A stretch of DNA of 64,000 bases from Streptomyces canus (lineage in GTDB: Bacteria > Actinomycetota > Actinomycetes > Streptomycetales > Streptomycetaceae), in contig NZ_CP107989.1 in the NCBI RefSeq assembly GCF_041435015.1, positions 5,828,001-5,892,000 of the forward strand. The letters run 5' to 3'. A program made the position numbers and the translations under genes. Below are positions 1 through 64,000 of this stretch, piece after piece. The notes under the pieces are model-generated. The model saw nothing but the letters and a program-made list of their open reading frames with translations. It made no database searches and was not told the origin of the DNA. The stretch's first letter is position 1. Each line of letters begins with the position of its first letter.

Positions 1-51
1 CGCGGTCCGATGTTCCGTCAAAAACCCCCGGTCAGAAGGCCTTTGCGATGA

Positions 52-1278
52 TCAGGAGGTGCTGACGGCGCTCCCCGCGACCCACTCGTTCCATGACAGG
101 TTCCAGCCGTTCAGCCCGTTGTCGGGCGCCACCGTCTTGTCGGGGGAGTTCTTCACGATCACCACGTCCCCGATCTGTGAGCTGTCGTAGAACCACTTCG
201 CCGGGGTGTTCCCCTGGCCGCCCTTCACATCCTGCAGTCCGACGCAGCCATGGCTGGTGCCCGCGCGCCCGAACGGCGGATTGCCCTTGTTGTACCAGTA
301 GTTGCCGTGGATGAAGGTGCCGGACCGGGTCAGCCGCATCGCGTCCGGGACGTCGGGGATGTCGTACGCGTTGGCGAGGGCGACCGTCCGGCTGTCCATG
401 CGGATCTTCTTGTACTTCTCGGAGATCACCATCTGCCCGTTGTACGTGGTGAACTCCGGGCTGCCCGTCGAGATCGGCACCGACTTGATGGTCCGCCCGT
501 CCCGTACGACCTTCATGGTCTGCGTGTCGGCGTCCACCGTGGACACCTGGGAGCGCCCGATGGTGAAGCTGACGGTCTTCTCCTGCACACCGGTGACGCC
601 GCCCGCGCCCTCGACCCCTTCCAGGTCGATCTTCATCGTGACCTTGGAGCCGGCCTTCCAGTACTCCTCGGGCCGGAAGTCGAGCCGCTGCGCCCCGAAC
701 CAGTGCCCGACCACCTGCTGTCCACTGCTGGACGTCACCGTGATGTGCGACTGCACGGCCTTCTTGTCGCTGATCGCCTTGTCGAAGCTGAACGACACCG
801 GCATCCCCACGCCGACCGTCGTCCCGTTGTCCGGCGTGTACGTCCCGATGAAGCTGTGCGCCTTGGAGACGGTCGTGAAGACGGACTTCGCGGCCACGGA
901 CCTGCCGTCCGAGTCCTTCGCCGTGGCGGCGATCCGGTACTTCGTGGCACGCTCCAACTGCTCCGTGGGCTTCCAGGTCTTTCCGCCCGCGGTCATCGAC
1001 CCCGGCACGTCCTGCCCCGTGCCCGCCACCGTCATCCTCACGCCGGTCAGTGTGCCGTCACTGACCTTCACGCCGGTCGAGTTGATCGACGCGCCCGTCG
1101 AACCGTTCTTGGCGGAGATGGCGATCTGCGCAGCGGAGGTCTGCGCGGGGTCCTTGCCGCCCTTGCCTTCGCTCCCGGCGTCGGAGTCGCCTCCGCACGC
1201 GGTGAGGGTGAGGGCGCCGACCATCAGGACGGCACAGGCCCCCAGTGCGCGCCGTGCTGCTATGTCCGGCGTTGTCAC
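52..1278 (-). CDS. L,D-transpeptidase lipoprotein (Ig-like + YkuD domains)
   Basis: Predicted secreted lipoprotein that makes 3-3 (L,D) cross-links in peptidoglycan. The N-terminus is a lipoprotein signal with the lipobox LTAC, so the enzyme should be anchored to the outer face of the membrane. Residues of roughly 60-250 are Ig-like beta domains and the C-terminal third is a YkuD catalytic domain; the signature SHGCVGL is visible with the catalytic cysteine near residue 345 and an upstream His in FIHGNYW. I prefer the GTG start at 1278 (VTTPDIAARR) because GGAG lies six bases upstream; an in-frame ATG at 1290 lacks a ribosome site and would add four residues. A much longer open frame continues upstream but is non-coding in character. 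It is the first gene of the window, minus strand, followed upstream by a dispersed repeat. Confidence 0.93.
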   Translation of the reverse strand: MTTPDIAARRALGACAVLMVGALTLTACGGDSDAGSEGKGGKDPAQTSAAQIAISAKNGSTGASINSTGVKVSDGTLTGVRMTVAGTGQDVPGSMTAGGKTWKPTEQLERATKYRIAATAKDSDGRSVAAKSVFTTVSKAHSFIGTYTPDNGTTVGVGMPVSFSFDKAISDKKAVQSHITVTSSSGQQVVGHWFGAQRLDFRPEEYWKAGSKVTMKIDLEGVEGAGGVTGVQEKTVSFTIGRSQVSTVDADTQTMKVVRDGRTIKSVPISTGSPEFTTYNGQMVISEKYKKIRMDSRTVALANAYDIPDVPDAMRLTRSGTFIHGNYWYNKGNPPFGRAGTSHGCVGLQDVKGGQGNTPAKWFYDSSQIGDVVIVKNSPDKTVAPDNGLNGWNLSWNEWVAGSAVSTS

Positions 1279-1442
1279 GAGATGCTCCATATTCGTGTGA
1301 TGTGCGCTGTCCGCTCCACTCGGTGAAGAAAGAGGGACTCGGTCCCTGCCCGGGTTCCCTGACAACGCGACGAATGCCATGCCGTGACAGAACCCGGACG
1401 GGATGTGGGGGTGGGCTTGATGTTGGCCGGGGTGCCTACGGG

Positions 1443-1546
1443 GGTGCCGGGTCGGGTTGTCGGGCGGGTGCGGGTCCGTTGTGGCTGGTCGCGCAGTTCC
1501 CCGCGCCCCTGAGAGTTGAGGTGACCCGTGCCACGATGGACCGTTC
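1443..1546 (+). repeat. Dispersed intergenic repeat, copy A
   Basis: This intergenic block carries the 20-mer GCGCAGTTCCCCGCGCCCCT at 1491-1510, preceded by GTGCCGGGT, GGTTGTCGGGCG and GGCTGGTC and followed by ACCCG.GCCACGA.GGACCGTTC. The same order of segments occurs in reverse orientation at 58905-59010, so the repeat is about 100 bp and not only the core 20-mer. From memory this core is a very common intergenic sequence in Streptomyces. The 289-base gap between the transpeptidase and the P1 peptidase holds nothing else I can identify. Confidence 0.75.
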
Positions 1547-1567
1547 GGGTCGCTGCAGGCATCCGCC

Positions 1568-2608
1568 TCAGCCCCCGACGGCGTGCCCCCCGTACAAGTC
1601 CTCATACGCCGGCCACACCCCACCCGCCCCCTCCACCGACTCCGCCGCCCGCACGGCCCGTACGATCGCCCGCGTCACCGCGTCCGCACCCGCGGCGAGC
1701 ACGGAGTTGAGTGCGAGGGGATCGTCGGCGTCGAGGGGTCGCGCCCCCGTGGCCAGGGTGAACACCGTGTCGCCGTCGTGCAGCAGGTGCACCGGCCGCA
1801 CGGCACGCGCGATGCCGTCGTGCGCGGTCCCGGCCACCTTCTGGGCCTGCGCCTTCGACAGTTCCGCGTCGGTGGCCACCACCGCGAGCGTGGTGTTCAG
1901 AGGCGGCGGCGCATTCTTCGACGCGGTCTCGGCGAGCCGCCGGCGCGCGGCGTCGTGCACCCGCTCCTCCGGATACCGCACCCGCCCGTCGAACAACTCC
2001 CCATACAGAACCCCCGTCTCCGGATCGGACACCGCCCCCACCGCATTGGCCACCACCAACGCCGCCACGGTGATCCCCGAGGGGAGGGCAATGCTCGCCG
2101 TCCCGACCCCGCCCTTCATCGCCCCGACCGCGGCCCCCGTCCCCGCCCCCACGCACCCCTCCGGCACCTCCGCACCGAAGGCACTCGCCGCGGCGGCCTC
2201 GACGGCGGCCCGCCCGGTCGCCGCGTCCGGCCGGGCCCGGAAGTCACCGCCGCGCCCCAGGTCGAAGACACACGCCGCTGGCACGACCGGCACCACATGC
2301 GAGGGATCCGGCCCCACCCGCACCCCCCGCCCCTGCTCCTCCAGCCAGGCCATCACCCCGGAGGCCGCGTCGAGCCCGTACGCGCTGCCCCCGGTCAGCA
2401 CGATCGCCTCGACCTTCTGCACCAGGTTGCGCGGATCGAGCGCGTCGGTCTCCTTGGTGCCGGGACCTCCACCGCGTACGTCCACCGCGGCGACGGCCCC
2501 GCCCTCCGGGGCGAGCACGACGGTGGTGCCGGTGAGCCAACCGTCGCCGGTGCGCGTCGCGTGCCCCACGCGTATCCCGGCGACATCCGTCAGAGCGTCA
2601 ACTGTCAT
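1568..2608 (-). CDS. P1 family peptidase (DmpA-like N-terminal nucleophile)
   Basis: 346-residue protein of the S58/DmpA family (L-aminopeptidase/D-esterase type), which self-cleaves to expose an N-terminal nucleophile. The start MTVDALTDVAGIRVGHAT and the glycine-rich LTGGSAYGLDAASGV block are typical. The probable processing site is within LNTTLAVVATDA near residues 238-240, where the Thr after Asn would become the catalytic N-terminus of the small subunit. Length is normal for the family. No signal peptide, so it is likely cytosolic. Substrate cannot be told from sequence; family members act on D- or beta-amino-acid peptides and esters. It is monocistronic between a repeat-bearing gap and the LtrA-like gene, both on the same strand. 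Confidence 0.93.
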   Translation of the reverse strand: MTVDALTDVAGIRVGHATRTGDGWLTGTTVVLAPEGGAVAAVDVRGGGPGTKETDALDPRNLVQKVEAIVLTGGSAYGLDAASGVMAWLEEQGRGVRVGPDPSHVVPVVPAACVFDLGRGGDFRARPDAATGRAAVEAAAASAFGAEVPEGCVGAGTGAAVGAMKGGVGTASIALPSGITVAALVVANAVGAVSDPETGVLYGELFDGRVRYPEERVHDAARRRLAETASKNAPPPLNTTLAVVATDAELSKAQAQKVAGTAHDGIARAVRPVHLLHDGDTVFTLATGARPLDADDPLALNSVLAAGADAVTRAIVRAVRAAESVEGAGGVWPAYEDLYGGHAVGG

Positions 2609-2684
2609 GGAACCAGTCTCGTCCAGCCCCGCCGCACTCCTCAGAACCGGCGGTCCGACATCCCCGCGGACCGGCCGGACGAGG

Positions 2685-3884
2685 TCACGTCGCCCGAACC
2701 GGCTCCCCGCGCGTCCGGGCCGCCATACGGGCGGTCAACGTCGTCCCGGTCACCACCGCCAGCGCCGCCACGATGCCCGCAGCCGGCACCGCCCAGTCAC
2801 CCAGGAAGGTGCAGCAGATCACCAGCAACGCCGTGACCGGCAGCACCAGTTGCTGCACGATGCCCACCTTGAAATACCGCGCGTGCAGGCCCCAGACGGT
2901 CAGCAGATAGAGGGCGGTCGGCAGGGTCACCGCGGACGACGCGGCCAGTGTCGAGATGTGGGCCTTGCCGACGGCCTGTTCCACGACCACCTCCAGGCCC
3001 GCCCCGATCGCGGCAGCCGAGGTGAACACCAGGTAGTGGCCGTATCCCCACAGGAACGCCTGCTTGCTGGAGCGCAGATGGCCATGGATGGGCACCACGA
3101 AGTAGATCCACCAGGCGGCGAAGATGATCAGCAGTCCGCCCATGGCGATCGGCAGCAGCTCGTCCAGCGCGTCGTTCTCGTCGATGCCGGCCTTCACGGC
3201 GACCGTGGCGGCGGCGATCGTCTCGCCGAGCACGATGATCGTGAACAGCCCGTACCGTTCCGCGATGTGGTGCGGATGCCACGACGTCGGATGGTCCCTC
3301 TCGGCGAAGGGCGGCACGCACATCTCCAGCACCGCCATCACCAGGAAGACCCAGGCCCGTCCGCCCTCGGGCAGCACCAGCAGCCCCAGCCAGCCGACCT
3401 GGCACAGCAGCACGCCGAACGCGTACCGCAGGGCCATCGTCCGTTCCGCGCCCTGGCTCGAACGCGCCACCCGCAGCCACTGCGTGATCAGCGCCAGCCG
3501 CATGATCACATAGCCCAGCAACACGGCCAGGAACTCGTGGTCGTCGAACGCCCGGGACACCCCGGCCGCCAGCACCAGAACACCGGCGATCTGCACCAGG
3601 GTGACGACCCGGTAGAGCGCGTCGTCGTTGTCGTACGCCGAGGCGAACCACGTGAAGTTCATCCACGCCCACCAGATGGCGAAGAAGACCATCGCGTAGT
3701 CGAGGACTCCCTCGCCGGCGTGGCCCTCGGCGATGGCGTGCACGAGGGCCACCCCCGCCTGGGCGATGGCCACGACGAAGCACAGGTCGAAGAAGAGCTC
3801 CAGCGGCGAGGCGACCCTGTGGGCCTCGTCCCGGCCACGGGCGGTGAGTCTGCGCAGTGGACTGCGCGTCGGACTGGACGTCAT
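2685..3884 (-). CDS. LtrA-like low temperature requirement membrane protein
   Basis: 399-residue polytopic membrane protein of the LtrA family. The N-terminal signature VASPLELFFDLCFVVAIAQ is present, followed by about ten hydrophobic segments. The family is named after a Listeria gene needed for growth at low temperature, but no biochemical activity is firmly established, so I assign only the family. ATG start at 3884 in a short gap shared with the divergent small gene at 3998. A conserved charged central segment, FAERDHPTSWHPHHIAERYG, is visible. Confidence 0.9.
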   Translation of the reverse strand: MTSSPTRSPLRRLTARGRDEAHRVASPLELFFDLCFVVAIAQAGVALVHAIAEGHAGEGVLDYAMVFFAIWWAWMNFTWFASAYDNDDALYRVVTLVQIAGVLVLAAGVSRAFDDHEFLAVLLGYVIMRLALITQWLRVARSSQGAERTMALRYAFGVLLCQVGWLGLLVLPEGGRAWVFLVMAVLEMCVPPFAERDHPTSWHPHHIAERYGLFTIIVLGETIAAATVAVKAGIDENDALDELLPIAMGGLLIIFAAWWIYFVVPIHGHLRSSKQAFLWGYGHYLVFTSAAAIGAGLEVVVEQAVGKAHISTLAASSAVTLPTALYLLTVWGLHARYFKVGIVQQLVLPVTALLVICCTFLGDWAVPAAGIVAALAVVTGTTLTARMAARTRGEPVRAT

Positions 3885-3985
3885 GGCCCAAGCACACCAG
3901 ATGCCGACCGGAAATTCCCTCGCGCCCGTTCACGGGGCGCCCGGGTGAGGGATCCGCGGCATACGAGCCGTCGGGACCGCTGCCG

Positions 3986-3991
3986 TACCCT
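3986..3991 (+). promoter_or_regulatory. Putative -10 box giving a leaderless mRNA for the 3998 gene
   Basis: TACCCT fits TANNNT and ends six bases before the GTG start at 3998, the spacing expected when transcription begins at the start codon. No ribosome binding site is seen ahead of the GTG. No clear -35. Confidence 0.4.
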
Positions 3992-3997
3992 GGACCA

Positions 3998-4180
3998 GTG
4001 AGCACCGCCCCCGACCCCGCGCCCTCCGAGCCGAAGCCCGCGCTGGTCTTCGACGATCCGCTGGACCAGCAGTCCCCGGACGACACCGACCGAGGCTGGG
4101 GCGACCGGCCGCGCGCCGACAGCGACGGCGCGGCCGACCTGAAGCGTTTCCTCGACGAGAAGCCGCCCCACCACCTCTGA
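3998..4180 (+). CDS. Small conserved acidic protein, function unknown
   Basis: 60-residue protein starting VSTAPDPAPSEPKPAL and ending DLKRFLDEKPPHHL. It is rich in Asp and Pro, has no membrane segment or recognisable domain, and resembles small hypothetical proteins I recall at this place in other streptomycetes. The GTG start is supported by a TACCCT box six bases upstream and by lack of coding character before it; the open frame extends upstream to 3857 but overlaps the divergent gene's promoter. It converges on mscL with a 22-base gap. Function unknown. Confidence 0.7.
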   Translation: MSTAPDPAPSEPKPALVFDDPLDQQSPDDTDRGWGDRPRADSDGAADLKRFLDEKPPHHL

Positions 4181-4202
4181 GCGAGGCGCACGGCCCGGCT
4201 CG

Positions 4203-4676
4203 CTAGCGCCCGTCGTGGCCCGAGCCCCGCTGCGCGACCAGGGCGTCGCGGATCTCCTTGAGGACCTCCAGCTCGGTCACCTCGATGACCTCGTGCGTGC
4301 CCTCCTTCGCCTTCCGCCGGGCCTCCATCCGAGCCAGGTACTTCGACATCGGCAGGACCATCAGGAAGTAGACGACGGCCGCGGTGATCACGAAGCTGAG
4401 CGTGGCGCCGAGAACGGAACCCCACCTGATCGGGATGCCGCGCAGCACGGTGCCGTCCGCCGCGACCTTGCACGGGGCCTGGAGACACGAACTGTAACTG
4501 TCGAGGTTCTTGGTGCCGATCGCTCCGACCAGCGGGTTGATGATGCCCTTCACCACCGAGTTGACGATGTTGGTGAAGGCCGCGCCGATGACCACCGCGA
4601 CAGCCAGATCGACGACGTTCCCGCGCATCAGAAAGGCCTTGAAGCCCTCCAGGACGCTCGGCTTCTTCTCGCTCAC
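4203..4676 (-). CDS. mscL: Large-conductance mechanosensitive channel MscL
   Basis: 157-residue channel that opens under membrane tension and releases solutes on hypo-osmotic shock. The N-terminal helix and first membrane segment read LEGFKAFLMRGNVVDLAVAV and contain the family's hallmark gating sequence; the second segment lies near residues 80-105. The periplasmic loop is longer than in E. coli and holds two cysteines (SSCLQAPCKV), which could form a disulfide. GTG start at 4676 with GAGG seven bases upstream. The next gene upstream, on the same strand, is a SAF-domain protein 138 bases away. Confidence 0.97.
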   Translation of the reverse strand: MSEKKPSVLEGFKAFLMRGNVVDLAVAVVIGAAFTNIVNSVVKGIINPLVGAIGTKNLDSYSSCLQAPCKVAADGTVLRGIPIRWGSVLGATLSFVITAAVVYFLMVLPMSKYLARMEARRKAKEGTHEVIEVTELEVLKEIRDALVAQRGSGHDGR

Positions 4677-4814
4677 CTAGAGGCCTCTTCTCGCACGCAC
4701 AGGTTGTGGAACAAACAGCTCCGCAACCTACGTCAACGCGAGGTGACCCTGTCCAATGGGGTCGCTCGAAGGGGGCCCTTGACAGGAACTCCCGCAACGG
4801 ACGGACTGCACTGC

Positions 4815-5351
4815 TCAACACAGCGTCACCGCCAACCGTGCCGTCGCGCTCGCGCCCGCGAGGCGTGCCGCCGTCGACCGCGGCACCGAGAGCACGACCA
4901 GTGCCCCGCCCTCGGTCACACCGTCCAGCGGCTCCGGCACCTTCGCCACCCGCGCCCCCCGCGCGACCACCCGGGCATCCCCACCCAGCGCCGACTCCTC
5001 CGCGGCGATGACGTCGACCCGATCCCCGGGGCGCAGCAGCCGGACCGTCGCACCGTCGGCGATCCGCACCGGCGCCGACACCGTCTCCACGGCACGGTGC
5101 CGGCGTACCGGCTCGGTTACCGGATGACCCCGCGCCCCGTCGTCGCCCCCCGGGCCCGCCGCCACCAACGCGGCCGCGGTGACGGCGAGGCCGAGGGCCA
5201 GGGGCCGTCCGCGGTGCCGTACGAACCGTTGTAGTTGCCGGCGCCCGCCGCGCACCCGCACCGGCGCGAAATGCGGGACCTCGCAGGTCGGGGGAGCGTC
5301 GGTACCCAGCGGGAGGGGCACGAGGGGAGAGGGAGACGGAGCGAAGGACAT
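4815..5351 (-). CDS. SAF-domain (CpaB/RcpC-like) membrane-anchored protein
   Basis: About 178 residues. A basic stretch (VRGGRRQLQRFVRHRGR) precedes one hydrophobic segment (LALGLAVTAAALVAA), then a SAF-like domain with VETVSAPVRIADGATVRLLRPGDRVDVIAAEE, as found in the pilus-assembly protein CpaB/RcpC and flagellar FlgA. Those proteins act at the cell envelope in Tad pilus or flagellar assembly, but no pilus or flagellar gene lies nearby, so its role here is open. I chose the ATG at 5351; the frame is open to 5393 but the first 14 residues show no support. It lies between mscL and mtnP on the minus strand. Confidence 0.75.
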   Translation of the reverse strand: MSFAPSPSPLVPLPLGTDAPPTCEVPHFAPVRVRGGRRQLQRFVRHRGRPLALGLAVTAAALVAAGPGGDDGARGHPVTEPVRRHRAVETVSAPVRIADGATVRLLRPGDRVDVIAAEESALGGDARVVARGARVAKVPEPLDGVTEGGALVVLSVPRSTAARLAGASATARLAVTLC

Positions 5352-5487
5352 GAGGACCACCACCAGTGACGAGACATCGGCTTGCGCTGCCACGATGAGG
5401 CTTCGCGCCGGATCCCGCCGAGGCCGGTGGACTACCGGCCGGTTGTGGAAAACTCGCTCACCCGAACGAGAACTTCCGTCCCCGCCA

Positions 5488-5551
5488 GGGAAGTTCGGAC
5501 TCAGGGAAGTTCGGGCTCAGGGAAGTTCGGGCTCAGGGAAGTTCGAACCCA
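5488..5551. repeat. Four tandem 16-bp repeats spanning the mtnP stop codon
   Basis: Four head-to-tail copies of GGGAAGTTCGGGCTCA (units start at 5488, 5504, 5520 and 5536; the first has one change and the last diverges at its end). The third unit contains the TGA stop of mtnP on the minus strand and the fourth encodes its last residues, so the array runs from inside the gene into the downstream region. Confidence 0.85.
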
Positions 5552-6366
5552 GGATTCATGCCGCCCAGCGCGTTCACGCACAGGCAGTCCCGCTCCACGT
5601 TCGGAGGCAGCGCCGCCACCGCGTCGAACAGCACGCCCCGCAGCCGGTCCACGTTCGCCGCGAACACCCGCAGCACCTCGTCGTGCGAGACGCCCTCGCC
5701 GGTCTCGGCGCCCGCGTCGAGATCGGTGACCAGGGTCAACGACGTGTAGCAGAGCTCCAGTTCACGCGCGAGCGCCGCCTCGGGGTGGCCGGTCATGCCC
5801 ACCACCGACCAGCCCTGGGCCTGGTGCCACACCGACTCGGAGCGCGTCGAGAACCGCGGCCCCTCGATCACGACGAGCGTGCCGCCGTCCACCGCCTCCC
5901 AGTCACGCCCACGGGCCGCCTTCAGCGCGGCCGCCCGCCCGACGGGGCAGTACGGGTCGGCCAGCGACACGTGCACCACGTTCGGCACACCGCCGTCCGG
6001 CAGCGGCAGCCCGTCGAAGTACGTTCCCGCCCGGGACTTCGTACGGTCGACCAGCTGGTCCGGCACGAGCAGCGTGCCCGGGCCGTACTCGGGGCGCAGC
6101 CCGCCCACGGCGCACGGGCCGAGGACCTGCCGTGCCCCCACCGACCTGAGGGCCCACAGATTGGCCCGGTAGTTGATCCGGTGCGGCGGCAGATGGTGGC
6201 CGCGCCCGTGCCGGGGCAGGAAGGCGACCCGTCGGCCGGCGACCTCGCCGAGGAAGAGGGAGTCGCTGGGCGGACCGTAGGGGGTGTCCACCTGGACCTC
6301 GGTCACGTCGTCGAGGAACGAGTAGAAGCCGGAGCCGCCGATTACGCCGATCTCTGCGTTCACCAT
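5533..6366 (-). CDS. mtnP: S-methyl-5'-thioadenosine phosphorylase
   Basis: 277-residue phosphorylase of the MTAP/PNP family. It splits 5'-methylthioadenosine (from polyamine and other AdoMet-using reactions) with phosphate into adenine and 5-methylthioribose-1-phosphate, the first salvage step. Visible marks: phosphate site IGGSGFYSF at the N-terminus, LPRHGRGHHLPPHRINYRAN, and the purine site VIEGPRFSTRSES followed by GMTGHPEAALARELE. The start at 6366 (MVNAEIG) is preferred over 6375 because a minus-strand TACTGT box sits seven bases upstream, suggesting a leaderless mRNA. The last codons and the stop are formed by a 16-bp tandem repeat. Confidence 0.94.
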   Translation of the reverse strand: MVNAEIGVIGGSGFYSFLDDVTEVQVDTPYGPPSDSLFLGEVAGRRVAFLPRHGRGHHLPPHRINYRANLWALRSVGARQVLGPCAVGGLRPEYGPGTLLVPDQLVDRTKSRAGTYFDGLPLPDGGVPNVVHVSLADPYCPVGRAAALKAARGRDWEAVDGGTLVVIEGPRFSTRSESVWHQAQGWSVVGMTGHPEAALARELELCYTSLTLVTDLDAGAETGEGVSHDEVLRVFAANVDRLRGVLFDAVAALPPNVERDCLCVNALGGMNPGFELP

Positions 6367-6373
6367 GACCAGC

Positions 6374-6379
6374 ACAGTA
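6374..6379 (-). promoter_or_regulatory. Putative -10 box of mtnP (leaderless)
   Basis: Minus-strand TACTGT ends seven bases before the ATG at 6366. Matches TANNNT with the spacing of a leaderless transcript. Confidence 0.45.
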
Positions 6380-6424
6380 TCCGGCCCCGGAAACCCGCGG
6401 CGGCCGGGCCCGGGAAACGCCGAA

Positions 6425-6452
6425 GACCCCGCCGTCGTACGACGGCAGGGTC
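6425..6452 (-). terminator. Terminator hairpin after the fmdB-like gene
   Basis: Inverted repeat GACCC.GCCGTCGT / ACGACGGC.GGGTC with one internal mismatch, 13 bases beyond the stop codon of the fmdB-like gene and ahead of the mtnP promoter. GC-rich hairpins without a U-run are usual for actinomycete terminators. Confidence 0.7.
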
Positions 6453-6465
6453 CCGGAAGTGAGAC

Positions 6466-6795
6466 CTACGCGGCGGAGCTGCTGCTGGACGAGGTGCCCG
6501 AGCTCGACGACTTCGAGTCCGAGGAGGACGAGGAAGAAGACGAGGACGACTCGGACGACGACGAGGTGGACGTCGACGGCTTCGAGGACGACGACGCCGG
6601 GGAGCTGCTCGACGAGGAGCCGCGGCTGTCGTTGCGGTAGAAGCCGGAGCCCTTGAAGACGATGCCGACCGCGGAGAACACCTTCTTGAGGCGACCCTGG
6701 CAGTTGGGGCACTCGGTCAGAGCGTCGTCGGTGAACTTCTGCACCGCCTCGAGGCCCTCGCCGCACTCGGTGCACTGGTACTGATAGGTGGGCAC
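6466..6795 (-). CDS. FmdB-family zinc-ribbon protein with poly-serine tail
   Basis: 109 residues. The first ~50 form the FmdB-type zinc ribbon: MPTYQYQCTECG, then TECPNCQGRLKKVFSAVGIVFKGSGFY, with four cysteines in two CxxC pairs. The remaining ~50 residues are almost only Ser with some Ala, Lys, Thr, Asp and Glu, a low-complexity tail. The family name comes from a putative regulator of formamidase/acetamidase, but the activity is unproven. GTG start at 6795 with AGGAGG eight bases upstream. A CIRCE-like operator lies between this ribosome site and the promoter region, so heat-shock control by HrcA is predicted. The acidic open frame on the opposite strand is a mirror of the Ser codons. Confidence 0.9.
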   Translation of the reverse strand: MPTYQYQCTECGEGLEAVQKFTDDALTECPNCQGRLKKVFSAVGIVFKGSGFYRNDSRGSSSSSSPASSSSKPSTSTSSSSESSSSSSSSSSDSKSSSSGTSSSSSSAA

Positions 6796-6805
6796 TGTCT
6801 TCCTC

Positions 6806-6832
6806 CTGGCACTCTCACTCAGTGAGTGCTAA
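6806..6832 (-). promoter_or_regulatory. CIRCE-like HrcA operator upstream of the fmdB-like gene
   Basis: Read on the gene's strand: TTAGCACTC, nine spacer bases, then GAGTGCCAG. The CIRCE consensus is TTAGCACTC-N9-GAGTGCTAA, so the left arm is perfect and the right arm matches 7 of 9 with the exact spacing. It begins 11 bases upstream of the GTG at 6795, where HrcA would block transcription or initiation. Confidence 0.75.
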
Positions 6833-6862
6833 CGATGGTCCATAGTGACGTATTCCCGGGAA

Positions 6863-8131
6863 TCAGTCCACTGCCATCGGCACTCGGTGACCGATGCCAC
6901 GTGCGACGGTCCGGCCGCGGGGCCGCGCCACGAGGTGTGAACGCAGCGCCAGCAGAGTCGCCAGGGCGAGCAGCGTGCCGCCCATCGGCACCAGGAACCC
7001 GGCGCCGTCCCGGAAGCGGTCCTCCAGCTGTCCGGCGATCGTGACGGCGGCCGCCTGGCCGAGCGCCACCGCGCCGGTCAGCCAGGTGAAGGCCTCGGTG
7101 CGGGCGCCTGCGGGGACCAGGCTCTCGACCAGGGTGTAGCCGGTGATCAGGGTGGGCGCGATGCACATGCCGACCAGGAGGCCGAGGCCCGCCAGGACGA
7201 GCACCGAGTGCGCGGCCCACAGGCCGGAGGCCGTCAGTGCGAGGGCGCCGTATCCGACGATCAAGCGCCGCTGGGGGGCCACCTTCCAGGCGATGGCGCC
7301 ACAGACCAGGCCCGAGAGCATGTTGCCCGCGGCGAAGACGCCGTACAGGACACCGTTCAGGCCGGGTTCGCCGATCGACTCGCTGAACGCGGCCAGCGAG
7401 ACCTGCATGCCGCCGAAGACGGCACCGATGCCCAGGAATGTCACGATCAGGACCCGCACCCCGGGGATGCGCAGTGCCGAGGCGTGCTCCACGCGTGCGT
7501 GGCCGTCGACGGCCGTGACCGACGGCTGCGTGCTCTTCTGTGCGGCGAACAGCAGGCCGCCGAGCAGTGTGAGGGACGCCTCCGTCAGCAGGCCCGCGGC
7601 CGGGTGCACGGCGGTGCACAGGGCGGTGGCGAGGAGCGGGCCGAAGACGAAGGTCAGCTCGTCCGTGACGGACTCGAAGGCCGCCGCCGTGGTCATCAGG
7701 GGCGAGCCCTGAAGCTTCACGCCCCAGCGGGCGCGCACCATGGGCCCGATCTGCGGCACCGAGGCACCGGTGGGCACGGCGGCCGCGAACAACGCCCACA
7801 GGGGCGCGTGCGCCAGGGCGAGGGCCGTCAGGGACAGGCCCGCAACGGTGTGCACCAGCACGCCGGGGATCAGCACGGCGCGCTGGCCCCAGCGGTCAGC
7901 GAGACGGCCGCTGTAGGGCGCGAACAGCGCCATGGCGACACCGGTGACGGCCGCGACGGCGCCCGCCGCTCCGTACGAGCCGGTGGTGTGCTGCACGAGC
8001 AGCACGAGGGAAAGGGTGAGCATCGCGAACGGCTGGCGCGCCGCGAAGCCGGGGAGCAGGAACGTCCAGGCGCCGCGGGTACGCAGCAGCTGCCCGTATC
8101 CCGGGCGGGAGGAGGTGACCGTGGATGCCAC
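6863..8131 (-). CDS. MFS transporter
   Basis: 422-residue major facilitator with about 12 hydrophobic segments. The loop 2-3 signature appears as GRLADRWGQRAVL. The type is close to small-molecule or drug exporters of actinomycetes; substrate unknown. The frame is open to 8257, but the GTG at 8131 (VASTVTSSRPGYGQLL) has AGAAAGG eight bases upstream and precedes the first conserved residues, so I take it as the start. An inverted repeat CCCCTT-CCG-AAGGGG lies 35 bases upstream. Its 3' end abuts the promoter of the fmdB-like gene, same strand. Confidence 0.88.
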   Translation of the reverse strand: MASTVTSSRPGYGQLLRTRGAWTFLLPGFAARQPFAMLTLSLVLLVQHTTGSYGAAGAVAAVTGVAMALFAPYSGRLADRWGQRAVLIPGVLVHTVAGLSLTALALAHAPLWALFAAAVPTGASVPQIGPMVRARWGVKLQGSPLMTTAAAFESVTDELTFVFGPLLATALCTAVHPAAGLLTEASLTLLGGLLFAAQKSTQPSVTAVDGHARVEHASALRIPGVRVLIVTFLGIGAVFGGMQVSLAAFSESIGEPGLNGVLYGVFAAGNMLSGLVCGAIAWKVAPQRRLIVGYGALALTASGLWAAHSVLVLAGLGLLVGMCIAPTLITGYTLVESLVPAGARTEAFTWLTGAVALGQAAAVTIAGQLEDRFRDGAGFLVPMGGTLLALATLLALRSHLVARPRGRTVARGIGHRVPMAVD

Positions 8132-8165
8132 GGCCCGTGCCTTTCTGCCGCCTGGTAGCGCGGCT

Positions 8166-8180
8166 CCCCTTCCGAAGGGG
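8166..8180. repeat. Short inverted repeat upstream of the MFS gene
   Basis: CCCCTTCCGAAGGGG is a perfect dyad 35 bases ahead of the MFS start. It could be an operator or a leader hairpin; sequence alone does not decide. A second small dyad, CTCTGC-N5-GCAGAG, lies at 8271-8287 after the antiporter stop. Confidence 0.4.
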
Positions 8181-8340
8181 CGGCGCCGAGAGCTGTCCTC
8201 TTGCGCGGACTGCGGTAGATGCCGAATCCGACTGCTCAGGGACGTCTCGGCCGCCATACGGTCGCGCCAGCTCTGCGTCAGGCAGAGTTGGTTCGATCAG
8301 GGGTGCGACCTCATCGTACAGGGGAGTGCGTAACACGCTC

Positions 8341-9846
8341 TTAACGTGTGCCGCCACCGCCGTCCGTACCCAGCCAGTCGGCCAGCTTGCCGCCGTGGCC
8401 CACCGCGCGCAGCCGCCGTTCCGCGGCGTCGCGGACCGGGTCGGTGGCGACGACGAGCAGTTCGTCCCCGCGCCGCAGCACCGTGGTGGGCAGCGGAACG
8501 AACGATTTTCCCTCGCGGACGACGAGGGTGACCGCGGCCCCGGCCGGCAGCCGCAGCTCGTTGACCTCGACGCCGTGCATCCGGGACCCCTCGGGGATGG
8601 CGACGGACAGCAGGTGCCCGCGCAGCCGCTCCAGGGGCGCCGACTCGATGCCGAGGTCGGCGGCCTCGGGGTCCCCGCCCAGGCGCAGCTTGCGCGCCAG
8701 CCAGGGCAGCGTCGGCCCCTGCACGAGGGTGTATACGACGACCAGGATGAAGACGATGTTGAAGATGCGACGGCTGCCCTCGACACCGCTCACCATCGGG
8801 ATCGTCGCCAGGATGATGGGCACGGCGCCGCGCAGTCCGGCCCAGGACATGAGCGTCTGCTCCTGCCAGGGCACCCGGAACGGCGTCAGGCACAGCACGA
8901 CGCTCAGGGGTCGCGCCACCATGGTCAGCACCAGCCCGATGACGAGTCCGGGCAGTACGTCGTCGCCCAGCTCGTGCGGGGTGACCAGCAGGCCCAGCAG
9001 GACGAACATGCCGATCTGGGCGATCCAGCCGAGCCCGTCGGCGAAGCCGCGGGTGGCGGGCCAGTGCGGCAGCTTGGCGTTGCCCATCGCCATGGAGGCG
9101 AGATAGACGGCGAGGAAGCCGCTGCCGTGTGCCAGCGCGCCCGCCGCGTACGCGGTGACGGCGATCGCCATGACCGCGATCGGATAGAGGCCGGAGGCGG
9201 GCAGAGCGACGTGCCTGAGGCCCCAGGAGCCCAGCCAGCCCACCGCGATGCCGATGGCCGCTCCGATGGCCAGCTCCAGGGTTATCTCGCCGATCAGCGT
9301 GTACCAGTGCTCGACCGGGCCCACCTGGGAGAAGGCGACCACCAGGATGACCACCGGGGCGTCGTTGAAGCCGGACTCGGCCTCCAGCGTGCCCGTCACG
9401 CGCGTGGGGAGCGGGATCTTGCGCAGCACCGAGAAGACCGCCGCCGCGTCCGTCGAGGAGACGACCGCCCCGACGATGAGCGCCTGACGCCACTCGAGGC
9501 CGATCAGATAGTGCGCGGCCGTCGCCGTGACCCCGACGCTCACCGCGACCCCGCCCAGCGCCAGCGCGGTGGCGGCCGGCAGGACCGGCTTGATCTCCTT
9601 CCACTTCGTGCCGAGGCCACCCTCGGCCAGGATCACGACCAGGGCCGCGTACCCGATGACCTGGGTCAGTTCGGCGTTGTCGAAGTGGATGTCGCCGATG
9701 CCGTCCTGGCCCATGGCGATCCCGATCCCCAGGTACACGAGCAGGCTGGGGAGCCCGCTGCGCGAGGAGATCCGGACCGCTGCCACGGCGACGAGCAGGA
9801 CGAGCGAGCAGACGAGGAGGAGCTGGTTGAGGTGGTGGACAGTCAG
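8341..9846 (-). CDS. Potassium/proton antiporter (CPA1/NhaP2 type with TrkA-C domain)
   Basis: About 501 residues. The first ~390 contain 12-13 membrane helices with the ion-binding segments VVSSTDAAAVFSVLR and LEAESGFNDAPVVILV typical of CPA1 exchangers; the last ~110 residues form a cytosolic TrkA-C regulatory domain (LRLPAGAAVTLVVREGKSFVPL). It should exchange K+ (or Na+) for H+ in pH and salt homeostasis. The likely start is a CTG at 9846 (LTVHHLNQLLLV) with GGGA seven bases upstream; ATG/GTG codons further out at 9879 and 9870 have no ribosome site. It is divergent from the penicillin acylase gene. Confidence 0.9.
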   Translation of the reverse strand: MTVHHLNQLLLVCSLVLLVAVAAVRISSRSGLPSLLVYLGIGIAMGQDGIGDIHFDNAELTQVIGYAALVVILAEGGLGTKWKEIKPVLPAATALALGGVAVSVGVTATAAHYLIGLEWRQALIVGAVVSSTDAAAVFSVLRKIPLPTRVTGTLEAESGFNDAPVVILVVAFSQVGPVEHWYTLIGEITLELAIGAAIGIAVGWLGSWGLRHVALPASGLYPIAVMAIAVTAYAAGALAHGSGFLAVYLASMAMGNAKLPHWPATRGFADGLGWIAQIGMFVLLGLLVTPHELGDDVLPGLVIGLVLTMVARPLSVVLCLTPFRVPWQEQTLMSWAGLRGAVPIILATIPMVSGVEGSRRIFNIVFILVVVYTLVQGPTLPWLARKLRLGGDPEAADLGIESAPLERLRGHLLSVAIPEGSRMHGVEVNELRLPAGAAVTLVVREGKSFVPLPTTVLRRGDELLVVATDPVRDAAERRLRAVGHGGKLADWLGTDGGGGTR

Positions 9847-10189
9847 CGGCCGTTCCCTTCCCTGGCTCACCCGCATCACGCGCGCGTGAGCTCACGTACA
9901 TAGGACACGAAGTGGTGGGACTCCGCATCCAAGTACTTCGTTACCTTACCTAACTCTTGACGATTTCTTGACGCTCCGCGAGGTGAGATCGAACGCTCGT
10001 CCGCGCTGGTTCCCCACTCCGCGTCAAGTCCGCCTGGGCCCTGCGCCTATGGTTGCTCCAGCGCGCAGAGCCTGCGTCACATCCCCGGCCGGGCGCGCGG
10101 CGTCTGGCGGCCGGGGATGTGACGCAGGCTCCCCGTCAACAGCACAGCCAGCCCGCCCTGCCGCTCGCGTTAGGACAGCAAGGACAGCG
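9847..10189. other. 343-base divergent intergenic region
   Basis: The region separates the antiporter (minus) and the penicillin acylase gene (plus) and should carry both promoters. An AT-richer patch at 9935-9975 (TTCGTTACCTTACCTAACTC and TTGACG) is the best promoter candidate. Its main feature is the long perfect inverted repeat at 10068-10131. I see no small gene. Confidence 0.6.
10068..10131. repeat. Perfect 24-bp inverted repeat (long hairpin)
   Basis: Left arm 10068-10091 and right arm 10108-10131 are exact reverse complements over 24 bases, with a 16-base GC-rich loop. The arms begin GAGCCTGCGTCACATCCCCG. There is no U-run after either arm and the hairpin lies 58 bases upstream of the acylase start, so in that transcript it would be in the 5' leader. 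Confidence 0.9.
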
Positions 10190-13009
10190 ATGCCCCCCAC
10201 CACCACCGCCTCATCGGGTCAGCAGCCCGGCAAGTCCGGCAGGAAGAAGGGGCGAAGAGCCCGTCTGATCGTTCTCGTCCTCGTCCTGGCCGTCATCGGC
10301 GGCGTCGCCTACGGCGGGTACTGGTCGGTGAGCACCGTTCGCGCCTCCTTCCCGCAGACCAAGGGCTCGATCGAGCTCGAAGGCCTGTCGGGCCCCGTGG
10401 ACGTCAAGCGCGACAGCTACGGCATCCCGCAGATCTACGCCTCCTCGGACGCGGACCTGTTCATGGCGCAGGGCTACGTCCAGGCGCAGGACCGCTTCTA
10501 CGAGATGGACGTGCGCCGCCACATGACCTCCGGGCGCCTGTCGGAGATGTTCGGCAAGGGTCAGGTCGACGACGACGAGTTCCTGCGCACCCTGGGCTGG
10601 GACCGGGTCGCGAAGAAGGAGTACGACACCAAGCTGTCGGCCTCCACCAAGAAGTACCTCCAGGCCTACGCCAAGGGAGTCAACGCCTACCTCCGGGGCA
10701 AGAGCGGCAAGGACATCTCCCTGGAGTACGCGGCGCTCGGCTTCAAGAACGACTACAAGCCCGCGGAGTGGACCCCGGTCGACTCGGTCGCGTGGCTGAA
10801 GGCCATGGCCTGGGACCTGCGCGGCAACATGCAGGACGAGATAGACCGCGCCCTGATGACGAGCCGCCTCGGCCCGAAGCAGGTCGCCGACCTGTACCCC
10901 GACTACCCGTACAGCCGGAACCAGACGATCGTCCAGGAGGGTCAGTACAACGAGCTGACCCAGACGTTCGAGCAGAACGGCAGCACGGAGAACAGCGGGA
11001 CGACCGGCACCGGCACTTCCTCGAGCGGCTCCGGAACGTCCACGAGCGGCACTACGGGCACGTCGTCGGCCTCCACCGCGTCGTCGACCTCCTCCTCGAC
11101 CGCCTCGGCGCTCCAGAGCCAGCTCTCGGGCCTCTACAACGTCCTGGACGACGTCCCCACGGCCGTCGGCGTCAACGGCCAGGGCATCGGCTCCAACTCC
11201 TGGGTCGTCGACGGCTCGCACACCATCACCGGCAAGCCGCTGCTGGCCAACGACCCGCACCTGTCGGCCTCCCTGCCGTCCGTGTGGTACCAGATGGGCC
11301 TGCACTGCCGGACCGTCTCCAGCACGTGCCAGTACGACGTCTCCGGCTACACCTTCGCGGGCATGCCCGGCGTGGTCGTCGGCCACAACGCGAAGATCGC
11401 CTGGGGCATGACGAACTCCGGCGTCGACGTCACCGACCTCTACCTGGAGAAGCTCTCCGGCGACGGCTACCTCTACGACGGCGAGACCAAGCCCTTCACC
11501 ACGCGCGAGGAGACCATCAAGGTCGCCGGCGGTGAGTCCAAGAAGATCGTCGTCCGTGAGACGAACAACGGCCCCCTGCTCTCCGACCGCTACGACGAAC
11601 TCGTGAAGGTCGGCAAGAAGGCCACCGTCGACAACGCGGCCCCCGACCGCGGCGACGGCTACGGCGTCGCCCTGCGCTGGACCGCGCTCGACCCCGGCAC
11701 TTCCATGGACGCCGTGTTCGCGATGGACAAGGCGTCGAACTGGAGCGATTTCCGCGCGGCGGCGGCCCTGTTCGACGTGCCCTCGCAGAATCTCGTCTAC
11801 GCCGACTCCGAGAACATCGGTTACACGCTGCCCGGCCGCATCCCGATCCGCGCGAAGGGCGACACCGGCGCGATCCCGGCGCCTGGCTGGGACCCCAAGT
11901 ACGCCTGGACCGGCAAGTACATCGAGCAGGACGAGCTGCCCTACGAGTACAACCCGTCGCGCGGCTACATCGTCACCGCCAACCAGGCCGTGATCGACAA
12001 GGACAAGTACCCCTACACGCTCACCACGGACTGGGGCTACGGCACCCGCAGCCGGCGCATCACCGATCTGATCGAGCAGAAGATCAAGGGCGGCGGCAAG
12101 GTCTCCACCGACGACATGCGCCAGATGCAGCTCGACAACAGCAGCGAGATCGCCAAGCTGCTCGTGCCCAAGCTCCTGAAGATCGACCTCAAGGACAAGG
12201 ACGTCCGTCAGGCGCAGGAGCTGCTGGAGGGCTGGGACTACACCCAGGACGCCGACTCGGCGGCGGCCGCCTACTTCAACGCGGTCTGGCGCAACATCCT
12301 CAAGCTCGCCTTCGGCAACAAGCTGCCCAAGGAGCTGCGGGTCAAGGGCCAGTGCCTGTGGGTCGACCCCATCAACACCACCGGGCCCGCGGACGAGGCG
12401 GACAAGGTCCGCGAGTGCGGCCAGCGTGACGCCGACCAGGCACAGCCGGACGGCGGCGACCGCTGGTTCGAGGTCGTGCGCAACCTCATGGACGACGAGA
12501 ACAGCGACTGGTGGAAGACCCCGAAGGGCGTCGGTGACCGCCCCAAGGCCGACAACCGCGACGAGCTGTTCGAGCGCGCCATGATCGACGCCCGCTGGGA
12601 GCTGACCGCCAAGCTCGGCAAGGACATCGACACCTGGAGCTGGGGCCGGCTGCACCGCCTGTTCCTGAAGAACCAGACCCTGGGCACCGATGGCCCCGGC
12701 ATCGTGAAGTACCTGCTCAACCGCGGCCCCTGGAAGCTCAGCGGCGGCGAGGCGACGGTCAACGCGACCGGCTGGAACGCCGCGGGCGGCTACGGCGTCG
12801 TCTGGGTGCCGTCGATGCGCATGGTGGTCAACCTCGGCGACCTCGACAAGTCGAAGTGGATCAACCTCACCGGCGCCTCCGGGCACGCCTACAGCGCGCA
12901 CTACACCGACCAGACCGGCAAATGGGCCAAGGGCGAGCTGCTGGACTGGTCGTTCTCGGACGACGCCGTCGACAAGAGCACGACCGACACACTGGTGCTG
13001 AAGCCGTGA
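10190..13009 (+). CDS. Penicillin acylase family protein
   Basis: 939-residue N-terminal-nucleophile hydrolase precursor. A signal-anchor (residues ~25-50, ARLIVLVLVLAVIGGVAYGGYW) exports it; the alpha part follows (GFKNDYKPAEWTPVDS), then a low-complexity Ser/Thr/Gly spacer at ~264-306, then the autocleavage site Gly334-Ser335 in GQGIGSNSWVV. Ser335 would be the catalytic N-terminus of the beta subunit; ANDPHL follows as in family members. Such enzymes cleave amide-linked acyl chains (beta-lactams, acyl-homoserine lactones, lipopeptides); the true substrate is unknown. ATG at 10190 with AAGGA upstream; the frame is open to 9968 but that part holds the inverted repeat. A strong bidirectional terminator follows. 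Confidence 0.93.
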   Translation: MPPTTTASSGQQPGKSGRKKGRRARLIVLVLVLAVIGGVAYGGYWSVSTVRASFPQTKGSIELEGLSGPVDVKRDSYGIPQIYASSDADLFMAQGYVQAQDRFYEMDVRRHMTSGRLSEMFGKGQVDDDEFLRTLGWDRVAKKEYDTKLSASTKKYLQAYAKGVNAYLRGKSGKDISLEYAALGFKNDYKPAEWTPVDSVAWLKAMAWDLRGNMQDEIDRALMTSRLGPKQVADLYPDYPYSRNQTIVQEGQYNELTQTFEQNGSTENSGTTGTGTSSSGSGTSTSGTTGTSSASTASSTSSSTASALQSQLSGLYNVLDDVPTAVGVNGQGIGSNSWVVDGSHTITGKPLLANDPHLSASLPSVWYQMGLHCRTVSSTCQYDVSGYTFAGMPGVVVGHNAKIAWGMTNSGVDVTDLYLEKLSGDGYLYDGETKPFTTREETIKVAGGESKKIVVRETNNGPLLSDRYDELVKVGKKATVDNAAPDRGDGYGVALRWTALDPGTSMDAVFAMDKASNWSDFRAAAALFDVPSQNLVYADSENIGYTLPGRIPIRAKGDTGAIPAPGWDPKYAWTGKYIEQDELPYEYNPSRGYIVTANQAVIDKDKYPYTLTTDWGYGTRSRRITDLIEQKIKGGGKVSTDDMRQMQLDNSSEIAKLLVPKLLKIDLKDKDVRQAQELLEGWDYTQDADSAAAAYFNAVWRNILKLAFGNKLPKELRVKGQCLWVDPINTTGPADEADKVRECGQRDADQAQPDGGDRWFEVVRNLMDDENSDWWKTPKGVGDRPKADNRDELFERAMIDARWELTAKLGKDIDTWSWGRLHRLFLKNQTLGTDGPGIVKYLLNRGPWKLSGGEATVNATGWNAAGGYGVVWVPSMRMVVNLGDLDKSKWINLTGASGHAYSAHYTDQTGKWAKGELLDWSFSDDAVDKSTTDTLVLKP

Positions 13010-13023
13010 GCCTCCGGCGGTAG

Positions 13024-13073
13024 TGCGAAGAAGGGGCCCGTCACACGCGCGTGTGGCGGGCCCCTTCTTCGCA
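13024..13073. terminator. Bidirectional terminator, 23-bp stem
   Basis: Arms 13024-13040 and 13057-13073 are exact complements (17 bp); the interior adds a G-U pair and CACAC/GTGTG around a GCGC loop. It lies 15 bases after the acylase stop and faces the convergent cyclo-ligase gene. Confidence 0.88.
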
Positions 13074-13115
13074 CGCCGGGCACTGCGCGGCGGCACGGGG
13101 GCGGCACGTGGCCGA

Positions 13116-13141
13116 GGGGCGCACGCCATCCCGTGCGCCCC
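13116..13141 (-). terminator. Terminator of the cyclo-ligase gene
   Basis: GGGGCGCACG and CGTGCGCCCC form a perfect 10-bp stem with a six-base loop, starting eight bases beyond the cyclo-ligase stop. Confidence 0.75.
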
Positions 13142-13149
13142 CTGGACGT

Positions 13150-13782
13150 TCATGCCCCGCTACGGAAGCGGCGCACGCCCGACGGCGTCACCACCGCGTG
13201 CACCAGCCGGTCATGCGCCTCCTCCGGGACATGCGCGACGACCTCGGAGTCGTACAGGAGTACCACCAGCGCCGGTCGTGCGCCCGCGCGCTCCAGGCGC
13301 GCGAGCACCCGGTCGTACGACCCCCCGCCGCGCCCCAGGCGCAGCCCGCGCCCGTCCACCGCCAGGCCGGGCAGCAGCACCACGTCGGCGCTGGTCACGG
13401 CGTCCGGGCCCAGCCGCTCGCCGGAGGGCTCGAAGAGGGCCATCTTCCCGCCGTGCTGGACGCGCGCGACGGAGCCCTCGCCGGTGTAGGCGCCCCAGTC
13501 CAGATCGTTGTCCGGCAGAAGCGCCGGGAGGAGAACACGCACGCCCCGCTCGCGCAGCGCGTCAAGGAGCGTGAGCGTGCCTGGTTCGCTCCCCACCGAG
13601 ACGTACGCCGCCACCGTGCGCGCACGCGCCAGTTCGGGCAGCTCAAGGGCCCGATCGGCCAGTGCGGCCGCCGCTTCTCGCACGTCATCGGCCGTCAACC
13701 TGTTCCTCACTGCTAGGTATTCTTGCCGCAACGTTCGCTTGTCAGGCTCGGTGGGACGTCCGATGTGACTCAAGGTCTGCAC
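13150..13782 (-). CDS. 5-formyltetrahydrofolate cyclo-ligase
   Basis: 210-residue enzyme converting 5-formyl-THF with ATP to 5,10-methenyl-THF, returning this storage folate to the one-carbon pool. The family marks are KRTLRQEYLAVRNRL near the N-terminus and the nucleotide-binding LGRGGGSYDR late in the protein. The GTG at 13782 (VQTLSHIGRP) has GGAAGGG five bases upstream and is preferred over the TTG at 13773; the open frame runs much further upstream across galU and is not coding there. It is divergent from galU with an AT-rich gap of 84 bases. Confidence 0.93.
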   Translation of the reverse strand: MQTLSHIGRPTEPDKRTLRQEYLAVRNRLTADDVREAAAALADRALELPELARARTVAAYVSVGSEPGTLTLLDALRERGVRVLLPALLPDNDLDWGAYTGEGSVARVQHGGKMALFEPSGERLGPDAVTSADVVLLPGLAVDGRGLRLGRGGGSYDRVLARLERAGARPALVVLLYDSEVVAHVPEEAHDRLVHAVVTPSGVRRFRSGA

Positions 13783-13853
13783 CCATACCCTTCCAATACG
13801 CTCATATAAGAGCTTATTAACCGGAGCCCCAGATTCCAGGCAAAGGCACCGGA

Positions 13854-13859
13854 TAGGGT
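13854..13859 (+). promoter_or_regulatory. Putative -10 box of galU (leaderless)
   Basis: TAGGGT ends seven bases before the ATG at 13867. The preceding 84-base gap is AT-rich for this genome (CTCATATAAGAGCTTATTAA). The pattern predicts transcription starting at the A of the start codon. Confidence 0.5.
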
Positions 13860-13866
13860 GGCGAAC

Positions 13867-14769
13867 ATGACTCAGTCGCACCCCCGGATCAGCAAGGCTG
13901 TCATTCCGGCAGCAGGGCTCGGCACCCGCTTCCTGCCGGCGACCAAGGCCACTCCCAAGGAGATGCTGCCGGTGGTCGACAAGCCCGCGATCCAGTACGT
14001 GGTCGAGGAGGCCGTCTCGGCGGGCCTCGATGACGTCCTCATGATCACGGGACGCAACAAGCGCCCCCTGGAGGACCACTTCGACCGCAACTACGAGCTC
14101 GAGTCCGCCCTCCAGAAGAAGGGCGACGCCGGCCGGCTCGCCAAGGTCCAGGAGTCCAGCGACCTCGCCACGATGCACTACGTGCGCCAGGGCGACCCCC
14201 GCGGCCTCGGCCACGCCGTCCTGTGCGCGGCCCCCCACGTGGGCCACGAGCCTTTCGCCGTCCTCCTCGGCGACGACCTGATCGACGCCCGCGACCCCCT
14301 GCTCAAGCGGATGATCGAGGTGCAGGAGCAGTACGGCGGCAGCGTCATCGCGCTGATGGAGGTCGCGCCCGAGCAGATCCACCTCTACGGCTGTGCCGTC
14401 GTCGAGGAGACCGAGGACAGCGACGTCGTCCGGGTGGGCGGCCTGGTCGAGAAGCCGGAGGCGTCCGACGCCCCGTCGAACTACGCGGTCATCGGCCGGT
14501 ACGTTCTCGACCCGCACATCTTCGACATACTCCGCACGACCGAGCCGGGCCGGGGCAACGAGATCCAGCTCACCGACGCCCTCCAGCAGCTCGCACAGGA
14601 CGAGAAGGTCGGCGGCCCGGTGCACGGCGTCGTCTTCAAGGGCCGCCGCTATGACACCGGGGACCGCGGCGACTATCTGCGTGCCATTGTCAGACTCGCG
14701 TGCGAACGTGAAGACCTGGGCCCGGACTTCCGGACCTGGCTTCGCAGTTTCGTAGCCGAGGAGATGTAG
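13867..14769 (+). CDS. galU: UTP--glucose-1-phosphate uridylyltransferase
   Basis: 300-residue nucleotidyltransferase making UDP-glucose from UTP and glucose-1-phosphate, the precursor for glycans, trehalose and the Leloir pathway. The N-terminal nucleotide-binding loop AAGLGTRFLPATKATPKEML is intact, with VDKPAIQYVVEEAV after it and the C-terminal GRRYDTGDRGDYL. The ATG at 13867 is preferred to the GTG at 13858 because a TAGGGT box overlaps that GTG. It heads an apparent operon; glp starts four bases after its stop. Confidence 0.96.
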   Translation: MTQSHPRISKAVIPAAGLGTRFLPATKATPKEMLPVVDKPAIQYVVEEAVSAGLDDVLMITGRNKRPLEDHFDRNYELESALQKKGDAGRLAKVQESSDLATMHYVRQGDPRGLGHAVLCAAPHVGHEPFAVLLGDDLIDARDPLLKRMIEVQEQYGGSVIALMEVAPEQIHLYGCAVVEETEDSDVVRVGGLVEKPEASDAPSNYAVIGRYVLDPHIFDILRTTEPGRGNEIQLTDALQQLAQDEKVGGPVHGVVFKGRRYDTGDRGDYLRAIVRLACEREDLGPDFRTWLRSFVAEEM

Positions 14770-14773
14770 CGAG

Positions 14774-16096
14774 TTGAGCAGCGCCGCGAGCCGCCCCACC
14801 GACCAGGACCACCTCTGGTCGGTGGACGAACACCTGGAGGACATCCTCGCGACCGTCCGCCCCCTCGAACCCATCGAGCTGCAGCTGCTCGACGCCCAGG
14901 GCTGCGTCCTGGTCGAGGACGTCACGGTCCCGGTGTCCCTGCCGCCGTTCGACAACAGCTCCATGGACGGGTACGCGGTGCGGGTCGCGGACGTGGCGGG
15001 CGCGAGCGAGGAGTTCCCGGCCGTCCTGGACGTCGTCGGGGACGTCGCGGCGGGCGAGGCGGAGTTGCTGCAGGTCGGTCCCGGGCAGGCCGCCCGCATC
15101 ATGACCGGCGCCCCGCTGCCGCCCGGCGCCGAGACCGTCGTCCCCGTCGAGTGGACCGACGGAGGCCTCGGCGAGGGCCCGGTGACCGGGATGCGTGCCC
15201 GCAGTCTCGCCCCCGAGGGCGCCGAGGGACAGGTGCACGTGTACCGGCCCGCCGAGGCACGCGCGCACGTGCGCGCCGAGGGCAGCGACGTGCGGGCCGG
15301 CGACCGCGCCCTGGACGCCGGCACCGTCCTCGGCCCCCCGCAGATCGCCCTGCTCGCCGCCATCGGCCGCGGCACCGTCCGCGTGCGCCCGCGCCCGCGC
15401 GTGGTCGTCATGTCCACCGGCAGCGAACTCGTCCAGCCCGACGAGAGCCTGGGCACCGGCCAGATCTACGACTCCAACAGCTTCGCCCTCACCGCGGCCG
15501 CCCGGGACGCCGGCGCCATCGCCTACCGCGTGGGCGCCGTCGCCGACGACGCCGAGACCCTGCGCTCCACCATCGAGGACCAGCTCGTCCGCGCCGACCT
15601 CGTGGTCACCACGGGCGGCGTGAGCGTCGGGGCCTACGACGTCGTCAAGGAGGCGCTCTCCTCCGTCGGCGACGAGGACGAGCCCGGCAGCGGCGTCGAC
15701 TTCCGCAAGCTCGCCATGCAGCCCGGCAAGCCGCAGGGCTTCGGCTCCATCGGCCCCGACCACACCCCGCTGCTGGCCCTGCCGGGCAACCCGGTGTCGT
15801 CGTACGTCTCCTTCGAACTGTTCGTCCGCCCCGCGATCCGCACCCTCATGGGCCTCGACGACGTCCACCGGCCGCGGACCAGGGCGACCCTGACCGCGGA
15901 CAAGGCGCTGACCTCGCCCAAGGGACGCCGGCAGTTCCTGCGCGGTGCCTACGCCGACGGCTCGGTCGGCCCGGTCGGCGGCGCCGGCTCCCATCTGGTG
16001 GCCGCCCTCGCGCAGGCCAACGCGCTGATCGTCGTCCCGGAGGACGTGGAGTCCGTCGAGCCCGGGACCGAGGTCGAAGTGGTCCAGCTCGGCTGA
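14774..16096 (+). CDS. glp: Gephyrin-like molybdotransferase Glp (MoeA family)
   Basis: 440-residue MoeA-type enzyme that inserts molybdate into adenylated molybdopterin. The N-terminal MoeA domain shows VSLPPFDNSSMDGYAVR; the central MoCF-binding domain carries TGSELVQPDE, TTGGVSVGAYD and LPGNPVSSYVSFELF; a C-terminal beta domain ends the protein. TTG start at 14774, four bases after galU. In Corynebacterium the equivalent protein, with its membrane receptor GlpR, also takes part in cell division; a GlpR homologue is encoded at 18022, so both roles are possible. The general alternative name is moeA. Confidence 0.92.
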   Translation: MSSAASRPTDQDHLWSVDEHLEDILATVRPLEPIELQLLDAQGCVLVEDVTVPVSLPPFDNSSMDGYAVRVADVAGASEEFPAVLDVVGDVAAGEAELLQVGPGQAARIMTGAPLPPGAETVVPVEWTDGGLGEGPVTGMRARSLAPEGAEGQVHVYRPAEARAHVRAEGSDVRAGDRALDAGTVLGPPQIALLAAIGRGTVRVRPRPRVVVMSTGSELVQPDESLGTGQIYDSNSFALTAAARDAGAIAYRVGAVADDAETLRSTIEDQLVRADLVVTTGGVSVGAYDVVKEALSSVGDEDEPGSGVDFRKLAMQPGKPQGFGSIGPDHTPLLALPGNPVSSYVSFELFVRPAIRTLMGLDDVHRPRTRATLTADKALTSPKGRRQFLRGAYADGSVGPVGGAGSHLVAALAQANALIVVPEDVESVEPGTEVEVVQLG

Positions 16097-16158
16097 GCAC
16101 CCCTGGTTGGCGGTACCGTGTCGCGCACAACAGGCCGGACCGGGAGCGCCGCACAACC

Positions 16159-16638
16159 ATGAGTACGCAGGACCGACTGACGCACATCGACGAAGCGGGG
16201 GCCGCCCGCATGGTCGATGTCTCCGGCAAGGACGTCACGGCACGCACCGCGCGTGCCAGTGGACGTGTTCTCGTGTCGCCCCGAGTGATCGAGCTGCTGC
16301 GCGGGGAGGGCGTCCCCAAGGGCGACGCGCTGGCCACCGCGCGGATCGCGGGCATCATGGGCGCCAAACGCACGCCGGATCTGATCCCGCTGTGCCACCC
16401 GTTGTCGGTGTCCGGTGTGAAACTGGACGTGTCGGTCGCGGACGACGCCGTGGAGATCCTGGCCACCGTGAAGACGACGGACCGCACGGGCGTCGAGATG
16501 GAGGCCCTCACCGCGGTGTCCGTCGCCGCGCTCACCGTGATCGACATGGTCAAGGCGGTCGACAAGGGAGCGGTCATCACGGACGTGCGGGTGGAGGAGA
16601 AGACGGGCGGCAAGTCGGGCGACTGGAGCCGGGCATGA
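16159..16638 (+). CDS. moaC: Cyclic pyranopterin monophosphate synthase MoaC
   Basis: 159-residue MoaC, which with MoaA turns GTP into cyclic pyranopterin monophosphate in molybdenum cofactor synthesis. Conserved segments LTHIDEAGAARMVDVSGKDV, IPLCHPL, DRTGVEMEALTAVSVAALT and MVKAVDKGA are present, including the LCHPL and K-A-V-D-K residues of the active site. ATG at 16159, 62 bases after glp. Its stop overlaps the start of the next gene (ATGA), so the two are translationally coupled. Confidence 0.96.
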   Translation: MSTQDRLTHIDEAGAARMVDVSGKDVTARTARASGRVLVSPRVIELLRGEGVPKGDALATARIAGIMGAKRTPDLIPLCHPLSVSGVKLDVSVADDAVEILATVKTTDRTGVEMEALTAVSVAALTVIDMVKAVDKGAVITDVRVEEKTGGKSGDWSRA

Positions 16639-17177
16639 CGGCCGACGGGTCGATCGGCGGCGCGCTCCTCGCGCCCTACAGCGCCCTGGTCGTCACCGCC
16701 TCCAACCGGGCCGCCGCCGGGGTCTACGAGGACAAGGGCGGCCCGCTGATCGCCGATGGCCTCAAGGGCTTCGGCTTCGCCGTCGACGGCCCGCAGGTCG
16801 TGCCCGACGGTGACCCCGTGGAGGCCGCCCTGCGCGCCGGCGTCGAGGCCGGATACGACGTCGTCGTCACCACCGGCGGCACCGGCATCTCGCCCACCGA
16901 CCGCACCCCCGAGGCCACCCGCGCGGTGATCGCCTACGAGGTGCCGGGCATCGCGGAGGCCATCCGGGCGTTCGGGCGGGAGAAGGTGCCGACCGCCGCG
17001 CTCTCCCGGGGCCTGGCCGGGGTGGCGGGACGCACCCTGATCGTCAACCTGCCGGGTTCCAGTGGCGGGGTGAAGGACGGACTGGCCGTTCTGGAGCCCC
17101 TGTTGATGCACGCCGTCGACCAGATCCGCGGCGGCGACCACCCGAGACCCGGCCACGGCAGTGGGGGTGCGAGCTGA
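16635..17177 (+). CDS. MogA/MoaB-type molybdenum cofactor protein
   Basis: 180-residue MoCF-domain protein that adenylates molybdopterin, the step before molybdate insertion by Glp. The hallmark TTGGTGISPTDRTPEAT is at the centre, with LPGSSGGVKDGL near the end. Start overlaps the moaC stop by ATGA. Bacterial naming between MogA and MoaB is not settled by sequence alone; length and motif fit both. The downstream GNAT gene begins inside its stop codon. Confidence 0.92.
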   Translation: MTADGSIGGALLAPYSALVVTASNRAAAGVYEDKGGPLIADGLKGFGFAVDGPQVVPDGDPVEAALRAGVEAGYDVVVTTGGTGISPTDRTPEATRAVIAYEVPGIAEAIRAFGREKVPTAALSRGLAGVAGRTLIVNLPGSSGGVKDGLAVLEPLLMHAVDQIRGGDHPRPGHGSGGAS

Positions 17178-17812
17178 ACAGCCCATCCTGGCCCGTCGTA
17201 CTGGCGGACGGCGATGTCGTCCTGAGGCCGATAAGAATGCGTGACCAGCGGCTGTGGCGTGAGGTCAACCGGCGCAACCGGGACTGGCTGCGCCCCTGGG
17301 AGGCGACCATTCCGCCGCCCACCCCGAGCGGGCCGATCGCGCACCGTCCGACCTACCGTCAGATGGTCCGCCACCTCAGGGCCGAGGCGAACGCGGGGCG
17401 GATGCTGCCGTTCGTCATCGAGTACCGGGGGCAGCTGGTCGGGCAGTTGACGGTCGCCGGAATCACCTGGGGCTCGATGTGCTCGGGCCATGTCGGCTAC
17501 TGGGTGGACCAGTCGGTGGCCGGGCGCGGAGTGATGCCGACCGCTGTGGCGCTTGTCGTGGACCACTGTTTCCGCACGGTCGGCCTGCACCGCATCGAGG
17601 TCTGCATTCGCCCCGAGAACGGGCCCAGCCGTCGGGTCGTCGAGAAACTCGGATTCCGCGAGGAGGGACTGCGGCCGCGTTATCTCCACATCGACGGCGC
17701 CTGGCGCGACCATCTCGTGTTCGCGCTCACCGCGGAAGAGGTGCCCGACGGTTTGCTCCGACGCTGGCAGCGGGCACGCTCCAGGAGTACGCCGCACGAC
17801 AATCCCGCATAG
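17174..17812 (+). CDS. GNAT N-acetyltransferase (RimJ/RimL-like)
   Basis: 212-residue GCN5-type acetyltransferase resembling ribosomal-protein N-acetylases. The acetyl-CoA loop VDQSVAGRGVMPTAVALVVD (Q/R-x-x-G-R/G-x pattern) and the C-terminal ENGPSRRVVEKLGFREEG are clear. The first ATG in frame (17237) would remove the first beta strand; the in-frame CTG at 17174 gives LNSPSWPVVLADGDVVLRPI, the expected N-terminus, overlaps the upstream stop as CTGA and has GGGGGTG before it. I therefore annotate a CTG start. Substrate unknown. Confidence 0.85.
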   Translation: MNSPSWPVVLADGDVVLRPIRMRDQRLWREVNRRNRDWLRPWEATIPPPTPSGPIAHRPTYRQMVRHLRAEANAGRMLPFVIEYRGQLVGQLTVAGITWGSMCSGHVGYWVDQSVAGRGVMPTAVALVVDHCFRTVGLHRIEVCIRPENGPSRRVVEKLGFREEGLRPRYLHIDGAWRDHLVFALTAEEVPDGLLRRWQRARSRSTPHDNPA

Positions 17813-18008
17813 CCGGGAAGCCGGTCCGGCGCCTTGGCCAGAAAATGGAATAGGTGTTCGAAAATGATCGGTGCATGACCGTCTCGGGACATTGAATTCA
17901 CGACTCGTGCGGCCTGCTGATCGGATCGGTCACAAAAAAAGCTCGAAATATCAGCCAGATCGTGCGACACACCGGCGCAATTGGCAGATGGCCTCACGCA
18001 AACCCCTC

Positions 18009-18014
18009 TACCGT
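18009..18014 (+). promoter_or_regulatory. Possible -10 box of glpR
   Basis: TACCGT ends seven bases before the GTG at 18022. It lies within an inverted repeat CCTCAC (17992-17997) / GTGAGG (18015-18020). Evidence is weaker than for the other boxes. Confidence 0.3.
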
Positions 18015-18021
18015 GTGAGGC

Positions 18022-19266
18022 GTGAGCAGCAGCGGCCTCATCTACGCAGTCATTGTCGGGGCCTGGGCCGCCTACTTGGTGCCGATGTGGCTCCGTAGGC
18101 AGGACGAGCTGAACGAGGCCCGTCCGACGGAACGCTTCAGCACGGCCATCCGGTTGCTGTCCGGACGGGCGGGCATGGAGCGTCGATACGCCAAGGACCT
18201 GCGCGCGCGCTCCGCCGACGAGGGGGAGCACGGCGCCGACGAACCGGATGCCGTCACCGAGTCGGTGGACGTCCGGGCCTTCGCTATGCCTCCGGCCCCC
18301 CGTCCGCAGGCCCAGGCGACGGTCCAGCCGCCGGCTTCGGAGCGCCGGGAGGCGCCGCGCGAGCCCGCGCCCGAACACGGTGGCGCGCCGACACGGAAGC
18401 AGGCACCCGCACCCGCCGCCCCGGCGCCATCCCACGCTCAGACGCATGCCCCCGCGCCCCGGCGCACGGCCGCCGCGGAAGCGGCCGCGGCGCGCGCCCG
18501 GCGCACGAAGGTACTCGCGCGCCGACGGCGTACGACTGTGATGCTCTTCCTTGCCTTCACGCTCGGCACGATCGTCGCCGCCGTCGGAGGACTCGCCTTC
18601 CTGTGGGCGCCCGGCGTGCCCGCCGTGATGCTCAGCGGGTACATCGCGTACCTGCGCTCCCAGGAACGCCGCCGCTTCGCCTACCAGATGGACCGGCGCC
18701 GGGCCGAGGCCGCCGCACAGCGACTGCGGGAGCGCGCGCGCCAGCCGCGCCGGCGCGCGTCCGTGAGCACCGGCGTGGAAGCCGACGAACCGGAAGAGGG
18801 ACCAGGGACGGAGACCGATCCCGGACTCTCGGCGCTCGCCGCCGACCGGCGCGCCCTCGTCGAGCAGACCGATCACGCCGAGTGGATCGACCAGCAGCGC
18901 GAACGGCAGCACCGGCCGGGGCACGGGGACAGCTGGGACCCGGTACCGGTGCCGCTGCCGACGTACGTGACCGCGCCGGTCGCTCCGCGGGCCACCTCGG
19001 ACGTGGACCTCGGGGCGCCGGACGCGTGGAGCTCGGCGCGGTCCAGCAGTGCCGCCACTCCGGAGCAGTCGGCCCGGGAGGCGACGCCCGTCGCGGAGGA
19101 CGAGGAGTCGGAGGACCTGTCGGACGACGCGGAGGGCAAGCCGGCGGCGGGCGGCCGCAGTGACGCCCGTCGCGCCGCCTCCGCCCGCCGCGCACGCGAG
19201 CGGGGCCGTACGCCGCTCTTCGACCAGTACGAGGAAGGCGACCGGCCGCGCGCGGCCAACGAGTGA
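18022..19266 (+). CDS. glpR: Gephyrin-like molybdotransferase receptor GlpR
   Basis: 414-residue membrane protein. It opens with a membrane segment (GLIYAVIVGAWAAYLVPMW) ending in LRRQDELNEARPTERFSTA, then a Pro/Ala-rich linker, a central pair of hydrophobic segments (residues ~175-215) and a long charged C-terminal region with [24 protein letters not shown] sequence. This architecture matches the actinobacterial GlpR, described in Corynebacterium as the membrane receptor for Glp. Co-location with glp, 2 kb upstream, supports this. It is separated from the mo-gene run by a 209-base AT-rich gap and may have its own promoter. Confidence 0.78.
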   Translation: MSSSGLIYAVIVGAWAAYLVPMWLRRQDELNEARPTERFSTAIRLLSGRAGMERRYAKDLRARSADEGEHGADEPDAVTESVDVRAFAMPPAPRPQAQATVQPPASERREAPREPAPEHGGAPTRKQAPAPAAPAPSHAQTHAPAPRRTAAAEAAAARARRTKVLARRRRTTVMLFLAFTLGTIVAAVGGLAFLWAPGVPAVMLSGYIAYLRSQERRRFAYQMDRRRAEAAAQRLRERARQPRRRASVSTGVEADEPEEGPGTETDPGLSALAADRRALVEQTDHAEWIDQQRERQHRPGHGDSWDPVPVPLPTYVTAPVAPRATSDVDLGAPDAWSSARSSSAATPEQSAREATPVAEDEESEDLSDDAEGKPAAGGRSDARRAASARRARERGRTPLFDQYEEGDRPRAANE

Positions 19267-19334
19267 CGGACGGGGCGGGATCACCGCGCCCTGACCAGCC
19301 GGGAACGGATTTCCAAGCACCCGGACCGGGATGC

Positions 19335-19340
19335 TAGAGT
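19335..19340 (+). promoter_or_regulatory. Putative -10 box of tRNA-Ala
   Basis: TAGAGT lies 14 bases before the mature 5' end of the tRNA, with TTTCCA about 19 bases further upstream as a poor -35. Confidence 0.45.
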
Positions 19341-19354
19341 TTCACTCGTTGCAA

Positions 19355-19428
19355 GGGCCTGTGGCGCAGTCTGGTAGCGCACCTCGTTCGCATCGAGGGG
19401 GTCTGGGGTTCAAATCCCCACAGGTCCA
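19355..19428 (+). tRNA. tRNA-Ala (anticodon CGC)
   Basis: A full cloverleaf can be drawn: acceptor GGGCCTG/CAGGTCC, D-stem GCGC/GCGC, anticodon stem CCTCG/CGAGG with loop TTCGCAT (anticodon CGC at 19389-19391), T-stem TGGGG/CCCCA. The third acceptor pair is G-U, the alanine identity pair. It reads GCG codons, which are abundant in this genome. CCA is not encoded. A terminator follows directly. Confidence 0.96.
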
Positions 19429-19436
19429 CGTATCAT

Positions 19437-19469
19437 GAAGGCCCGCTCCTGATTCAGGAGCGGGCCTTC
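19437..19469 (+). terminator. Terminator after tRNA-Ala
   Basis: GAAGGCCCGCTCCTGA and its exact complement form a 16-bp dyad around a single base (a shorter stem with a five-base loop in practice), followed by T-containing sequence. It also faces the convergent GNAT gene. Confidence 0.88.
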
Positions 19470-19488
19470 TGCCATGTGTACGGCCCTC

Positions 19489-19965
19489 TCACAGCGGCTT
19501 CGCGAAGCAGCGGCTCGCCTCGTGGTGGCGGTAATAGCCGAACTTGACGCAGGGTTCGTAGCCGCTGGAGGTGTACAGCGCTATCGCCTCCGGCTGCTTG
19601 GTGCCGGTCTCCAGGACCATGCGCAGTCGGCCCGCCGCGCGGGCGTCGTCCTCCAGGGCCGCCAGGACACGGCGGGCGAGACCGCGGCCGCGCATCTGCT
19701 CGATCACGTACATGCGCTTGAGCTCGGCGTCGCCGTCCAGGTTGCCCTCGCCGTTCGCGTCCTGGGCGCGCCAGCCGCCCGTGGCGACGGGGCTGTCCCT
19801 CTCGTCGTACGCGATCAGGTACACGCCGTTCGGCGGCTCGAAGTCCGTCGGGGCCAGCTCGGTGGCGTCGCCGCCGTCGCCATAGCGGACGTGGTACTCG
19901 GCCTGGACCTGGTCGTTGAGCTTGACGGCGTCGGGGTGGTCGAAGGGGACACGGCGGATCATCAT
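19489..19965 (-). CDS. GNAT N-acetyltransferase
   Basis: 158-residue single-domain acetyltransferase. The core reads AELKRMYVIEQMRGRGLARRVLAALE, with the acetyl-CoA loop MRGRGLA, and a late segment EAIALYTSSGYEP typical of GNAT motif B. GGAGG lies just upstream of the ATG ATG at 19965. Divergent from the exonuclease gene with a 29-base gap. Substrate cannot be inferred. Confidence 0.9.
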   Translation of the reverse strand: MMIRRVPFDHPDAVKLNDQVQAEYHVRYGDGGDATELAPTDFEPPNGVYLIAYDERDSPVATGGWRAQDANGEGNLDGDAELKRMYVIEQMRGRGLARRVLAALEDDARAAGRLRMVLETGTKQPEAIALYTSSGYEPCVKFGYYRHHEASRCFAKPL

Positions 19966-19982
19966 GTCCTCCAGTGTGCCGG

Positions 19983-19988
19983 TATCGT
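19983..19988 (+). promoter_or_regulatory. Putative -10 box of exonuclease III gene (leaderless)
   Basis: TATCGT ends six bases before the GTG at 19995; no ribosome site is present. Confidence 0.45.
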
Positions 19989-19994
19989 TCGCGG

Positions 19995-20798
19995 GTGCTC
20001 ACTGTGACCTCCGCCAATGTGAACGGACTGCGGGCCGCCGCGAAGAAGGGCTTCGTGGAGTGGCTCGCGGACACCTCCGCCGATGTGCTCTGCCTGCAGG
20101 AGGTGCGCGCCGAGCCACAGCAGCTGCCCGAGAGCGTCCGGGCTCCCGAGGGCTGGCACGTGGTGCACGCGCCCGCCGCCGCCAAGGGGCGTGCCGGTGT
20201 CTCCCTTTACACCCGCCGCGAGCCCGACCGGGTCCGGATCGGCTTCGGCTCGGCCGAGTTCGACACCAGCGGGCGCTACGTCGAGGCCGACCTGCCCGGC
20301 GTCACCGTCGCCTCCCTCTACCTGCCCTCCGGCGAGGTGGGTACCGCGCGGCAGGACGAGAAGGTCCGCTTCATGGACGAGTTCCTCGTGTACCTGAAGA
20401 ACCTGCGCGAGCGCGCCGCAGCCGACGGCCGCGAGGTCGTCGTCTGCGGCGACTGGAACATCGCCCACCAGCAGGCCGACCTCAAGAACTGGCGCGCCAA
20501 CCAGAAGAGTTCCGGGTTCCTGCCGGAGGAGCGGGCCTGGCTGAGCCGGGTCCTCGACACCACCGACGGGGGGTACGTCGACGTCGTACGGTCACTGCAT
20601 CCGGACGTGGTGGGGCCGTACTCGTGGTGGTCGTACCGGGGGCGGGCGTTCGACACGGATGCGGGTTGGAGGATTGATCTCGCGGTTGCGACCCCAGGCC
20701 TCGCGGGCAGGGCGGTCAAGGGGTTTGTGGAGCGGGCCGCCAGCCATGATGAGCGGTGGTCGGACCACGCTCCCGTGACGGTCGTCTTCGACATGTGA
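19995..20798 (+). CDS. xth: Exodeoxyribonuclease III
   Basis: 267-residue endonuclease/exonuclease/phosphatase-fold enzyme for base excision repair: cuts at abasic sites and trims 3' ends. Catalytic signatures are LCLQEVRAE (metal-binding Glu36), VVVCGDWNIAHQQADLKNW and the C-terminal WSDHAPVTVVF with the catalytic His. The GTG at 19995 (VLTVTSANVNGLR) fits the conserved family N-terminus; the frame is open seven codons further but without support. Transcribed alone, divergent from a GNAT gene. Confidence 0.95.
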   Translation: MLTVTSANVNGLRAAAKKGFVEWLADTSADVLCLQEVRAEPQQLPESVRAPEGWHVVHAPAAAKGRAGVSLYTRREPDRVRIGFGSAEFDTSGRYVEADLPGVTVASLYLPSGEVGTARQDEKVRFMDEFLVYLKNLRERAAADGREVVVCGDWNIAHQQADLKNWRANQKSSGFLPEERAWLSRVLDTTDGGYVDVVRSLHPDVVGPYSWWSYRGRAFDTDAGWRIDLAVATPGLAGRAVKGFVERAASHDERWSDHAPVTVVFDM

Positions 20799-20977
20799 CG
20801 TGGGCTGTGGGGGGTAGGGCGGCTACGTTCTGGCCCTGGCGTCGGGCACTGCTGACGAGAGCAGCCAGATCACTCAGGATCACCTGACGCGTCATCCGGA
20901 GCCGCGAAGAACTCGACGATGATGCTCACCCAGGCATCATGCCGGACCGTCCACGACCATGATCGGCCGGACAGGTC

Positions 20978-21622
20978 CTAGTCCCGCTTCCGCAACCGCC
21001 GGTCCAGCGCCAGCGAAAGTTCCGCCTCCACCACGCTCCGCGCCAGCGGGCGCAGGCGCTGGAGGTCGTCCTCGCTCGCGTGGCGCAGGACCAGCTCGGC
21101 GAACATCTCGGCCAGGTCGTCCACGTGCTCGCGGACGCGTTTGCCTGCCGCCAGGACCTCCCCGAGGGGAATGCCCTCGCGGACCAGTTCGGAGGAGACG
21201 TCCAGGAGGCGGCGGCTGATGTGGACGATCTCGTCGCCGTCGGTGCCGAGGTAGCCGAGCTCCATCGCGGCGGCGAGGTTCTCGGGGGTGACCTCGCCCT
21301 CGAAGCGGGCGGCGAGTTCCTCCGGGGTGAGGCGGACCGGTTCCTCCTCGGTGGGAGGCGCCACACCCAGGACGTCGGCGACGTCGCGGCCGTGGTCGAG
21401 GGCTTCCGCCAGTTCCGCGATGCCGGTGAGCGTGTGGCCGCGTTCCAGGAGTGCGGCGATCGTGCGCAGGCGGGCCAGGTGGTGGTCGTCGTACCAGGCG
21501 ATACGGCCCTCGCGGCGGGGTGGCGGGATCAGTTTGCGTTCGCGGTAGAAGCGCAGGGTGCGCACTGTGATGCCGGCCAGGCGGGCCAGTTCCTCCATGC
21601 GGTATTCGCGCTTGTCCGTCAC
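20978..21622 (-). CDS. MerR family transcriptional regulator
   Basis: 214 residues. An N-terminal winged helix-turn-helix reads YRMEELARLAGITVRTLRFYRERKL, the MerR pattern, with GRIAWYDDHHLARLRTI as the wing and helix; the rest is helical with no Cys-rich metal site, suggesting an organic ligand or a constitutive regulator. It is divergent from the monooxygenase/hydrolase/SDR operon 127 bases away and is the obvious candidate regulator. A minus-strand TAGGCT box lies six bases before the GTG start, predicting a leaderless mRNA. Confidence 0.9.
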   Translation of the reverse strand: MTDKREYRMEELARLAGITVRTLRFYRERKLIPPPRREGRIAWYDDHHLARLRTIAALLERGHTLTGIAELAEALDHGRDVADVLGVAPPTEEEPVRLTPEELAARFEGEVTPENLAAAMELGYLGTDGDEIVHISRRLLDVSSELVREGIPLGEVLAAGKRVREHVDDLAEMFAELVLRHASEDDLQRLRPLARSVVEAELSLALDRRLRKRD

Positions 21623-21628
21623 GGCCGC

Positions 21629-21634
21629 AGCCTA
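21629..21634 (-). promoter_or_regulatory. Putative -10 box of the merR gene (leaderless)
   Basis: Minus-strand TAGGCT six bases upstream of the GTG at 21622. Confidence 0.4.
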
Positions 21635-21708
21635 TGTCGTACCCCCAGTAACTTTCCTTCCCCCCGACCCCTACCCATCGGTACGGAGCTGCTCTACCCT
21701 CCCATTGC

Positions 21709-21724
21709 GCCAGTGTTCACTGGC
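21709..21724. promoter_or_regulatory. Palindrome upstream of the monooxygenase operon
   Basis: GCCAGTG-TT-CACTGGC is a perfect 7-2-7 dyad ending 25 bases before the ATG at 21750 and just after a possible -10 (TACCCT, 21694-21699). It is placed where a repressor would act on the operon. Confidence 0.55.
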
Positions 21725-21749
21725 AGAGTCGGGCAGGGAAGGCATCGGC

Positions 21750-23246
21750 ATGGCCGAACAGGAGCATGTGCGGGTGGCGGTGGTCGGGTCCGGATTCGGT
21801 GGGCTGGGGGCCGCCGTACGGCTGCGGCGCGAGGGTGTCACCGACTTCGTCGTGCTGGAGCGGGCCGCCAGTGTGGGGGGTACCTGGCGGGACAACAGTT
21901 ATCCGGGGTGTACCTGCGATGTGCCCTCCCACCTGTACTCCTTCTCCTTCGCGCCCAACCCGGACTGGCCGCGCACCTTCTCCGGGCAGGACCACATCCG
22001 CGCCTACCTGGAGCATGTGACCGACGTCTTCCGGCTCCGCCCGCACATCCGCCTCAACTCCGAGGTCAAGCGGATGACCTGGGACAGCGAGAAGCTGCGG
22101 TGGGACATCGAGACCGCCGGTGGCCATCTGTCGGCCGACTTCGTCGTCTCCGCCACCGGGCCGCTCTCCGATCCCAAGATCCCCGACGTTCCCGGCCTGG
22201 ACTCCTTCCCGGGCAAGGTCTTCCACTCCGCCCGCTGGGACCACGACTACGACCTGCGCGGCAAGCGGGTCGCGATGGTGGGGACCGGCGCCTCGGCCAT
22301 CCAGATCGTGCCGGCAATCCAGCCGCTCGCCCGGAAGGTCACGCTCTTCCAGCGCACCCCGCCCTGGGTGATGCCCCGCATGGACCGGGCGATCAGCGGC
22401 ACCGAGCGCTGGCTGCACCGGCAGCTGCCCTTCACCACCCAGGCCCGTCGTGGACTGCTGTGGGGCATCCGGGAGTTGCAGGTCCAGGCGTTCACCAAGC
22501 GGCCGGGCGAGCTCGGCGCGGTGGAGCAGTTGGCCAAGCGCAACATGGCCCGTGCCATCAAGGACCCGGCCCTGCGCGCCAAGCTCACCCCCGACTACCG
22601 CATCGGCTGCAAGCGGATCCTGCTGAGCAGCACGTACTACCCGGCGCTCGCCCAGCCCAACGTGGACGTGGTCGCGAGCGGGCTCAGCCGGGTCGAGGGG
22701 TCGACACTCGTCGCCGCCGACGGCACCGAGGCCCAGGTCGACGCGATCGTCTTCGGTACGGGCTTCCACGTCACCGACATGCCGATCGCCGACCGGGTCG
22801 TCGGCGCGGACGGCCGGACGCTCGCCGAGGCGTGGAAGGGCGGGATGGAGGCGCTGCGCGGTGCCTCCGCCGCCGGCTTCCCCAACTGGATGACCATCAT
22901 CGGGCCCAACACCGGGCTCGGGAACTCCTCGATGATCCTCATGATCGAGTCCCAGCTGAACTACCTGGCCGACTTCGTACGCCAACTCGACGTCCTCGGC
23001 GGCCGGGTGGCCCTCGACGCCCGGCCCTCCGCGGTTCGGGACTGGAACCACCGGGTGCAGGAGCGCATGAAGCGCACGGTGTGGAACACCGGCGGCTGCA
23101 CCAGCTGGTACCTGGACGCGAACGGCCGCAACAGCACGATCTGGCCCGGCACGACGACCGAGTTCCGGCGGGCGACCCGGCGGGTGGACCTCGCCGAGTA
23201 CGAGGTGCTGCGGGTTCCGGCGCACGCGGAGGCGACCGCCGTATGA
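21750..23246 (+). CDS. Flavin-containing monooxygenase (Baeyer-Villiger type)
   Basis: 498-residue FAD/NADPH enzyme. Two Rossmann loops are visible: GSGFGGLG (residues 13-20) for FAD and GTGASA (178-183) for NADPH. Between them FPGKVFHSARW (153-163) is the Baeyer-Villiger fingerprint FxGxxxHxxxW. Such enzymes insert oxygen into ketones or oxidise S/N atoms. ATG at 21750 with GGGAAGG upstream. Its stop overlaps the next start (ATGA). Order and types match the mycobacterial mymA-lipR-sadH genes (monooxygenase, hydrolase, SDR), suggesting lipid or ketone metabolism; this link is inference. Confidence 0.92.
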   Translation: MAEQEHVRVAVVGSGFGGLGAAVRLRREGVTDFVVLERAASVGGTWRDNSYPGCTCDVPSHLYSFSFAPNPDWPRTFSGQDHIRAYLEHVTDVFRLRPHIRLNSEVKRMTWDSEKLRWDIETAGGHLSADFVVSATGPLSDPKIPDVPGLDSFPGKVFHSARWDHDYDLRGKRVAMVGTGASAIQIVPAIQPLARKVTLFQRTPPWVMPRMDRAISGTERWLHRQLPFTTQARRGLLWGIRELQVQAFTKRPGELGAVEQLAKRNMARAIKDPALRAKLTPDYRIGCKRILLSSTYYPALAQPNVDVVASGLSRVEGSTLVAADGTEAQVDAIVFGTGFHVTDMPIADRVVGADGRTLAEAWKGGMEALRGASAAGFPNWMTIIGPNTGLGNSSMILMIESQLNYLADFVRQLDVLGGRVALDARPSAVRDWNHRVQERMKRTVWNTGGCTSWYLDANGRNSTIWPGTTTEFRRATRRVDLAEYEVLRVPAHAEATAV

Positions 23247-24160
23247 GCCGTCCGACGCACGTGGTCTCCGGGCCGTACGCCCCACCCGTCCCGGTGCGCG
23301 AACTCACCGCCGTCTCCGCCGACGGGGCGCGCCTGCACGTGGAGGTGCACGGTCCCGACGACGCGCCCCCCGTCGTCCTCGCCCACGGCTGGACCTGTTC
23401 CACCGCCTTCTGGGCCGCCCAGATCCGCGAACTCCGCGTGGACCACCGGGTCATCGCGTACGACCAGCGCGGCCACGGACGCAGTCCGGCGAGCCCCGCC
23501 TGTAGTGCGGACCTGCTCGCCGACGACCTCGAAGCCGTACTGGAGACGGCCCTCGGGGCAGGCGGAAAGGCGGTGATCGTCGGTCACTCCATGGGCGGGA
23601 TGACCGTCATGGCCGCCGCCGAACGTCCCGCGTTCCGTGCGCACGCGGCCGCCGTTCTGCTGTGCAGCACCGGTTCGTCGCGGCTGGTCGCCGAGTCGAC
23701 CGTCGTACCGATCCGGGCCGGGCGGCTGCGCACCTGGCTGACCCGGCACGTCCTCGGGGCGCGGGCGCCGCTCGGACCGGTCACGCCGCTCGCCCGGCGG
23801 ATCCTCAAGTACGGGACGATGGGCCCCGGTTCGGCCCCGCACATGGTGGAGGCGTGCGCGCGGATCGTGCACGCCTGCCCGCGCAAGGTGCGTCACGCCT
23901 GGTCGCAGGTCCTGGATCTGCTCGATCTGGACCACGGCGTACGGCAGCTCACCGTGCCGACGGCCGTCGTCGTCGGTACGGCCGACCGGCTCACCCCGCC
24001 CGTGCACGCACACCAGTTGGCCACCGCGCTGCCCCACTGTCTCGGAGTGACCGAACTGCCCGGCGTCGGCCACATGACGCCCATCGAGGCGCCCGAGCCG
24101 GTCACCGCGCGGATCCGGGAACTCGTCACCACCTACGTCCAGGTCAAGGAGGGCGCATGA
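23243..24160 (+). CDS. Alpha/beta hydrolase
   Basis: 305-residue alpha/beta-hydrolase. VVLAHGWTCS supplies the oxyanion region, GHSMGG (nucleophile Ser116) the elbow, VGTADRLTPP the acid and GVGHMTP the catalytic His. Lipase/esterase or ester-product hydrolase for the preceding Baeyer-Villiger enzyme is plausible, since such enzymes make esters or lactones. Coupled on both sides by ATGA overlaps, so the three proteins should be made together. No signal peptide. Confidence 0.92.
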   Translation: MSRPTHVVSGPYAPPVPVRELTAVSADGARLHVEVHGPDDAPPVVLAHGWTCSTAFWAAQIRELRVDHRVIAYDQRGHGRSPASPACSADLLADDLEAVLETALGAGGKAVIVGHSMGGMTVMAAAERPAFRAHAAAVLLCSTGSSRLVAESTVVPIRAGRLRTWLTRHVLGARAPLGPVTPLARRILKYGTMGPGSAPHMVEACARIVHACPRKVRHAWSQVLDLLDLDHGVRQLTVPTAVVVGTADRLTPPVHAHQLATALPHCLGVTELPGVGHMTPIEAPEPVTARIRELVTTYVQVKEGA

Positions 24161-25041
24161 GCAGGGTCGGACTCGACGGACAGGTCGCGGTCGTCACGGG
24201 GGCCGCGCGGGGCGTGGGCGAGTTGCTCGCCCGCAAGCTGTCGGCGCGCGGGGCGAAGGTCGCGCTGGTCGGCCTGGAGCCGGACGCGCTCAAGCAGCTC
24301 TCCGGACGGCTGCACGGCGACAGCGACCACTGGTACGCCGACGTCACCGATCACGAGGCGATGGCCCGGGTCGCACGGGAGGTCAAGGAGCGGTTCGGGA
24401 AGGTCGACATCGTGGTGGCCAACGCCGGGGTCGCCACCGGCGGGCCCTTCGTCGACTCCGATCCGCAGGCGTGGCGGCGGGTGATCGAGGTCAACCTCAT
24501 CGGATCGGCCGTCACCGCCCGGGCGTTCCTGCCGGTGCTGATGGAGAGCCGCGGGTATCTGCTGCAGATCGCCTCCCTGGCCGCGATCACCCCGGCGCCG
24601 ATGATGACCGCGTACTGCGCGTCCAAGTCCGGTGTGGAGGCGTTCGCGCACAGCCTGCGCGCCGAGGTCGGCCACAAGGGCGTGCGGGTCGGGGTCGGGT
24701 ATCTGTCGTGGACCGACACCGACATGGTGCGCGGGGCCGACCAGGACGACGTCATGCGGGAGCTCAGGCAGCGGCTGCCGTGGCCGGCCAACAAGACGTA
24801 TCCGCTGGGGCCGGCCGTCGAGCGGATCGTGGCCGGGATCGAGCGGCGGTCGAGCCATGTGTACGGGCAGGGGTGGCTGCGCGGGATGCAGGGGATGCGC
24901 GGGTACCTGCCGGGGCTCATCGGGACGGTCGGGCAACGGGAGATGCGGCGCTTCGGGGAGCGTCTGGAGGGAATGCGGGTGGGGCTCGTCGGTGCAGGTG
25001 GGGCCGCGGATGAAGAGGCTCGCGCTACGCACCGTGACTGA
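24157..25041 (+). CDS. Short-chain dehydrogenase/reductase (SadH-like)
   Basis: 294-residue classical SDR. Cofactor loop TGAARGVG starts at residue 14; the NAG motif is VVANAGVA; catalytic Ser140, Tyr153 and Lys157 are in LQIASLAA and AYCASK. It would oxidise an alcohol to the ketone used by the monooxygenase or reduce a product. Last gene of the three-gene unit, followed by a hairpin terminator at 25081-25101. Confidence 0.93.
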   Translation: MSRVGLDGQVAVVTGAARGVGELLARKLSARGAKVALVGLEPDALKQLSGRLHGDSDHWYADVTDHEAMARVAREVKERFGKVDIVVANAGVATGGPFVDSDPQAWRRVIEVNLIGSAVTARAFLPVLMESRGYLLQIASLAAITPAPMMTAYCASKSGVEAFAHSLRAEVGHKGVRVGVGYLSWTDTDMVRGADQDDVMRELRQRLPWPANKTYPLGPAVERIVAGIERRSSHVYGQGWLRGMQGMRGYLPGLIGTVGQREMRRFGERLEGMRVGLVGAGGAADEEARATHRD

Positions 25042-25080
25042 TCGAAATGCGTTCTTTGTCCGGGCGTGTGAATCTGGTCG

Positions 25081-25101
25081 AGGCCCCGGCCAGGGGCCTT
25101 T
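25081..25101 (+). terminator. Terminator of the monooxygenase operon
   Basis: AGGCCCC-GGCCA-GGGGCCT followed by TT: a 7-bp stem, five-base loop, 40 bases after the SDR stop. Confidence 0.65.
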
Positions 25102-25129
25102 CCCCTCACCCCCACGGGAGTGAACCCAC

Positions 25130-25333
25130 ATGGGTATGAAGGACCAGTTCCAGGACAAGTCCGAGCAGTGGCAGCAGCAGGCCAAGCAGAAGGCCGAGCA
25201 GGCCAAGCAGCAGGGCCAGCGGGGTCGTCAGGGTCAGGGCCAGGGCCCGGACCGCGACCGCATGCGGGACGAGGAGACCGAGCGGCTCCAGCGCGAGGAG
25301 CAGGAGCGGCTCGACCCCGACTACGACATGTAG
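25130..25333 (+). CDS. Small Gln/Glu/Arg-rich hydrophilic protein
   Basis: 67 residues, about half Gln, Glu, Lys and Arg, for example KDQFQDKSEQWQQQAKQ, ending DPDYDM. No hydrophobic core or cysteine, so it is probably disordered or a single charged helix, and no function can be given. GGAG lies about nine bases ahead of the ATG; a second ATG two codons in is possible. Coding status is supported by the G/C third positions and the flanking terminators. Confidence 0.7.
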   Translation: MGMKDQFQDKSEQWQQQAKQKAEQAKQQGQRGRQGQGQGPDRDRMRDEETERLQREEQERLDPDYDM

Positions 25334-25350
25334 TCACTGCTTGACGCGTG

Positions 25351-25380
25351 GGGTGCCCTCTCTTTCCTGGGAGGGCACCC
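25351..25380. terminator. Bidirectional terminator
   Basis: GGGTGCCCTC and GAGGGCACCC, perfect 10-bp arms with a ten-base loop, between the small gene and the convergent protease gene. Confidence 0.8.
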
Positions 25381-25396
25381 TGCGGTGCTGTGTGTC

Positions 25397-28300
25397 TCAA
25401 GACCTCGGCGGAAGCTTCGGCCTCGACCTGTCCGGTACGTCCCGGTAGGTGGGCGGCGTGGCCGGAGGGTTCGTCTCCAGCAGGCTCAGCGCCAGCGTTA
25501 CCGCGTCGTCCAGTTGGGCGTGGCGGCCCTCCGCCCAGTCCAGCGGGGTGCGGAGGATCTCCAGGTCCGGGGGCACGCCCTGGTTCTCGATCGACCAGCC
25601 GTACGCGTCGAACCACGCCGCGTTCATCGGTACGGTGATCACCGTACCGTCGCCGAGCTGGTGGCGGCCGGTCATGCCGACCACCCCGCCCCAGGTGCGC
25701 TGGCCCACCACGGGCCCGAGCTTCAGCAGCTTGAACGCCGCCGTGATCATGTCGCCGTCCGAGGAGGTCGCCTCGTCGGCCAGGGCGACGACCGGGCCGC
25801 GCGGGGCGTTCGAGGCGTACGACACCGGTTGGGCGTTTCTCGTCAGGTCCCAGCCGAGGATCGTGCGGGTCAGTTTCTCCACGACCAGCTCGCTGATGTG
25901 ACCGCCCGCGTTGCCGCGTACGTCGACGATGAGGGCGGGGCGGGAGACCTCCATCCGCAGGTCCCTGTTGAACTGGGCCCAGCCCGAGCCGCCCATGTCC
26001 GGGATGTGCAGATAGCCGCACCGGCCGCCGCTCAACTCCCGTACGACAGCGCGGCGTTTGGCCACCCAGTCCTGGTAGCGCAGGGGGCGCTCGTCCAGGA
26101 GCGGGACCACCGCCACCCGGCGGGCCCCTCCGGCGGGTGGGGCGAAGGTCAGCTCGACCGTCGTACCGCCCGCCGCCGCGAGCAGGGGATAGGGGCCCGC
26201 GACCTCGTCGACCGCGCGGCCGTCCACGTGGGTGAGGACCGCGCCCTCGCGGATGCCCGTGCCGGCCAGCGGGGAGCGTGCCTTGGAGTCCGAGGAGTCG
26301 CCGGGGAGGATCCGCTTCACCGTCCAACCACCCTCCCTGAGCACGAGGTTCGCACCCAGCAGACCCTGACGGCGCTGGTAGTGCGGGGGGCCCTCGTTGC
26401 GGCGGGCGGCGGTGACATAGGCGTGGGAGGTGCCCAGTTCGCCGAGGACCTCGCGCAGGAGGTCGGCGAACTCGTCGGGGGAGGCGACCCGTTCGACCAG
26501 CGGGCGGTACTGGTCGAGCACCGCGTCCCAGTCGATGCCGCACATCCCCGGTTCCCAGAAGTACGACCGGATCAGCCGGCCCGCCTCCTCGTACGACTGG
26601 CGCCACTCGGCGGCCGGGTCGACCTCGTGGAGGATACGGCGCAGGTCGATCCAGACGATCGTGTCGCTGTCGCCGGACTCCGTGGCGGGGGTCGCGCGCA
26701 GCTCGCCCTCGTCCACCACGACCAGCCGGGAGCCGTCGCCGCTGACCGCGAACCAGTCCAGGTGCTCGACCAGTTCGGTCTTCTTCGCCTTGCCGATGGC
26801 GAAGTGTTCGAGGGTCGGGCGCTCGGAGGTGTCGTCCGGGTTCACGAAGGTCTCGCCGAGGGCGCCCGAGATCGGCCAGCGCAGCCAGACCAGGCCGCCG
26901 CCCGCGACCGGGTACAGCGCCGAGTACTTGGAGGCGGGGACCGGGAACGGGGTCACCCGGCTCTCCAGCCCCTCGAGTTCGACGGTCACGGCCCCGCCCT
27001 CGCCGCTCTCGTCCTCGACCGGGTCCAGGCCTCCGGCGGCCGGGCGGCCCTCCGGGTTCAGGGCGAAGGGGGAGGGGGTCGCCGAGGACAGCGGGACCAG
27101 GTAGGGCCGGCAGCCGAGCGGGAAGGACAGGTCGCCGGTGTGGACGTCGTACACCGGGTCGAAGCCCCGCCAGGAGAGGAAGGCCAGGTAGCGGCCGTCC
27201 CGGGTGAAGACCGGGTTCTCGTCCTCGAAGCGGCCGTTGGTGACGTCGACGATCAGACGGTCCTTGATGCGGGCCATCTTGATCTGGCGCAACGAGCGAC
27301 CGATGCCCGGGTGCGACCACGTCAGCCAGGAGCCGTCCGGGGAGAAGGCGAGGTCCCGCACCGGGCCGTTGACCGACTGGATCAGCTCGTTGACCTCCTC
27401 GTCGGCGTCCTCCGTTGCGTCGAGCAGGAGCAGGCGTCCGTCGTGCGAGGCCACGGCCAGGCGCTCGCCCTGCGGATCCGAGACCAGCTCCAGAACCCGG
27501 CCCAGCTCACCGGACGCCAGCCGCCGCGGTTCGCGGTCCCCCGTCGCACGCGGCAGATACGCGATCTCGATCGCGTCCTCGCCCTCCGCGTCCGTCACAT
27601 ACGCGACCTGGCCGACGGAACCGAGCATCTCCGGGAGCCGGACCCGTACCCCCGGGGTGTCCGTGATCGTGCGGGCCGGGCCGTCCCGGTGGGTCAGCCA
27701 GTACAGGCTGCCGCGGACCACGACGGCGCTCGCGCGGCCCGTCTCGTCGACCGAGATGCCGTCCACGTGCTGGGCGGCGGGCACCTGGTACGTACGGCGT
27801 CCCGCGCGCGGCCCGCTCAGCCGTACGTCGAGCCTGCGGGCCTCGGACGAGAGGTCGTCGACGATCCACAGGTCGCCCCCGCACTGGTACACCACCCGGG
27901 TGCCGTCGCTGGAGGCGTGCCGGGCGTAGAAGGCGTCGTGGTCGGTGTGGCGGCGCAGGTCGGAGCCGTCGTGGGCGCAGGAGTAGAGGTTGCCGACGCC
28001 CTCGTGGTCGGAGAGGAAGGCGATCCGGTCGCCGACGAACATGGGGGAGTGCAGGTGGCCGCCGAGGTCGGGCAGCAGACGTTCGCCGTGCAGCCAGAGC
28101 CGGCCCATGGCGCCGCCCCGGTAGCGTTTCCAGGCGGCCGGTTCGTGCGGTGGGGTGCCGGTGAGGAGCAGGGTCTTGCGGTCGGCGACCTGGATGTCGG
28201 AGACCGGGCCCCAGGGGAGCTTGTGGCCCGGGGAGCCGTCGGTGGGGACCTTGTAGGCCCAGGTGAAGTAGGAGAAGGGCTCGCCGTGGGAGGCGACGGC

Positions 28301-28615
28301 GAGGATGGTGCCCCCTTTTTCTCCTTCGACGGGCGTCCATCCACAGACCTGGGTGTCGGCGCTGCCCCAGTAGGTGAGCCGCCGGCCCGGTCCGCCGTCC
28401 ACGTCCGCCAGGTGGATCTCGGGCACGAGACTGCGCCAGCTCGTGTACGCGATGTGGCGGCCGTCCGGCGAGAAGCGCGGATGGCCGACCTTGGTGCGGT
28501 CGACGGTCAGACGCCAGGCGCGGCCCGGACCGTCGAGAGGAGCCAGCCAGAGATCGTCCTCGGCCACGAAGCACAACAGGTCGCCGCTCAGATGCGGAAG
28601 GCGCAGATAGCTCAC
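25397..28615 (-). CDS. S41 family peptidase, tricorn-protease type
   Basis: 1072-residue tricorn-like protease, a cytosolic enzyme that trims peptides released by the proteasome or Clp. N-terminal half: two beta-propellers with repeats such as HPRFSPDGRHIAYTSW and DLAFSPDGSWLTWSHP. Then a PDZ-like region (GIREGAVLTHVDGRAV) and the C-terminal catalytic core. Catalytic residues visible by comparison with tricorn are the Ser-His pair in LGTSHAYVTA, nucleophile Ser952 in TSSDGDM and Glu1010 in SIENQGVPPD. GTG start at 28615; the GGGGAG site is unusually close to it. It is divergent from the TetR gene. Confidence 0.93.
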   Translation of the reverse strand: MSYLRLPHLSGDLLCFVAEDDLWLAPLDGPGRAWRLTVDRTKVGHPRFSPDGRHIAYTSWRSLVPEIHLADVDGGPGRRLTYWGSADTQVCGWTPVEGEKGGTILAVASHGEPFSYFTWAYKVPTDGSPGHKLPWGPVSDIQVADRKTLLLTGTPPHEPAAWKRYRGGAMGRLWLHGERLLPDLGGHLHSPMFVGDRIAFLSDHEGVGNLYSCAHDGSDLRRHTDHDAFYARHASSDGTRVVYQCGGDLWIVDDLSSEARRLDVRLSGPRAGRRTYQVPAAQHVDGISVDETGRASAVVVRGSLYWLTHRDGPARTITDTPGVRVRLPEMLGSVGQVAYVTDAEGEDAIEIAYLPRATGDREPRRLASGELGRVLELVSDPQGERLAVASHDGRLLLLDATEDADEEVNELIQSVNGPVRDLAFSPDGSWLTWSHPGIGRSLRQIKMARIKDRLIVDVTNGRFEDENPVFTRDGRYLAFLSWRGFDPVYDVHTGDLSFPLGCRPYLVPLSSATPSPFALNPEGRPAAGGLDPVEDESGEGGAVTVELEGLESRVTPFPVPASKYSALYPVAGGGLVWLRWPISGALGETFVNPDDTSERPTLEHFAIGKAKKTELVEHLDWFAVSGDGSRLVVVDEGELRATPATESGDSDTIVWIDLRRILHEVDPAAEWRQSYEEAGRLIRSYFWEPGMCGIDWDAVLDQYRPLVERVASPDEFADLLREVLGELGTSHAYVTAARRNEGPPHYQRRQGLLGANLVLREGGWTVKRILPGDSSDSKARSPLAGTGIREGAVLTHVDGRAVDEVAGPYPLLAAAGGTTVELTFAPPAGGARRVAVVPLLDERPLRYQDWVAKRRAVVRELSGGRCGYLHIPDMGGSGWAQFNRDLRMEVSRPALIVDVRGNAGGHISELVVEKLTRTILGWDLTRNAQPVSYASNAPRGPVVALADEATSSDGDMITAAFKLLKLGPVVGQRTWGGVVGMTGRHQLGDGTVITVPMNAAWFDAYGWSIENQGVPPDLEILRTPLDWAEGRHAQLDDAVTLALSLLETNPPATPPTYRDVPDRSRPKLPPRS

Positions 28616-28705
28616 CTCCCCATGCTTTTCCGGGGGATGGACCGGAGCAACTTGTGAAAAAACGGCCAGTGGTGACCTGCGGCGTCAGCACGTGACCCAC
28701 AACAC

Positions 28706-28722
28706 GAACGAAACCGTTTCGT
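28706..28722. promoter_or_regulatory. TetR-type operator O1
   Basis: AACGAAAC-C-GTTTCGTT is a perfect 8-1-8 palindrome 69 bases before the TetR start, in the gap between the protease and regulator genes. The related dyad O2 is 47 bases downstream. Confidence 0.7.
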
Positions 28723-28753
28723 TTCGCTGAGGAATGCGCTACATTCGTGTCGT

Positions 28754-28768
28754 ACGAAACAGTGTCGT
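28754..28768. promoter_or_regulatory. TetR-type operator O2
   Basis: ACGAAAC-A-GTGTCGT matches the O1 half-site ACGAAAC with a single change in the right arm. Two related dyads ahead of a TetR gene suggest autoregulation. Confidence 0.6.
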
Positions 28769-28790
28769 TCGAAGTCCCGGAGCGGAAAGG

Positions 28791-29405
28791 GTGAGTGACA
28801 TGACCGAGGTCTCGACCGCGCGTCGCAGCCGCATCACCCCCGAGCGTGAGGCCGAGCTGTACGAGGCCGTGCTCGAACTGCTCCGTGAGGTCGGCTACGA
28901 CGCCCTCACCATGGACGCCGTCGCCGCGCGCACCCGTTCCAGCAAGGCCACCCTCTACCGCCAGTGGGGCGGCAAGGCCGAACTGGTGGCGAAGGCGGTG
29001 CGGCACACCAAGCCGGGCGGTCTCGGTTTCGACGAGATCGACACCGGGTCGCTCAAGGGCGACCTGCACGCGCTCACCATGCGCTCGGACGACTGCACGA
29101 TGGAGCAGAACTCCGCGCTCATGCGCGGTCTGGCCATGGCGATCCACGGCAACCCGGATCTCCTGAAGGCGTTCCGCGCGCATCTCATCGAACCCGAGAT
29201 CGCGGAGTTCCGCCAAGTGGTGCAGCGGGCGGTCGACCGGGGCGAGGTGCGCCCCGACAACCCGGCGATCGAGTTCATGATCCACATGATGATCGGCGGG
29301 TTCGCGGCCCGCACGATGATCGACGAGCTGCCGCCGACCCAGGCCTTCCTCCTTTCGTACATCGACGCCGTGGTCCTCCCCGCCCTCGGTGTTGCGCACG
29401 ACTGA
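28791..29405 (+). CDS. TetR family transcriptional regulator
   Basis: 204 residues. The N-terminal helix-turn-helix is YEAVLELLREVGYDALTMDA followed by VAARTRSSKATLYRQWGGKAEL, the TetR pattern. The C-terminal ligand domain is of the common TetR_C type. The GTG at 28791 (VSDMTEVSTARR) has GGAG eight bases upstream; an ATG ten bases later is a weaker alternative. The MMPL transporter gene follows on the same strand 119 bases later and is its likely target along with itself. Confidence 0.92.
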   Translation: MSDMTEVSTARRSRITPEREAELYEAVLELLREVGYDALTMDAVAARTRSSKATLYRQWGGKAELVAKAVRHTKPGGLGFDEIDTGSLKGDLHALTMRSDDCTMEQNSALMRGLAMAIHGNPDLLKAFRAHLIEPEIAEFRQVVQRAVDRGEVRPDNPAIEFMIHMMIGGFAARTMIDELPPTQAFLLSYIDAVVLPALGVAHD

Positions 29406-29524
29406 CCCACAGTCACCCCAGCAAGCCCTCCACCTGACGTACCCGCTCACGTCGTCGGGCTGATCATCCCTGCCCTTGGGCCGTGTCGCCCTAGATTCCA
29501 CGACCTGACCGGGAGTACGCCTTC

Positions 29525-31723
29525 GTGGCCACTTTCCTCTACAAACTCGGCCGCCTCGCCTTCCGGCGACGGCACTTCGTCGCCCTGATATGGGTGGCCC
29601 TGCTGACCCTCGCGGGCGTCGGAGCGGCCAGTGCGCCCGCCGCCGGATCCACCTCCTTCTCCATCCCCGGCACCGAGGCACAGAAGGCCTTCGACCTGCT
29701 GGAACAGCGTTTCCCCGGAGCCAGCGCCGACGGCGCGACCGGGCGCATGGTCTTCAAGGCGCCCGAGGGCGAGAAGATGACGGACGCCGCCCACAAGGCG
29801 ACCGTCGCGAAGACCGTCAAGGAGCTGGGCGACGGCTCCGAGGTCGTCTCCGTCACCGACCCGTTCACCACCAACGCGGTGAGCAAGGACGGCACGGTCG
29901 CCTACCTCTCGGTGAAGTACGACGCTCCCGCCGTCGGCCTCAAGGACGCGACCAAAGACGCCCTGGAGACCGCCGGTGACGACGCCCGGGCCACCGGTCT
30001 GACCGTCGACGTCGGAGGCGACGCGCTCCAGGCCCAGCCCGACGCGGGGGGAGTCGGCGAGGCCATCGGTCTCGCCATCGCCGCGGTCGTCCTGGTCATC
30101 ACCCTGGGCTCGATGATCGCGGCCGGGTTGCCGCTGCTGACCGCGATCATCGGTGTCGCGATCGGCGTCTCCACCATCACCGTTCTCGCCAAGGCGCTCG
30201 ACCTCGGCACCACCACGTCCACGCTCGCGGCGATGATCGGCCTCGCGGTCGGCATCGACTACGCGCTGTTCATCGTCTCCCGCTACCGCGCCGAACTGGC
30301 CGAGGGCCGCGACCGCGAGGAGGCGGTGGGCCGGGCCACCGGCACCGCCGGTTCCGCGGTGGTCTTCGCGGGCCTCACGGTCGTGATCGCGCTGGCCGGT
30401 CTCTCGGTCGTCAACGTGCCGATGCTGACCAAGATGGGTCTCGCCGCGGCGGGCACGGTCGTGATCGCCGTCCTCATCGCGCTGACGATGATTCCGGCGC
30501 TCCTCGGGTACGCGGGCCGCAAGATCCGCCCGGCGGGCGAGAAGCGCAGGAAGACCACCGGGACGGCGCTCTCGAAGCCCAACCTGGGCACGCGCTGGGC
30601 GAGCTTCGTCATCCGCCGACCGGCCGCCGTACTGCTGCTCGGTGTGGTCGGCCTCGGCGCCGTCGCGCTACCGGTCAGCCAGTTGGAACTGGGCCTGCCC
30701 GACGACGGCTCGCAGCCGACGTCCACGACCCAGCGCCGCGCCTACGACCTCCTCTCGGAGGGCTTCGGGCCCGGCTTCAACGGCCCCCTGATGATCGTGG
30801 TCGACGCGAAGAACAGCGACGACCCGAAGGCCGCGGCCACCACGGTGACCGACGGCATCAAGGGTCTCAAGGATGTCGTCACGGTCACCCCGGCGACCTT
30901 CAACAAGGCCGGCGACACCGCGACCATCACGGTCGTCCCCGACTCCAAGCCGTCCTCGGCCCAGACCCAGGACCTGGTGCACGCCATCCGTGACGACGTC
31001 GCGTCCAAGGCGGACGCGGACGTCCTGGTCACCGGCACGACGGCGCTGAACATCGACTTCTCGCAGAAGCTGAGCGACGCGCTCATCCCGTACCTGGCCC
31101 TGGTCGTGGGCCTGGCCTTCCTCCTCCTGATCGTGGTCTTCCGCTCGATCCTGGTCCCGCTGAAGGCGGCCCTCGGCTTCCTGCTGTCGGTCCTCGCCGC
31201 GCTCGGTGCCGTCGTCGCGGTCTTCCAGTGGGGCTGGCTCGGCGGGCTGCTCGGCGTCGAGGAGACCGGCCCGATCATGTCGATGATGCCGATCTTCATG
31301 GTCGGCGTGGTCTTCGGCCTCGCGATGGACTACGAGGTCTTCCTCGTGACCCGCATGCGCGAGGCGTACGTCCACGGCGAGTCCCCGAGCCAGGCCATAG
31401 TCACCGGCTTCAAGCACAGCGCCCGGGTCGTGGTCGCCGCCGCGGTCATCATGATGGCCGTCTTCGGAGGCTTCATCAGCTCCGGCGAGTCGATGATCAA
31501 GATGATCGGCTTCGGCCTCGCGATCGCCGTCCTCTTCGACGCCTTCGTCGTCCGCATGGCGATCGTCCCCGCGGTCCTCGCCCTGCTCGGCCGCCGCGCC
31601 TGGTGGCTGCCGAAGTGGCTGGACCGCGCGCTGCCCAACGTCGACGTCGAGGGCGAGGGACTGCGCACCCAGGCGGAGAAGGACGCGGATCCGGACGAGG
31701 ACCGGGAGCTGGTACGCGTCTGA
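29525..31723 (+). CDS. MMPL family transporter
   Basis: 732-residue RND-type transporter of the MMPL class, which in actinomycetes exports lipids, siderophores or drugs. Layout: an N-terminal membrane helix, a large extracytoplasmic loop (~45-170), five helices with the key GLAVGIDYALFIVSRYR segment, a second helix and loop, and a second five-helix block containing FGLAMDYEVFLVTRMRE. Both Asp-Tyr pairs needed for proton relay are intact. GTG start at 29525. Downstream terminator at 31746. Probably controlled by the preceding TetR regulator. Confidence 0.93.
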   Translation: MATFLYKLGRLAFRRRHFVALIWVALLTLAGVGAASAPAAGSTSFSIPGTEAQKAFDLLEQRFPGASADGATGRMVFKAPEGEKMTDAAHKATVAKTVKELGDGSEVVSVTDPFTTNAVSKDGTVAYLSVKYDAPAVGLKDATKDALETAGDDARATGLTVDVGGDALQAQPDAGGVGEAIGLAIAAVVLVITLGSMIAAGLPLLTAIIGVAIGVSTITVLAKALDLGTTTSTLAAMIGLAVGIDYALFIVSRYRAELAEGRDREEAVGRATGTAGSAVVFAGLTVVIALAGLSVVNVPMLTKMGLAAAGTVVIAVLIALTMIPALLGYAGRKIRPAGEKRRKTTGTALSKPNLGTRWASFVIRRPAAVLLLGVVGLGAVALPVSQLELGLPDDGSQPTSTTQRRAYDLLSEGFGPGFNGPLMIVVDAKNSDDPKAAATTVTDGIKGLKDVVTVTPATFNKAGDTATITVVPDSKPSSAQTQDLVHAIRDDVASKADADVLVTGTTALNIDFSQKLSDALIPYLALVVGLAFLLLIVVFRSILVPLKAALGFLLSVLAALGAVVAVFQWGWLGGLLGVEETGPIMSMMPIFMVGVVFGLAMDYEVFLVTRMREAYVHGESPSQAIVTGFKHSARVVVAAAVIMMAVFGGFISSGESMIKMIGFGLAIAVLFDAFVVRMAIVPAVLALLGRRAWWLPKWLDRALPNVDVEGEGLRTQAEKDADPDEDRELVRV

Positions 31724-31745
31724 CGCACGCCGCGTGAGAGAGGTG

Positions 31746-31774
31746 GGCCGGTGAGGGAGGTGCCCTCACCGGCC
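31746..31774. terminator. Bidirectional terminator overlapping the end of the GNAT gene
   Basis: GGCCGGTGAGGG and CCCTCACCGGCC form a perfect 12-bp stem with a five-base loop, followed by TTCTTCT. The right arm includes the stop and last codons of the convergent GNAT gene (stop at 31766). Confidence 0.85.
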
Positions 31775-32395
31775 TTCTTCTGCCGTGGACCGGCCAAGAT
31801 AGGTGACGGGCCCGGGATCCGGTACGGCGATCTCGTGAAAGCCGAGACGGTCGTAGAAGGCACGGGCGGGCGTGTTGGCGGACACCATCGACAGGTGTAC
31901 GGCGGCCACGCCCCGCTCGTGCAGCGCGCGCAGGAAGCTCCCCATCAGCGCGCGCCCGTACCCGCGCCCCTGCCACTCGGGGAGCAGATCGATGTGCAAG
32001 TGGGCGGGACAGGCGGCGACTTCGGGCACCAGCATCCGCTCGGGGCGGTGCAGGAGCGCGACGATCTCCTCGTCGGGGCTGCGCGGCTCGTGGCGGGGCT
32101 CCGGGTAGCGGTCGGCCACCAGGGGCAGCCATTTCGCGCGGTAGTCCGCCACGAACCGGGGCGTGTCGGCGGTCCCGAGGATGTACCCGACGGCCCGTCC
32201 CTCCCCGTCGTCCAGCACGAAGGCCAGCTCCGGTTCGAGATGGACGTACGGCGCCGCGAAGGCCGCCGGGAAGACGCCGGGGTCCTTGTAGTGCGGACGG
32301 CTGTCCCGGCCCGCGTGGGCGGTACGGACGCAGATGTCCTCGAGGGCGTCGCGGTCCTCGGGGCGGTAGGGGCGTACCGCGGGAGACGGGGTCAT
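31766..32395 (-). CDS. GNAT N-acetyltransferase
   Basis: 209-residue acetyltransferase. The fold is clear from VRPYRPEDRDALEDIC at the N-terminus, HIDLLPEWQGRGYGRALMG (acetyl-CoA loop QGRGYG) and VSANTPARAFYDRLGFHE. The ATG at 32395 has AGGA seven bases upstream; the upstream open frame is not supported. The type resembles family members annotated near protein O-GlcNAcase or aminoglycoside enzymes, but the substrate is unknown. Its last codons lie inside the terminator it shares with the MMPL gene. Confidence 0.9.
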   Translation of the reverse strand: MTPSPAVRPYRPEDRDALEDICVRTAHAGRDSRPHYKDPGVFPAAFAAPYVHLEPELAFVLDDGEGRAVGYILGTADTPRFVADYRAKWLPLVADRYPEPRHEPRSPDEEIVALLHRPERMLVPEVAACPAHLHIDLLPEWQGRGYGRALMGSFLRALHERGVAAVHLSMVSANTPARAFYDRLGFHEIAVPDPGPVTYLGRSTAEEGR

Positions 32396-32492
32396 CGCAG
32401 CATCCTGCCGCTTCAGCACGGCGGGACGCCACAACAAGCCCGGTCCACACCGTCCGACGATGAATTCGGTCGTGACGTTTGTATCCGGCAGC

Positions 32493-32498
32493 TAACCT
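32493..32498 (+). promoter_or_regulatory. Putative -10 box of the YbaK gene (leaderless)
   Basis: TAACCT ends seven bases before the ATG at 32506. The preceding 100 bases are AT-richer than average (GAATTCGGTCGTGACGTTTG). Confidence 0.5.
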
Positions 32499-32505
32499 GC
32501 CGGGC

Positions 32506-33003
32506 ATGACGCCTTCGGACTCTGCAGCCCATCCCCGTTTCGCCGAGGCCCTCCGCGAGCTGGGGCTCGGTGAGCTCATCGCGCAGGTCCGCCGCTTCCC
32601 GGACGCGACCCGTACCGCCGCCGAGGCCGCCGCTGCCATCGGGTGCGAGCTGAGCCAGATCTGCAAGTCGCTGATCTTCGCGGCGGACGGGGTGCCCGTG
32701 CTGGTGCTGATGGACGGGGCCTCGCGGGTCGACCTCGAGCGCGTCCGGGAGGAGCTCGGCGCCGACAAGGTCACCCGGGCCAAGGCCGATGTCGTACGGG
32801 AGACGACCGGGTACGCCGTCGGGGGCGTGCCGCCCTTCGGGCACCGTACGAGGACCCGGGTGCTGGCCGATCGGTCGCTGCTCGACCATGACCTCGTCTG
32901 GGCCGCCGCCGGCGATCCGTACGCCGTGTTCCCCATAGCTCCCAAGGACCTGGTCGCCCAGGCCGGTGCCGCTCTCGTGGACGTCCGCGAGCGCACCGCG
33001 TGA
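32506..33003 (+). CDS. YbaK/EbsC family protein (aminoacyl-tRNA deacylase type)
   Basis: 165-residue single-domain member of the YbaK/ProX superfamily, which hydrolyses mischarged aminoacyl-tRNAs such as Cys- or Ala-tRNA(Pro). Conserved pieces are AAAIGCELSQICKSLIF (with the family Lys), VLVLMDGASRVDL and YAVGGVPPFGH. Specificity within the superfamily cannot be read from the sequence. Its stop overlaps the next gene's GTG start (GTGA), so the two are coupled although their functions look unrelated. Confidence 0.9.
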   Translation: MTPSDSAAHPRFAEALRELGLGELIAQVRRFPDATRTAAEAAAAIGCELSQICKSLIFAADGVPVLVLMDGASRVDLERVREELGADKVTRAKADVVRETTGYAVGGVPPFGHRTRTRVLADRSLLDHDLVWAAAGDPYAVFPIAPKDLVAQAGAALVDVRERTA

Positions 33004-33845
33004 CGCCGCTGGTCACCGCGGCCGTACTGCTCGCCGCGGTCACGCACGCCAGCTGGAACGCCATCGCGCACCAGATCACCGACAAGCTGGTCGGGTTCAC
33101 GCTGATCTCGGGCGGGGGGATGCTGATCGGGCTGGCGCTCATCCCGCTCGCGGCGGTCCCTGCGGCGGGCGCGTGGCCGTATCTCCTCGCCTCGTCCTGC
33201 ATCCATATCGCCTACTACGCGCTGCTGATGAAGTCGTTCCAACTCGGGGACTTCGGGCAGGCCTATCCGATCGCACGCGGCACCGCGCCCCTGGTCGTGA
33301 CCGTGCTGGCCGCCCTCTTCGCGAACGAGGTGCCCGACGGGTGGGCCGCCGCCGGAATCGCCCTCTCCTGCGCGGGACTGACCGGCGTCGCGCTGTGGGG
33401 GCTGCGCGGCCGTCGGCCCAACTGGGCGGCGATCGGCGCCGCGTTGGCGACCGGGCTGACCATCGCCGCGTACACCGTCGTCGACGGGCTCGGGGTGCGC
33501 GCCTCCGGTTCCCCGCTCGGGTACATCGCCTGGCTGATGGCGGTGCAGGGAGTCGTGATCCCGGCGTACGCCCTCACACGGTGGCGCGGCCGATTCGTCG
33601 CCGTACTGAGGCCGTTCGCGGGGGTCGGGCTCGTCGGTGCCGCCCTCTCCGTGGCCGCGTACGGGCTCGTCCTGTGGGCCCAGACCAAGGCCGAACTCGC
33701 CCCCGTCGCCGCCCTGCGCGAATCCTCGATCATCGTCGGCGCGGCCATCGGCGCCCTGTTCTTCAAGGAGCGGTTCGGGGCGCCGAGGATCGTCGCGGCG
33801 GGGCTGCTGGTCGCGGGCATCGGGCTGATGCTGCACGCCGGTTAG
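33000..33845 (+). CDS. EamA/DMT family transporter
   Basis: 281-residue drug/metabolite transporter with ten predicted membrane helices in two EamA repeats; the signature ALRESSIIVGAAIGALFFKE in the second repeat is typical. GTG start overlaps the YbaK stop. Substrate unknown; family members export amino acids, purines or other metabolites. Confidence 0.9.
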   Translation: MTPLVTAAVLLAAVTHASWNAIAHQITDKLVGFTLISGGGMLIGLALIPLAAVPAAGAWPYLLASSCIHIAYYALLMKSFQLGDFGQAYPIARGTAPLVVTVLAALFANEVPDGWAAAGIALSCAGLTGVALWGLRGRRPNWAAIGAALATGLTIAAYTVVDGLGVRASGSPLGYIAWLMAVQGVVIPAYALTRWRGRFVAVLRPFAGVGLVGAALSVAAYGLVLWAQTKAELAPVAALRESSIIVGAAIGALFFKERFGAPRIVAAGLLVAGIGLMLHAG

Positions 33846-34028
33846 CCGTCCGTCTCGGGGGTTTGTCCCAAGCGCTGCCCAAGTCCGGCCCAACGTCGGC
33901 TATTCGTTTGCCGACTTGCCGATGCCTTGACGGTCCGTTCCCTGTGCGTTCAGGCGGACGTCCGTGGCCGGGTCGTGTGTCGTCCCTAAGGTCCCAGCGG
34001 ACCGCGAAAGAAGGGACGCACGGGACTC

Positions 34029-34973
34029 ATGGACGCACTCCACGCAGTCCGGGCCCGAGGGATCACCAAGTGCTTCGGTGACGTCGTGGCGCTCGACGGC
34101 GTCGACCTGGAGGTGACGCGAGGTCAGATCCACGGCCTGGTCGGGCCGAACGGTGCCGGCAAGACGACACTGCTCGGGCTCCTGCTGGGCCTCGCCGTCG
34201 CCGACGGCGGGCAACTGGAGATCCTGGGCGTGCCGGTCGGGCGGGCCTTCGCCGCTCCCGACGGAGTCGCCGGATTCGTGGACGGCCCCGGCCTCTATCC
34301 CTCGCTCACCGCCCGGCAGAACCTCACCGCGCTGGCCGAACTCCGGGGCAGGGAGGGGCGTACGGCCGGCATCGACGACGTGCTGGAGCAGGTCGGGCTC
34401 ACCGATGTCGCCGACGACAGGACCCGCGGTTTCTCCCTCGGCATGCGCCAGCGGCTCGGGCTCGCCGCCGCACTGCTGACCCGGCCACGGCTGCTGGTGC
34501 TCGACGAGCCGTCCAACGGCCTGGACCCGGCCGGTAAACGGCATGTGCACGGAGTCCTGAACCGGCTCGCCGCGGACGGCACGAGTGTCGTGCTCTCCAG
34601 CCACCGTATGGACGACCTGGAGGCGCTGTGCTCCGAGGTCACCATCCTCGCCACCGGGCGGGTCGTGTTCTCGGGCCCGCTCGGCAAACTGGCCGCCGAG
34701 AGCCGTGAACTCGACTACCGGGTGCGGACGTCCGACCCGGAGGCCGCGCGGCGGCTGGCCGACGGCACCGACGGCATCCGGATCGCCGACGACACCGGAC
34801 GCCGGACGCGGGACGCGGACGTGCTCGTCGTCCGCGCGCCGGTGCCCGCTCTCGACGCACTGGTGGCGCGGCTCGTGACGTCGGGCGTCGCGGTGCGCGA
34901 ACTCGCGCCCGTCATCTCGCCCTTGGAGGCCGCGTTCCTGGCCCTGACCGAGGATCAGGAGACAGGCAGATGA
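34029..34973 (+). CDS. ABC transporter ATP-binding protein
   Basis: 314 residues. Walker A GPNGAGKTT, a divergent signature FSLGMRQRLG in place of LSGGQ, Walker B LLVLDEPSNGLDP and the switch His in SSHRMDDLE. The C-terminal ~90 residues are an extra domain often found in export or bacitracin/antibiotic-resistance type ATPases. Coupled to the permease by ATGA overlap at 34970. With the permease and the following YncE/phosphoesterase gene it forms a three-gene unit. Confidence 0.94.
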   Translation: MDALHAVRARGITKCFGDVVALDGVDLEVTRGQIHGLVGPNGAGKTTLLGLLLGLAVADGGQLEILGVPVGRAFAAPDGVAGFVDGPGLYPSLTARQNLTALAELRGREGRTAGIDDVLEQVGLTDVADDRTRGFSLGMRQRLGLAAALLTRPRLLVLDEPSNGLDPAGKRHVHGVLNRLAADGTSVVLSSHRMDDLEALCSEVTILATGRVVFSGPLGKLAAESRELDYRVRTSDPEAARRLADGTDGIRIADDTGRRTRDADVLVVRAPVPALDALVARLVTSGVAVRELAPVISPLEAAFLALTEDQETGR

Positions 34974-36319
34974 CCACCACCGTCACCGCGTCCCCCACCC
35001 CCGTGCGGCCCGTCTCGGTCCCGCGGAGCTACCGTTTCGAACTCGTCAAGCTCGTCTCGCAGTGGCGGATCCGCCTCCTCGTCCTCGCCTGCTGGATCCT
35101 GCCGGGGCTCTTCGTCGCCGGGGTGAGCGAGCAGAGCACGCTGCCCTCCGACACCCTCTTCGGCCGCTGGATGCACGCCACCGGCTGGGCGGGACCGCTG
35201 GTGATGCTCGGTTTCGCGGGTACCTGGGCGCTTCCGCTGCTGACCTCGGTGGTCGCCGGTGACGTGTTCGCCGCCGAGGACCGGCTCGGCACCTGGCGGC
35301 ATCTGCTGGTGGCGGTCCGCTCACCGCGGCGGATCTTCGTGGCGAAGGTGCTGGCCAGTCTCACCGTCATCCTGCTGCTCGTGACCGGGCTGGCCTGCTC
35401 CAGCGCCGTGGGCGGGCTCGCCTCCGTCGGCAGCCGGCCGCTCGTCGGCCTCGACGGCCACCTGCTGTCGCCTTCCGATGCCGCGGGGAGGGTTCTGCTC
35501 GCCTGGGTCGCCGCCCTCGCCCCGACCCTGGCCCTCGCGGCCATCGGGCTGCTCGGGTCGGTCGCCCTCGGACGGTCCCCGATGGGGCTGCTGCTGCCCC
35601 CGCTGGTCGCGCTCGGGATGCAGGTCGCCCAGATGCTGCCGCTGCCCGTCGCCGTACGCCTGGCCCTGCCCGGTTACGCCTTCCTCTCCTGGAACGGTCT
35701 GTTCACCGCCCCGGCCCAGCTCGCCCCGCTGCTGATCGGCGTCGCCGTCAGCCTGGCGTGGGCCGTCCTCGCGACCGTACTGGCCCATCTGCTGTTCCTC
35801 CGGCGGGACTTCACCCACCTCGCCTACGACGGGGGCGGGCGGCGCGCGTTCACCGTGGGCGTGCTGCCCCTGACCGCGCTGACCGCTCTCACCGTCGGGG
35901 TGGTCGCCGTCGCGACCGACTCGACGGGCATCACCCAGGCCAAGGTCCAGCGCTCCCTCGCCACGGCCTTCGCCCACCTCTACCGCCTGCAGACCGAACA
36001 ACTCCACCGCCCCGCCGTCACCGAGGCCCAACTGAGGGCCTCGGCGGCGTGCACCAAGAGCGACGGCCAGGCCGCTCAGCAGGGGGCGGGCAATGACTGG
36101 CGGTGTGTCGTGACCTGGCACCTGCCCGGCGTACCGGTGGCGGGGACGGCTGTCTATCAGCTGGACGTCGGATCGGACGGGCGGTTCGTCGCCGACGGCG
36201 ACGGACCGAAGGAAGTGAACGGCTACTTCCTGGTGCGGACCTCCACCGGGGACGCCCCGAACCCGTTGTGGCAGTTCGACGGCAACGTCGAGCTGCTGGA
36301 CACCACCTCGAAGGGATAG
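34970..36319 (+). CDS. ABC transporter permease
   Basis: 449 residues. An ABC-2-like permease with about six membrane helices (the first LLVLACWILPGLFVAGV), a block of helices at ~75-270 and a seventh near residue 300 (GVLPLTALTALTVGVVAVAT) followed by an extracytoplasmic ~120-residue domain carrying two cysteines (SAACTKSD, WRCVVTW). The long extracellular tail is unusual for simple export permeases. Followed after four bases by the YncE/phosphoesterase gene. Confidence 0.88.
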   Translation: MTTTVTASPTPVRPVSVPRSYRFELVKLVSQWRIRLLVLACWILPGLFVAGVSEQSTLPSDTLFGRWMHATGWAGPLVMLGFAGTWALPLLTSVVAGDVFAAEDRLGTWRHLLVAVRSPRRIFVAKVLASLTVILLLVTGLACSSAVGGLASVGSRPLVGLDGHLLSPSDAAGRVLLAWVAALAPTLALAAIGLLGSVALGRSPMGLLLPPLVALGMQVAQMLPLPVAVRLALPGYAFLSWNGLFTAPAQLAPLLIGVAVSLAWAVLATVLAHLLFLRRDFTHLAYDGGGRRAFTVGVLPLTALTALTVGVVAVATDSTGITQAKVQRSLATAFAHLYRLQTEQLHRPAVTEAQLRASAACTKSDGQAAQQGAGNDWRCVVTWHLPGVPVAGTAVYQLDVGSDGRFVADGDGPKEVNGYFLVRTSTGDAPNPLWQFDGNVELLDTTSKG

Positions 36320-36323
36320 TCCC

Positions 36324-39059
36324 ATGCAGGTAACACGGCAGCGCCGGAGCAGCGAGAAGGTCAGACGCCTCAGTCGCCGGACCACGCTGGTGACGGCCGG
36401 TATCGCCGTCGCCCTCGGCGTCACCGGCACCGCGGTCGCCTCCACCTACCAGTTCGGCACCCAGCAGGTCGCGCAGAACACCGCCAGGGGCGAGGTCATC
36501 TCCAGCGACCAGTACCTCAAGCCGTACGGCAGCCGGACCGTCATCAACGACGGCAAGATCATGTCGTCCACGGTCAGCCCGGACGGCACCCACCTCGCGG
36601 CCGCGGTCACCGACGGCGACGCGGCACTGGTGATCATGGACCTCGCGACCGGGCAGGTGAAGCAGAAGATCGGCGCCAATGCCGCGGACGACCTGCGCAT
36701 CGGCAGCGCCGCGGTCGGCCAGGAGGGTCCCACCTACTCGCCTGACGGCAAGCAGCTGTGGCTCGGACAGGCGAACGGCTACACCAAGTTCACCGTGAAC
36801 GCGGACGGCACCCTCTCCACCCCGACGGCCGTCCCCATCCCGGCCGTCGGCACCCAGCAGGCCCTGGTGGGCGCCGCGGTGTTCTCGGCGGACGGCTCCA
36901 CCGTGTACTCCGCGGTCAACGGCCAGAACCGGGTCGTCGCCCTCGACGCCACCACCGGGACCGTCGAGCAGAGCTGGGCCGTCGGCAACGCCCCGCGCGG
37001 CCTCGCCCTGGTCGGCGGGAAGTTGTACGTCAGCAACGAGGGCGGACGTCCGGCCAGGGCCGGCGAGACCACCATGAACTCCTACGGCACCCAGGTGCCC
37101 GCCGACCCGGACACCGGCGCCGCGACCACCGGCACGGTCAGCGTCATCGACACCGGCGCGGGCACGGTCGTCCGGACCATCGACGTGGGTCTGCACCCGA
37201 CCGCCGTGTACGCGAAGAAGGGCGCGGTGTTCGTCACCAACACCGCCGACAACAACGTGTCGGTCATCGACACCCGCAAGGACAAGGTCGTCCAGACCAT
37301 CGCCACTCAGCCGTGGCCCGAGGCGAAGGTCGGCTACGAGCCCGACGCGGTCACCCTCACCGACGACGGCCACCTGCTGGTGACACTGGGCCGGGCCAAC
37401 GCGGTCGCGGTCTACCGGTACAAGTCCGCGCAGGAGCCCGCCAGTTACGTCGGCCTGCTTCCCACCGACTACTTCCCCGCCGAGATCACCACGGTCGGCA
37501 AGCAGGTCGTCGTCTCCCACACCCGTGGCATAGACGCCCGCCGCCCCACCGCCGCCTCCGGACACGGCACCCACGACACCACGTCCAGCCTCACGCAGTT
37601 CACGCTGCCGAGCGACCTCGTCATCAGGTCCCAGACGGCCAAGGTCTTCCAGCAGAACGGCTGGACGCCCGGCTCGGTCACGACGGCGAAGGGCGAGAGC
37701 CACGCCAAGCCGGTCCCGGTCCCGGCACGGCTCGGCGACCCCTCGACGATCAAGCACGTCTTCCTGCTCGTCAAGGAGAACCGCACCTACGACCAGGTCT
37801 ACGGCGACCTCCCGCAGGGCGACGGCGACCCGGCCCTGACGACCTTCGGCGCCAACGTGACGCCCAACCAGCACGCCCTGGCCCAGCAGTTCGGCCTCTA
37901 CGACAACTTCTACGACATCGGCACCAACTCCGCCGAGGGCCACAACTGGCTGATGCAGTCGGACAACCCGGAGTACACCGAGTCCTCCGCCGGTGAGTAC
38001 ACGCGCAGTTACGACACCGAGAACGACGTCCTCGGTCACCAGAAGTCCGGCTTCATCTGGACCGGCGCGCAGGCGGCCGGGAAGTCGGTCAAGGACTTCG
38101 GCGAGTTCCAGTCGACCGAGTCCAAGCCGGCCGGCGCGACCTGGCAGAACCTGTACTGCGACAGCAAGAACATGGCCGCGACCGGGGCGCGGACCCAGTA
38201 CCCCATCCAGACCGGCTCGGCGATCCCCTCGCTCAACAAGGTGTCGGTGCAGGGTTTCCCGATGTTCGACCTCGACGTCCCGGACATCTACAAGGAGCAG
38301 ATCTGGCAGCAGGACTTCGAGAAGAACGGCCCGGCGAACCTGAACATGTTCTGGTTCTCCAACGACCACACCGGCGGCCCGGCGAACGCGTCCGCCGAGG
38401 TCGCCGACAACGACCTCGCGGTCGGCCGGATGGTCGACGAGATCTCCCACAGCACGTACTGGAAGGACTCGGCGATCTTCGTCGTCGAGGACGACTCACA
38501 GAACGGGCTCGACCACGTCGACGGCCACCGGGCTCCGGTCCAGATCATCAGCCCCTACGCCCGGCGCGGCACCGTCGACAGCCGCTACTACACGCAGATC
38601 ACGATGATCCGCACCGTCGAGCAGATCCTCGGGATCCATCCGATGAACCAGAAGGACAGCGCGGCCACGCCGATGTTCGGGGCGTTCACGGGGAAGCCGG
38701 ACACCACCCCGTTCACGGCGGTCCCCAACCGCACCTCGCTGACCCTCGGAGTGAGCCCCACGCCCTCCTGCGGCGCGGACACCCCGGCCGCCCAGGACGC
38801 CGACGCGGCCCCCGCTCCGACGTCCGCCGCGGTGCCGCAGGCCGAGCAGGAGCTCGCGGCGCAGTGGAAGACCTGGGCCTCGCACCAGCGGCTGACCGGT
38901 GCGCACGCCGTGCCGGACTACGCCAACGCCGAGCAGATGAACCGTTACACCTGGTACCAGACGCACGCCTGGACCAAGCCGTACCCGGGCGACGGCAAGG
39001 TCTACGCGCCGAACGACGTACCCGGCGCCTACCTGCCGTCGGCGGAGTCCGACGGCTAG
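36324..39059 (+). CDS. Bifunctional YncE-type propeller / phosphoesterase protein
   Basis: 911 residues, exported by an N-terminal signal (TTLVTAGIAVALGVTGTAVA). Residues ~60-440 form a YVTN/YncE beta-propeller with repeats such as VSVIDTGAGTVVRTIDVG and FVTNTADNNVSVIDTRKDKV. From ~470 a metal-dependent phosphoesterase/phospholipase C-like domain follows: HVFLLVKENRTYDQVYGDL, DNFYDIGTNSAEGHNW, and late metal ligands SAIFVVEDDSQNGLDHVDGH. The first four bases after the permease stop put it in the same transcript. A terminator is at 39070. Substrate unknown. Confidence 0.9.
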   Translation: MQVTRQRRSSEKVRRLSRRTTLVTAGIAVALGVTGTAVASTYQFGTQQVAQNTARGEVISSDQYLKPYGSRTVINDGKIMSSTVSPDGTHLAAAVTDGDAALVIMDLATGQVKQKIGANAADDLRIGSAAVGQEGPTYSPDGKQLWLGQANGYTKFTVNADGTLSTPTAVPIPAVGTQQALVGAAVFSADGSTVYSAVNGQNRVVALDATTGTVEQSWAVGNAPRGLALVGGKLYVSNEGGRPARAGETTMNSYGTQVPADPDTGAATTGTVSVIDTGAGTVVRTIDVGLHPTAVYAKKGAVFVTNTADNNVSVIDTRKDKVVQTIATQPWPEAKVGYEPDAVTLTDDGHLLVTLGRANAVAVYRYKSAQEPASYVGLLPTDYFPAEITTVGKQVVVSHTRGIDARRPTAASGHGTHDTTSSLTQFTLPSDLVIRSQTAKVFQQNGWTPGSVTTAKGESHAKPVPVPARLGDPSTIKHVFLLVKENRTYDQVYGDLPQGDGDPALTTFGANVTPNQHALAQQFGLYDNFYDIGTNSAEGHNWLMQSDNPEYTESSAGEYTRSYDTENDVLGHQKSGFIWTGAQAAGKSVKDFGEFQSTESKPAGATWQNLYCDSKNMAATGARTQYPIQTGSAIPSLNKVSVQGFPMFDLDVPDIYKEQIWQQDFEKNGPANLNMFWFSNDHTGGPANASAEVADNDLAVGRMVDEISHSTYWKDSAIFVVEDDSQNGLDHVDGHRAPVQIISPYARRGTVDSRYYTQITMIRTVEQILGIHPMNQKDSAATPMFGAFTGKPDTTPFTAVPNRTSLTLGVSPTPSCGADTPAAQDADAAPAPTSAAVPQAEQELAAQWKTWASHQRLTGAHAVPDYANAEQMNRYTWYQTHAWTKPYPGDGKVYAPNDVPGAYLPSAESDG

Positions 39060-39069
39060 ACAGCCCGGT

Positions 39070-39097
39070 CCGGCCGGGGCACACCCGCCCCGGCCGG
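39070..39097 (+). terminator. Terminator of the ABC/phosphoesterase unit
   Basis: CCGGCCGGGGC and GCCCCGGCCGG form a perfect 11-bp stem around a six-base loop, 11 bases past the stop. Confidence 0.8.
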
Positions 39098-39186
39098 AAT
39101 CCGGAACACGGCCAGGGGCCCCGGTCCCGTGCGGCGGGGCCCGGGGAGGAGCACTCTGGAAGCAGAGGTCTCCGGAGGTGATCCCC

Positions 39187-39462
39187 ATGACGCACACCGC
39201 AGTCGGATGGCACGTCGAGATGGAGTTCCGGGAGGACGAACGGCACACGGAGGCGGTCGCGCTGGTGCGCCTGCCCGACGGGAGCGAGGTACGGGCACGC
39301 GGACACGCCAGCCGCCACCGCAGCGACACGAATCAGCCGCGGGTCGGCGAGGAGGTCGCGGGAGCGCGGGCGCTCAACGAAATCGCGATGCAGTTGCTGA
39401 CCAAGGCGCACGACGAGATCGACGAGGCGTCCGGGCGGACGTCCCACACGATCAACGTGTAG
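39187..39462 (+). CDS. DUF1876 family small protein
   Basis: 91 residues: WHVEMEFREDERHTEAVALV, then RLPDGSEVRARGHASRHRSD and a helical end. This matches the DUF1876 family of actinomycetes (a small dsRNA-binding-like alpha/beta fold) with no known activity. ATG at 39187 with GGAGG eight bases upstream, the best ribosome site in this part. Convergent with the serine hydrolase gene, three bases between stops. Confidence 0.88.
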   Translation: MTHTAVGWHVEMEFREDERHTEAVALVRLPDGSEVRARGHASRHRSDTNQPRVGEEVAGARALNEIAMQLLTKAHDEIDEASGRTSHTINV

Positions 39463-39465
39463 CCG

Positions 39466-40626
39466 TCACAGGGCCGCCCGCACCGCCCTGACCAGAGCCT
39501 GGGCCCTCGGATCCGCCGTGACCGTCTTGCGGAACCCGTTGGTGACATAGCCGAAGGCGATGCCCGTCTCCGGGTCGGCGAACCCGAGGGAGCCACCGCG
39601 GCCGGGGTGCCCGAAGGAGCCCGCGCCGAGGAACGGCGACGCGCTGCCGTGCAGCATGTAGCCCAGTCCGAAACGGGTGTTCACGACGAGCACGCGGTCC
39701 GGACCCGCCGACTCCTCGGCGCGGGCGAGCTCGACCGTGGCCGGGTCGAAGAGCCGCACCCCGTCGATCTCTCCGACCAGCGCCGCGTAGACGCGCGCCA
39801 GCCCGTCGGCCGTCGCGATCCCGTTGGTCGCGGGCAGGGCGCTCGCCCGGTACTCCGGTGCGTTCTGGTCGGGGAAGGGGGTGATCGCGGCGAAGGCGCG
39901 GCGGGTGAGGGAGCCGGGGTCGTCGTAGGCCTCGGTGACGGACCGCTTGGGACGGGCGCGCAGGCCGCCGGTGGGCTCGGGGCCCTCGATCCGTCCGACC
40001 CGTCCCGTCCGCCCGGCCGCTTCCTCGTCCTCCGGCAGCCCGAGCCAGAACTCCGCCCTCAGCGGCCCGGCGATCTCCCGCGCGATCCACTCACCGGCCC
40101 CGAGCCCGGTCACCCTGCGCACCAGTTCGTCCAGCAGCCAGCCGTACGTCAGCGCGTGATACCCGTGGTCCGTGCCGGGCTCCCAGGCGGGCGCCTGCGC
40201 GGCGACCGCCTCGGGGCCCTTCAGCGGATCCAGGGCCTCCTCGGGCGTGAGCGGCCGGTCGATCACCGGCAGCCCGGCCCGGTGGTTCAGGACGTGCCGG
40301 ACCAGTACCCGCTCCTTGCCACGGGCCTTGAACCCGGGCCAGTACTCGGCCACCGGCGCGTCCAGGTCCAGCTCCCCACGCTGGTGCAGCATCAGGGGTA
40401 CGGCGGCGGCGACGCCCTTGGTCGCCGAGCGCACGACCTGCGCGGTGCCGTGCCGCCAGGGCTCGGTGCCGTCGATGTCCCTGGTGCCGGCCCACAGGTC
40501 GACCACCTTGCGCCCGTCCCGGTACACGGCGACCGCCGCGCCCCGGTCCCCGAGCGTCTCGAAGTTCCGCGCGAACACATCCCTGACCGGCTCGAAGCCC
40601 TCGGCGACTGTGCCGTTCACGTCCAC
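39466..40626 (-). CDS. Serine hydrolase, class C beta-lactamase/EstB fold
   Basis: 386 residues with the beta-lactamase-like esterase fold. The catalytic SxxK is VRSATKGVAA and the conserved Tyr in the second motif is in DHGYHALTYGWL; the later GHPGRGGSLGFADP fits the H/K-G-G region of EstB-type esterases. No signal peptide, so a cytosolic esterase or D-aminopeptidase is more likely than a resistance enzyme. The GTG at 40626 has GGGAG seven bases upstream. Confidence 0.9.
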   Translation of the reverse strand: MDVNGTVAEGFEPVRDVFARNFETLGDRGAAVAVYRDGRKVVDLWAGTRDIDGTEPWRHGTAQVVRSATKGVAAAVPLMLHQRGELDLDAPVAEYWPGFKARGKERVLVRHVLNHRAGLPVIDRPLTPEEALDPLKGPEAVAAQAPAWEPGTDHGYHALTYGWLLDELVRRVTGLGAGEWIAREIAGPLRAEFWLGLPEDEEAAGRTGRVGRIEGPEPTGGLRARPKRSVTEAYDDPGSLTRRAFAAITPFPDQNAPEYRASALPATNGIATADGLARVYAALVGEIDGVRLFDPATVELARAEESAGPDRVLVVNTRFGLGYMLHGSASPFLGAGSFGHPGRGGSLGFADPETGIAFGYVTNGFRKTVTADPRAQALVRAVRAAL

Positions 40627-40661
40627 GCCCGTACTCCCTCTACTGCCGCTCGAAGCCCCCC

Positions 40662-41108
40662 TCAGCCAAGCAGAATCGTCACGTCGATGTTCCCGCGGGT
40701 CGCGTTCGAGTACGGGCACACCTCGTGGGCCGCGTCCACCAGCTTCGCCGCGAGGCCCGCGTCGAGGATCGGCAGCGAGACGCTCAGGGCGACCGCGAGG
40801 CCGTAACCGCGGTGTTTGTTGGGGCCGATGCCGACCTTCGCGGCGACGGTGGAGCCGGTCAGGTCGTAGCCCTCGCGGTTGCCGACGAGGATCAGCGCGT
40901 TGTGGAAGCAGGCGCTGTACCCGGCGGCGAACAGCTGCTCCGGGTTGGTGCCGTTGCCGTCCCCGCCGAGCGCCGGCGGCATCGCGACCTTCAGCTCGAT
41001 CTGGCCGTCCTGGCTGGTCACATAGCCGTCCCGGCCGCCGTGGGCCGTGGCCTCGGCGACATACATGATCTTCGTCGGCCGGGTGTCGACGGCGGTTTCC
41101 TCAGGCAT
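40662..41108 (-). CDS. ohr: Organic hydroperoxide resistance protein Ohr
   Basis: 148-residue OsmC-fold peroxidase that reduces organic hydroperoxides with two redox cysteines. Both are in the conserved places: AGYSACFHNAL and HEVCPYSNATRGNIDV. ATG at 41108 with GGGAG upstream. The gene follows ohrR on the same strand after 107 bases with an 18-bp dyad operator at 41141, so it should be repressed by OhrR and induced by organic peroxides. Confidence 0.96.
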   Translation of the reverse strand: MPEETAVDTRPTKIMYVAEATAHGGRDGYVTSQDGQIELKVAMPPALGGDGNGTNPEQLFAAGYSACFHNALILVGNREGYDLTGSTVAAKVGIGPNKHRGYGLAVALSVSLPILDAGLAAKLVDAAHEVCPYSNATRGNIDVTILLG

Positions 41109-41140
41109 GGCTGATCTCCCCCCGGAGAGGTGCGCGCAAA

Positions 41141-41158
41141 TACATCGTGCACAAGGTA
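41141..41158. promoter_or_regulatory. Putative OhrR operator upstream of ohr
   Basis: TACATCGTGCACAAGGTA is an imperfect 18-bp dyad centred on GTGCAC with outer TAC/GTA, 32 bases before the ohr start and between ohrR and ohr. A second hairpin, CCCTGG-ATTA-CCAGGG, lies upstream at 41175-41190 and may end part of the upstream transcript. Confidence 0.5.
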
Positions 41159-41215
41159 CCGGCCGGTAGGTAGGCCCTGGATTACCAGGGGGTAGCAACC
41201 TTGGGTAACAGGAGG

Positions 41216-41677
41216 TCAGCGGGGGCGCTCGGAAGCTTCGTGCGCTCTTTTCGCGAGCCCCCACAAGTCCTCGCGCAGTCTCGCGGCCTCCGTGGTGTCG
41301 AGCCCGGTCGCGGAGAGGAGGGCGCCGGGGACGGCTGCCGCACGCTCCCTGAGTTCCTCCGCGCGCTCCGTGCACGCCACCAGCACCGAGCGCTCGTCGC
41401 TCGCGTCGCGCTCCCGGCGTACGAATCCCGCGCTCTCCAGCCGCTTGAGCAACGGCGAGACCGTGCCGTAGTCGAGGCGCAGGGCGGCCGCCAGCTCCTT
41501 CACACTCGTCTGACCGCGCTCCCACAGCACCAGCAGCACGAGGTACTGCGGGTAGGTGAGCCCGAGCTCGTCGAGGAGCGGCCGGTACGCGGCGGTCACC
41601 GCGCGCTGGGCGGCGTACAGCGCGAAGCACAACTGGTCGTCGAGCAGCAGTGATCCGGCGTCCTCTTCGTTCGTCAC
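41216..41677 (-). CDS. ohrR: MarR family peroxide regulator OhrR
   Basis: 153-residue MarR regulator. The N-terminal LLLDDQLCFALYAAQRA contains the peroxide-sensing cysteine of the OhrR group; the winged helix follows with TSVKELAAALRLDYGTVSPLLKRL. On oxidation it would release the ohr operator. The GTG at 41677 overlaps the stop of cbiO (GTGA), so ohrR is translated in coupling with the metal transporter operon. The frame extends to 41821 but only inside cbiO. Confidence 0.94.
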   Translation of the reverse strand: MTNEEDAGSLLLDDQLCFALYAAQRAVTAAYRPLLDELGLTYPQYLVLLVLWERGQTSVKELAAALRLDYGTVSPLLKRLESAGFVRRERDASDERSVLVACTERAEELRERAAAVPGALLSATGLDTTEAARLREDLWGLAKRAHEASERPR

Positions 41678-42438
41678 GCGCCCATTGTCACGGACCGCGG
41701 ATCGAATCCGAAGGGCAACTCCAGCCGGTGGGCCCGCATCAGCTCGTCGTCGGCGAGGAGTTCGCCCGTCTTTCCGTCCGCGGCGATGGTGCCCTCGCTC
41801 AGGATCAGCGAGCGCGGGCACAGCTCCAGCGCGTACGGCAGGTCGTGCGTCACCATCAGCACCGTCACGTCCAGCGAGCGCAGGATGTCGGCGAGTTCGC
41901 GGCGGGAGGCCGGGTCCAGGTTGGAGGAGGGCTCGTCGAGGACGAGGATCTCCGGCTCCATCGCCAGCACGGTGGCCACCGCCACCCGGCGCCGCTGGCC
42001 GAAGGAGAGGTGGTGCGGGGGCCGGTCCTTGAACTCCGCCATGCCGACCCTGCTGAGCGCCCGGTCCACGCGCTCCTCCAGCTCGGGGCCTCTGAGCCCG
42101 GCCGCCGCCGGTCCGAACGCCACGTCCTCGCGCACGGTCGGCATGAAGAGCTGGTCGTCGGGGTCCTGGAAGACGATGCCGACCTTGCGCCGGATCTCGG
42201 CCATGTGCTTCTTGTCCACGGGCAGCCCGGCGACCGTCACCGTGCCCACCCCGCCGCTCAGGATGCCGTTGAGGTGCAGCACCAGGGTCGTCTTGCCGGC
42301 GCCGTTAGGGCCGAGCAGCGCGACCCGCTCGCCGCGCGCGAGGGAGAAGTCCACGCCGAACAGGGCCTGGTGCCCGTCGGGGTAGGCGAAGGCGAGGCCG
42401 GAGACCTCCAGGGACGCGGTGCTCACAAGGTCGCTCAC
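41674..42438 (-). CDS. cbiO: ECF transporter ATPase CbiO
   Basis: 254-residue ATPase of a cobalt/nickel energy-coupling-factor transporter. Walker A LLGPNGAGKTTLVLHL, Q-loop VFQDPDDQLFMPTV, signature HHLSFGQRRRVAVA and Walker B ILVLDEPSSNLDP with MVTHDLPYAL are all intact. The GTG at 42438 overlaps the cbiQ stop (GTGA); an ATG at 42447 is possible. The C-terminus overlaps ohrR. Confidence 0.93.
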   Translation of the reverse strand: MSDLVSTASLEVSGLAFAYPDGHQALFGVDFSLARGERVALLGPNGAGKTTLVLHLNGILSGGVGTVTVAGLPVDKKHMAEIRRKVGIVFQDPDDQLFMPTVREDVAFGPAAAGLRGPELEERVDRALSRVGMAEFKDRPPHHLSFGQRRRVAVATVLAMEPEILVLDEPSSNLDPASRRELADILRSLDVTVLMVTHDLPYALELCPRSLILSEGTIAADGKTGELLADDELMRAHRLELPFGFDPRSVTMGA

Positions 42439-43196
42439 AGGGCCCATCCCACCACGCAGACGACAAGGGCGGCGACGGGGAGCGCGAGGGCGTACGACCA
42501 CTGCGCCCGGGACGCGGTCACCTCGTCGATGACCGGCATCGAACCGGCGTACCCCCGGCTGACCATGGCCAGGTGCACGCGCTCGCCGCGCTCGTAGGAA
42601 CGGATGAACAGCGCGCCGGCCGACTTCGCGAGGACGCCCCAGTGCTTGACGCCGCTCGCCTCGAATCCCCGCGACTCCCGCGCGATCCGCATCCGGCGCA
42701 TCTCGTCGGTGATGACATCGCCGTAGCGGATCATGAAGGACGCGATCTGGACCAGCAGCGGCGGGAGCCTGAGCCGTTGCAGTCCGAGCAGCACCGAGCG
42801 CAGTTCGGTGGTGGACGCCAGCAGCACCGAGGCGGCGACCCCCAGCGTGCCCTTGGCGAGCACGTTCCAGGCGCCCCACAGGCCGCTCACGCTCAGGGAG
42901 ACCCCGAGGACCTCGACCCGCTCGCCCTCCGCGACGAACGGCATCAGCACGGCGAACGCCACGAACGGCACCTCGATCAGCAGCCGCTTCAGCAGGAAGC
43001 CGGCCGGCACGCGTGCGGCGTACGCGACGACGCCCAGGAGGACGGCGTACAGGCCGAACGCCCACATCGCCTCGCGCGGGGTCGAGACCACGACCACCAC
43101 GAAGCCGAAGGCCGCCGCGAGTTTCGTGTGCGGCGGCAGGGCGTGCACCGGCGAGTGTCCGTGCCGGTAGAGCCGGTGCGCGTGTCCGGCGCCCAC
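42435..43196 (-). CDS. cbiQ: ECF transporter T-component CbiQ
   Basis: 253-residue membrane scaffold subunit with five to six helices. The two coupling helices' ARG-type motifs appear as RIARESRGFE and MVSRGYAG, the standard T-component signatures that bind the ATPase. GTG at 43196, one base after the cbiM stop, so the three genes are a tight unit. Confidence 0.93.
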   Translation of the reverse strand: MGAGHAHRLYRHGHSPVHALPPHTKLAAAFGFVVVVVSTPREAMWAFGLYAVLLGVVAYAARVPAGFLLKRLLIEVPFVAFAVLMPFVAEGERVEVLGVSLSVSGLWGAWNVLAKGTLGVAASVLLASTTELRSVLLGLQRLRLPPLLVQIASFMIRYGDVITDEMRRMRIARESRGFEASGVKHWGVLAKSAGALFIRSYERGERVHLAMVSRGYAGSMPVIDEVTASRAQWSYALALPVAALVVCVVGWAL

Positions 43197-43197
43197 G

Positions 43198-44238
43198 TCA
43201 GACGTCCGTGCCGACGGGGGTGGTGTCGGCCGTACGGCGCCTGCGCACCACCCAGAACACCGTGCTGCCCGCGACGACGGTGACGCCGACGCCGATCACG
43301 CCCGCCAGCCCCCCGGACAGGCGGGCGTCCTCGACGTCCTTCACGCCGTAGTCGGCGAGCGGCGAGTCCGACGTGGCGTGCTTCTCGGTCTTGGCGTCGA
43401 TGCCCTTGTCGGCGGCGACCTTCTCCAGCCCGTCCGGGTCGGCGGACGCGTAGAAGCTGACGAACCCGGCGAGCACCAGCGAGGTGACCAGGCCGGTGAT
43501 CCACACCGTGCGGTGCGACCGGGCGGTCACCGGGGCGGGTTCGGCGGGCACGTCGACGAGTTGGCCGTCCACCCGCAGCTTCAGTTTCTGCCGGAGGCCG
43601 CGGGCGCCGTACACCAGGTCGGGGCGTACGGCGACGACGGCGCCGACGGTCAGCGCGGTGATGACCGCCTCGCCGATGCCGATGAGGACGTGGACGCCGA
43701 TCATCGCGGTGGCGACCTTGCCGAGGGAGACGTCGGTGGTGCCGCCGACGGCGTAGATCAGGGTGAAGGCGACGGCCGCGGCGGGCACGGAGAGCACGGC
43801 GGCCACGAAGGAGGCGGCGGTGATGGAGCCGCGCTTTCTGGGGAGCACCTTCACCAGCCCGCGGAAGACGGCGTAGGCCACGACCGTCGTGACGACGGCC
43901 ATGTCGGTGATGTTCACGCCGAGCGCGGTCAGACCGCCGTCCGCGAAGAGGATGCCCTGCATGAGCAGGACGACCGAGACGCAGAGGACCCCGGTGTAGG
44001 GGCCCACGAGGATCGCGGCCAGTGCCCCGCCGAGCAGATGTCCGCTGGTCCCCGCGGCGACGGGGAAGTTCAGCATCTGCACGGCGAAGATGAACGCCGC
44101 GACGAGGCCGGCCAGGGGCGCGGTGCGTTCGTCCAGCTCGCGGCGGGCGCCGCGCAGGCTCACCGCGACGGCGGCCGCGGCGACGACTCCGGTCGCTGCC
44201 GAGAGGGGCGCGTCTATGAATCCGTCAGGCACATGCAC
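43198..44238 (-). CDS. cbiM: Fused CbiM-CbiN cobalt/nickel ECF substrate component
   Basis: 346 residues. It starts VHVPDGFIDAPLSAATG, the CbiM/NikM N-terminus whose first histidine binds the metal, then seven helices with NFPVAAGTSGHLLGGALAA. After ~residue 230 there is an added CbiN-like part: two more helices around a ~70-residue loop (FVSFYASADPDGLEKVAADK ... GVGVTVVAGSTVFWVV). Cobalt or nickel is the substrate; a Nur-like box in its promoter favours nickel. The GTG at 44238 lacks a ribosome site but has TATCAT six bases upstream. Confidence 0.92.
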   Translation of the reverse strand: MHVPDGFIDAPLSAATGVVAAAAVAVSLRGARRELDERTAPLAGLVAAFIFAVQMLNFPVAAGTSGHLLGGALAAILVGPYTGVLCVSVVLLMQGILFADGGLTALGVNITDMAVVTTVVAYAVFRGLVKVLPRKRGSITAASFVAAVLSVPAAAVAFTLIYAVGGTTDVSLGKVATAMIGVHVLIGIGEAVITALTVGAVVAVRPDLVYGARGLRQKLKLRVDGQLVDVPAEPAPVTARSHRTVWITGLVTSLVLAGFVSFYASADPDGLEKVAADKGIDAKTEKHATSDSPLADYGVKDVEDARLSGGLAGVIGVGVTVVAGSTVFWVVRRRRTADTTPVGTDV

Positions 44239-44244
44239 CGTTCG

Positions 44245-44250
44245 ATGATA
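44245..44250 (-). promoter_or_regulatory. Putative -10 box of cbiM (leaderless)
   Basis: Minus-strand TATCAT ends six bases before the GTG at 44238; the -35-like TTGCAA lies 19 bases further and is part of the Nur-like box. Confidence 0.5.
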
Positions 44251-44258
44251 GTGGCTTG

Positions 44259-44275
44259 TTGCGAACTCTTTGCAA
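44259..44275. promoter_or_regulatory. Nur-like (nickel-responsive Fur family) box
   Basis: TTGCGA-N5-TTGCAA matches the reported S. coelicolor Nur box tTGCAA-N5-tTGCAA with one change. It overlaps the putative -35 of cbiM, so nickel-bound Nur would block cbiMQO transcription. Confidence 0.6.
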
Positions 44276-44406
44276 GAGAGCCGTGCCACGAACAGCAACT
44301 CGCAGGCTTTCGACCCAGAGGGCGGAACACGGGAAATGTGCGACGCTGGAAGGGGAGCGGACGCACAGCTTCCACACAGGTTACACAGCGTGAGGGGTCC
44401 GTCACG

Positions 44407-44754
44407 ATGTCTGTAGTCGAACAGTACGCACGAGCCCACATCGTTTCGGACGTGGACATCGCCGAGGACGAGGCGATCCCGGTGGTCCTGCGCTACGACC
44501 CGGAAACCGACCCGCGCTCGGTACGGATCGGCCTGCCGGGCACGCACGAATGGACCTTCTCGCGAGCGCTGCTGGAACAGGGACTCAGGGCGCCGGTCGG
44601 CAGCGGTGAGGTGCGGGTGTGGCCGTGCGGCCGGGTGCAGGCCGTGGTGGAGTTCCACTCCCCGCAGGGGGTGTCGGTGGTGCAGTTCGAGCAGAAGGCA
44701 CTGCTCAGGTTCCTGCGGCGGACGTACATGGCCACGGCACCCGTGCGGAACTAG
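44407..44754 (+). CDS. ssgE: SsgA-like sporulation/cell division protein (SsgE)
   Basis: 115-residue SsgA-family protein, unique to sporulating actinomycetes, which act in septum and spore-wall formation. Family blocks: VSDVDIAEDEAIPVVLRYDP, GTHEWTFSRALLEQGLRAPV, GSGEVRVWPCG and SVVQFEQKALLRFLRRTY. Assignment as SsgE, linked to spore separation and autolysis, rests on recalled gene order next to the two PBPs and pmt. ATG at 44407 with AGGGG upstream. Its TAG stop shares the CTAG bases with the convergent PBP stop. Confidence 0.85.
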   Translation: MSVVEQYARAHIVSDVDIAEDEAIPVVLRYDPETDPRSVRIGLPGTHEWTFSRALLEQGLRAPVGSGEVRVWPCGRVQAVVEFHSPQGVSVVQFEQKALLRFLRRTYMATAPVRN

Positions 44755-46424
44755 CCGCCCATCTTCAGCAGGGCCGCCACGATCGGGCCCGCCGTGTCGC
44801 CGCCGTGGCCGCCCGCCTGGACGACGCCCGCGGCCGCGAGGTCGCCCCGGTACGCGGTGAACCAGCCGTTCGGCTTCTTCTGGCCGTCGACCTCCGCGGA
44901 GCCGGTCTTCGCGCCGACGTTGCCGTAGACCCCGGACATCGCCTCGGCCGCGGTGCCGTAGCCCGCCGTGTACGCCATCAGCTCACGCAGCTGCGACAGC
45001 GTGCCCGAGGACATCGTGCGCGAGGCGGTGGCCAGCGTGCGGTGGTCGACCGAGGGGGAGACCAGGTAGGGCTGCTTGAAGGTGCCCGACTCGACGGTGG
45101 CGGAGACGGACGCCATGTTCAGCGGGTTCATCCGGACCCCGCCCTGGCCGATGAGCGAGGCCGCCTTCTGGGCCGCGCTCTGCACCGGCACCGAGCCGTC
45201 GAAGGACGGGACGCCGATCGCCCAGTTGTTCATGGACAGGCCGAAGACCTGCTGGGCCTGCTCGGTCAGGCTGTCGTTGTCCAGCTTGCCCGCCTGGCTG
45301 ATGAAGGCGGTGTTGCAGGAGCGGGCGAAGCTCGCCTTGAAGGTGCCGCCCTTGATCTCGAACTTGTCGTCGTTCTGGAACTTCCAGCCGCCGTACGTGA
45401 CGTACTTCGGGCACGGGTGCGCCTTGTCCGCCGACGCGAGGTCCTTGTCGATCAGCAGCGAGGAGGTGATGACCTTCATCGTGGAGCCCGGGGCGAGGGA
45501 ACCCTGGAAGGCGGTGTTGAAGCCGTGGCTCGCGTTCGCCACCGCGAGGATCTCGCCGGTCGACGGACGCAGCACGACGACGGAGGACCGCGCCTGCTTG
45601 GCGACCTGCGCCTCGGCCGCCGCCTGGAGCGTCGGGTTCAGGGTCGTCCGCACGGTGCCCGGGGTGCCCTTGCTGAGCTCCACCAGCGTCTTGTCGGAGG
45701 ACTTGGAGCCCTTCCCGCGGACCACCCGCAGCTCGATGCCCGCCTTGCCGCCGGCCTTCTTGCCGTACTTCTCGCGCAGGCCGTCCAGCACCGTGCCCAG
45801 CGAGGGGTACTTCGCCTCGGTGATCTCGCCGCCGTTCCGGTCGACCGCCTTGATCGGCGGGGTCCCGGACTCCCCGGTGACCAGGGTGTCGCCGTCCTTC
45901 AGGTCGGGGTGGACGACCGAGGCGGTCCAGTCGACCCGCGGCTTCCCGGTGGCGCTGTCGCGGACGACGGTCAGCGAACTGCCGTACGCCAGCGGCTTGC
46001 TGGTGCCCTTGTACGTCACCGTCGCCTTCACGGAGAAGGGCACCTTGTCGCCGGTGCGGGTGCCCGGGGTGAGGGTGACGCCGGTGAGGTGGGCGTCCTT
46101 GGTGTAGCCGGTGAGCAGGGAGGTGGCGGCCGCGCTGTCGCTCGTCGCGGCGGCGGCCGTGCTCACCTTGCCCTGCTGCCAGGAGGTCAGAAAGGTGGTC
46201 GCGGTGCTGGTGACCTCGGTCGCCGACAGCGGTCCGGTCTTGACCTTCGGCTTGTGGTCCTCGGCGGACGCGGACGTGTTCTGCGTCCGGTCGTCGGCCG
46301 CGGCCCCGGCACCGTAGAGCGCGTAGACGCCGAAGCCGGCGCCGCCGACGACCACGGCGATCATCCCGCCGATCACGGCGGGTTTGGTCTTCCGTCGCTC
46401 GGCGACGCGCCTTCTGCTACCCAC
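44751..46424 (-). CDS. Penicillin-binding transpeptidase (class B)
   Basis: 557 residues. A membrane anchor (AVIGGMIAVVVGGAGFGVYAL) leads to an NTF2-like/MecA-N type domain (~70-165), a dimerisation region and the transpeptidase domain. Active-site motifs: APGSTMK (SxxK), ARSCNTAFI (SxN) and GAKTGSAEVDG (KTG). No glycosyltransferase domain, so it only cross-links. GTG at 46424. It follows its paralogue at 46521 on the same strand and converges on ssgE. Confidence 0.95.
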   Translation of the reverse strand: MGSRRRVAERRKTKPAVIGGMIAVVVGGAGFGVYALYGAGAAADDRTQNTSASAEDHKPKVKTGPLSATEVTSTATTFLTSWQQGKVSTAAAATSDSAAATSLLTGYTKDAHLTGVTLTPGTRTGDKVPFSVKATVTYKGTSKPLAYGSSLTVVRDSATGKPRVDWTASVVHPDLKDGDTLVTGESGTPPIKAVDRNGGEITEAKYPSLGTVLDGLREKYGKKAGGKAGIELRVVRGKGSKSSDKTLVELSKGTPGTVRTTLNPTLQAAAEAQVAKQARSSVVVLRPSTGEILAVANASHGFNTAFQGSLAPGSTMKVITSSLLIDKDLASADKAHPCPKYVTYGGWKFQNDDKFEIKGGTFKASFARSCNTAFISQAGKLDNDSLTEQAQQVFGLSMNNWAIGVPSFDGSVPVQSAAQKAASLIGQGGVRMNPLNMASVSATVESGTFKQPYLVSPSVDHRTLATASRTMSSGTLSQLRELMAYTAGYGTAAEAMSGVYGNVGAKTGSAEVDGQKKPNGWFTAYRGDLAAAGVVQAGGHGGDTAGPIVAALLKMGG

Positions 46425-46520
46425 GGCTTCCGTTTCCTCCGCCAGTTCCCAGGGTCCCCGTTGCCCTCATCCATCCCAACGACGGCCACAGCCTAGAGTC
46501 CCTGTCCCGCACGGGTGACG

Positions 46521-48143
46521 TCAGCCTGCGGCTCGTAGCACAGCTGCGACAATCGGGCCCGCCGCGTCGCCGCCGTGGCCGCCCTCCTCGGTCATGGCCG
46601 CCGCGGCCATGTCGTTGCGGAAACCGGTGAACCAGCTGTTGGACACCTCCTGCCCGTCGACCTCCGCGGAACCGGTCTTGGCGCCGATGTCCCCGCCGAG
46701 TCCCGCCATCGCCTTGGTCGCCGTGCCCTGGGTCGCGGTGAGCCGCATCATCTGCTTCAGCTGGGAGGCGGTGTTGTACGGCAGCCCCTTCGCGGTGGCC
46801 AGTTCGCGGTCGTCGAGCTTCGGCGAGACCAGGTAGGGCTGGCGGAAGGCGCCGGTGATGGCGGTGGCCGTCACCGAGGCCATGTTCAGCGGGTTCATCT
46901 GGACCTGGCCCTGGCCTATCGCGTTCGCCGCGCGGTCCGGACCGCTGACGGCGGGCACCTTCCCGTCGAAGGAGACGATGCCGGTCTTCCAGTCCTCGCC
47001 GATCCCGAACCTGTTCTGGGCCTCCAGCGTCAGCGACTCGTCGGTGAGCGGCTTCTCGTCGATCAGCTTGATGAAGGCGGTGTTGCAGGACCGCATGAAG
47101 CTGTTGGCCAGCGAGGCGCCCTCGTTGGGCTGCATGCCGGTGAGGTTCTTGAAGGTCTGCCCCTGCCACACGGCGTCGGGCGGACAGGGCGCCGGGCCGT
47201 TCATCGAGGTCACGCCGTTGTCGATGAGCATCGCGGCCGTGATGATCTTCATGGTGGAGCCGGGGGCCTTGGTGCCCTCGAAGGCCGCGTTGAAGCTGTC
47301 CGTGCGGTTGTTGGCCACGGCCAGCACCTCACCGGTGGTGGGCTTGACGGCGACCACCGACGACTGGCCGTACAGCTTCACGGCCTTCTCGGCGGCCGCC
47401 TGCGCGCTCGCGCTGATGGTGGTCTCCAGCTTGCCCGCCTTGCCCTCGGCGAGGGTCAGCAGCGAGGTGTCGGGCGTCTGGTCCGGATGCTTGATCGCCA
47501 GTTCGATGCCGGGGGTGCCGCCGGCCTCGGTTCCGTACTTCTCGCGCAGGGCGTCCAGGACCGGGCCCAGCGACGGGTACTTCTCCTTGGTCAGCACGCT
47601 GCCGTCGCGGGCCACCGCCTCGATGGACGGGTTCGCGGACTCGCCGGTGACCAGCCGGTCGTCCTTCTGGAGCTTCGGATACACCACGGAGGGCTGCCAG
47701 TCGACGAGCGCCTTCCCGGTGGTCACCCCGCGCACGACGGTCAGCTTGCTCTTGTACGCCAGGGGCTTCGACTTCCCGTCGTAGGAGACGGTCGCCTTCA
47801 CGCTGTACGGCACGGTGGCGCCGGTCGCCTTGCCGGGCGTGATGCGCACATCGCCGATGTGCGCATCCGCCCCGTACGCGGCCAGCAGCACCTCGGCCGC
47901 CGTGTTGTTGTTCGTGAAGGCGGACGCGCTCGCCGCGTCGCCCTTCTCCCAGGCTGCGAAGAAGTCCTTCGACGTCTTCGCGATCTCGTCGTCGGTGGGC
48001 GGCCCGCTCCGCTTGGCCTCTCCGACCCCGCCGCTCCCGTCGTCGCTCAACGCCGACACGAAGTTGTACGCCCCGTATCCGGCCCCGCCGACCATCACGG
48101 CGAACACCGTGCTGACGACAGCGACCTTCACCCCCTTGGCCAT
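46521..48143 (-). CDS. Penicillin-binding transpeptidase (class B), paralogue
   Basis: 540 residues with the same layout as its downstream neighbour: one membrane anchor, NTF2-like N-terminal domain and transpeptidase domain with APGSTMK, RSCNTAFIKL and GAKTGSAEVDG. Segments such as ITPGKATGATVPYSVKATV and TYKGTSKPLAYGSSLTVVRD-like counterparts align throughout, so the two arose by duplication. ATG at 48143 with a strong GGGGAGGGGG site upstream; the frame is open to 48245 without support. Confidence 0.95.
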   Translation of the reverse strand: MAKGVKVAVVSTVFAVMVGGAGYGAYNFVSALSDDGSGGVGEAKRSGPPTDDEIAKTSKDFFAAWEKGDAASASAFTNNNTAAEVLLAAYGADAHIGDVRITPGKATGATVPYSVKATVSYDGKSKPLAYKSKLTVVRGVTTGKALVDWQPSVVYPKLQKDDRLVTGESANPSIEAVARDGSVLTKEKYPSLGPVLDALREKYGTEAGGTPGIELAIKHPDQTPDTSLLTLAEGKAGKLETTISASAQAAAEKAVKLYGQSSVVAVKPTTGEVLAVANNRTDSFNAAFEGTKAPGSTMKIITAAMLIDNGVTSMNGPAPCPPDAVWQGQTFKNLTGMQPNEGASLANSFMRSCNTAFIKLIDEKPLTDESLTLEAQNRFGIGEDWKTGIVSFDGKVPAVSGPDRAANAIGQGQVQMNPLNMASVTATAITGAFRQPYLVSPKLDDRELATAKGLPYNTASQLKQMMRLTATQGTATKAMAGLGGDIGAKTGSAEVDGQEVSNSWFTGFRNDMAAAAMTEEGGHGGDAAGPIVAAVLRAAG

Positions 48144-48268
48144 GGTCTGGCCCCCTCCCCGATTTCCCCGTTGTTGTGGGAACTCTAAGCGGGAGGTGTG
48201 ACACGAGGGGTAAGAGTTTCCCGATTCGTCGAAGCAGGTGCTCAATCACATACGTGAATGCCAGCCCT

Positions 48269-50008
48269 CTAGACCCACGTATCCAGCCACATCCGCGACC
48301 GCCAGTCGTCGATCGGAATGCTCGTGCCGGTGTACAGGGGCCAGAAGTAGATGAAGTTCCAGGCGATCAGGAGGACCAGGACTCCGGCCGCCGTGGCGCC
48401 CGCGACGCGGCGGGTGTCCTTGGCGCCCGGGGGGCCGACGAGGGCGCCGATGAGCATGGCGACGGCCAGGCAGAGGAAGGGCAGGAAGACGATCGTGTAG
48501 AAGAAGAAGATCGTGCGTTCCTGGTAGTTGAACCAGGGGAGATAGCCGGCCGCGATACCGCAGGCGATGGCGCCCGCGCGCCAGTCGCGGCGGAAGAACC
48601 AGCGCCACAGGACGTAGAGGATCGCGAAGCAGGCGGCCCACCACAGCAGCGGCGTGCCGATCGCCAGGACCTCGCGGGCGCACTTCTCGCCCGCGTCGGC
48701 CGGGCAGCCGTCGGTGCCGGGCGCGGGGGACTCGTAGAAGTACGAGACCGGGCGGCCGTCGACGATCCAGCTCCACGGGTTGGACATGTACGTGTGCGGC
48801 GAGGACAGGCCGACGTTGAACTTGTAGACCTCGTGCTCGTAGTGGACCAGGCTGCGCCACCAGTCGGGCAGGAAGGTCCAGCTGCCGCCCTGGCCGTCGT
48901 TCGCGGCCCAGTTGCGGTAGTAGCCGCCGGTGCCGTCCGCGGGGGAGAGGATCCAGCCGATCCACGAGGTGACGTAGGTGATGACCGCCACCGGCACCAT
49001 GGCCAGGAACGCGATGCCGAGGTCGTACTTGAGGACCGCCTCGTAGGGGTGGCGCGCGCCCGCGACCTTGCGGGAGCCGACGTCCCACAGGACCGTCATG
49101 ATGCCGAAGGCGATGAGGAAGAACAGGCCGTTCCACTTGGTGCCGATGGCCAGGCCGAGCAGCAGACCCGCCAGCCAGCGGTACGGCCGCATGCCGAGCC
49201 ACAGCTTGTCGGCGACCCCCGCGTCGGGGCGCACGAACCCGTGGGCGTCGACCGGCAGCGCGGCCGCGAGTTTCTCCCGTGCCCGGTCGCGGTCGATGAC
49301 CAGGCAGGCGAACGCGGCCAGCACGAAGAACATCAGCACACCGTCGAGCAGCGCGGTCCGTGCCATCACGAAGGCCAGGCCGTCCACGGTCATCAGCGCG
49401 CCCGCCAGGCAGCCCAGGAACGTGGAGCGGAAGATACGGCGGCCCACCCGGCACACGATCAGCACCGACAGCGTCCCCAGCAGCGCCGTCATGAAGCGCC
49501 AGCCGAACGGGTCGAACCCGAACATCAGCTCGCCGAGTCCGATGACGTACTTGCCGACCGGCGGGTGCACGACATAGGCGGCGTTCGTCGGGAGCGGAAC
49601 GTTCCCGTTGTTGTTGAGGATCAGACTGTCGACGTTCTTGTCCCAGCTGAGCTCGAAGCCGCGGTGGACGAGCGCCCACGCGTCCTTGGCGTAGTACGTC
49701 TCGTCGAATATCACCTTCTTCGGGCTGCCCAGGTTCCAGAACCGCATCAGCCCCGCCACCAGCGTCACCAGCAGCGGCCCGAGCCAGCCCGACCAGCGCG
49801 CGATCCGCTCGGCGAGCGTCCGGGGCACGCCCAGGACCTGCCACATCCGCGGACTGGGCTCGACGAAGGGCGGCACCAGGCGCTCACGCACGTCGCTTCT
49901 GGCCTCGGGCGTGTAGCCGAAACGGCGCAGCCTCTGCTGCCACGACGGCCGCCGGTCCTGGGGGGCCTGGTCCTGCCGGGTGTCCGTGGAGGACGCGGTA
50001 CTGGTCAC
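48269..50008 (-). CDS. pmt: Polyprenyl-phosphate-mannose--protein mannosyltransferase
   Basis: 579-residue GT39 membrane enzyme that O-mannosylates secreted proteins on Ser/Thr from polyprenyl-phosphate-mannose. About eleven helices; the first extracytoplasmic loop has the catalytic acid pair in KKVIFDETYYAKDAWAL and the conserved HPPVGKYVIGLGE. In S. coelicolor pmt mutants show phage resistance and antibiotic hypersensitivity, linking it to envelope integrity. GTG at 50008 with TACGAT six bases upstream, so probably leaderless. Upstream of the two PBP genes on the same strand and divergent from rsmI. Confidence 0.94.
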   Translation of the reverse strand: MTSTASSTDTRQDQAPQDRRPSWQQRLRRFGYTPEARSDVRERLVPPFVEPSPRMWQVLGVPRTLAERIARWSGWLGPLLVTLVAGLMRFWNLGSPKKVIFDETYYAKDAWALVHRGFELSWDKNVDSLILNNNGNVPLPTNAAYVVHPPVGKYVIGLGELMFGFDPFGWRFMTALLGTLSVLIVCRVGRRIFRSTFLGCLAGALMTVDGLAFVMARTALLDGVLMFFVLAAFACLVIDRDRAREKLAAALPVDAHGFVRPDAGVADKLWLGMRPYRWLAGLLLGLAIGTKWNGLFFLIAFGIMTVLWDVGSRKVAGARHPYEAVLKYDLGIAFLAMVPVAVITYVTSWIGWILSPADGTGGYYRNWAANDGQGGSWTFLPDWWRSLVHYEHEVYKFNVGLSSPHTYMSNPWSWIVDGRPVSYFYESPAPGTDGCPADAGEKCAREVLAIGTPLLWWAACFAILYVLWRWFFRRDWRAGAIACGIAAGYLPWFNYQERTIFFFYTIVFLPFLCLAVAMLIGALVGPPGAKDTRRVAGATAAGVLVLLIAWNFIYFWPLYTGTSIPIDDWRSRMWLDTWV

Positions 50009-50014
50009 CGCGCC

Positions 50015-50020
50015 ATCGTA
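50015..50020 (-). promoter_or_regulatory. Putative -10 box of pmt (leaderless)
   Basis: Minus-strand TACGAT six bases before the GTG at 50008. Confidence 0.4.
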
Positions 50021-50093
50021 AGGAACGGCGCTGTGTGAGTCCCGTGCATGGGCGGATGCGTCCGGTTCGGGGCGCCCCTGGGAGGATGGGGGT

Positions 50094-50942
50094 GTGACTG
50101 GAACCCTTGTCTTGGCGGGCACCCCCATCGGCGACATCGCGGACGCTCCTCCCCGGCTGGCGGAGGAACTGGCCGGGGCCGACGTCGTCGCGGCCGAGGA
50201 CACCCGGCGGCTGCGGCGGCTCACCCAGGGGCTGGGCGTGACGCCCAAGGGGCGGATCGTGTCGTACTTCGAGGGCAACGAGGCCGCCCGTACGCCCGAA
50301 CTCGTCGACGAACTCCTCGGCGGCGCACGCGTGTTGCTCGTCACCGACGCCGGGATGCCCTCGGTGTCCGACCCCGGGTACCGGCTGGTCGCCGCGGCCG
50401 TCGAGAAGGACGTCCGGGTCACGGCCGTACCGGGACCGTCCGCCGTCCTCACCGCTCTCGCGCTGTCCGGGCTGCCCGTCGACCGGTTCTGCTTCGAGGG
50501 GTTCCTGCCGCGCAAGGCCGGTGAGCGGCTCTCGCGGCTGCGGGAGGTCACCGACGAGCGGCGCACCCTGGTGTACTTCGAGGCTCCTCATCGGCTCGAC
50601 GACACGCTCGCGGCGATGGCCGAGGTGTTCGGGGCGGAGCGGCGGGCGGCGGTGTGCCGGGAGTTGACGAAGACGTACGAGGAGGTCAAGCGGGGGACGC
50701 TGGGCTTTCTCGCCGAGTGGGCCGCGGAAGGGGTCCGGGGGGAGATCACCGTCGTGGTCGAGGGGGCGCCCGACAAGGGAGCCGAGGAGGTCGACGACGC
50801 GGAACTGGTGCGCAGGGTGCGGGTGCGGGAGGAGGCGGGCGAGCGGCGCAAGGAGGCGATCGCCGCGGTGGCCGTCGAGGCGGGGGTCCCCAAGAGGGTT
50901 GTTTTCGATGCGGTCGTCGCGGCGAAGAACGTCCCTTCCTGA
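50094..50942 (+). CDS. rsmI: 16S rRNA (cytidine(1402)-2'-O)-methyltransferase
   Basis: 282 residues. RsmI methylates the ribose of C1402 in the ribosomal P site. Conserved blocks: LVLAGTPIGDIADAP, VVAAEDTRRLRRLTQ, VLLVTDAGMPSVSDPG, VTAVPGPSAVLTALALSG and YFEAPHRLDDTL. GTG at 50094 with GGAGGATGGG upstream. A weak hairpin, GGGCGCA/TGCGCCC at 50979-51005, may terminate it. Confidence 0.95.
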   Translation: MTGTLVLAGTPIGDIADAPPRLAEELAGADVVAAEDTRRLRRLTQGLGVTPKGRIVSYFEGNEAARTPELVDELLGGARVLLVTDAGMPSVSDPGYRLVAAAVEKDVRVTAVPGPSAVLTALALSGLPVDRFCFEGFLPRKAGERLSRLREVTDERRTLVYFEAPHRLDDTLAAMAEVFGAERRAAVCRELTKTYEEVKRGTLGFLAEWAAEGVRGEITVVVEGAPDKGAEEVDDAELVRRVRVREEAGERRKEAIAAVAVEAGVPKRVVFDAVVAAKNVPS

Positions 50943-51084
50943 CGCGTCGCATGAGGTGGGTCACACCCCCTCTGAGCAGGGCGCATGACTTCTGAGCGTG
51001 CGCCCCATGTGCCGGCAAAGCGGTGTCTCGGAATGCAAAGCTCCGCGTGGCCTCGCGGGGCGGTTCGGCAAGGAACGCCCAAAT

Positions 51085-51160
51085 CGCCTCCAACAGTCGA
51101 CAGGGCTGTCGCGCTCGGGTCCGCGGAGGCGTCCACTGGGGTGAGGGACGTACCCGTCCC
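51085..51160 (+). other. Structured leader candidate upstream of the zinc-ribbon gene
   Basis: The 246-base gap after rsmI holds an outer stem CGCCTCC/GGAGGCG (51085-51091, 51125-51131), an inner perfect dyad CGACAG-GG-CTGTCG (51098-51111) and a third hairpin GGGACG-TACC-CGTCCC (51145-51160). Together they could form a folded 5' leader for the gene at 51189. Confidence 0.4.
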
Positions 51161-51188
51161 CCCAACCAGCGGACACACAGGAGCTGGC

Positions 51189-51575
51189 ATGAGCGAGATC
51201 GCAGGGCACCCCGGTGCGACAGCTGTCGTCAACGAGTCCTATTCCTTCGCCTGCATGCGCTGCGGGCACGGGTGGGAGCAGTCGTACGAGATAGAGCACC
51301 ACGTCGACGGCGACGGCCGGGAATTCGTGCAGTACGTGGTGGACGGACAGATCGTGCCCTCTCCGCTCTCCAGGCCCGCGTGCGCGAACTGCGACCACCA
51401 CGTTCTTCGGATCATGCGGCCCGGCCGGGTCGCGTCCGCCCGTGACGCGGCGCACCGTCAGCACCGCACGCCCGCCGCCGGGCCCGTGGAGGCGCCGACG
51501 GGTGGGGAGCCGGGCCAAGACCACCACTGGCACCTGGCCGACCTGCTGCACGTGTTCCAGCGCAAGGCGAGCTGA
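51189..51575 (+). CDS. Conserved zinc-ribbon-like protein
   Basis: 128 residues. Two CxxC pairs, FACMRCGHGWE and RPACANCDHH, about 45 residues apart, form a zinc ribbon; between them lies a strand-rich part with YEIEHHVDGDGREFVQYVVD. The C-terminal third is Pro/Ala/Gly-rich, ending WHLADLLHVFQRKAS. No named family is recognised with confidence. ATG at 51189 with AGGAG upstream; a possible folded leader precedes it. Confidence 0.82.
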   Translation: MSEIAGHPGATAVVNESYSFACMRCGHGWEQSYEIEHHVDGDGREFVQYVVDGQIVPSPLSRPACANCDHHVLRIMRPGRVASARDAAHRQHRTPAAGPVEAPTGGEPGQDHHWHLADLLHVFQRKAS

Positions 51576-51609
51576 CCGCTCCGGCATCCGGGTGGGCATG
51601 CCCCTTTCG

Positions 51610-51615
51610 TAGGAT
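51610..51615 (+). promoter_or_regulatory. Putative -10 box of tatD (leaderless)
   Basis: TAGGAT ends six bases before the ATG at 51622. No ribosome site. Confidence 0.5.
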
Positions 51616-51621
51616 CGGGGC

Positions 51622-52506
51622 ATGCCTTCGAACAGCCCCCGCGAGAAGAACGCGGCGCCGCCGCTCCCGGAACCCCTCCGGGTGCCCGTCGCCGACTCCC
51701 ACACCCACCTGGACATGCAGGACGGGACCGTGGAGGAGGGGCTCGCGAAAGCCGCGTCGGTCGGGGTGACCACGGTCGTCCAGGTCGGCTGCGACGTACG
51801 GGGCTCCCGCTGGGCGGCCGAGACGGCGGATCGGTACGACGCCGTCCACGCCACTGTCGCCCTGCACCCCAACGAGGCGCCCCGGATCGTCCACGGCGAC
51901 CCCGACGGGTGGTCACGGCAGGGGGCGCGCGGGGCGGGGGGCACGGCGGCGCTCGACGAGGCGCTCGCGGAGATCGACCGCCTGGCCGGGCTCCCGCAGG
52001 TCAAGGGCGTCGGTGAGACGGGCCTCGACCACTTCCGCACCGGGCCCGAGGGCAAGGAGGCGCAGGAGGCGTCCTTCCGCGCCCACATCGAGATGGCCAA
52101 GCGGCACGGCAAGGCGCTCGTCATCCACGACCGCGACGCCCACGCGGACGTCCTGCGCGTACTGAAGGAGGAGGGCGCTCCCGAGCGCACCGTCTTCCAC
52201 TGCTACTCCGGTGACGCCGAGATGGCGGAGATCTGCGCAGGCGCCGGATACTTCATGTCCTTCGCCGGCAACGTCACCTTCAAGAACGCCCAGAACCTGC
52301 GGGACGCCGTGGCGGTGGCGCCGCTCGAGCTCCTGCTCGTGGAGACCGACGCGCCCTTTCTGACGCCGGTGCCGTACCGCGGACGGCCCAACGCCCCCTA
52401 TCTCATTCCGGTCACGGTGCGCGCCATGGCCGCCGTACGCGGTATCGCCGAGGACGCGTTGGCCACGGCACTCGCCGCCAACACCGCACGCGCCTTCGGG
52501 TACTGA
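51622..52506 (+). CDS. tatD: TatD family hydrolase (metal-dependent DNase)
   Basis: 294-residue TIM-barrel metallohydrolase. Metal ligands: DSHTHLDM at the N-terminus, GVGETGLDHF (Glu), ALVIHDRDAH (His), TVFHCYSGD (His) and LLVETDAPFLTPVPYRG (Asp). TatD enzymes have 3'-5' DNase activity in repair and DNA degradation. Head of the rpfB-ksgA-ispE neighbourhood, all on the plus strand; 118 bases to rpfB. Confidence 0.95.
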   Translation: MPSNSPREKNAAPPLPEPLRVPVADSHTHLDMQDGTVEEGLAKAASVGVTTVVQVGCDVRGSRWAAETADRYDAVHATVALHPNEAPRIVHGDPDGWSRQGARGAGGTAALDEALAEIDRLAGLPQVKGVGETGLDHFRTGPEGKEAQEASFRAHIEMAKRHGKALVIHDRDAHADVLRVLKEEGAPERTVFHCYSGDAEMAEICAGAGYFMSFAGNVTFKNAQNLRDAVAVAPLELLLVETDAPFLTPVPYRGRPNAPYLIPVTVRAMAAVRGIAEDALATALAANTARAFGY

Positions 52507-52541
52507 ACCCCTCGAACGTAACTCCTGGTAGTCGTGTCACT

Positions 52542-52570
52542 TTGGAGAGTGACCACCGCTCCGCTAGGTT
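52542..52570 (+). promoter_or_regulatory. rpfB promoter (-35 TTGGAG, -10 TAGGTT)
   Basis: TTGGAG at 52542-52547 and TAGGTT at 52565-52570, with a 17-base spacer, is the most complete sigma-70-type promoter in the window. The transcript would start near 52577, leaving a ~48-base leader ahead of the GTG. Confidence 0.65.
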
Positions 52571-52624
52571 CTGTGGGCCCGATCCGGACCCTTCTGGACC
52601 CCTCGGCCCCTGGAGCGTGTCGGC

Positions 52625-54013
52625 GTGAGCAACTCGCCGTACGAGACGAACGAGACATACGGGCCCTATGAGCCGTACGGCCCGACCGAGCCGTACGGAC
52701 CACCGGCGCACGGCGGTTTCGACACGCCCCCCGCCGATCCGCGGACCGCGGAGACGCTCGCCTACGGGCTGTACGGGGCACCGGACCCGGCGCGGACGCT
52801 GCCGTACGAGGACACGTACCGGCCCGCGTACGAGATGTCGGGCCCGGCGCCCCTGCCGTCCCCGCGTGCCGAAGCGGGTCGGGCCGCGCGCCGACGCAGG
52901 GCGCGGTCCGCGGAGCGCCCGGACAGCGCGATGCGCCGACTGCTTCCGCAGGCGCTGGTGGTCGCGTTCCTGGCGGGCGGTACCACCGCGTTCGTCGCCA
53001 AGGACAAGGCGATCGAGCTCAGCGTCGACGGCACGCCGCGGACCCTGCACACCTTCTCGGACGACGTGACCGAACTGCTCGCCGAGGAGGGAGTCGCGGT
53101 GGGGGCGCACGACCTCGTCGCGCCTGCCCCCGGCGAACAGCTCGCCAGCGGGGACGAGGTCGCGGTCCGTTACGGGCGTCCCGTGCGGCTCACGCTCGAC
53201 GGGCACCGGCGAGAGGTGTGGACCACGGCACGGACGGTGGACGGGGCGCTCGAACAGCTGGGGGTGCGCGCGGAGGGCGCTTATGTGTCCACCTCGCGCT
53301 CCCGGCCGATCGGGCGGGAGGGGCTCGCGCTGGATGTGCGGACCGAGCGGTCCGTGACGATCATGGCGGACGGCCGGGCGCGGACGATCCGGACCAACGC
53401 GGCGACCGTGGGGGAGGCCGTCGAGGCGGCCGGGATCACGCTGAGCGGTATGGACACCACCTCGGTGGCACCGGGAAGCTTTCCGCGCGACGGGCAGACC
53501 GTCACGGTGCTGCGGATCACCGGGACGAAGGAAGTGCGCGAGGAGCAGATCCCGTTCCGGGAAGAGCGGAGCGAGGACTCCTCACTGTTCAAGGGCACGG
53601 AGGTCGTGGAGCAGGCGGGGGTGCCGGGGGTGCGACGGATCACGTACTCGCTGCGGACCGTCAACGGGGTCCGGCAGAAGCCGCGGCGGACCAGGGTCGA
53701 GTTGGTGCGGGAGCCCCGGGCGCAGAGGGTCAGGGTGGGCACGAAGCCGATGCCCACGTCGGTGCAGGGAGCGGACCATCTGAACTGGCGGGGGCTCGCG
53801 GTGTGCGAGTCCGGGGGCCGGCCGAACGCGGTGGATTCCTCGGGGACGTACGGAGGGCTGTACCAGTTCGACACGAGGACCTGGCAGGGGCTGGGCGGCT
53901 CGGGTCGGCCGCAGGACGCGCCTGCGGCCGAACAGACGTTCCGCGCGAAGAAGCTGTACGTGCGGCGGGGGGCGAGCCCGTGGCCGCACTGCGGAGCTCG
54001 CCTGCACGGGTGA
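52625..54013 (+). CDS. rpfB: Resuscitation-promoting factor RpfB-type (DUF348/G5/lysozyme-like)
   Basis: 462 residues. Order: a cytoplasmic Tyr/Pro/Gly-rich tail with the repeated YEPYGPTEPYGPP, a basic stretch, one membrane anchor (~105-124), three DUF348 (ubiquitin-like) repeats beginning DKAIELSVDGTPRTLHTF, a G5 domain (~310-375) and a C-terminal lysozyme-like Rpf domain with the catalytic Glu in VCESGGRPNAVDSSG and the disulfide to WPHCGARLHG. Rpf proteins cleave peptidoglycan to allow spore germination and revival of dormant cells. GTG at 52625. Confidence 0.94.
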   Translation: MSNSPYETNETYGPYEPYGPTEPYGPPAHGGFDTPPADPRTAETLAYGLYGAPDPARTLPYEDTYRPAYEMSGPAPLPSPRAEAGRAARRRRARSAERPDSAMRRLLPQALVVAFLAGGTTAFVAKDKAIELSVDGTPRTLHTFSDDVTELLAEEGVAVGAHDLVAPAPGEQLASGDEVAVRYGRPVRLTLDGHRREVWTTARTVDGALEQLGVRAEGAYVSTSRSRPIGREGLALDVRTERSVTIMADGRARTIRTNAATVGEAVEAAGITLSGMDTTSVAPGSFPRDGQTVTVLRITGTKEVREEQIPFREERSEDSSLFKGTEVVEQAGVPGVRRITYSLRTVNGVRQKPRRTRVELVREPRAQRVRVGTKPMPTSVQGADHLNWRGLAVCESGGRPNAVDSSGTYGGLYQFDTRTWQGLGGSGRPQDAPAAEQTFRAKKLYVRRGASPWPHCGARLHG

Positions 54014-54033
54014 GTACGGCACCCACGGCCCCG

Positions 54034-54039
54034 TACCCT
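54034..54039 (+). promoter_or_regulatory. Putative -10 box of ksgA (leaderless)
   Basis: TACCCT ends seven bases before the GTG at 54047, inside the short gap after rpfB. Confidence 0.4.
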
Positions 54040-54046
54040 TGGGGCC

Positions 54047-54931
54047 GTGAGCAGCAGCCCCTCCCCAGACGCCCTCCTCGGCCCCGCCGACATCCGTGAA
54101 CTCGCGGCCGTCCTAGGGGTCCGCCCCACCAAGCAGCGCGGCCAGAACTTCGTGATCGACGCGAACACGGTCCGCCGTATCGTCAGGACCGCGGGCGTCC
54201 GCCCCGACGACGTGGTGGTGGAGGTGGGGCCCGGGCTCGGCTCGCTCACCCTGGCGCTGCTGGAAGCGGCGGACCGCGTGACCGCCGTGGAGATCGACGA
54301 CGTACTCGCCTCCGCGCTGCCCGCGACGATCGCCGCCCGCATGCCGGACCGGGCCGACCGCTTCGCCGTCGTGCACTCGGACGCGATGCACATCACCGAC
54401 CTCCCCGGCCCCGCGCCGACGGCACTGGTCGCGAACCTGCCGTACAACGTCGCCGTACCCGTGCTGCTGCACATGCTCGACACCTTCCCGAGCATCGAAC
54501 GCACCCTCGTCATGGTCCAGGCGGAGGTCGCCGACCGGCTCGCCGCACCGCCCGGTTCGAAGGTGTACGGCGTCCCGTCCGTGAAGGCCAACTGGTACGC
54601 CGAGGTCAAGCGGGCCGGGTCGATCGGCCGCACCGTCTTCTGGCCCGCACCGAACGTGGACAGCGGGCTCGTCGCGCTGACCCGCAGGACCGAGCCGATC
54701 AAGACCAGCGCGTCGAGGCGCGAGGTGTTCGCGGTCGTCGACGCCGCCTTCGCCCAGCGCCGCAAGACGCTGCGGGCCGCGCTCGCCGGGTGGGCGGGTT
54801 CGGCCGCGGCCGCCGAGACGGCCCTCGTGGCGGCCGGGGTCTCGCCCCAGGCCCGCGGTGAGTCGCTCACCGTCGAGGAGTTCGCGCGGATCGCGGAACA
54901 CGCAGAGCACAAGGAGTCCGGTCAGCTGTGA
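54047..54931 (+). CDS. rsmA: 16S rRNA (adenine(1518)-N6/adenine(1519)-N6)-dimethyltransferase
   Basis: 294-residue KsgA/RsmA methyltransferase that dimethylates two adenines in helix 45 of 16S rRNA. AdoMet loop [20 protein letters not shown] and the target motif NLPYNVA are clear; [19 protein letters not shown] opens the family region. GTG at 54047. Its stop overlaps ispE (GTGA). The rpfB-ksgA-ispE order is common in actinobacteria. Confidence 0.96.
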
Positions 54932-55821
54932 GCGTCACCGTCCGTGTCCCCGCCAAGGTCAACGTCCAGCTCGCGGTGGGCGCCGCCCGCCCCGACGGCT
55001 TCCACGACCTGGCCAACGTCTTCCTCGCGGTCGGCCTCTACGACGAGGTGACCGTGACGCCCGCCGAGGAGCTCCGCATCACCTGCGCGGGCCCCGACGC
55101 CGCCGAGGTCCCCCTCGACCGTACGAATCTCGCGGCCCGCGCGGCGATCGCCCTCGCGCAGCGCCGCGGGCTCGACCCCGCCGTGCACCTCCACATCGCC
55201 AAGGACATCCCCGTCGCCGGCGGCATGGCGGGCGGCAGCGCGGACGGGGCCGGTGCGCTGCTGGCCTGCGACGCGCTGTGGGGGACGGGCGCCTCCCGTG
55301 AGGAACTGCTCGAGATCTGCGCCGAGTTGGGCAGTGACGTGCCGTTCAGCCTGGTGGGCGGGGCCGCGCTCGGGACGGGCCGCGGGGAGAAGCTGCGCGC
55401 CCTCGAGGTCGGCGGCGGGTTCTCGTGGGTGTTCGCGATGGCGGAGCGCGGGCTGTCGACCCCGGCCGTCTTCCGGGAGTTCGACCGGCTCACCGAGGGC
55501 CTCGACGTACCCGAGCCCGTCGCCTCCGAGGGCCTGCTCGACGCGCTGGCCGGGGGCGACCCGGACGCGCTCGCCGCCGCCGTCTCCAACGACCTCCAGC
55601 CCGCCGCCCTCTCGCTCTTCCCCGAGCTCGCCGACACCCTCGCGGCCGGCAGCGCCGCGGGCGCCCTCGCCGGGCTCGTCTCGGGCTCGGGCCCGACCAC
55701 GGCGTTCCTCGCCCGTGACGCCGGTGCGGCGGCGAAGATCGCGGACGCACTGCGCGCCTCCGGCACGTGCCGGACAGTGCGTGTGGCGTCGGGCCCTGCG
55801 CCGGGTGCGACGGTGATCTGA
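54928..55821 (+). CDS. ispE: 4-diphosphocytidyl-2-C-methyl-D-erythritol kinase
   Basis: 297-residue GHMP kinase of the MEP isoprenoid pathway, phosphorylating CDP-methylerythritol. N-terminal [21 protein letters not shown] and the ATP loop [19 protein letters not shown] are diagnostic, with [11 protein letters not shown] and [10 protein letters not shown] later. Coupled to ksgA by a GTGA overlap. Confidence 0.96.
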
Positions 55822-55904
55822 TCCGGCCGGAGGCCGCGGGGCGAGGGGAAGTCGCGCGCCGGACTACCCTGGAGGGTCGATCGATCCCCCTGGGCAGGAG
55901 AGAA

Positions 55905-57707
55905 ATGGCCGTCAATCTGGTCAATGTCGAGAACGTCAGCAAGGTGTACGGCACCCGTGCCCTGCTGGACGGTGTCTCGCTCGGCGTCTCCGAGGGTGAT
56001 CGCATCGGCGTCGTGGGCCGCAACGGCGACGGCAAGACCACGCTGATCCGCATGCTCGCCAAGCTGGAGGACGCCGACACCGGGCGCGTCACGCACTCCG
56101 GCGGGCTGCGGCTGGGCGTCCTCACGCAGCACGACTCCCTCGACCCGACCGCCACCGTGCGGCACGAGGTCATCCGGGACATGGCCGACCACGAGTGGGC
56201 CGGCAACGCCAAGGTCCGCGATGTGCTGACCGGACTGTTCGGCGGGCTCGACCTGCCCGGTTTCCCGCAGGGCCTCGACACCGTCATCGCGCCGCTCTCC
56301 GGTGGCGAGCGCCGCCGTATCGCCCTCGCCAAGCTGCTCATCGAGGAACAGGACCTGATCGTCCTCGACGAGCCCACCAACCACCTCGATGTCGAGGGCA
56401 TCTCCTGGCTGGCGAAGCACCTGCGCGAGCGGCGCTCGGCGCTCGTGTGCGTCACCCACGACCGGTGGTTCCTCGACCAGGTCTGCACACGGATGTGGGA
56501 TGTGCAGAAGGGCGACGTCTTCGAGTACGAGGGCGGGTACTCCGACTACGTCTTCGCGCGTGCCGAGCGTGAGCGGATCGCCGCCACCGAGGAGACCAAG
56601 CGGCAGAACCTCGTCCGCAAGGAGCTGGCGTGGCTCAGGCGCGGTGCCCCCGCGCGGACGTCCAAGCCGCGGTTCCGGGTGGAGGCCGCCAATGAGCTCA
56701 TCAAGGACGTGCCGCCGCCGCGGGACAGCAGCGAGCTGATGAAGTTCGCGTCGTCGCGGCTGGGCAAGACGGTCTTCGAGCTGGAGGACGTGACCGTCCA
56801 GGCCGGGCCGAAGGTGCTGCTGAAGCATGTGACCTGGCAGCTCGGTCCGGGCGACCGGATCGGCCTGGTCGGGGTCAACGGCGCGGGCAAGACATCCCTG
56901 CTGCGGGCCATGGCCGAGGCCGCGCGGACCGAGGGTGAGACCCAGCCCGTGGGCGGACGGGTCGTGGTCGGCCGGACCGTCAAGCTCGCCTATCTCTCGC
57001 AGGAGGTCGCCGAACTCAACCCCGGGCTGCGGGTGCTGGAGGCCGTCCAGCAGGTGCGGGAGCGCGTCGACCTCGGCAAGGGGCGCGAGATGACCGCCGG
57101 GCAACTGTGCGAGACGTTCGGCTTCAACAAGGAGAAGCAGTGGACGCCGGTCGGGGATCTCTCCGGCGGTGAGCGACGGCGGCTGCAGCTGCTGCGGCTG
57201 CTGATGGACGAGCCCAACGTCCTCTTCCTCGACGAGCCCACCAACGACCTCGACATCGAGACCCTGACCCAGTTGGAGGACGTTCTCGACGGCTGGCCCG
57301 GCTCGATGGTCGTCATCTCCCACGACCGGTTCTTCGTCGAGCGCACGACCGACCGGGTCTTCGCGCTGCTCGGGGACGCCACCCTGCGGATGCTGCCGCG
57401 CGGTATCGACGAGTACCTGGAGCGGCGGCAGCGGATGGAGGAGGCGGCCGCGGCTTCGGCGCCGGTGGTGGTGAAGCCGGTGGCCGAGAAGAGCTCCGCG
57501 GATCAGCGGACCGCGAAGAAGGAGCTCCAGAAGATCGAGCGGCAGCTCGACAAGCTCTCCGAGAGGGAGACCAAGCTGCACGCTCAGATCGCCGACAACG
57601 CCACCGACTTCGCGAAGGTGGCCTCCCTCGATGCCGAGCTGCGGGATCTCGCCGGGGAGCGGGAGGAACTGGAGATGCGGTGGCTGGAGCTGGCCGAGGA
57701 CGCGTGA
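55905..57707 (+). CDS. ABC-F family ATPase
   Basis: 600 residues with two ATPase domains and no membrane helix, so a cytosolic ribosome-associated ABC-F protein rather than a transporter. Domain 1: GRNGDGKTTLIRML, LSGGERRRIALAKLL, LDEPTNHLD. Domain 2: GVNGAGKTSLLRAM, LSGGERRRLQLL, LDEPTNDLD. The linker (~225-290) is charged and helical; the C-terminal ~80 residues form a coiled coil (LQKIERQLDKLSERETK), as in Uup-type proteins. GGCAGGAG upstream of the ATG. Translation factor or resistance role cannot be told apart here. Confidence 0.93.
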   Translation: MAVNLVNVENVSKVYGTRALLDGVSLGVSEGDRIGVVGRNGDGKTTLIRMLAKLEDADTGRVTHSGGLRLGVLTQHDSLDPTATVRHEVIRDMADHEWAGNAKVRDVLTGLFGGLDLPGFPQGLDTVIAPLSGGERRRIALAKLLIEEQDLIVLDEPTNHLDVEGISWLAKHLRERRSALVCVTHDRWFLDQVCTRMWDVQKGDVFEYEGGYSDYVFARAERERIAATEETKRQNLVRKELAWLRRGAPARTSKPRFRVEAANELIKDVPPPRDSSELMKFASSRLGKTVFELEDVTVQAGPKVLLKHVTWQLGPGDRIGLVGVNGAGKTSLLRAMAEAARTEGETQPVGGRVVVGRTVKLAYLSQEVAELNPGLRVLEAVQQVRERVDLGKGREMTAGQLCETFGFNKEKQWTPVGDLSGGERRRLQLLRLLMDEPNVLFLDEPTNDLDIETLTQLEDVLDGWPGSMVVISHDRFFVERTTDRVFALLGDATLRMLPRGIDEYLERRQRMEEAAAASAPVVVKPVAEKSSADQRTAKKELQKIERQLDKLSERETKLHAQIADNATDFAKVASLDAELRDLAGEREELEMRWLELAEDA

Positions 57708-57924
57708 AGGTGCGGCACATCATCCTCGAATGACAGGAAAGCCAGGAATTAAGCTCTTCCGGGACACTTCTCACCGGTAGGGGAAGCGCAACGTCGAACT
57801 AGCGTGTAGCTTCCGGGGGCATGAAGGGCGGGGGTGCTGGGAGAGTGCCTCTGTCCGTGCGGATCAGAGGGCATCCATAGTGGGGCCTTCACGCGGATCC
57901 ATGGGGGGACTGGGGGGTTGCTCG

Positions 57925-58611
57925 ATGGGAGTTCGGCTCATGGTGGTCGACGACCACCGATTGCTCGCCGAGGCACTGGCCTCGGCGCTGAAACTGCGCG
58001 GGCACCGGGTGCTCGCGGCGGCGGCGCCTGCCGCGGGGGCGGCGGAGCTGGTGATCAGCCGGGCGCCCGAGGTGTGCCTGTTGGGGACGGCCACGCCGGC
58101 CGAGCCGGGGATGTTCGACCCGGTCGTGAGGATCAAGCGGGAGCGGCCGCAGGTGGCGGTGCTGGTGCTGGGCCCGGTGCCCAGCCCTCGGGGGATCGCC
58201 GCCGCCTTCGCCGCGGGGGCCTCCGGTTATGTGCGGCACGACGAGCGCATCGAGGGGGTCGAGCGGGCGATCATGAAGGCTCGGGCGGGAGAGGCGGCGG
58301 TTGCCCCGCAGCTGCTCCAGGGGGCGTTCAGTGAGCTGCTGAACCCCGCGGCCCAGCCGGACGACGAGGGGCAGCGGCTGCTGCAGATGCTGACACCCAG
58401 GGAGGTGGAGGTGCTGGTGCGGGTGGCCGACGGGGAGGACACGCGACTGATCGCGGCGGGGATGGGGATAGCGCCGTCCACCGCCCGTACCCATGTGCAG
58501 CGGGTGCTGATGAAGCTGGGCGTGGGTTCTCGCCTGGAGGCGGCGGCGCTGGCGGCTCGGACGGGGTTGCTGGACCGGGCGGGCCCGGTGGGAGGGCCTC
58601 CGGCGGTTTGA
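57925..58611 (+). CDS. LuxR-type orphan response regulator with degenerate receiver
   Basis: 228 residues: receiver-like domain (1-125) and LuxR helix-turn-helix (~160-215, LTPREVEVLVRVADGEDTRL then MGIAPSTARTHVQRVLMKLG). The Mg-binding acids in VVDDHRLLAEAL are kept, but the phospho-acceptor position reads LLGTATP, with Gly54 instead of Asp; the Thr and Lys positions (VLGPVP, YVRHDE) are also changed. It should thus act without phosphorylation. ATG at 57925 is chosen by the receiver's start; no histidine kinase is adjacent. Confidence 0.9.
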   Translation: MGVRLMVVDDHRLLAEALASALKLRGHRVLAAAAPAAGAAELVISRAPEVCLLGTATPAEPGMFDPVVRIKRERPQVAVLVLGPVPSPRGIAAAFAAGASGYVRHDERIEGVERAIMKARAGEAAVAPQLLQGAFSELLNPAAQPDDEGQRLLQMLTPREVEVLVRVADGEDTRLIAAGMGIAPSTARTHVQRVLMKLGVGSRLEAAALAARTGLLDRAGPVGGPPAV

Positions 58612-58660
58612 CGGGTTTGCCTGCGGCGGCCCGTTTCGGTTGGGTGGGGGCGGGCGTTTT

Positions 58661-58680
58661 GCGCAGTTCCCCGCGCCCCT
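58661..58680 (+). repeat. Dispersed repeat, core copy C
   Basis: Exact copy of the 20-mer GCGCAGTTCCCCGCGCCCCT seen at 1491-1510, without the outer segments. It faces copy B and could pair with it, as the cores are in opposite orientation 262 bases apart. Confidence 0.75.
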
Positions 58681-58904
58681 GGATGCCTGCGGCGGCCCGC
58701 TGCTGTCCGGTGGGGGCGGGTGTAGCGCGGCGGGTTCGGTGGGTGGGTCGGGGCCGGGGGGGGGGTGTCCGTCCTCGGTTCCGGCGGCTCGGATCGCTCC
58801 AACAGTGCTCTGTAACGGACGCCGGCCGCTGCGGGCGGACACCCCCCACCCCGGCCCCTGCGCGCCGTACGCGGCCAACGGCCCGTCGTGGCGCGCGGTG
58901 CGGA

Positions 58905-59010
58905 GAACGGTCCGTCGTGGCGCGGGTGACTGCAGCTCCCTAGGGGCGCGGGGAACTGCGCGACCAGCCCCCACCGGGCCGCAGTCGCCCGACAACCTCA
59001 CCCGGCACGC
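58905..59010 (-). repeat. Dispersed intergenic repeat, copy B
   Basis: Reverse-oriented copy of the repeat at 1443-1546: on the minus strand GTGCCGGGT, GGTTGTCGGGCG, GGCTGGTC, the 20-mer core (58942-58961) and ACCCG.GCCACGA.GGACCGTTC in the same order. The final segment is itself duplicated once more towards 58885. Confidence 0.75.
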
Positions 59011-59019
59011 CCCTGGGCC

Positions 59020-59340
59020 CTACTCGGTCGGCTCCTCCTCAGGTGTCGCCTCCGGTACCGGCGGCGGAGTCGGGCGCATCTTCAGCCAGACCAGGAAGAA
59101 GATGCCCAGGAGCAGCATCCCGAGGCCGGTCCAGAGGTTGATGTTGATGCCCTCCGACTTGTCGAGGGAGGAGTCGGAGGGGTTGATGCCGGCGATCGTG
59201 ACGATGACGCCGTAGAGGACGAACAGGCCGCCGATGATGCGGCGCAGGTCGAAGATGCGGGCCGCGGTGGCCGACTGGGCCTGGAGTTCGGCGACTTCCC
59301 GCTGGACGTCGTGTTCGGAGTAGCCGTGGGGTTCGGACAT
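59020..59340 (-). CDS. Small membrane protein, symporter-associated
   Basis: 106 residues: a charged N-terminus (SEHDVQREVAELQAQSATAA), two hydrophobic segments (IIGGLFVLYGVIVTIAGI and GLGMLLLGIFFLVWL) and a Pro/Glu-rich tail. No named domain. It lies 21 bases downstream of the symporter gene on the same strand, so probably co-transcribed; a stabilising or accessory role is a guess. Confidence 0.82.
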   Translation of the reverse strand: MSEPHGYSEHDVQREVAELQAQSATAARIFDLRRIIGGLFVLYGVIVTIAGINPSDSSLDKSEGININLWTGLGMLLLGIFFLVWLKMRPTPPPVPEATPEEEPTE

Positions 59341-59361
59341 GGTTCCTCAATTCTCCCGCGG

Positions 59362-61059
59362 TCAGAACGAGAACGGGATGTAGCAGGCGGCCGCCAGGAC
59401 GATCGCGCCCCAGCCCAGCAGGGCAGGCCTGCGGTACCAGGCGTCGTCGCCGGCGGCGGGGGGCTCGGACATGCCGGGGGACGTCGTGCCGTAGACGAGG
59501 CCCTGGAGTTCCTCGGCGGGCTTGGGGGCCGTGAAGAGCGACACGGCGACCATGACCACCGCACCGGCCACGAAGCCCACGATCGCGGAGACGAAGTTGG
59601 CGCCCTGGTCGGTGGGGATGTCGATGATGCCCTGCTTGTAGATCCAGAAGTAGTTCACCATCGCCGCCACCGTGCCGGAGAGCAGACCCCAGAAGCCCGA
59701 CTTCACGGACGCGCGCTTCCAGAACATGCCGACGATGAAGACGACGAACATCGGCACGTTGAAGAAGGAGAACAGCGTCTGGAGGTAGCTCATGATGTTC
59801 GAGAACGAGGACGCCAGGAACGCCGTGCCGACGGACGCGCAGACGCCGATCACCGTGATCAGGCGGCCGAAGCGGACGTAGTACTCGTCCTCGCGGCCCC
59901 GCTGCACATAGCGGCCCCAGATGTCGTTCGTGAACACCGTGTTGAAGGAGGACACGTTGGCCGCCATGCCTGCCATGAAGGCCGCCAGGAGGCCCGTGAC
60001 CGCGATGCCCAGGACGCCGTTCGGCAGGAGCTGTTCCATCAGGTACGGGATGGCGTCGTTGTACTGGTAGCCCGAGTCGGCGGTGCCGAAGCCCGGGATC
60101 AGGGCCGCCGCCACCAGGCCCGGGATCATCACCAGGAACACGATGAAGACCTTCGGGTACGCGGCGATCAGGGGGGTGCGCTGGGCCGCTGACAGGTTCT
60201 TCGCCGACAGGGCTCGCTGGACCTCGGCGAAGTTCGTCGTCCAGTAGCCGAAGGACAGCACGAAGCCGAGGCCCAGCACGATCGTCAGCCAGTTCGCGCC
60301 CAGCGGGTTGGCGCTGCCGATGCCCGTGCCGCCCCAGGCGGTGGTGAAGTTCGCGCCGTGCTCCGCCGTCAGCTTGTCCGTGAGGCCGCCCCAGCCGCCC
60401 ACCCTCTTCAGGCCCAGCACGGAGAGCGGAATGAGGGCCGCCAGGATCACGAAGAACTGGAGGACCTCGTTGTAGATCGCGGAGGAGAGGCCGCCGAGGG
60501 TGATGTAGGCGAGGACGAAGGCGCCCGCCACCACGATCGCCACCCACTGCGGCCAGCCCAGCAGGGCCTCGACCACGATCGCCAGGGCGTAGAGGTTCAC
60601 GCCCGCGATCAGGATGGCCGCGAAGGCGAACAGGGCCGAACTGAGCAGGTGTGCCCACTTGTCGAAGCGCAGAAGCAGCATCTCGGGGACCGAGCGCACT
60701 TTGCTGCCGTAGTAGAAAGGCATCATCACCAGGCCCAGGAAGACCATGGCAGGGATGGCGCCGATCCAGTACCAGTGGACCGTATAGGCGCCGTACTGCG
60801 CGCTGTTGGCGGCCATCCCCAGGATCTCCGTGGCGGCCAGGTTGGCCGAGATGAAGGCGAGGCCGGTGATCCAGGCCGGAAGCGAGCGGCCGGAGAGGAA
60901 GAAGTCCAGGCTCGTCTTCACCGATCTCCGGGCCGCGAAACCGATGCCGAGGACGACGACGAAGTAGATGCCCAGGATCGTGTAGTCGAGCCAGTTGGTG
61001 GGGAGCCTGAGCTCGGCTGCCAGATATGCGCTTTTTGTGGGGGTTTGCATAGTCAACAA
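59362..61059 (-). CDS. Sodium:solute symporter (SSS family, sugar type)
   Basis: 565-residue SSS transporter with about 14 helices. SDFFLSGRSLPAW-like LDFFLSGRSLPAWITGL, ISANLAATEILGMAANSAQYG and WTTNFAEVQRALSAKNL resemble SglT-type galactose/glucose symporters. Together with its divergent placement 102 bases from galT, this suggests Na+-coupled galactose uptake. Start: TTG at 61059 has GAGGTG five bases upstream; an ATG at 61050 is too far from it. Confidence 0.9.
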   Translation of the reverse strand: MLTMQTPTKSAYLAAELRLPTNWLDYTILGIYFVVVLGIGFAARRSVKTSLDFFLSGRSLPAWITGLAFISANLAATEILGMAANSAQYGAYTVHWYWIGAIPAMVFLGLVMMPFYYGSKVRSVPEMLLLRFDKWAHLLSSALFAFAAILIAGVNLYALAIVVEALLGWPQWVAIVVAGAFVLAYITLGGLSSAIYNEVLQFFVILAALIPLSVLGLKRVGGWGGLTDKLTAEHGANFTTAWGGTGIGSANPLGANWLTIVLGLGFVLSFGYWTTNFAEVQRALSAKNLSAAQRTPLIAAYPKVFIVFLVMIPGLVAAALIPGFGTADSGYQYNDAIPYLMEQLLPNGVLGIAVTGLLAAFMAGMAANVSSFNTVFTNDIWGRYVQRGREDEYYVRFGRLITVIGVCASVGTAFLASSFSNIMSYLQTLFSFFNVPMFVVFIVGMFWKRASVKSGFWGLLSGTVAAMVNYFWIYKQGIIDIPTDQGANFVSAIVGFVAGAVVMVAVSLFTAPKPAEELQGLVYGTTSPGMSEPPAAGDDAWYRRPALLGWGAIVLAAACYIPFSF

Positions 61060-61083
61060 GTGAACACCTCGACTGATGCGCTT

Positions 61084-61145
61084 TGTTTGATTCTGATGTT
61101 GACGTGGGTGGGGGGTTATGGTTACTTGTGTTTAGTTATGTTTGA
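61084..61145. promoter_or_regulatory. gal divergent control region with TGTTTGA repeats
   Basis: AT-rich 102-base gap between the symporter and galT. TGTTTGA occurs at 61084-61090 and 61139-61145, with TGTTTAG at 61129-61135 exactly ten bases before the last copy. Phased direct repeats like this suggest binding sites for a gal regulator. Confidence 0.5.
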
Positions 61146-61161
61146 GTGAAGGAGTCCAGCG

Positions 61162-62223
61162 GTGAAGAAGACCTCGACCCGGCTGGCCGACGGTCGCGAG
61201 CTCATCTACTACGACCTGCGCGACGACACCGTCCGCGACGCCGTGGACCGACGTCCGCTGGAGCGGACCGTCACCACGTCCGAGGTTCGTCGGGATCCGC
61301 TGCTCGGCGACTCCGTGGCCATCGCCTCGCACCGACAGGGGCGCACCTACCACCCGCCCGCGGACGAGTGCCCGCTGTGCCCCTCGCAGGGTGAGCGACT
61401 GAGTGAGATCCCGGACTCGTCGTACGACGCGGTGGTCTTCGAGAACCGTTTCCCCTCGCTGGCCGGCGACTCGGGACGCTGTGAGGTCGTCTGCTTCACC
61501 TCGGACCACAACGCGTCCTTCGCCGACCTCACGCAGGAGCAGGCGCGGCTCGTCCTGGACGCATGGACCGACCGGACGTCGGAGCTGTCGCATCTGCCCT
61601 CCGTAGAGCAGGTCTTCTGTTTCGAGAACCGGGGTGCGGAGATCGGTGTGACCCTGGGTCACCCCCATGGCCAGATCTACGCCTACCCGTTCACGACGCC
61701 GCGCACCGCCCTGATGCTGCGTTCTCTCGCCACGCACAAGGAGGCGACCGGGGGTGAGAACCTCTTCGACGCCGTCCTGGAGCGCGAGCTCGCCGACGAG
61801 CGGGTCGTCCTGGAGACCGAGCACTGGGTCGCCTTCGTGCCCTACGCGGCGCATTGGCCGTACGAGGTGCACCTCTACCCGAAGCGCCGGGTTCCGGATC
61901 TGCTGGGCCTCGACGAGGACGCGCGCACAGAGTTTCCCCAGGTGTATCTGGAACTCTTGAGGCGCTTCGACCGGATATTCGGGGAGGGCGAGTCTCCGAC
62001 GCCGTACATCGCCGCCTGGCACCAGGCGCCGTTCGGCCAGCTGGAGGAGTTCGAGGGCGTCAACCGCGACGACTTCGCGCTGCACCTGGAGCTTTTCACC
62101 ATCCGCCGTACGTCCGGCAAGCTGAAGTTCCTCGCGGGTTCCGAGTCGGGCATGGGCGTCTTCATCAACGACATCCGACCGGAGGCCGCGGCTCAGCGAC
62201 TGCGAGAGGTAGCGAGTTCATGA
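61162..62223 (+). CDS. galT: Galactose-1-phosphate uridylyltransferase
   Basis: 353-residue Leloir enzyme exchanging UMP between UDP-glucose and galactose-1-phosphate. The catalytic HPH triad is in [11 protein letters not shown]; a zinc-site pair CPLCPSQ is near residue 75 and [11 protein letters not shown] follows. GTG at 61162 with GAAGGAG seven bases upstream. Stop overlaps galE (ATGA). Confidence 0.97.
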
Positions 62224-63188
62224 AGTACCTGGTGACAGGTGGCGCGGGGTATGTCGGCAGTGTCGTGGCCCAACACCTGCTGGAGGCGGGGCACGAGGTC
62301 GTCGTCCTCGACAATCTCTCCACCGGCTTCCGCGAGGGTGTCCCGGCCGGAGCCGCCTTCATCGAGGGCGACATCCGCGACGCCGCCGAGTGGCTGGACT
62401 CCTCCTTCGACGGCGTCCTGCACTTCGCCGCCTTCTCGCAGGTCGGCGAGTCGGTCGTGAAGCCCGAGAAGTACTGGGAGAACAACGTCGGCGGCACCAT
62501 GGCGCTGCTCGGCGCCATGCGCGAGGCCGGCGTGCGCCGACTCGTCTTCTCCTCCACGGCCGCCACGTACGGGGAGCCCGAGGAGGTGCCGATCGTCGAG
62601 TCGGCGCCGACCAGGCCCACCAACCCGTACGGCGCCTCCAAGCTCGCCGTCGACTTCATGATCACCAGCGAGGCGAACGCGCACGGGCTGGGTGCCGTGT
62701 CCCTGCGGTACTTCAACGTGGCCGGCGCGTACGGCAAGCAGGGCGAGCGGCACGACCCCGAGTCGCACCTCATCCCGCTGGTCCTCCAGGTCGCGCAGGG
62801 CAGGCGCGAGGCGATCAACGTCTTCGGCGACGACTACCCGACCCCGGACGGCACCTGCGTCCGCGACTACATCCACGTCGCCGACCTGGCCGAGGCCCAC
62901 CTCCTCGCCATCGAGGCCGCCACCGCGGGCGAGCACCTCATCTGCAACCTCGGCAACGGCGAGGGCTTCTCCGTCCGCCAGGTCATCGAGACGGTCCGCA
63001 AGGTCACCGGCCACCCGATCCCCGAGGTCGTGGCCCCGCGCCGGGCCGGCGACCCGGCCACCCTGGTCGCCTCCGCCGCCACCGCCCGCGAGAAGCTGGG
63101 CTGGAACCCGTCCCGCGCGGATCTCGCGGGGATCGTGGCGGACGCCTGGGAGTTCGCTCAGACCATCAGCGCAGCAAGGGAGCAGTAG
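62220..63188 (+). CDS. galE: UDP-glucose 4-epimerase
   Basis: 322-residue extended SDR interconverting UDP-glucose and UDP-galactose. NAD loop [15 protein letters not shown], catalytic YxxxK in [12 protein letters not shown] and [13 protein letters not shown] are intact. Middle gene of galT-galE-galK; the last base of its TAG stop is the first base of galK's GTG. Confidence 0.97.
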
Positions 63189-64000
63189 TGGCGGCACAGC
63201 AGGTCCGGGACGGTTTCGCCGAGCTCTACGGAACCGAGCCCGAGGGTGTCTGGTCGGCGCCGGGCCGCGTCAACCTCATCGGTGAGCACACCGACTACAA
63301 CGACGGCTTCGTGATGCCCTTCGCGCTGCCGCACACCGCGGTCGCGGCAGTCTCCCGGCGCACGGACGGCGTCCTGCGTCTGCACTCCTCGGACGTCGAG
63401 GGCGGGGTCGTGGAGCTGCGCCTCGACGACCTCGCGCCGGAGAGCGACCGGAACTGGACCGCCTACCCCGCCGGTGTCGTCTGGGCGCTGCGCGAGGCCG
63501 GCCATCCGGTCACCGGCGCGGACGTCCACCTCGCCTCGACGGTCCCGGCGGGCGCGGGCCTGTCCTCCTCGGCGGCCCTGGAGGTCGTCGTCGCGCTCGC
63601 GCTGAACGACCTGTACGACCTCGGTCTCCAGCGCTGGCAGCTGGCCCGCCTGTGCCAGCGCGCCGAGAACGTCTACGTCGGCGCCCCCACCGGGATCATG
63701 GACCAGACCGCGTCCGCCTGCTGCGAGGCCGGCCACGCCCTGTTCCTCGACACCCGGGACCTCGCCCAGAAGCAGATCCCCTTCGATCTCGCCGCCGAGG
63801 GCATGGTGCTGCTCGTCGTCGACACCCGCGTCAAGCACTCGCACAGCGAGGGCGAGTACGGCAAGCGCCGTGCGGGCTGCGAGCGGGGTGCGGCGCTGCT
63901 GGGCGTGGACGCGCTGCGCGACATCCCCTACGGCGAGCTCGACGCGGCCCTCGAGAGGCTCGGCGACGACGAGGAGGCGGTCCGCCTGGTCCGCCACATC
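63188..64000 (+). CDS. galK: Galactokinase (partial, runs off the window)
   Basis: First 271 codons of a GHMP kinase that phosphorylates galactose. The galactose signature GRVNLIGEHTDYNDGFVMP is at the N-terminus, the ATP loop VPAGAGLSSSAALE near residue 120, and GIMDQTASACCEAGHALFLD with the catalytic Asp region follows. GTG at 63188 overlaps the galE stop by one base. The 3' end lies beyond 64000. Confidence 0.96.
   Translation, partial: MAAQQVRDGFAELYGTEPEGVWSAPGRVNLIGEHTDYNDGFVMPFALPHTAVAAVSRRTDGVLRLHSSDVEGGVVELRLDDLAPESDRNWTAYPAGVVWALREAGHPVTGADVHLASTVPAGAGLSSSAALEVVVALALNDLYDLGLQRWQLARLCQRAENVYVGAPTGIMDQTASACCEAGHALFLDTRDLAQKQIPFDLAAEGMVLLVVDTRVKHSHSEGEYGKRRAGCERGAALLGVDALRDIPYGELDAALERLGDDEEAVRLVRHI

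Follow-up and report, generated by a model that had tools for sequence, protein, structure and literature searches.

We consider it probable that the CIRCE element upstream of a serine-rich zinc-ribbon gene in Streptomyces canus is the HrcA operator of a Streptomyces ruc orthologue, and that this gene, which would encode a redox-regulated holdase, is under two-signal control by heat and by sigma-R. The window, meaning the whole stretch of 64,000 nucleotides that was analysed, contained the following features around this element:

6466..6795, minus strand: predicted ruc orthologue, an FmdB-family zinc ribbon of 109 aa with a Ser-rich tail (profile matches and cysteine positions)
6801..6807, minus strand: Shine-Dalgarno-like AGGAGGA, overlapping the final two CIRCE bases
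6806..6832, minus strand: CIRCE, predicted HrcA operator, TTAGCACTC-N9-GAGTGCCAG (match to the consensus and conservation)
6831..6833, minus strand: sigma-R-type -10 box GTT, 18 bases after GGAAT
6842..6847, minus strand: possible HrdB-like -10 box CACTAT, 17 bases after TGGACT (by eye)
6852..6857, minus strand: sigma-R-type -35 box GGGAAT (published consensus; conserved)
6865..6870, minus strand: possible HrdB-like -35 box TGGACT, overlapping the end of the upstream MFS gene (by eye)

On the gene (minus) strand, positions 6832–6806 read TTAGCACTC-ACTGAGTGA-GAGTGCCAG. The original prediction had called this element a CIRCE with an exact 9-base spacer, 16 of 18 consensus bases and a position 11–37 bases before the gene start, and the whole description was borne out. 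Both mismatches to TTAGCACTC-N9-GAGTGCTAA fell in the right arm, and the GTG start codon was located at 6795–6793. The last two bases of the right arm, AG (6807–6806), were also the first bases of the Shine-Dalgarno-like sequence (6807–6801). No other match with up to 3 mismatches was found in the window, and none of 100 dinucleotide shuffles contained one. Judged by its match and its conservation, the site is very probably an HrcA operator. An inverted repeat in this position could also function chiefly at the RNA level, whether as a hairpin in the leader or as a thermometer at the ribosome site, since its arms are able to pair in the leader and the right arm overlaps the Shine-Dalgarno-like sequence. 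However, folding was no better than that of shuffled sequences (z of 0.45 and 0.74), and the HrcA consensus with its 9-base spacer was kept in families having the site further from the start. A role as an RNA hairpin was rejected on the folding result, and we regard an RNA-level function as very improbable. A terminator of the upstream gene was also rejected, as the T-run was absent and none was called in 6300–6950. Just past the gene, a perfect palindrome, GCCGTCGTACGACGGC, was present at 6431–6446; it had no T-run and was not called as a terminator.

When the whole genome (10.68 Mb) was scanned, as the original prediction had suggested, six CIRCE sites were identified at up to 3 mismatches (backwards control 0), falling in four places; there was no match to the exact consensus. 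Two sites preceded a Cpn10 gene (groES) followed by a Cpn60 gene (groEL), two preceded a second Cpn60 gene (second groEL), and one stood about 345 bases upstream of the point where the HrcA domain match begins; a DnaJ-domain gene comes after this hrcA. The sixth was the site at 6806–6832. The gene had been linked beforehand to the groES/groEL heat-shock set, and the common CIRCE operator bears this link out. HrcA itself was encoded in the same genome (PF01628, 201.5 bits, cut-off 22.2). The paired copies of the chaperonin loci were located at C1:4191580-4191653 (L001/L005) and C1:5605437-5605499 (L002/L003); the FmdB-family gene and hrcA had a single copy each. The list of HrcA/CIRCE genes given for M. 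tuberculosis in PMC8557902, comprising groEL2, groES-groEL1, rv0991c-rv0990c and hrcA-dnaJ2, matches the four CIRCE places of this genome. For Streptomyces, the HrcA targets named in passages of PMC2687793 and PMC9739823 are groES-groEL1 and groEL2.

The operator was strongly conserved, partly through shared ancestry within the genus. The core GCACTC-N9-GAGTGC followed by a gene start at 5–35 bases was found in 291 of 295 same-genus genomes, with a backwards control of 0 among the matches listed; the four misses were G001 (79% complete), G050 (82%), G032 and G201. A chance resemblance to CIRCE without function was rejected and has next to no probability, given the shuffles, the empty backwards control of the genome and the conservation in genus and class, which already refutes it. 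In a draw from the phylum, 19 of 396 genomes carried the core pattern, 12 from the same genus and 7 from outside, under one strict pattern, which does not pick up different spacings, alternative starts or variant arms. Among the named loci, which were the best 80 of 424 and biased to near relatives, CIRCE with up to 4 mismatches was present in 77, namely 60/60 from Streptomycetaceae and 17/20 from elsewhere (missing in L074, L075 and L083). All 18 arm bases were identical in the 60 Streptomycetaceae loci. In a draw from the class, the protein was matched in 139 of 148 genomes. For 110 of these 139 orthologues, CIRCE was sought with up to 4 mismatches within 250 bases, and was present before 91, compared with 0 of 2200 shuffled regions; up to 5 mismatches gave 7 of 2200. 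The dyad, whose conservation in orthologues had been proposed as the test of the operator, was therefore strongly kept in Streptomyces, with exceptions in the class.

Those exceptions were the remaining 19 of the 110 orthologues, which had no CIRCE although HrcA was matched in all 19 genomes (partially in G744), so the link between CIRCE and the gene is not universal. The idea that absence of CIRCE tracks loss of HrcA was rejected for the same reason. By family, CIRCE was lacking in f5 (2/3), f7 (3/6), f8 (4/4), f77 (2/2), f97 (3/3), f100, f103 and f105 (1/2 each), and f102 and f106 (1/1 each). The orthologues concerned included L225-L228 (f8), L209-L211 (f97), L176-L177 (f77) and, from f7, L147, L153 and L243. 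Elsewhere in these genomes, among the matches listed, forward CIRCE matches outnumbered those of the backwards control in 17 of the 19, by a margin of one in G705 and G772, and did not outnumber them in G681 (1 vs 2) and G719 (4 vs 4). At such loci the gene appears to stand outside the HrcA set, and its membership of the HrcA regulon is, as far as predicted operators indicate, common in the class and variable by lineage. In many families outside Streptomyces, the left arm had TTRGCAGTC in place of TTRGCACTC (L067, L081, L145, L156, L191 and others), which we read as a lineage variant of CIRCE.

The 109-aa product matched PF09723 over residues 1–40 (56 bits, E 4.1e-15) and TIGR02605, the FmdB-family zinc ribbon, over residues 1–51 (73.6 bits, cut-off 31.3), and as a query it gave one match in its own genome. 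Cysteines at positions 8, 11, 29 and 32, and only these, were present in 80/80 named loci. Serine made up a median of 0.57 of the tail after residue 56 (range 0.17–0.72, 80 loci), a measure of composition only. The earlier description of an FmdB-like protein with a Ser tail holds. In M. tuberculosis, Rv0991c (Ruc) is an oxidation-activated chaperone that is repressed by HrcA and induced by SigH from overlapping operator and promoter sites; cysteines 8, 11, 29 and 32 are the residues that were mutated in it, and the family is linked to chaperone genes (PMC7448276). PMC8223512 and PMC8557902 also bear on Rv0991c/Ruc as a redox-regulated chaperone and HrcA target, and SigH-dependent transcription of Rv0991c, listed as a serine-rich protein, was reported in PMC4803200. 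Counting against our explanation, an M. tuberculosis mutant in ruc showed no strong defect in virulence, and survival in the oxidative conditions tested did not require Ruc (PMC7448276).

The original prediction had described the protein as not a chaperone and as an unexpected member of the heat-shock set. This premise fails because the FmdB/TIGR02605 protein shares cysteines 8, 11, 29 and 32 with Ruc, and its M. tuberculosis homologue has been demonstrated to be a redox-regulated chaperone and is already known as a target of HrcA. The role in protein quality with a disordered tail that had been suggested alongside fits what was found. By its homology to Rv0991c and its predicted regulation, we assign the gene at 6466..6795 as the putative Streptomyces ruc. 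The operator might be real and the protein nevertheless a zinc-ribbon regulator or some other factor rather than a redox chaperone; its Pfam and NCBIfam names give no function, and no Streptomyces member of the family is known to have been tested biochemically. We consider this quite unlikely, since the cysteine numbering and the Ser-rich tail are as in Ruc and the predicted regulators are the same. The linkage of the family to chaperone genes (PMC7448276) also argues for the chaperone.

The neighbours of the gene (window 6863–8257 and 4203–6375) were MFS-type in 57, MTAP-like in 59 and MscL-like in 54 of the 80 named loci, and outside Streptomycetaceae in 0/20, 3/20 and 3/20, respectively. 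These counts were taken from 3 kb flanks, some of which were ended by contig ends, and the MTAP and MscL genes were named by eye.

A sigma-R-type promoter overlapping CIRCE, absent from the original prediction, was found upstream of the gene. Its sequence, GGGAAT-N18-GTT, agrees with the sigma-R consensus GGAAT-N18-19-GTT of S. coelicolor (PMC2375139, PMC9205884; related forms in PMC3489674), and its GTT (6833–6831) has positions 6831–6832 in common with CIRCE. GGAAT-N18-GTT occurred at 85 places in the genome, compared with 12 in the backwards control; one place was about 300 bases before sigR, and the SigR and RsrA homologues adjoined each other. The box together with the CIRCE core (up to 1 mismatch) was present in 115 of 121 same-genus genomes, the others being G001, G022, G032, G039, G050 and G094. 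The exact N18 box was located at the CIRCE edge in 55/60 Streptomycetaceae named loci and in 1/20 others. Across 58 distinct sequences from Streptomycetaceae, conservation of the GGAAT and GTT columns was 90–100%, compared with 45–78% for the six columns upstream. Across the class, 20 of the 91 orthologues with CIRCE had a box at the edge (ending -6 to +3 from the CIRCE start), compared with 0.33 expected from the density elsewhere in the regions, the box and this range having been chosen after the class loci were inspected. These belonged to families f1 (11/11), f3 (6/9), f90 (2/4) and f89 (1/9). The pattern suggests use of GGGAAT-N18-GTT by sigma-R.

In the other 71 of the 91, the CIRCE edge lacked a sigma-R-type box, which counts against our explanation and favours one in which HrcA control is real, only the HrdB-like promoter works, GGAAT-N18-GTT is unused and the gene responds to heat without responding to thiol oxidation. 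The TGGACT-N17-CACTAT columns were also conserved among Streptomycetaceae sequences. However, under a strict sigma-70 scan neither TGGACT-N17-CACTAT nor any other sequence was called as a promoter, and the conservation of TGGAC may be coding because TGGAC ends the conserved MFS gene: among the loci with GTGGACTGA, it ended a frame of more than 250 aa in 53 of 55, and 53 matched the MFS protein of the window there. The higher conservation of the GGAAT and GTT columns and the persistence of box plus CIRCE core in the genus also stand against a promoter of the HrdB type only, as does the SigH-driven expression of the M. tuberculosis homologue (PMC7448276, PMC4803200). We therefore hold that reading to be unlikely, and prefer dual control by HrcA and sigma-R.

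For Streptomyces, we infer HrcA binding, sigma-R use, two-signal behaviour and chaperone activity from the operator and how well it is conserved, the set of CIRCE sites in four places, the conserved sigma-R-type box, the HrcA, SigR and RsrA homologues, the protein family and the cysteines. In unstressed cells, HrcA on CIRCE would cover the -10 and start region and hold the gene low, in the simplest reading by steric block of the promoter. Heat stress would relieve HrcA. Thiol oxidation would inactivate the zinc anti-sigma factor RsrA and free sigma-R, which would then read the overlapping GGGAAT-N18-GTT promoter; the weak HrdB-like promoter may supply basal transcription. By homology, oxidation of its four cysteines would itself activate the product, turning it into a holdase that passes its clients to DnaK/DnaJ/GrpE. 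Repression by HrcA and induction by SigH were both demonstrated in M. tuberculosis (PMC7448276).

An HrcA-controlled redox chaperone is a known arrangement in M. tuberculosis, and the Streptomyces case is a well-supported new example of it. An earlier report of CIRCE before the Streptomyces gene was not found in listings of open-licence PMC papers, nor in passages of PMC7448276, PMC3489674, PMC2375139, PMC9205884, PMC4803200, PMC8557902, PMC2687793, PMC8223512, PMC9739823 and PMC2631018. The finding adds a probable redox-activated chaperone to the small Streptomyces CIRCE set, suggests that a wiring known from a single pathogen occurs widely in actinomycetes, harmless laboratory strains included, and offers a likely function for a Ser-rich zinc-ribbon gene that databases name by family only. 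The sigma-R-type box was present or absent by lineage, with its end at 0, +2 or -4 from where CIRCE starts; such variation suggests that its pairing with CIRCE was re-made or selectively kept repeatedly. It is a tentative proposal, with a little under an even chance of being right, that in several actinomycete families the -10 box of the thiol-stress sigma factor at ruc overlaps or adjoins the HrcA operator as a heat-and-oxidation gate, and that selection re-made or kept this pairing more than once. If true, the gate would be matched to a chaperone that oxidation itself switches on.

Compared with the Streptomyces HrcA/CIRCE regulon in PMC2687793, the present case is alike in its operator and in HrcA, both being within the same genome; the FmdB-family gene is absent from the HrcA targets named in passages of PMC2687793 and PMC9739823. 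It resembles S. coelicolor sigma-R promoters in the GGAAT-N18-GTT box and spacing, but differs in that the -10 box overlaps bases of the HrcA operator. Hsp33 is alike through the homology to Ruc, with four zinc-binding cysteines and an oxidation-activated holdase function feeding Hsp70 (PMC7448276), whereas its sequence is unrelated and the FmdB-family protein is not a member of the Hsp33 family. In M. tuberculosis, rv0991c-rv0990c is described as an operon (PMC8557902), while an MTAP-like gene follows here. The closest likeness is to M. tuberculosis Ruc, with its FmdB-type zinc ribbon, cysteines 8, 11, 29 and 32 and disordered Ser-rich tail, and to the ruc promoter, where the HrcA operator likewise overlaps a SigH-type promoter (PMC7448276).
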